A stretch of 14,908 bases of DNA, taken from NCBI GenBank assembly GCA_027490415.1, contig JAIXYD010000086.1, forward strand, positions 1-14,908. The letters are read 5' to 3'. Below the pieces are notes generated by a model that saw nothing but the letters and a program-made list of their open reading frames with translations, did no database searches and was not told where the DNA came from. A program made the translations under genes and the position numbers. Below are positions 1-14,908 of the stretch, piece after piece; position 1 is the stretch's first letter, and each line of letters begins with the position of its first letter. The DNA comes from Streptomycetaceae bacterium. Lineage in GTDB: Bacteria; Actinomycetota; Actinomycetes; Nanopelagicales; Nanopelagicaceae.

Positions 1-12
1 AGACCTTATTGC

Positions 13-837
13 TTATTTGGCAATCTTGCAGAAATCTTCAATGGTCAAAGCTTCCCCGCGCAAGGTGCCATCGATTCCCACTGATGCAAGGTGCGCCTCA
101 GCGGCGGCAGAACTTCCGTAGAGAGATGAAAGGGTCGAGCGGAGCATTTTTCTGCGTTGGGCAAAGGCGAGATCAATGATGGAGAAGACTTTCTTGCGCA
201 GTACTTCATCGCCAAGTGGAGCATGGCGGGTAAACCCAACAAGTTTGGAATCAACATTTGGAGCTGGCCAAAAAATAGATCGAGAGACTGATCCCGCTCC
301 CGATACATCAGCCCACCACGCAGCTTTTACGCTCGGTATTCCGTACTCCTTGCTATTTGGTTTTGCAGCAAGACGATCTGCCACCTCCGCCTGAACCATG
401 ACAACGCCGGTGCGAAGCGTGGGAAAGAATTCGAGCAGATGGAGAAAAACTGGAACAGATACGTTGTAGGGCAAGTTTGCAACAAGAACTGTTGGCGCAA
501 CATCAAGAGTGCGAATTACTAGCGCATCGCTATTGATCACAGTCAACTTCTCTGCGCGATCACTGTGATTTGCTGCAGTGATAGGCAACTGAGTCGCAAG
601 TCTTTGATCTATCTCAATCGCAACAACAGAAGATGCTTCTTCAAGGAGTGCCAAGGTGAGGGATCCAAGTCCTGGCCCAATTTCAAGTGCAACATCATCT
701 GATTTCACATCTGCAACCCGCACAATTTTGCGACAGACATTTGCATCAATGACAAAGTTCTGTCCCAGTGATTTAGATGGTTTAAGATCAAGGAGAGCGG
801 CAAGCTCTCTAATCTCTGCCGCACCTAAAAGCGTCAC
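13..837 (-). CDS. rsmA: 16S rRNA dimethyladenosine transferase RsmA/KsgA
   Basis: This enzyme uses S-adenosylmethionine (SAM) to dimethylate two adjacent adenines near the 3' end of 16S rRNA, a late step in 30S assembly. The 274-aa protein has the family's normal length. Visible motifs are GQNF (residues 25-28), the SAM-binding EIGPGLGSLT (52-61), the acidic EID (75-77), SDA (103-105) and the catalytic NLPYN (121-125). A basic C-terminal domain contains FAQRRKMLR. The start is GTG at 835-837 and overlaps the tatD stop as GTGA, which implies translational coupling. It is the last visible gene of the rsmI-metG-tatD-ksgA operon. In many actinobacteria ispE follows, but it would lie off the left edge. 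Identification is secure from motifs and neighbours. Confidence 0.96.
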   Translation of the reverse strand: MTLLGAAEIRELAALLDLKPSKSLGQNFVIDANVCRKIVRVADVKSDDVALEIGPGLGSLTLALLEEASSVVAIEIDQRLATQLPITAANHSDRAEKLTVINSDALVIRTLDVAPTVLVANLPYNVSVPVFLHLLEFFPTLRTGVVMVQAEVADRLAAKPNSKEYGIPSVKAAWWADVSGAGSVSRSIFWPAPNVDSKLVGFTRHAPLGDEVLRKKVFSIIDLAFAQRRKMLRSTLSSLYGSSAAAEAHLASVGIDGTLRGEALTIEDFCKIAK

Positions 838-1706
838 AGGGTGGACCCCGCAGCAAATGAGCCGAAGATTCGTTCAGCGTTACGAGAGAGAGCCGTAGCA
901 AATTCGGCGACATCTGCGTTGCGTTCTGTAGCCATGGCACGCACGATCGTTGCAATCTGCGCTGGTGAGTTAAGCGATCCTCGGTGCGGCATTGGCGCTA
1001 AGAAAGGTGCATCAGTTTCGACCAAGATTTGATCTATTGGCGTGATGGCTAGCGCTTCGCGCAACTGTGGCGCATTTTTAAATGTCACAGTTCCGGCAAA
1101 TGAAAGAACATAACCGCGTTCAATACATTTCTTTGCCATCTCTACATCCCCTGAAAAACAGTGAAAGACAGTCTTCTCTGGCGCTCCGACCTCGGCTAAA
1201 ACAGCCAGCACATCATCATGGGAATCACGATCGTGGATGACGAGCGCTTTCTTAGTTCGCTTTGCTAAATCAATATGCCACTTAAAGGATTCTTGCTGAC
1301 GTGCTCGCAGTTCTGGTGGAGTGCGAAAATAATCAAGGCCAGTCTCACCGATTGCACGTACTCTCGGTTGCTGGGCAAGTGCTTCGATAATTGCCCAGTC
1401 AGCTTCGAGATCGTCAACAACTGGAGCTTCGTTTGGGTGAAGTGCAACAGCTGCAAGAACTTGTCCATCATAGAGCGCGGCTAAATTTGCTCCCCATTGT
1501 GACTGCTCGGCTGAATATCCCACTTGCACAATTCGATCAATTCCTGCCGCTGCTGCGTCAACGATTACCTGTCGAACTTCTGGTGAATCGAAATCTGCAT
1601 TTGCCACGATCTCGATATGTGCATGAGCATCAACGCAGGGAACCGGTAACGGCTCTGGGGCCGGTGCGAGTTGACGATCGATATCGCGATTGTGGCGATC
1701 TGCCAT
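834..1706 (-). CDS. tatD: TatD-family metal-dependent DNase/hydrolase
   Basis: This is a TIM-barrel amidohydrolase-superfamily protein. Family members are 3'-5' exonucleases or other metal-dependent hydrolases, and the cellular substrate is not certain. The 290-aa protein keeps the metal ligands: D-A-H-A-H (H28, H30), GETGLDY (E121), VIHDRDS (H158), FHCFSG (H182) and VETDAPFL (D232). The first 20 residues are a Pro-rich extension before the barrel, and they seem genuine because the ATG at 1704-1706 lies 8 bases after the metG stop. The stop overlaps the GTG start of rsmA. The tatD-ksgA pairing is conserved in actinobacteria, but rpfB, which commonly sits between them, is missing here. Confidence 0.94.
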   Translation of the reverse strand: MADRHNRDIDRQLAPAPEPLPVPCVDAHAHIEIVANADFDSPEVRQVIVDAAAAGIDRIVQVGYSAEQSQWGANLAALYDGQVLAAVALHPNEAPVVDDLEADWAIIEALAQQPRVRAIGETGLDYFRTPPELRARQQESFKWHIDLAKRTKKALVIHDRDSHDDVLAVLAEVGAPEKTVFHCFSGDVEMAKKCIERGYVLSFAGTVTFKNAPQLREALAITPIDQILVETDAPFLAPMPHRGSLNSPAQIATIVRAMATERNADVAEFATALSRNAERIFGSFAAGSTL

Positions 1707-1714
1707 AGGGAGAT

Positions 1715-3286
1715 TTACTCTTTAATCTCAAGACGTGGAAAGAGCACAGGTGTCTTGGTGACAATCGCACCTTGTGGCAACTGTCCCCATGTAGCAATCT
1801 GACTTAACTTCTGATCCCCAATCGCACCAAGTGAACTCTGCGCACCGAGTGATTGCCACAAAATCTCTGTCGTTGCAGGCATCACTGGATGTAACAAAAC
1901 CGCTAACGCACGTAGTGACTCTGCGGTGTTATAGAGAACTTCTTCAAGTTCTACTTTATTAGCAGGATCTTTCGCAAGAATCCATGGCTCTTTCTCAGTG
2001 ACGTAGCCGTTGACCTTTTTACAAAAGTCCATCGCGGCAACAATTCCACCCTGGAAATCAAGAGCGACCATCGCTTTATCAGCCTTATCAACTGTTGTTT
2101 CGAGTGCTTGCGCTAGAACGTCATCACGATGAGGCGCTGGAATCAGCCCACCACAGTACTTTTCAATCATCGCAGCAAGGCGTGAAGCAAGGTTTCCAAA
2201 GTCGTTTGCGAGCTCTGATGTATATCGAGCGCTCATATCTTCCCAAGAGAAAGATCCATCGCTACCAAATGGAATTGCGCGCAAGAAGTAATATCTAAAT
2301 GCATCTACGCCGAAGTGATCGGTAATGTCCGATGGTGCAATACCGGTGAGCTTTGACTTACTCATCTTCTCGCCACCGACCAATAACCAACCATGTGCAA
2401 AGACTTTACGCGGAATATCCAAGCCGGCAGCCATCAACATCGCTGGCCAAATCACTGCATGGAATCGCAGAATATCTTTTCCAACTAAGTGAACATCTGC
2501 TGGCCAAGTCTGCGCAAATTTCTTGCCACCCTCAGAATTCGGATCATCGGTTAAGCCGACTGCAGTTGCATAGTTAAGAAGGGCGTCAAACCAAACATAA
2601 ACAACTTGATCGGTATCCCACGGGACCGGAATACCCCAATCAAATGTTGAGCGGCTAATTGATAAATCAGAGACGCCACCTTCAAGAAATGAAATCACTT
2701 CATTACGAGCGCTCTCCGGTTGACAAGCTTCAGGATTATTTTTGTAGTGATCTAGCAGCGCTTGTGTGAATGCCGAGAGCTTAAAGAACCAGTTGTTTTC
2801 ATTTACGAGTTCAACTGGCTTGCTATGGATTGGACAGAGTTTTTCACCATCAGCATCGATGAGATCGCCAGGCAACTTAAATTCTTCACAGCCAACACAA
2901 TATGGACCTTCATATTTTCCAGCATAAATATGGCCAGAATCTTTTAGAGATTGCAAGAACTTCTGCACTCGCTCGGTATGACGCGGTTCAGTGGTACGAA
3001 TAAAGTCATCGTTAGCAATATTGAGCGCGCTCCAATTTGGCTTCCACGCATCTGCAACAAGGCGGTCGACCCATGCCTGCGGTGCAACGTTGTTCTGCTC
3101 AGCAGTGCGCATCACCTTCTGGCCGTGCTCGTCAGTACCCGTAAGAAACCAGACTGACTCTCCGCGCTGGCGATGCCAACGGGTAAGAACATCTCCGGCG
3201 ACAGTTGTGTATGCGTGCCCGATATGAGGGGCATCGTTGACGTAATAAATCGGCGTCGTCAGATAGAAGGATTTCACGGGCGCCAT
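1715..3286 (-). CDS. metG: Methionyl-tRNA synthetase
   Basis: This is a class I cytosolic aminoacyl-tRNA synthetase that charges initiator and elongator tRNA-Met. I start it at the ATG at 3284-3286, giving 523 aa that begin MAPVKSFYLTTPIYY. The open frame continues to 3466, but that extension lies wholly within rsmI and precedes the conserved N-terminus, so it is rejected. HIGH is at residues 21-24 and KMSKS at 307-311. A single zinc knuckle of three Cys and one His (C130, C133, C151, H154) resembles the Thermus-type MetRS. WPADVHLVGKDILRFH and FDALLNY are other family blocks, followed by a helical anticodon-binding domain. There is no C-terminal tRNA-binding (EMAP-like) appendix. It begins 4 bases after the rsmI stop. 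Confidence 0.96.
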   Translation of the reverse strand: MAPVKSFYLTTPIYYVNDAPHIGHAYTTVAGDVLTRWHRQRGESVWFLTGTDEHGQKVMRTAEQNNVAPQAWVDRLVADAWKPNWSALNIANDDFIRTTEPRHTERVQKFLQSLKDSGHIYAGKYEGPYCVGCEEFKLPGDLIDADGEKLCPIHSKPVELVNENNWFFKLSAFTQALLDHYKNNPEACQPESARNEVISFLEGGVSDLSISRSTFDWGIPVPWDTDQVVYVWFDALLNYATAVGLTDDPNSEGGKKFAQTWPADVHLVGKDILRFHAVIWPAMLMAAGLDIPRKVFAHGWLLVGGEKMSKSKLTGIAPSDITDHFGVDAFRYYFLRAIPFGSDGSFSWEDMSARYTSELANDFGNLASRLAAMIEKYCGGLIPAPHRDDVLAQALETTVDKADKAMVALDFQGGIVAAMDFCKKVNGYVTEKEPWILAKDPANKVELEEVLYNTAESLRALAVLLHPVMPATTEILWQSLGAQSSLGAIGDQKLSQIATWGQLPQGAIVTKTPVLFPRLEIKE

Positions 3287-3290
3287 CTTA

Positions 3291-4127
3291 TTACGACTTA
3301 CTCGCATCAACGACTGCTGCGTAAACGACCTTCTTTGGCAGATCAAATTCTTTAGCGACTGTGGCGATCGCATCCTTGCGATCCATCCCAGCAGACTCAA
3401 ATTCGCGTACTCGATTGACCATTTCTTCAGCTGTCTTTGCAGCAGATCCGACAGGAACTCCAGCAATCACCATTGTGATTTCACCAAGAATTTCTTTCGA
3501 TGTTGACCATGCGAGTAACTCACTCAAAGTGCCACGAACCGTCTCTTCGTAGGTCTTGGTCATTTCGCGACAAATCGCAGCGCGGCGATCTTCGCCGAAT
3601 ATCTCGAGAGCATCAGAGAGGCATTCAGTAATCCGATGTGGTGCTTCGAAGAAAATCATGGTTCGCTCTTCAAAGCGCAGCGATTCCAGATGTGCCTGTC
3701 GTGCACCAGCACTTCGTGAAAGAAAACCTTCAAAGGTGAATCGATCCGTTGCAAGGCCAGATAAAGCAAGCGCCATTGTTGGAGCACTTGGTCCAGGGAT
3801 AACAACGATGGGAATGTTCAACGCGATTGCATCTCGAGTGAGTCGGAATCCAGGATCACTAATTGTTGGCATACCCGCATCCGATACAACCAACACACGC
3901 TTTCCGGCTTGCAGTAATGCAAGAACTTCTTGCGTACGAGCAGTTTCGTTTCCGTCGAAGAATGAAATGATTTTCGCTGTGAAGGTAACGCCTAGATCAG
4001 AGGCCAGGCGATGGAAACGACGAGAATCTTCGGCAGCAATTATTTCAGCGCTTTCGATAGCAGCTTTCAGGCGCGGGCTTGCATCTCCAGGATTTCCGAG
4101 GGGAGTTGCTGCAAGAGTTAAGGTCAC
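3291..4127 (-). CDS. rsmI: 16S rRNA 2'-O-ribose C1402 methyltransferase RsmI
   Basis: RsmI is a tetrapyrrole-methylase-fold enzyme that 2'-O-methylates C1402 of 16S rRNA in the decoding centre. The 278-aa protein shows TPLGNPGD (residues 8-15), AEDSR (32-36), SDAGMPTISDPG (82-93), PGPSA (111-115), EAPHR (161-165) and CREMTKTYEE (about 186-195), all expected RsmI signatures. The start is GTG at 4125-4127, preceded on its own strand by a GAGAAG stretch about 8 bases upstream that can act as a ribosome-binding site. It heads the four-gene operon and is divergent from the mannosyltransferase gene, an arrangement I recall from mycobacteria. The C-terminal helical region (about 230-278) is typical of the family. 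Confidence 0.95.
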   Translation of the reverse strand: MTLTLAATPLGNPGDASPRLKAAIESAEIIAAEDSRRFHRLASDLGVTFTAKIISFFDGNETARTQEVLALLQAGKRVLVVSDAGMPTISDPGFRLTRDAIALNIPIVVIPGPSAPTMALALSGLATDRFTFEGFLSRSAGARQAHLESLRFEERTMIFFEAPHRITECLSDALEIFGEDRRAAICREMTKTYEETVRGTLSELLAWSTSKEILGEITMVIAGVPVGSAAKTAEEMVNRVREFESAGMDRKDAIATVAKEFDLPKKVVYAAVVDASKS

Positions 4128-4153
4128 AGCGCTATCTTCTCAGGAATTACTCC

Positions 4154-4159
4154 ACTTTA
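4154..4159 (-). promoter_or_regulatory. Possible -10 element for the rsmI-metG-tatD-ksgA operon
   Basis: On the minus strand these bases read TAAAGT, matching the TAnnnT pattern of primary-sigma -10 elements. A transcript starting about 7 bases downstream would have a leader of roughly 20 bases carrying the GAGAAG ribosome-binding site. No convincing -35 box is visible at the right distance, so this is tentative. Confidence 0.3.
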
Positions 4160-4173
4160 CTTACAGATGCGCA

Positions 4174-4179
4174 TACCCT
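4174..4179 (+). promoter_or_regulatory. Probable -10 element for a leaderless PMT transcript
   Basis: TACCCT lies exactly 7 bases before the ATG at 4187, which would place transcription initiation at or next to the start codon. No Shine-Dalgarno sequence is present before that ATG. The same hexamer sits 6 bases before purU in this window, which supports the reading. No -35 consensus is visible. Confidence 0.42.
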
Positions 4180-4186
4180 TGCACTT

Positions 4187-5452
4187 ATGACCTACTTGGG
4201 AATCTATGCGATTGCCGCAATTGGATTTCTCCTGCGCATCATCAATCTGGGGCTTCCCAAGGGATTGATCTTCGATGAGGTCTATTACGTTGATGGTGCC
4301 AGAGATTTATTAGCTTACGGCGTCGAGGTTGATGGCAGCCAAGCCGAATTTATTGTTCATCCGCCGGTAGGTAAATGGCTAATTGCTGCGGGTATTCAGA
4401 TATTTGGCAACGATGAATTCGGTTGGAGAATTTCGACAGCAATAGCAGGGGTTATATCGATCATTCTCATCGGACTGATCGCACAACGACTCTTTAGATC
4501 GCGTTTTCTTACTCTCTTGGCAACTTTTCTTGCAACGGTAGATGGATTAGCGCTTGTCCATTCGCGTACATCGCTTCTTGATAACTTTCTGACCACTTTT
4601 ATTCTTGCTGCAACTTATTTCTTCATTCGGAAGAATTATCTTGCGACCGCTGTTTTCCTTGGTTTTGCTCTGGGCACTAAATGGAGTGCGGCTTACTTCA
4701 TCGCAATCTTTGGATGCATCGCACTTTACCGTGCGTTTACTCACCATACTGGACGAGATTTAATCAAACCGACTCTGTCACGAATTGCAATCTTTGGATT
4801 TGTTCCTGTTGCAATTTATGTAACCTCATGGGCTGGCTGGTTTATCTCAGATCGCGGCTGGGGTAGAGATCATTCAACAAATCCGATTGCATCATTTATT
4901 TACTATCACCAGCAGATGCTTGGCTTCCACACTGGTTTAAGTGAGAAGCACACATATCAGGCGCATCCGTGGACGTGGCTTATTCAATCTCGTCCGACTT
5001 CGTTTTTCTATCAATCACCGAAAACATGTGGTGCTGATTCCTGCTCTCAAGAAGTGCTCGCGATGGGAACACCGTTTCTTTGGTGGGCTGGAGCTATCGC
5101 AGTCTTTGTTGTTGCGGGATTTTGGATTAAATCAATCATAAAAAGAAGAATGGAGCCAGCTGCAACAATCATTGTGGTTGGTATGGCTGCTGGATATTTG
5201 CCTTGGTTTGCTTTTCAAGATCGAACAGTATTTTCTTTCTATTCAATCATTTTTCAACCGTTTTTAATCTTTGCCATTGTTTACTGCGCCCGTTGGTTTA
5301 TTTCACAGAACCAAAGATGGGGCACTATCGGTAGCGCTACATTTGCGCTCTTAGTTTTCTTTAACTTTCTCTATTTTCTCCCGGTCTTTGTGGGAGATGT
5401 CATTACATACGATGCATGGTTTGCTCGTATGTGGCTTCCGAGCTGGATCTAA
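4187..5452 (+). CDS. pmt: Polyprenyl-phosphate-mannose protein O-mannosyltransferase (PMT family, GT39)
   Basis: This multi-pass membrane enzyme transfers mannose from polyprenyl-phosphate-mannose to Ser/Thr of exported proteins. I start at the ATG at 4187-4189 (421 aa). The frame is open back to an ATG at 4079, but that overlaps rsmI and gives a non-membrane leader. The N-terminus reads RIINLGLPKGLIFDEVYY, containing the catalytic-loop Asp-Glu (D30, E31), followed by HPPVGKW (from H58), VHSRTSLLDNF (124-134), GTKWSA, HPWTW and the C-terminal RMWLPSWI typical of the family. Around ten hydrophobic segments are visible. It is shorter than the roughly 520-aa mycobacterial enzyme I remember, but both ends are conserved, so it is compact and not truncated. 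It is divergent from rsmI and convergent with glpR. Confidence 0.9.
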   Translation: MTYLGIYAIAAIGFLLRIINLGLPKGLIFDEVYYVDGARDLLAYGVEVDGSQAEFIVHPPVGKWLIAAGIQIFGNDEFGWRISTAIAGVISIILIGLIAQRLFRSRFLTLLATFLATVDGLALVHSRTSLLDNFLTTFILAATYFFIRKNYLATAVFLGFALGTKWSAAYFIAIFGCIALYRAFTHHTGRDLIKPTLSRIAIFGFVPVAIYVTSWAGWFISDRGWGRDHSTNPIASFIYYHQQMLGFHTGLSEKHTYQAHPWTWLIQSRPTSFFYQSPKTCGADSCSQEVLAMGTPFLWWAGAIAVFVVAGFWIKSIIKRRMEPAATIIVVGMAAGYLPWFAFQDRTVFSFYSIIFQPFLIFAIVYCARWFISQNQRWGTIGSATFALLVFFNFLYFLPVFVGDVITYDAWFARMWLPSWI

Positions 5453-5458
5453 GACAAG

Positions 5459-6211
5459 TTACTGATTTGAAGCGCGATTTTCACGAAGTCGCGTGACAGC
5501 TTCTTCTGCTAACTGCTGATCAAAGATTTCATCTCTCGATGGCGCGGCTGCAGCTAGAGCTTCGCGCTCAAGACGCTCTTGCTCTTCGCTCCACTTGCCT
5601 GGCTCAGTTAAATCAATAACTCGGCGAGAAGGAACAGCTTTAGCTGCAGTCACATATGTAGGAACAGGAACGCTCTGTGGATCCCATTCGCTTGCTGCCT
5701 TCTGACTTCCCTTAGGCAAAATAGTCACGCCAGAAATCTCACGCTCTGACAGCGGAATCCAATGTTCTGTTGTTGTCTTTGGTGAGACAACGTCGACAAG
5801 ATTTGTTGGAGAGATGCCCGCATTTGTGCGATGTAGCTCGTCACGACGGCGCTTAGCAATTTTCTCCGCGTTAGTTTCATGTCGCACATGTGCAAGATAG
5901 AAAATGAATCCTGCGACCGGTAACAAGATGAGTGTGTAAGTAACTGTTTGCATAACTGCACCTACCAATGTCAATACAAATGATGTGAGAATGAGAGAGA
6001 AGAAAAGTCTTCTTCGAGTTAGCTTAAGTTGATGTGCCCGTAATCGATCAACTTCAGAAAGCGGACTTGCACTTCCTGATACGACTTCGAGTGCGCTGCG
6101 ATAACGCTGAGCGCTCTTTCCGGTGAATTCATTTCTACTGTGTATCCATCGTGGCAGAAAATAGGCAACCCACATGCCAATAATTGCCAGGTAGATGATT
6201 CCAGAAGCCAT
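5459..6211 (-). CDS. glpR: Divisome membrane protein SepX/GlpR
   Basis: This small membrane protein has a first transmembrane helix at residues 3-19 ending in the FLPRW motif. A cytoplasmic linker follows (20-66), then a helical hairpin (about 69-89 and 91-108), then a basic KIAKRRR stretch and a long soluble tail. The tail contains WDPQSVPVPTYVTA (176-189) and DLTEPGKW (200-207), which I recognise as the conserved tail block of actinobacterial SepX/GlpR. It ends in a charged, probably helical segment (208-247). Known homologues are membrane partners of the gephyrin-like protein Glp in corynebacteria and a division protein in Streptomyces. Its gene lies in the cluster that encodes Glp. A 66-base gap after rimJ, holding a palindrome, suggests it may also have its own promoter. 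Confidence 0.85.
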   Translation of the reverse strand: MASGIIYLAIIGMWVAYFLPRWIHSRNEFTGKSAQRYRSALEVVSGSASPLSEVDRLRAHQLKLTRRRLFFSLILTSFVLTLVGAVMQTVTYTLILLPVAGFIFYLAHVRHETNAEKIAKRRRDELHRTNAGISPTNLVDVVSPKTTTEHWIPLSEREISGVTILPKGSQKAASEWDPQSVPVPTYVTAAKAVPSRRVIDLTEPGKWSEEQERLEREALAAAAPSRDEIFDQQLAEEAVTRLRENRASNQ

Positions 6212-6220
6212 GATGATCCA

Positions 6221-6239
6221 AGATTAAGGGGTCACCCCT
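6221..6239 (-). promoter_or_regulatory. Operator-like palindrome abutting a putative glpR -10 element
   Basis: Bases 6227-6239 form an odd-length inverted repeat: six-base arms AGGGGT and ACCCCT around a single central base. Directly next to it on the minus strand, 6221-6226 reads TAATCT, a -10-like hexamer 9 bases before the glpR ATG. A palindrome in the promoter spacer could be a regulator site. It lacks a T-tract, so it is not a terminator. By chance a few such repeats are expected in a window this long; the position is what makes it notable. Confidence 0.35.
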
Positions 6240-6277
6240 AAACATCTGTGGATTTGCGCCTTACCTCACTGCACTTT

Positions 6278-6877
6278 TTATTCGACTGTTGGGTTCTCTT
6301 TTACATAGCTGACATGGTCTCGCCACTGTCCATCAATGTGTAAATAGCGTGCGCGAGTACCTTCAAAAACATAGCCGGCCTTCTCAGCTACTCTGCATGA
6401 AGGTGCATTTTCGGGGCGAATGTTGATCTCGATTCGATGTAATCCAAGTTGATCGAATCCATAGCGCGTGAGAATTTCTACCGCCCTTGTCGTATAACCG
6501 CGGTTAGCAAATTCTTGATCGATCCAGTACCCAATGTGGCCACCGCGTAGAGCACCGTAAATGACGCCGCCAAGTGTGATCTGTCCAACGAGATTAGGGC
6601 CTTTCCAGATCACAAAAGAGAACGAGCGGCCATGTCTGGCCTCACGATTAAAGGTCGCGACCATAGAAAAAAATGATGGAAGTTGAGGCACCTCAGCGCT
6701 AGGTCCGACCGTCACGGTAGGCAGAGTCGCTTCCCACTGCTGTAACCATTCGCGATTATTTCTGCGCACGCGATTCCACTTCATCCGATCACGCAGGCGA
6801 AGCGGGCGAAGTTCTAGCTCTCCATCGCTAAGGAGAATCGGCCAAGGACGAGAATGAGGTGAACGGTGCAAAGCCAT
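6278..6877 (-). CDS. rimJ: GNAT-family N-acetyltransferase, RimJ-like
   Basis: This 199-aa protein is a Gcn5-related acetyltransferase of the RimJ/RimL type, which acetylates protein N-termini or small amines with acetyl-CoA. The real substrate is unknown. The N-terminal RPLRLRDRMKW (24-34) is the usual family opening. The acetyl-CoA-binding core is GHIGYWIDQEFANRGYTTRAV (about 113-133), followed by GLHRIEINIRPENAPSCRVAEKAGY (145-169), a classic RimJ block. The ATG at 6875-6877 lies 5 bases after the glp stop, so it is almost certainly cotranscribed with glp. The order glp-rimJ-glpR is conserved in actinobacteria including M. tuberculosis (recalled), which suggests but does not prove a link to the division proteins. 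Confidence 0.9.
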   Translation of the reverse strand: MALHRSPHSRPWPILLSDGELELRPLRLRDRMKWNRVRRNNREWLQQWEATLPTVTVGPSAEVPQLPSFFSMVATFNREARHGRSFSFVIWKGPNLVGQITLGGVIYGALRGGHIGYWIDQEFANRGYTTRAVEILTRYGFDQLGLHRIEINIRPENAPSCRVAEKAGYVFEGTRARYLHIDGQWRDHVSYVKENPTVE

Positions 6878-6882
6878 GGCAA

Positions 6883-7809
6883 CTAGATATATCGGCGTTC
6901 GAGAACAACAACGGTGACATCAGCTCCAGATTCAAGTGATGTCACATTCTCAGGGACTGCGATGAAGGCGTTGGCATCAGAGAGCGTGGTCTGCTCATCT
7001 TGGGCTGAAGAGTCGCCTTTACCCAGCGGAACAATCGACTTTCCATCCTCTGACAAAATTCCACGAATATATGAACGTTGTCCATCAGGTGAGGAAATTG
7101 ATTTCTCCAGCTTTGCCTTAACCGCCGGGCGGTGAATGGTCGAAGCTCCGAGCATCGTACGAATCATGGGGCGGACGAAAAGCTCAAATGAAATATAGGC
7201 AGCGATTGGATCGCCCGGCAATGTAACCACAGGGACTTTATCGGGTCCGATCGTTCCGAAATTGTGTCGGCCACTTGATTCAATAGCTAAGTCAATCGTG
7301 GTGATCTCACCAATTCCAGCAAGTGTGCGAGTGATGAGATCAAAGGAGTCATCTTTTCGCTCACCACTGATAATAATTAGATCTGCTCGGACTAGTTGAT
7401 CTTCGATGACATCCTTAAGTTCTTCTTCGTCATCAGGAATTGTGTGAACGCGATATGCAACCGCACCGGTTTCGCGGACAGCAGTTGTGAGTAGCCACGA
7501 ATTAGTTTCGTACTCTTCATCTTCGCCGAGAGTCTGACCGGGCTCAACTAAATCTGGCCCTGCGGAGAGAACAACTACGCGTGGATGCGGACGAGTGGGA
7601 AGATGATCTCGGCCAATAGAGGCAGCCAAGCCAATCTGTGTTGATCGAATGCGACTTCCCTCTTTGAGGACTAAACGCTCACCGGCAAAGACATCTGCCG
7701 CCAATGTTGCACCATGGGCATCGAGAAGTGGCATATCGAATGGTTCAAGTGGGCGGCAAAGTGCCAATAGGGATGAGAGAAACTCATCAACTCTTACATG
7801 CTCTGCCAT
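6883..7809 (-). CDS. glp: Glp, gephyrin/MoeA-like cell-division protein (reduced)
   Basis: This is a homologue of MoeA/gephyrin of the actinobacterial Glp type. In corynebacteria Glp binds the FtsZ C-terminus and the membrane protein GlpR. The 308-aa protein is about 100 residues shorter than a normal MoeA/Glp. Residues 21-41 (LEPFDMPLLDAHGATLAADV) match domain I, then the sequence jumps straight to AGERLVLKEGSRIRSTQIG, which normally follows domain II. The segment carrying the DNSAMDG motif is absent. Domain III is present (RPRVVVLSAG-like, ETNS, IEDQLVRADL), but the SGGVSVGDYD loop has become SGERKDDSFD (148-157). PGNP has become PGDP (198-201). Domain IV follows (221-308). Molybdopterin chemistry therefore seems lost, while the III-IV region linked to partner binding is retained. 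The start is the ATG at 7807-7809. Confidence 0.88.
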   Translation of the reverse strand: MAEHVRVDEFLSSLLALCRPLEPFDMPLLDAHGATLAADVFAGERLVLKEGSRIRSTQIGLAASIGRDHLPTRPHPRVVVLSAGPDLVEPGQTLGEDEEYETNSWLLTTAVRETGAVAYRVHTIPDDEEELKDVIEDQLVRADLIIISGERKDDSFDLITRTLAGIGEITTIDLAIESSGRHNFGTIGPDKVPVVTLPGDPIAAYISFELFVRPMIRTMLGASTIHRPAVKAKLEKSISSPDGQRSYIRGILSEDGKSIVPLGKGDSSAQDEQTTLSDANAFIAVPENVTSLESGADVTVVVLERRYI

Positions 7810-7815
7810 AATCTC

Positions 7816-7821
7816 ACCATA
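7816..7821 (-). promoter_or_regulatory. Putative -10 element for glp
   Basis: On the minus strand these bases read TATGGT, a TAnnnT match 6 bases before the glp ATG, so the transcript could be leaderless. The overlapping GGTGAG could instead act as a ribosome-binding site, so the two readings cannot be separated from sequence alone. The intergenic space to the divergent 5-FCL gene is only 43 bases. Confidence 0.32.
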
Positions 7822-7852
7822 CTTGTTAGAGCTACTGAATACGGGGATTGAC

Positions 7853-8410
7853 GTGATCTTTCATAATGAAAAGTCTGATCTTCGCAAAAGATACCGTCGA
7901 GAACGTAGCGAACATGCAGTCGATACTCCTTATTCATATCTCATCGATTCAAAAGAGATTTCATCAGCACATGTGATCGCTAGTTACATTTCATATGGTG
8001 ACGAACCCAACACCGCAGAACTAAATCAGGCAATTCTTGCCGCTGGAAAAAAGTTATTACTGCCTCGAGTAATCGAAACATCTGGCGAAACAGGAATGGA
8101 ATGGGTTTCGTGGAATGGCGATCAGCAATATCTGAAAGAGCGCGGCCGAATTCTTGAACCCATTGGTCCTGCAGAAATCGACCACAATCAGATCGATGTT
8201 GTCATCGTCCCTGCATTACGAGTGGATGGCCAGGGGTATCGATTAGGACAAGGTGGCGGATTCTATGATCGCGCACTTGCTCACATTACTGCGTGGACTA
8301 TCGCTCTGATCTATCCCGAGGAAATTTCTGGCCAACCTTTGCCGCGTGAAAGCCATGACGTGCCAGTACATGCGTATGCAACGTACGACATGGTTGTTCG
8401 TTTAATTTAA
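7853..8410 (+). CDS. 5-formyltetrahydrofolate cyclo-ligase
   Basis: This enzyme converts 5-formyl-THF to 5,10-methenyl-THF using ATP, returning a folate storage or inhibitory form to one-carbon metabolism. I start at GTG 7853-7855 (185 aa, normal for the family), with GGGG 6 bases upstream as a possible ribosome-binding site. The frame extends upstream to 7649, but only as an antisense run through glp. Motifs include the basic N-terminal LRKRYRRER (10-18), ASYISYGDEPNT (43-54), LLLPRV (68-73), EPIGP (102-106) and the C-terminal signature DVVIVPALRVDGQGYRLGQG followed by GGFYDR (to 140). It is divergent from glp and its TAA overlaps the stop of the dehydrogenase at a shared TTAA. In mycobacteria and streptomycetes galU lies next to this gene (recalled), but not here. 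Confidence 0.93.
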   Translation: MIFHNEKSDLRKRYRRERSEHAVDTPYSYLIDSKEISSAHVIASYISYGDEPNTAELNQAILAAGKKLLLPRVIETSGETGMEWVSWNGDQQYLKERGRILEPIGPAEIDHNQIDVVIVPALRVDGQGYRLGQGGGFYDRALAHITAWTIALIYPEEISGQPLPRESHDVPVHAYATYDMVVRLI

Positions 8411-9549
8411 GGAAGATTACGAGCCATCACAATTCTCTGCACCTGATTGGTGCCTTCGTAAATCTGAGTTAACTTAGCATCGCGCATCATGCGCTCGACC
8501 GGATAGTCAGAAACATATCCATACCCGCCCAATACTTGAACAGCATCAGTGGTCACCTTCATCGCCACATCGCTAGCAAAAGCTTTGCTGGATGCTGAGA
8601 AGAATTTAAGGTCCTTATCGTTGCGCTCACTCTTTGCTGCTGCTGCGTAAGTCAGCTGACGAGCAGCTTCGATGTTCATTGCCATATCAGCAAGAATGAA
8701 TTGGATTGCTTGGAATTCGAAGATTTCTTTTCCGAATTGCTTGCGTTCATGAGAGTACTTCTCAGCTGCATCGAGTGCACCTTGGGCAATACCGAGAGCT
8801 TGGGCAGCAATTGTGATGCGAGTGTGATCCAAAGTATCCATCGCAATAGAAAAACCTTTACCTACTTCACCAATGCGGCGATCATCTGAGATCTCAACAT
8901 TATCGAAATAAACTTCACGCGTAGGAGATCCCCTAAAGCCCATCTTCTTCTCTGGTGCTCCAAATGAAATTCCTGGATCTGATTTCTCGACGATGAATGC
9001 AGTAATTCCTTTAGAACCTTTACTTGGATCAGTCTGTGCAATAACTGTATAAAACTCAGAGACTCCAGCATTTGAAATCCATTTTTTGCTTCCATTAAGG
9101 AGCCACCCAGCAGAAGTCTTCTCCGCCTTTGTTTTCAATGCAGCAGCATCTGATCCAGCTTCTGATTCAGAGAGACAGTAGGAAAAACCTTTTCCTTTAG
9201 CGAGCTCGGGCAGCCAACGCTTTTTCTGTTCTGTATCTCCACCGATCATTAGAGGAAGTGAACCTAACTTGTTCACCGCTGGAATAAGAGAAGATGAAGC
9301 ACAGACTCGAGCGACTTCTTCAATGATGAGGACAACAGCTAAAGCATCTGCGCCTTCTCCACCAAATTCTGCTGGCACATGAGCTGCATGCAAGTTTGCC
9401 TTGATCAAAGCATCAGATGCCTCTTGCGGGAATCGATGATCTTCATCAACGGCATGTGCGTACGGTGCAATCTCTTTCTCGGCAAGAGCGCGGACGCTAT
9501 CGCGTAGATCCTGATACTCACTTGGTAGCGCAAATAGGTCGCTTGTCAT
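8407..9549 (-). CDS. Acyl-CoA dehydrogenase, FadE25-like
   Basis: This FAD flavoprotein catalyses alpha-beta dehydrogenation of acyl-CoA in fatty-acid or branched-chain degradation. The 380-aa protein closely resembles mycobacterial FadE25 as I remember it, notably EEVARVCASSSLIPAVNKLG (77-96) and GSPTREVYFDN (207-217). FAD and substrate motifs are YCLSESEAGSD (124-134), WISNAG (157-162), RKQFGK (269-274), and the C-terminal QVLGGYGY and IYEGTNQVQR. The predicted catalytic base is E365. Its ATG directly abuts the stop of the copD-ctaG gene (TAAATG), with GAGAAG just upstream as ribosome-binding site, so translation is probably coupled. Chain-length preference cannot be told from sequence, and the link with an oxidase-assembly gene is unexplained. 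Confidence 0.93.
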   Translation of the reverse strand: MTSDLFALPSEYQDLRDSVRALAEKEIAPYAHAVDEDHRFPQEASDALIKANLHAAHVPAEFGGEGADALAVVLIIEEVARVCASSSLIPAVNKLGSLPLMIGGDTEQKKRWLPELAKGKGFSYCLSESEAGSDAAALKTKAEKTSAGWLLNGSKKWISNAGVSEFYTVIAQTDPSKGSKGITAFIVEKSDPGISFGAPEKKMGFRGSPTREVYFDNVEISDDRRIGEVGKGFSIAMDTLDHTRITIAAQALGIAQGALDAAEKYSHERKQFGKEIFEFQAIQFILADMAMNIEAARQLTYAAAAKSERNDKDLKFFSASSKAFASDVAMKVTTDAVQVLGGYGYVSDYPVERMMRDAKLTQIYEGTNQVQRIVMARNLP

Positions 9550-11364
9550 TTACTTCTCTTCCCTCGTGCTCAGTGATCTTAAATATTCGTTGTACTGTGC
9601 AAGTTCATCTGGTTCACCCATTGCAGCCTTGCGTTCTTCATTGCGATCGATGCGCCGTGTCTCTTTTGCATCATCACGCATCCAAAGAATAAAGGTCGCG
9701 ATCAAGGCAAGAATAATTGGAATCTCCCCCATTGCCCAACTGACACTTCCGCCTGCACGCTGGTCATCCAGGATTCCTGAGCCAAGCCAAGGAATGTTCT
9801 GTGAGGAGTAGAAACCTTTATCGATCAAGGTTGTGGTTGCAAGAAGGGAGATCGAGAAGAAGGCGTGAATTGCCATCGCTGCAAAGAGCATGACAATTCG
9901 TACCAAGTGGTGAATGCGGCGTGGGCTTGGATCTACTCCGATGATGATCATAAAAAAGAGGAAGCCAGCCAAAATAAAGTGAACATTCATGAGTAGATGT
10001 CCGGCATGGCTGCTCATGAGGGTTCCGAAAAGATCTGTGAAGTAAAGAACGAAGAGTGATCCATCGAAGAGTGCGAGAGCAACAATTGGATTGGTGAAGA
10101 GAACTCCAATACGAGAATGTAAGAGTGCAACAAGAATTGCTCGTGGGCCACTCTCTGTTGGTGTGCGCCCTTGTGGAAGAGTTCTTAATGCGAGAGTGAC
10201 TGGTGCACCTAATACCAATCCAATAGGAGCAATCATGCCAAGGGTCATATGGGCAATCATGTGATATTCAAATGAATACATTGCATAAACACCTAAGCCG
10301 CCACTTGTTGCAAAATCTATGCCAGCAATACCAAGTGCGAATGCAACGGTGCGACCAACAGGCCAAGCATCGCCGCGCTTTTTAAGAACAACTACACCTT
10401 TGATGTAGAGAGCAACCGCGAGAACAAGCACACCAATAAAGAAGACATCTGGTTCGTATGCCCAAAGAATGCGCGTGAAGGTAGGGGCCGCAGGGATTTC
10501 CGACTCAACAACTCGATCAGGGCTTGCATTTAACGATAACCAAATTCCAATAGCAGTTACCGCCGCCATCAAAGCAACTTCTGCAGTGATTAAACGAGTA
10601 AGGCTGCGCCAATCTATTTTTTCGCGAAGTGACAAGTTTTTGCGATGCAGATAACCCATAAAGAGAAGAACACCCGTCACAATGGTTTTGAGAATAATGA
10701 CGCGTGCATAGGTGGTGTCCCAAGCTTCGCGGAAATTCAAACGAGCCCATGCATTAATTAATCCGCTGAGTACAACCACAATCGCTGCCCACAGAGCCAT
10801 CACGCTAAATCGAGGAAGAGCAATTCTGCGATCCTCGGGTGCCAAAAACATCAGTGCAAAAAGGCCACCTACCCAAAGAGTTAATCCAGCAACGTGAAGC
10901 AGCATTGAACCAATAGCTAGGGCATGGGAACCACCCGATGCGGAGTGACTTTCGAGTGCGGGTGCAGTAATTACCACAAGAGAAATCACAAGAAGAACCA
11001 GAGAGGGAATCACTCGTTTCAACCTAAGAATCAAATATCCAACAACAAAAGCCACAAGAGTTTGAGCTAAGAGATACCGACCGATGGTCACTTGTGAGAC
11101 AAAGGAGCGAATCGTGGTCGTATCTAGCGCATCTGTAAAACCGACACCGAGGATCTCTGCCAAGGTAGCTATAAGAAAGGTGCCAGATGAGAGAAACCAG
11201 ATTAATCCGATGACTGACGCTTTTCTTCTTAAAGCCAAAGAATTTGTCGAAAGAGTACCTTCTGTATTGAGTGTAAGAGTGCTCATCGCGAGTAATAAAC
11301 CTACGAAGGCAAAGCTTGATATAAATGTAAGATATTTTGAGATTGTCAGTACTTCAAAGAACAT
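9550..11364 (-). CDS. CopD-CtaG fusion membrane protein (copper/cytochrome c oxidase assembly)
   Basis: This 604-aa polytopic membrane protein joins two domains. Residues 1-280 resemble CopD, with ESHSASGGSHALAIGSML (138-155) and HVAGLTLWVGGLFALMFL (157-174). Residues about 300-562 are a CtaG (caa3 assembly) domain, with EYHMIAHMTLGMIAPIGLVL (366-385; H368, H372), SHAGHLLMNVHF (H453, H456, H462), RRIHHLV (H485, H486) and DDQRAGGSVSWAMGEIP. About fifteen hydrophobic helices precede a charged cytoplasmic tail (562-604). Such CopD-CtaG fusions occur in actinobacteria, for example mycobacterial Rv0102 as I recall. The likely role is copper delivery for aa3-type oxidase assembly. It starts 2 bases after the copC-like stop and abuts the dehydrogenase start, so the three genes form one operon. 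Confidence 0.9.
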   Translation of the reverse strand: MFFEVLTISKYLTFISSFAFVGLLLAMSTLTLNTEGTLSTNSLALRRKASVIGLIWFLSSGTFLIATLAEILGVGFTDALDTTTIRSFVSQVTIGRYLLAQTLVAFVVGYLILRLKRVIPSLVLLVISLVVITAPALESHSASGGSHALAIGSMLLHVAGLTLWVGGLFALMFLAPEDRRIALPRFSVMALWAAIVVVLSGLINAWARLNFREAWDTTYARVIILKTIVTGVLLFMGYLHRKNLSLREKIDWRSLTRLITAEVALMAAVTAIGIWLSLNASPDRVVESEIPAAPTFTRILWAYEPDVFFIGVLVLAVALYIKGVVVLKKRGDAWPVGRTVAFALGIAGIDFATSGGLGVYAMYSFEYHMIAHMTLGMIAPIGLVLGAPVTLALRTLPQGRTPTESGPRAILVALLHSRIGVLFTNPIVALALFDGSLFVLYFTDLFGTLMSSHAGHLLMNVHFILAGFLFFMIIIGVDPSPRRIHHLVRIVMLFAAMAIHAFFSISLLATTTLIDKGFYSSQNIPWLGSGILDDQRAGGSVSWAMGEIPIILALIATFILWMRDDAKETRRIDRNEERKAAMGEPDELAQYNEYLRSLSTREEK

Positions 11365-11366
11365 GA

Positions 11367-11903
11367 CTACTTCTCTTTAAAGATCTTGCGTGCGTATGCA
11401 CCCATTCCAATAAGTACGAGAATGGAAAGCCCAAGAAGAAAAATGACAAAGAGATTGGTTCCAAAATTACTTCCGACTGGTTCACTCGTCGGTGAAACGG
11501 TGGGCTGTGGGGTTGCACTTGCCGATGGTGTGGAAAGCACAACTGCCGAATATGTAAATGTGAATGAGCCATCGAGTGGGACATCTGAATCTGAAAGCAA
11601 GAGGTAAGTAACTTTATAGACGCCAGAAGTTTCCAATGGCTTCATCTCTGCAACAGCATCTGTTCCAAGAACAGTGAGAATTCCGGTATCTACTCGCTTG
11701 CCATTTGGATCGGTAACAACAATTTCATTTCCCTCTTCAATAAGAGGAAGCTCTGTAGTGATCGTGATTGCACTTGGTCCCGCTTTTAGAGTTGAACCAG
11801 CAATAGGTGATGTTGCAACCAATGTATTTGCCTGTGCGGGTGGGGTAAATAGCAAAGTAATGAGTGCTGCGGTTATGAGTATCGCCTTGCCACTGCTCTT
11901 CAC
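11367..11903 (-). CDS. CopC-like exported membrane-anchored protein without copper ligands
   Basis: This 178-aa exported protein has a signal peptide (1-25, hydrophobic core ILITAALITLLF, cleavage likely after AQA). A CopC-type beta-sandwich domain covers about 26-120. A Ser/Thr/Pro-rich linker (122-143) follows, then one C-terminal transmembrane helix (about 150-170) and a basic tail. The fold assignment rests on SPIAGSTLKAGP, DPNGKRV, SGVYKVTY and GSFTFTYS. Classical CopC begins with His after cleavage and carries a DGHP motif. Here the mature start is Asn, and the second site reads SDSDVPLDG. The whole protein contains no His and no Cys. The GTG at 11901-11903 is fixed by a perfect AGGAGG 6 bases upstream. 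It precedes the copD-ctaG gene by 2 bases. Confidence 0.85.
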   Translation of the reverse strand: MKSSGKAILITAALITLLFTPPAQANTLVATSPIAGSTLKAGPSAITITTELPLIEEGNEIVVTDPNGKRVDTGILTVLGTDAVAEMKPLETSGVYKVTYLLLSDSDVPLDGSFTFTYSAVVLSTPSASATPQPTVSPTSEPVGSNFGTNLFVIFLLGLSILVLIGMGAYARKIFKEK

Positions 11904-11909
11904 TTTATG

Positions 11910-11915
11910 CCTCCT
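11910..11915 (-). promoter_or_regulatory. Strong Shine-Dalgarno of the copC-like gene
   Basis: The minus strand reads AGGAGG, then six bases, then GTG. This is the only full-consensus ribosome-binding site I found in the window, and it fixes the GTG at 11903 as the start. Other genes here have weak or no Shine-Dalgarno sequences. Confidence 0.8.
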
Positions 11916-11961
11916 GGCCCACTAATGGCTGCCTCAATTCGCGTCTATGGTCTCACTTCTT

Positions 11962-11968
11962 TAGACTA
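11962..11968. promoter_or_regulatory. Possible shared -10 for the divergent copC-like and fmdB genes
   Basis: The near-palindromic TAGACTA gives TAGACT on the plus strand (11962-11967) and TAGTCT on the minus strand (11963-11968), both fitting TAnnnT. Leaders would be about 55 bases in each direction, each carrying a Shine-Dalgarno. An alternative plus-strand -10 is TAATTT at 11990-11995. No -35 consensus is visible. Confidence 0.25.
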
Positions 11969-12005
11969 TGCATCTACCCCAAGCGGGTTTAATTTTTAAG
12001 AATCT

Positions 12006-12017
12006 TTCGAATTCGAA
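12006..12017. repeat. 12-base perfect palindrome upstream of fmdB
   Basis: TTCGAATTCGAA is its own reverse complement. It lies just upstream of, and may overlap, the fmdB ribosome-binding site (AAGGGA). It could bind a dimeric regulator or form an RNA hairpin affecting translation initiation. A few palindromes of this length are expected by chance in 15 kb, so only the position is suggestive. Confidence 0.3.
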
Positions 12018-12029
12018 GGGAATGTGACG

Positions 12030-12233
12030 ATGCCTACATATCAATATGCCTGTATAGCCTGCAATCACGCCTTTGAAGCGGTGCAATCCTTTTCCGAAGA
12101 TGCTTTGACGATTTGTCCAGAATGCAATGGTGAGGTTCGCAAGGTGTACTCGAGTGTTGGTGTTGTGTTTAAAGGTTCTGGTTTCTATAAAACTGATTCA
12201 GCAAAACCAGCTCCGACTACAACTACAGATTAA
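12030..12233 (+). CDS. FmdB-family zinc ribbon protein, Ruc-like chaperone candidate
   Basis: This is a 67-aa protein with an FmdB/CxxC zinc ribbon. Two pairs of cysteines, C8/C11 (YACIAC) and C29/C32 (CPEC), should bind one zinc ion. The sequence closely matches my memory of mycobacterial Rv0991c (Ruc), a redox-regulated chaperone, especially VGVVFKGSGFYKTDS (43-57). Mycobacterial Ruc has a long Ser-rich tail; here the tail is only about ten residues, Pro/Thr-rich (AKPAPTTTTD). I start at ATG 12030-12032 because MPTYxY is the universal N-terminus and AGGG lies 9 bases upstream. An in-frame GTG at 12024 would be only 3 bases from that site. In mycobacteria this gene neighbours 5-FCL; here the copC-ctaG-dehydrogenase operon lies between them. 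Chaperone function is inferred. Confidence 0.88.
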   Translation: MPTYQYACIACNHAFEAVQSFSEDALTICPECNGEVRKVYSSVGVVFKGSGFYKTDSAKPAPTTTTD

Positions 12234-12343
12234 TTTTCGTGGTGTGGCGGCTTATCCGCTTTGATATCTTCGTCACGTTTTGTATCGATATCCTCGCGAG
12301 GATCGCGTTCATCCTCTGTTGTTGCTGGAAAGAAATCGCTCAT
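12230..12343 (-). CDS. Probable small acidic protein, 37 aa, unknown function
   Basis: This minus-strand frame fills the gap between fmdB and the MMPL gene almost completely. It runs from an ATG at 12341-12343 to a TAA at 12230-12232, which overlaps the fmdB stop at a TTAA. The protein begins MSDFFPATTEDERDP and is highly charged (13 Asp/Glu, 6 Lys/Arg), ending KPPHHEN. It has no membrane segment and no motif I recognise. No Shine-Dalgarno precedes it, but TACTAT lies 9 bases before the ATG. A 38-codon open frame can arise by chance, so support comes from the tight fit, the promoter-like hexamer, and the same TTAA stop-sharing seen between the 5-FCL and dehydrogenase genes. It could be a conserved lineage-specific small protein or a spurious frame. 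Confidence 0.45.
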   Translation of the reverse strand: MSDFFPATTEDERDPREDIDTKRDEDIKADKPPHHEN

Positions 12344-12352
12344 AAGAATCAC

Positions 12353-12362
12353 ATAGTACATA
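12353..12362. promoter_or_regulatory. Overlapping divergent -10 elements between the small gene and MMPL
   Basis: The ten bases ATAGTACATA hold TACTAT on the minus strand (12353-12358), 9 bases before the small gene. They also hold the weaker TACATA on the plus strand (12357-12362), 8 bases before the MMPL ATG. The whole divergent gap is 27 bases and neither start has a Shine-Dalgarno, so both transcripts could be leaderless from one bidirectional promoter. Confidence 0.33.
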
Positions 12363-12370
12363 CTTAGCCT

Positions 12371-14479
12371 ATGTTTATGCGACTCGGGTCTTTTATCGTT
12401 GGTCACCGCAAAAGCGTCCTTATCACCTACATCATTGCGATCCTTATTGCAGGTGGTATTGGCTCACTCTCATTCAGCAGACTTGACTCAGGTGGGTACT
12501 CAGATCTCAACTCTGAATCCGCTAAAGCCGCAAATTACATCACCGATACATTCAAGGTTGCTGATCCAGTTGCACTTCTTGTTGTTGATGCGGGTACACG
12601 CTCAGTCAATGATCCTGCAGTTATTGCAGAAGCTGCGTCTCTTGAGAAAGAAGTTGCAGCGACAAAAGGAATCAAGCGCACGCTTTCCTATTGGTCTGCA
12701 GGGGGCTCACCAACTCTGAAGTCCACCGATGGTCAGGCTGCATTCATATTTATATACGCAGATATCGAAAATTATGATTTTGATGGTTACGGTGCAGTTG
12801 GAAAAGTTATTGCTGAAAATTTTGATGGTGAATACAAATCACTTGAGGTCTATGCCGGTGGTGGTGCCGTAGTTACGGATGCAATCAACTCAAAAATTAA
12901 GACTGATCTTTTGTTGGCCGAAGGTATTGCCATTCCACTGACCTTTATCTTGCTCGCCTTCGTCTTCGGCGCACTCGTTGCATCAGCGATGCCGTTAGTC
13001 GTCGGCGTCGGTGCAATCCTCGGCTCATTCTTCTTTACATATCTATTAACTCTTGTCACAGATGTCAGCGTCTTTGCACTCAACCTCATCACCGGACTAG
13101 GCCTAGGACTAGGTATCGATTACGCCCTCTTAATCGTCAATCGATTCCGCGAAGAGATGCATAACGGAAAGAGTGTGGAAGAAAGTGCCATCATCACCGT
13201 CGGTACCGCTGGAAAGACAGTCTTCTACTCTGGCCTCACAGTGATGGTGACTTTAAGTGCTCTCCTGCTCTTCCCTCTTAACTTCCTCAAATCATTTGGC
13301 TATGCCGGAGTAATCGTCACGCTCTTTGCAATCTTTGGAGCACTCATCCCGCTACCTGCACTCTTGGCAATTCTTGGTAAGCGAGTTGATAAAGGTGTCA
13401 CACGCAAAAGCGGACTTGCACCAAAAGAAGATGGTCGTTGGGCAACAACTGCGCGCCTTGTAATGGCTCGCCCATTACCGGTTGTAGTTGCTTCACTTGC
13501 AATCTTGGTTGTGATGGCACTACCTATCGCCAACATCGCATTCGCTCAAGTTGATTCACGAGTACTTCCAGAATCAAACCGCGCAGCAATTAGTTCTGCA
13601 GTCGTTGAAGATCGATTCGCAAGCTTTGAGGGCAGTCCTATCGAAGTAATTCTTCCAAATGGTGCCGGGCGCGAGGATTCACTCAACACATTCTTAACGC
13701 AGGCAAAATCAGTTGAAGGAATTACACGCGTAGGAACTTTGGAATACGCGGGAGACGATATTCGTGTTCAAGTTATTCCTGGAACAAGTTCTAGATCACT
13801 TGATGCTGAAAGGCTCATTAAAGAGTTGCGTGCTCTAGATAAACCAGATGGACTACTTATTGGTGGAGCTGCTGCTGACTTCACCGATTCACAAGGTGGA
13901 ATCGCACGAACTCTTCCGTGGGCACTTGGCTGGATTGGTATTGCAGTATTTATTCTAATCTTTGTCTTTACAGGCTCAATTATCTTGCCGATTAAAGCAG
14001 TACTGCTCAATGGTCTTTCTCTCGTTGCAACACTTGGCGTGGTTACTTGGATCTTTATCGAAGGTAATCTCAAGTGGCTTGTCGGAGACTTCACGGTGAC
14101 AGGAACTCTTGATACCGGTTCGGTGATCTTGGTAGCAGTTGTTGTATTCGGATTATCTATGGACTACGAACTCTTCCTACTCTCAAGAATTAGAGAAGAG
14201 CACCTGCTAGGTAAATCAAATGTCGAAGCCGTGGCTACTGGTTTGCAACGATCAGCCCGAATCATTACTGCCGCAGCACTTCTACTTGCAGTTGTATTTG
14301 CCGCTTTCATCACCAGCGGAGTTACCTCAATCAAGATGCTTGGCTTTGGAGTCGCATTTGCAGTTCTTCTTGATGCCACTCTTGTGCGAGCACTCTTGGT
14401 ACCCGCACTCATGCGCCTCTTCGGAGAACGTAACTGGTGGGCTCCTAAGAGCTTGCGCAGATTTACTCTCACCCACTAA
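12371..14479 (+). CDS. MMPL-family RND transporter
   Basis: This 702-aa membrane protein belongs to the MMPL (mycobacterial membrane protein large) / YdfJ group of proton-driven RND exporters. It is built as two repeats. Each has a first helix (about 14-36 and 370-392), an extracytoplasmic loop (about 37-180 and 393-513) and a bundle of five helices. The proton-relay Asp-Tyr pairs are present in both halves: GLGIDYALLIVNRFREE (D250, Y251) and GLSMDYELFLLSRIREE (D598, Y599). Length and both ends are normal for the simpler bacterial members. The start is ATG 12371 or the ATG two codons later at 12377; no Shine-Dalgarno separates them. The substrate is unknown: lipids are exported by mycobacterial relatives and antibiotics are suggested for ActII-3 types. 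Confidence 0.92.
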   Translation: MFMRLGSFIVGHRKSVLITYIIAILIAGGIGSLSFSRLDSGGYSDLNSESAKAANYITDTFKVADPVALLVVDAGTRSVNDPAVIAEAASLEKEVAATKGIKRTLSYWSAGGSPTLKSTDGQAAFIFIYADIENYDFDGYGAVGKVIAENFDGEYKSLEVYAGGGAVVTDAINSKIKTDLLLAEGIAIPLTFILLAFVFGALVASAMPLVVGVGAILGSFFFTYLLTLVTDVSVFALNLITGLGLGLGIDYALLIVNRFREEMHNGKSVEESAIITVGTAGKTVFYSGLTVMVTLSALLLFPLNFLKSFGYAGVIVTLFAIFGALIPLPALLAILGKRVDKGVTRKSGLAPKEDGRWATTARLVMARPLPVVVASLAILVVMALPIANIAFAQVDSRVLPESNRAAISSAVVEDRFASFEGSPIEVILPNGAGREDSLNTFLTQAKSVEGITRVGTLEYAGDDIRVQVIPGTSSRSLDAERLIKELRALDKPDGLLIGGAAADFTDSQGGIARTLPWALGWIGIAVFILIFVFTGSIILPIKAVLLNGLSLVATLGVVTWIFIEGNLKWLVGDFTVTGTLDTGSVILVAVVVFGLSMDYELFLLSRIREEHLLGKSNVEAVATGLQRSARIITAAALLLAVVFAAFITSGVTSIKMLGFGVAFAVLLDATLVRALLVPALMRLFGERNWWAPKSLRRFTLTH

Positions 14480-14486
14480 CAGGGCT

Positions 14487-14492
14487 TACCCT
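14487..14492 (+). promoter_or_regulatory. Probable -10 element for a leaderless purU transcript
   Basis: TACCCT stands 6 bases before the purU ATG, in the 19-base gap after the MMPL gene, and there is no Shine-Dalgarno. It matches the hexamer and spacing upstream of pmt. Readthrough from the MMPL gene is also possible because no terminator is visible between them. Confidence 0.4.
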
Positions 14493-14498
14493 TAGGCC

Positions 14499-14908
14499 AT
14501 GGATCTCATCGCCACCCTGCAATGCGCAGATCAACCTGGAATCGTTCACGCGATGACCAGTGCGGTTCTGGCATGCGGTGGAAACATTATTGAAAACCAG
14601 CAATTCACAGATGAACCAACTAATACCTTTGTCATGCGCACTCGCTTTGAAACAAGTCAAGGAATTGATGCAGCTCGTATGAGCCTCAATGAAGGGCTAG
14701 GTAAGTTTTCACCAAGCCTTCACATCCGCCCAACCCAAAGTAAACCTCGTGCACTCGTACTTGTAACCAAAGAGAGCCACTGTCTACGCGATCTGCTCTA
14801 TCTGCTCGAACTTGGCGAACTTCCGATTGAAATTCCGGTAGTTGTTTCAAATCACGAAGATTTGCGCACACTTGTTGAATCCCACGGCTTCACATTTATC
14901 CATCTGCC
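14499..14908 (+). CDS. purU: Formyltetrahydrofolate deformylase PurU (5' part)
   Basis: PurU hydrolyses 10-formyl-THF to formate and THF, balancing the one-carbon pool or supplying formate to formate-dependent purine synthesis. The gene runs off the right edge; 136 codons are visible with no stop. Residues 1 to about 80 form an N-terminal ACT domain (IATLQCADQPGIVHAMTSAV, then GGNIIENQQFTD and NTFVMRTRFE). The formyltransferase domain begins at about residue 84 with SKPRALVLVTKESHCLRDLL and continues through ELPIEIPVVVSNHEDL. This order and spacing is diagnostic for PurU and distinguishes it from PurN, which lacks the ACT domain. The catalytic Asn-His-Asp residues lie beyond the window, so activity cannot be checked. 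Confidence 0.92.
   Translation, partial: MDLIATLQCADQPGIVHAMTSAVLACGGNIIENQQFTDEPTNTFVMRTRFETSQGIDAARMSLNEGLGKFSPSLHIRPTQSKPRALVLVTKESHCLRDLLYLLELGELPIEIPVVVSNHEDLRTLVESHGFTFIHL

Follow-up and report, generated by a model that had tools for sequence, protein, structure and literature searches.

The window, a stretch of 14,908 nucleotides taken from a MAG of 1.1 Mb (67.9% complete, 210 contigs), has nearest named records that include Candidatus Planktophila (family Nanopelagicaceae). It carries on the minus strand at 6883..7809 the gene glp, assigned by profile search, alignment and tree to a short form, lacking domain II, of Glp, the gephyrin-like divisome protein, which descends from a molybdenum-cofactor enzyme. 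The open reading frame encodes 308 amino acids, and its extent and strand are as given in the preliminary description. Directly 3' of glp lies a GNAT acetyltransferase gene (6278..6877, minus strand; RimJ-like, with a match below the cut-off), followed by a gene for a GlpR/SepX-like protein, the presumed Glp receptor (5459..6211, minus strand), named from its position and from a match to the NCBIfam model NF050099 (SepX_GlpR) of 86.4 bits against a cut-off of 150. The divergent neighbor is a 5-formyltetrahydrofolate cyclo-ligase gene (7850..8410, plus strand, start approximate). Elsewhere in the window (9550-11364), a 604-amino acid open reading frame with sub-cut-off matches to CopD and to the caa3 oxidase assembly factor CtaG is possibly a CopD-CtaG fusion.

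From the N to the C terminus, the short protein is composed of an N-terminal segment of domain III (residues 1-22, 7744..7809), the first half of domain I (residues 23-42, 7684..7743), the second half of domain I (residues 43-73, 7591..7683), domain III with the MoCF_biosynth fold beginning at a hinge Pro-x-Pro-Arg (residues 74-227, 7129..7590) and domain IV (MoeA_C, residues 228-308, 6886..7128), all on the minus strand and all with approximate limits, those of the first three segments being published boundaries mapped by alignment. Two further minus-strand features placed by alignment are the former catalytic loop of domain III (residues 148-157, SGERKDDSFD, 7339..7368) and a β-hairpin of domain IV (residues 245-261, 7027..7077), which corresponds to the FtsZ/GlpR-binding hairpin of Corynebacterium glutamicum Glp.

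The site of the missing domain II is a junction zone running from D39-V-F-A to G-E44 (7678..7695, minus strand, located by alignment), with the sequence LLDAHGATLAADVFA on its N-terminal and GERLVLKEGSRIRSTQIG on its C-terminal side. Residues 42 and 43 of the window protein face residues 39 and 151 of C. glutamicum Glp, leaving 111 residues (40-150) without a counterpart, which bears out the initial claim that about 100 or more residues including domain II are absent between the flanking blocks. In the accessible text of PMC10522489, domain II of the C. glutamicum protein is residues 46-145, nested in domain I; the gap spans it, and thus the inserted domain has been removed and both halves of domain I are joined. 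Pfam finds MoCF_biosynth and MoeA_C in the 308-amino acid frame, and of MoeA_N only positions 139-160 below the cut-off. Among NCBIfam models that of the divisome protein Glp (NF045515) scores best, matched over profile positions 139-403 with 280.8 bits against a whole-protein cut-off of 475, compared with 507.4 bits for a full-length Glp of the sister genus g28, and the best PDB sequence match is C. glutamicum Glp (8bve), starting at residue 154. Because Glp is described as a four-domain protein in the available parts of PMC10522489 and PMC11733289, and because the 475-bit cut-off is not reached, the window protein is treated here as a Glp variant, not as a regular member.

The preliminary description also proposed a precise excision between similar points. 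At the peptide level D[VI] is found at both flanks of domain II in the full-length sisters, separated by 99-104 residues in g28/g30, but DNA identity between the flanks is near random. In the closest sisters 6-8 of 21 bases are identical, against random means of 5.5-5.8, and excision at a direct repeat in the DNA, which was considered as the mechanism, is therefore unsupported. Values of 13/21 in f6 and 12/21 in f22 (as high in 0.006 of random pairs) are only indicative, since in this table of 17 genes f24, f19 and f12 were paired at the wrong left motif, the right motif of f5 was unclear and f2 was skipped. The rest of the protein had been called intact; this is true of the reading frame but not of the catalytic loop of domain III, which is altered as well, so that the change extends beyond the junction.

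Spread and ancestry of the short form

A Glp match is present in 280 of the 296 genomes of the order. The 16 genomes without one comprise 15 that are less than 90% complete and G287 (95%), and G245 has only a weak match that is probably its MoeA. The short form was read in at least 172 of the 296 genomes, a count that omits partial or broken matches (e.g. G061, G090, G206) and genomes outside the matches listed. Among the 150 matches listed, 148 genomes have one match running from residue 1-6 to residue 305-308. In the search that returned the named records, all 80 loci compared, of 155 found, match over residues 1-308. The short form recurs in the clade, which the preliminary description had named as support. 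In L282 (G090, genus g27), the short Glp has a strongly diverged C-terminal third. G605, considered as a further short Glp with a frame of 274 residues, was rejected because the frame ends at the contig end.

The window alone would leave room for a deletion introduced by assembly or binning of a single MAG, given that it derives from an incomplete genome in 210 contigs. All 17 single-contig genomes examined carry the short Glp, however, as do the named complete chromosomes CP015603, CP015605 and NZ_CP016774, and with closed genomes of this kind an artefact is refuted, its residual probability being negligible. Among the forms read, full-length Glp within the order is confined to the sister genera g28 (G092-G094) and g30 (G100), where the Glp match falls into two parts and the reading frames are 404 and 409 amino acids long; G091 (g28) has a partial gene with MoeA_N. 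A full-length gene in close relatives would have spoken for a defect of this one assembly, and what the relatives have instead, in at least 148 genomes, is a full-coverage match to the short form. Nor was domain II found elsewhere: of the 17 single-contig genomes with a short Glp, 14 lack MoeA and gave no relocated copy in a MoeA_N search, G000 likewise has no MoeA_N, and the remaining three (G014, G015, G190) have a separate MoeA. Alignment, tree and order-wide matches agree on a Glp without domain II whose frame is intact and which is fixed in the clade.

In a Glp/MoeA tree of 56 rows, from which the domain II columns were left out, the branch separating Glp from MoeA is supported at 100/99. 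The 27 short rows of family f1 form one clade (100/100) that joins the full-length g28/g30 rows at 97/99, inside Glp. A second short Glp of 307 amino acids without domain II is present in G632 (genus g94, family f39), which by its kinship label is of the same class as the window and of a different order. This gene lies beside galU, GNAT and GlpR genes in the same locus order and groups with the full-length g95 Glp of its own family (99/89). Forcing all 28 short rows into one clade was not rejected with the long outgroup rows included (AU p 0.171); without these nine outgroup rows, in a run made after the first AU result, a single short clade was rejected (p = 0.0054). On this phylogenetic evidence domain II was probably lost twice, independently in the window lineage and in g94, the latter being represented by the one genome read (G632). 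Short Glps are presumably also present in G423, G598 and G644, and the pattern of MoeA_N and moaA there agrees with this: G423 has a Glp match with neither MoeA_N nor moaA, and G598 and G644 have two MoeA_N hits each, of which the one read is a MoeA paralogue and the other lies near moaA. In G632 the MoeA that was read is likewise near moaA.

Active site and molybdenum-cofactor genes

D59, T100 and R137, which we take to be active-site residues of MoeA located on domain II (mutants of all three are among the entries listed in the structure comparison), are absent from all 27 short f1 rows and kept in the g28/g30 rows. E188 is changed in 27/27 of the short f1 rows. The domain III loop reads SGGVSxGxYD in full-length Glps, whereas 42 short forms (A1) have the consensus SGExxDxSFD, whose letters are conserved at S 83, G 88, E 80, D 80, S 95 and F 85 percent and 64 percent for the last D, against a protein mean of 69.5 (42 short rows). 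The short Glp might nevertheless still act as a molybdotransferase, either without domain II or with a domain II supplied by another gene, and the retained MoCF_biosynth fold and the prolines P298 (27/27 short f1 rows) and P301 (24/27) could be taken that way. The loss of D59, T100 and R137 together with the change of E188 makes this very improbable, and 14 of the 17 single-contig short-Glp genomes contain neither MoeA_N nor moaA; outside g28/g30, moreover, 70 of the 75 genomes with moaA have a MoeA_N gene.

MoeA_N occurs in 80 of the 296 genomes. In g28/g30 it is Glp itself, and outside these genera the 19 loci compared (16 distinct genes) are all nearest MoeA. The presence of moaA follows that of MoeA_N. 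Across 291 genomes, a set that leaves out the five of g28/g30 and in which related genomes are not independent events, both moaA and MoeA_N are present in 70, MoeA_N alone in five, moaA alone in five and neither in 211. Here moaA was called at E values up to 0.001, with 73 of 80 above the curated cut-off. The five g28/g30 genomes (G091-G094, G100) all have moaA and genes for molybdenum hydroxylases (PF02738), and their single MoeA_N gene is Glp, partial in G091; elsewhere among 30 genomes PF02738 gave a short hit in G294 and none in the other 24. Outside the order, G041 (97% complete), G334 (87%) and G527 (75%) likewise combine moaA with one MoeA_N gene that is Glp. In the alignment D59, T100, R137, E188, D228 and D259 are kept in the Glps of g28, g30 and G041, but g28/g30 have another residue at K275, and none of the 17 full-length Glps aligned retains K279. 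Catalytic activity of the g28, g30 and G041 proteins is plausible from these residues, and the replaced lysines make it plausible at most.

Family f5 shows the converse arrangement. None of its six genomes (60-100% complete) has moaA, and the four Glps read (G040, G326, G343, G386) keep domain II; according to the residue table, T100, R137, D228 and D259 are lost in the G040 protein, and the Glps of G343 and G386 are 98% and that of G326 73% identical to this protein. These small genomes (L120, L278, L279, L280) thus combine a full-length Glp with a decayed catalytic motif, an inactivation without domain loss. Since f5 lacks moaA and retains domain II, loss of the cofactor permits the deletion and does not force it. 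In g94, moaA and MoeA genes persist in three genomes. What the short-Glp lineages have in common is that Glp need not be an enzyme, either because no cofactor genes were found or, mostly, because another MoeA is present. In G432 (f39) there are two Glp-clade genes, L306 (C111) and L305 (C40); the motif-intact one lies near open frames that by eye resemble moaC, moaE and mobA, and the one with a decayed motif lies in a galU-glpR locus.

A neutral account, in which Glp made no use of domain II and the deletion in streamlined genomes carries no functional message, draws on the small genome sizes and on f5, where the motif decayed with domain II in place. We consider it unlikely, though deserving of weight, since the six residues from D59 to D259 listed above are kept in g28/g30 and in 11 of the 13 full-length Glps of other families (the full set is not kept in f5, f12 and C. 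glutamicum, which has Gly/Ala at D228/D259), and since moaC follows glp in g28 and f6.

Gene order and binding surfaces

The locus around glp differs between lineages. The gene order in g28 (L308) is cyclo-ligase (minus strand), galU, full-length glp, moaC, a mog-like MoCF gene, GNAT and glpR, with moaC starting one base past the glp stop (L308 of G094, 5903-8055). In f6 (L310, G041) it is galU, glp, moaC, a mog-like open frame named by eye, GNAT and glpR; Pfam supports moaC and MoCF in L308 and moaC in L310. In f5 and f39 (g94, g95), GNAT follows glp and moaC is absent. A galU gene separates the cyclo-ligase gene from glp in g28, g30, f5, f6 and f39, and none is found in the flanks examined of 80 Planktophila loci (L031-L110). 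In these Planktophila loci GNAT immediately follows glp in 75/80, and in 78/80 a GlpR gene is found no more than 1.5 kb downstream. The locus of the window lineage thus has neither domain II nor moaC nor mog, and by parsimony the ancestor would have had a gene order like that of g28/f6.

Three candidate hinge prolines, Pro20, Pro74 and Pro76, are present in 28/28 short rows. Pro74, found in 0/8 MoeA rows, is the sole one separating Glp from MoeA; Pro20 and Pro76 do not discriminate, being present in some MoeA rows, and in C. glutamicum the residue aligned with Pro20 is Ala. The FtsZ tail, examined in 24 rows from 30 FtsZ loci (two of them from outside the order), is of the type DEIDVPDFMK in all 24. 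In C. glutamicum the FtsZ tail binds the domain IV hairpin, which is remote from the putative Mo site; deletion of the hairpin abolishes binding of both FtsZ and GlpR, as reported in the portions of PMC10522489 available. In the window Glp the hairpin is shorter than that of C. glutamicum and Met361 and Tyr369 are not kept; both residues are also missing from the other non-Corynebacterial full-length Glps aligned, and the published partial alignment, in the accessible part of the same source, covers Corynebacteriales.

AlphaFold2 monomer models reached a pLDDT of 90.2 for the window Glp and 93.4 for the other short Glp, and both superpose almost fully on proteins of the MoeA fold. For the window protein, 293 of 308 residues superpose on residues 7-409 of E. 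coli MoeA at 2.1 Å, the fit being better to closed MoeA/Cnx1E (1.9-2.1 Å) than to open C. glutamicum Glp (3.3 Å). The short Glp is accordingly predicted by the models to fold well as a monomer without domain II. The conserved loop and the unkept FtsZ-binding residues could also mean that the short Glp has acquired a new function, for example another ligand or partner bound through SGExxDxSFD, most positions of which exceed the protein mean in conservation, and that FtsZ is no longer served. This seems improbable to us, given that GlpR linkage, hinge Pro74 and the FtsZ tail are all retained.

Scaffold, enzyme and known systems

The explanation that best covers these results, to which we assign a probability of about 0.78 as a whole, is that the catalytic module was shed once Glp had been freed from its enzyme role and that the division scaffold was retained. 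The ancestral locus would have had the g28/f6-like order with a full-length, motif-intact Glp. At this locus the window lineage would then have lost domain II, moaC and mog, and the resulting short frame is maintained throughout the clade. Part of the active-site cleft left with domain II, so the short protein would have no molybdotransferase activity and would serve as a divisome scaffold only, a role suggested by the GlpR linkage, the retained hinge and the conservation of the FtsZ tail. What remains, domains I, III and IV, may be a minimal gephyrin-like platform that GlpR tethers to the membrane and that binds the tail of FtsZ. Domain II would be a catalytic module dispensable for division and as such could be lost, probably twice. 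Counting against this explanation are the retention of domain II in f5, the moaA and MoeA genes of g94, the unkept Met361 and Tyr369, the failure of Pro20 and Pro76 to discriminate Glp, the AU p of 0.171 where two losses are concerned and the closed, MoeA-like model.

A further reading stands at even odds, namely that Glp kept its enzyme activity past its origin and in lineages such as g28/g30 still serves as the sole MoeA, a single protein encoded in a glp-moaC-mog-glpR locus that would insert molybdenum through domain II and organise division through domain IV. The short Glps would then be natural separation-of-function forms, domain II being a detachable catalytic module that was shed on two or more occasions at one and the same position. 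The sister genomes carry genes for the cofactor and for molybdoenzymes, and no MoeA-type gene other than Glp was found in them, so that such moonlighting is directly testable.

No prior account of a Glp without domain II was found in the open-licence PMC literature as far as its text is accessible, and the word Nanopelagic- occurs in neither PMC10522489 nor PMC11733289 in their available parts. A divisome-type Glp lacking the catalytic domain extends throughout most of the acI lineage, and acI is described (PMC5301498) as outnumbering all other bacteria in most freshwater lakes. With the catalytic domain absent through most of the lineage, domain II is unneeded for whatever keeps this Glp. The short form bears on how the MoeA/gephyrin family joins enzyme and scaffold, which nature may have separated here, and a Glp of 300 residues offers a more compact target for structural studies of how GlpR and FtsZ are bound.

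Compared with C. glutamicum Glp (Cgl0883; PDB codes 8bve and 8bvf; PMC10522489), the window protein shares membership of the Glp clade, Pro74/Pro76, GlpR linkage and domains I, III and IV, and differs in the absence of domain II and in a shorter FtsZ-binding hairpin with changed key residues. Relative to the molybdenum insertases, E. coli MoeA and plant Cnx1E, it lacks domain II with D59, T100 and R137, and E188 and the domain III loop are changed. The E-domain of animal gephyrin, in contrast, keeps its catalytic sites according to the available text of PMC11733289, and its GlyR site is placed in domain IV away from the FtsZ site of Glp in that of PMC10522489.
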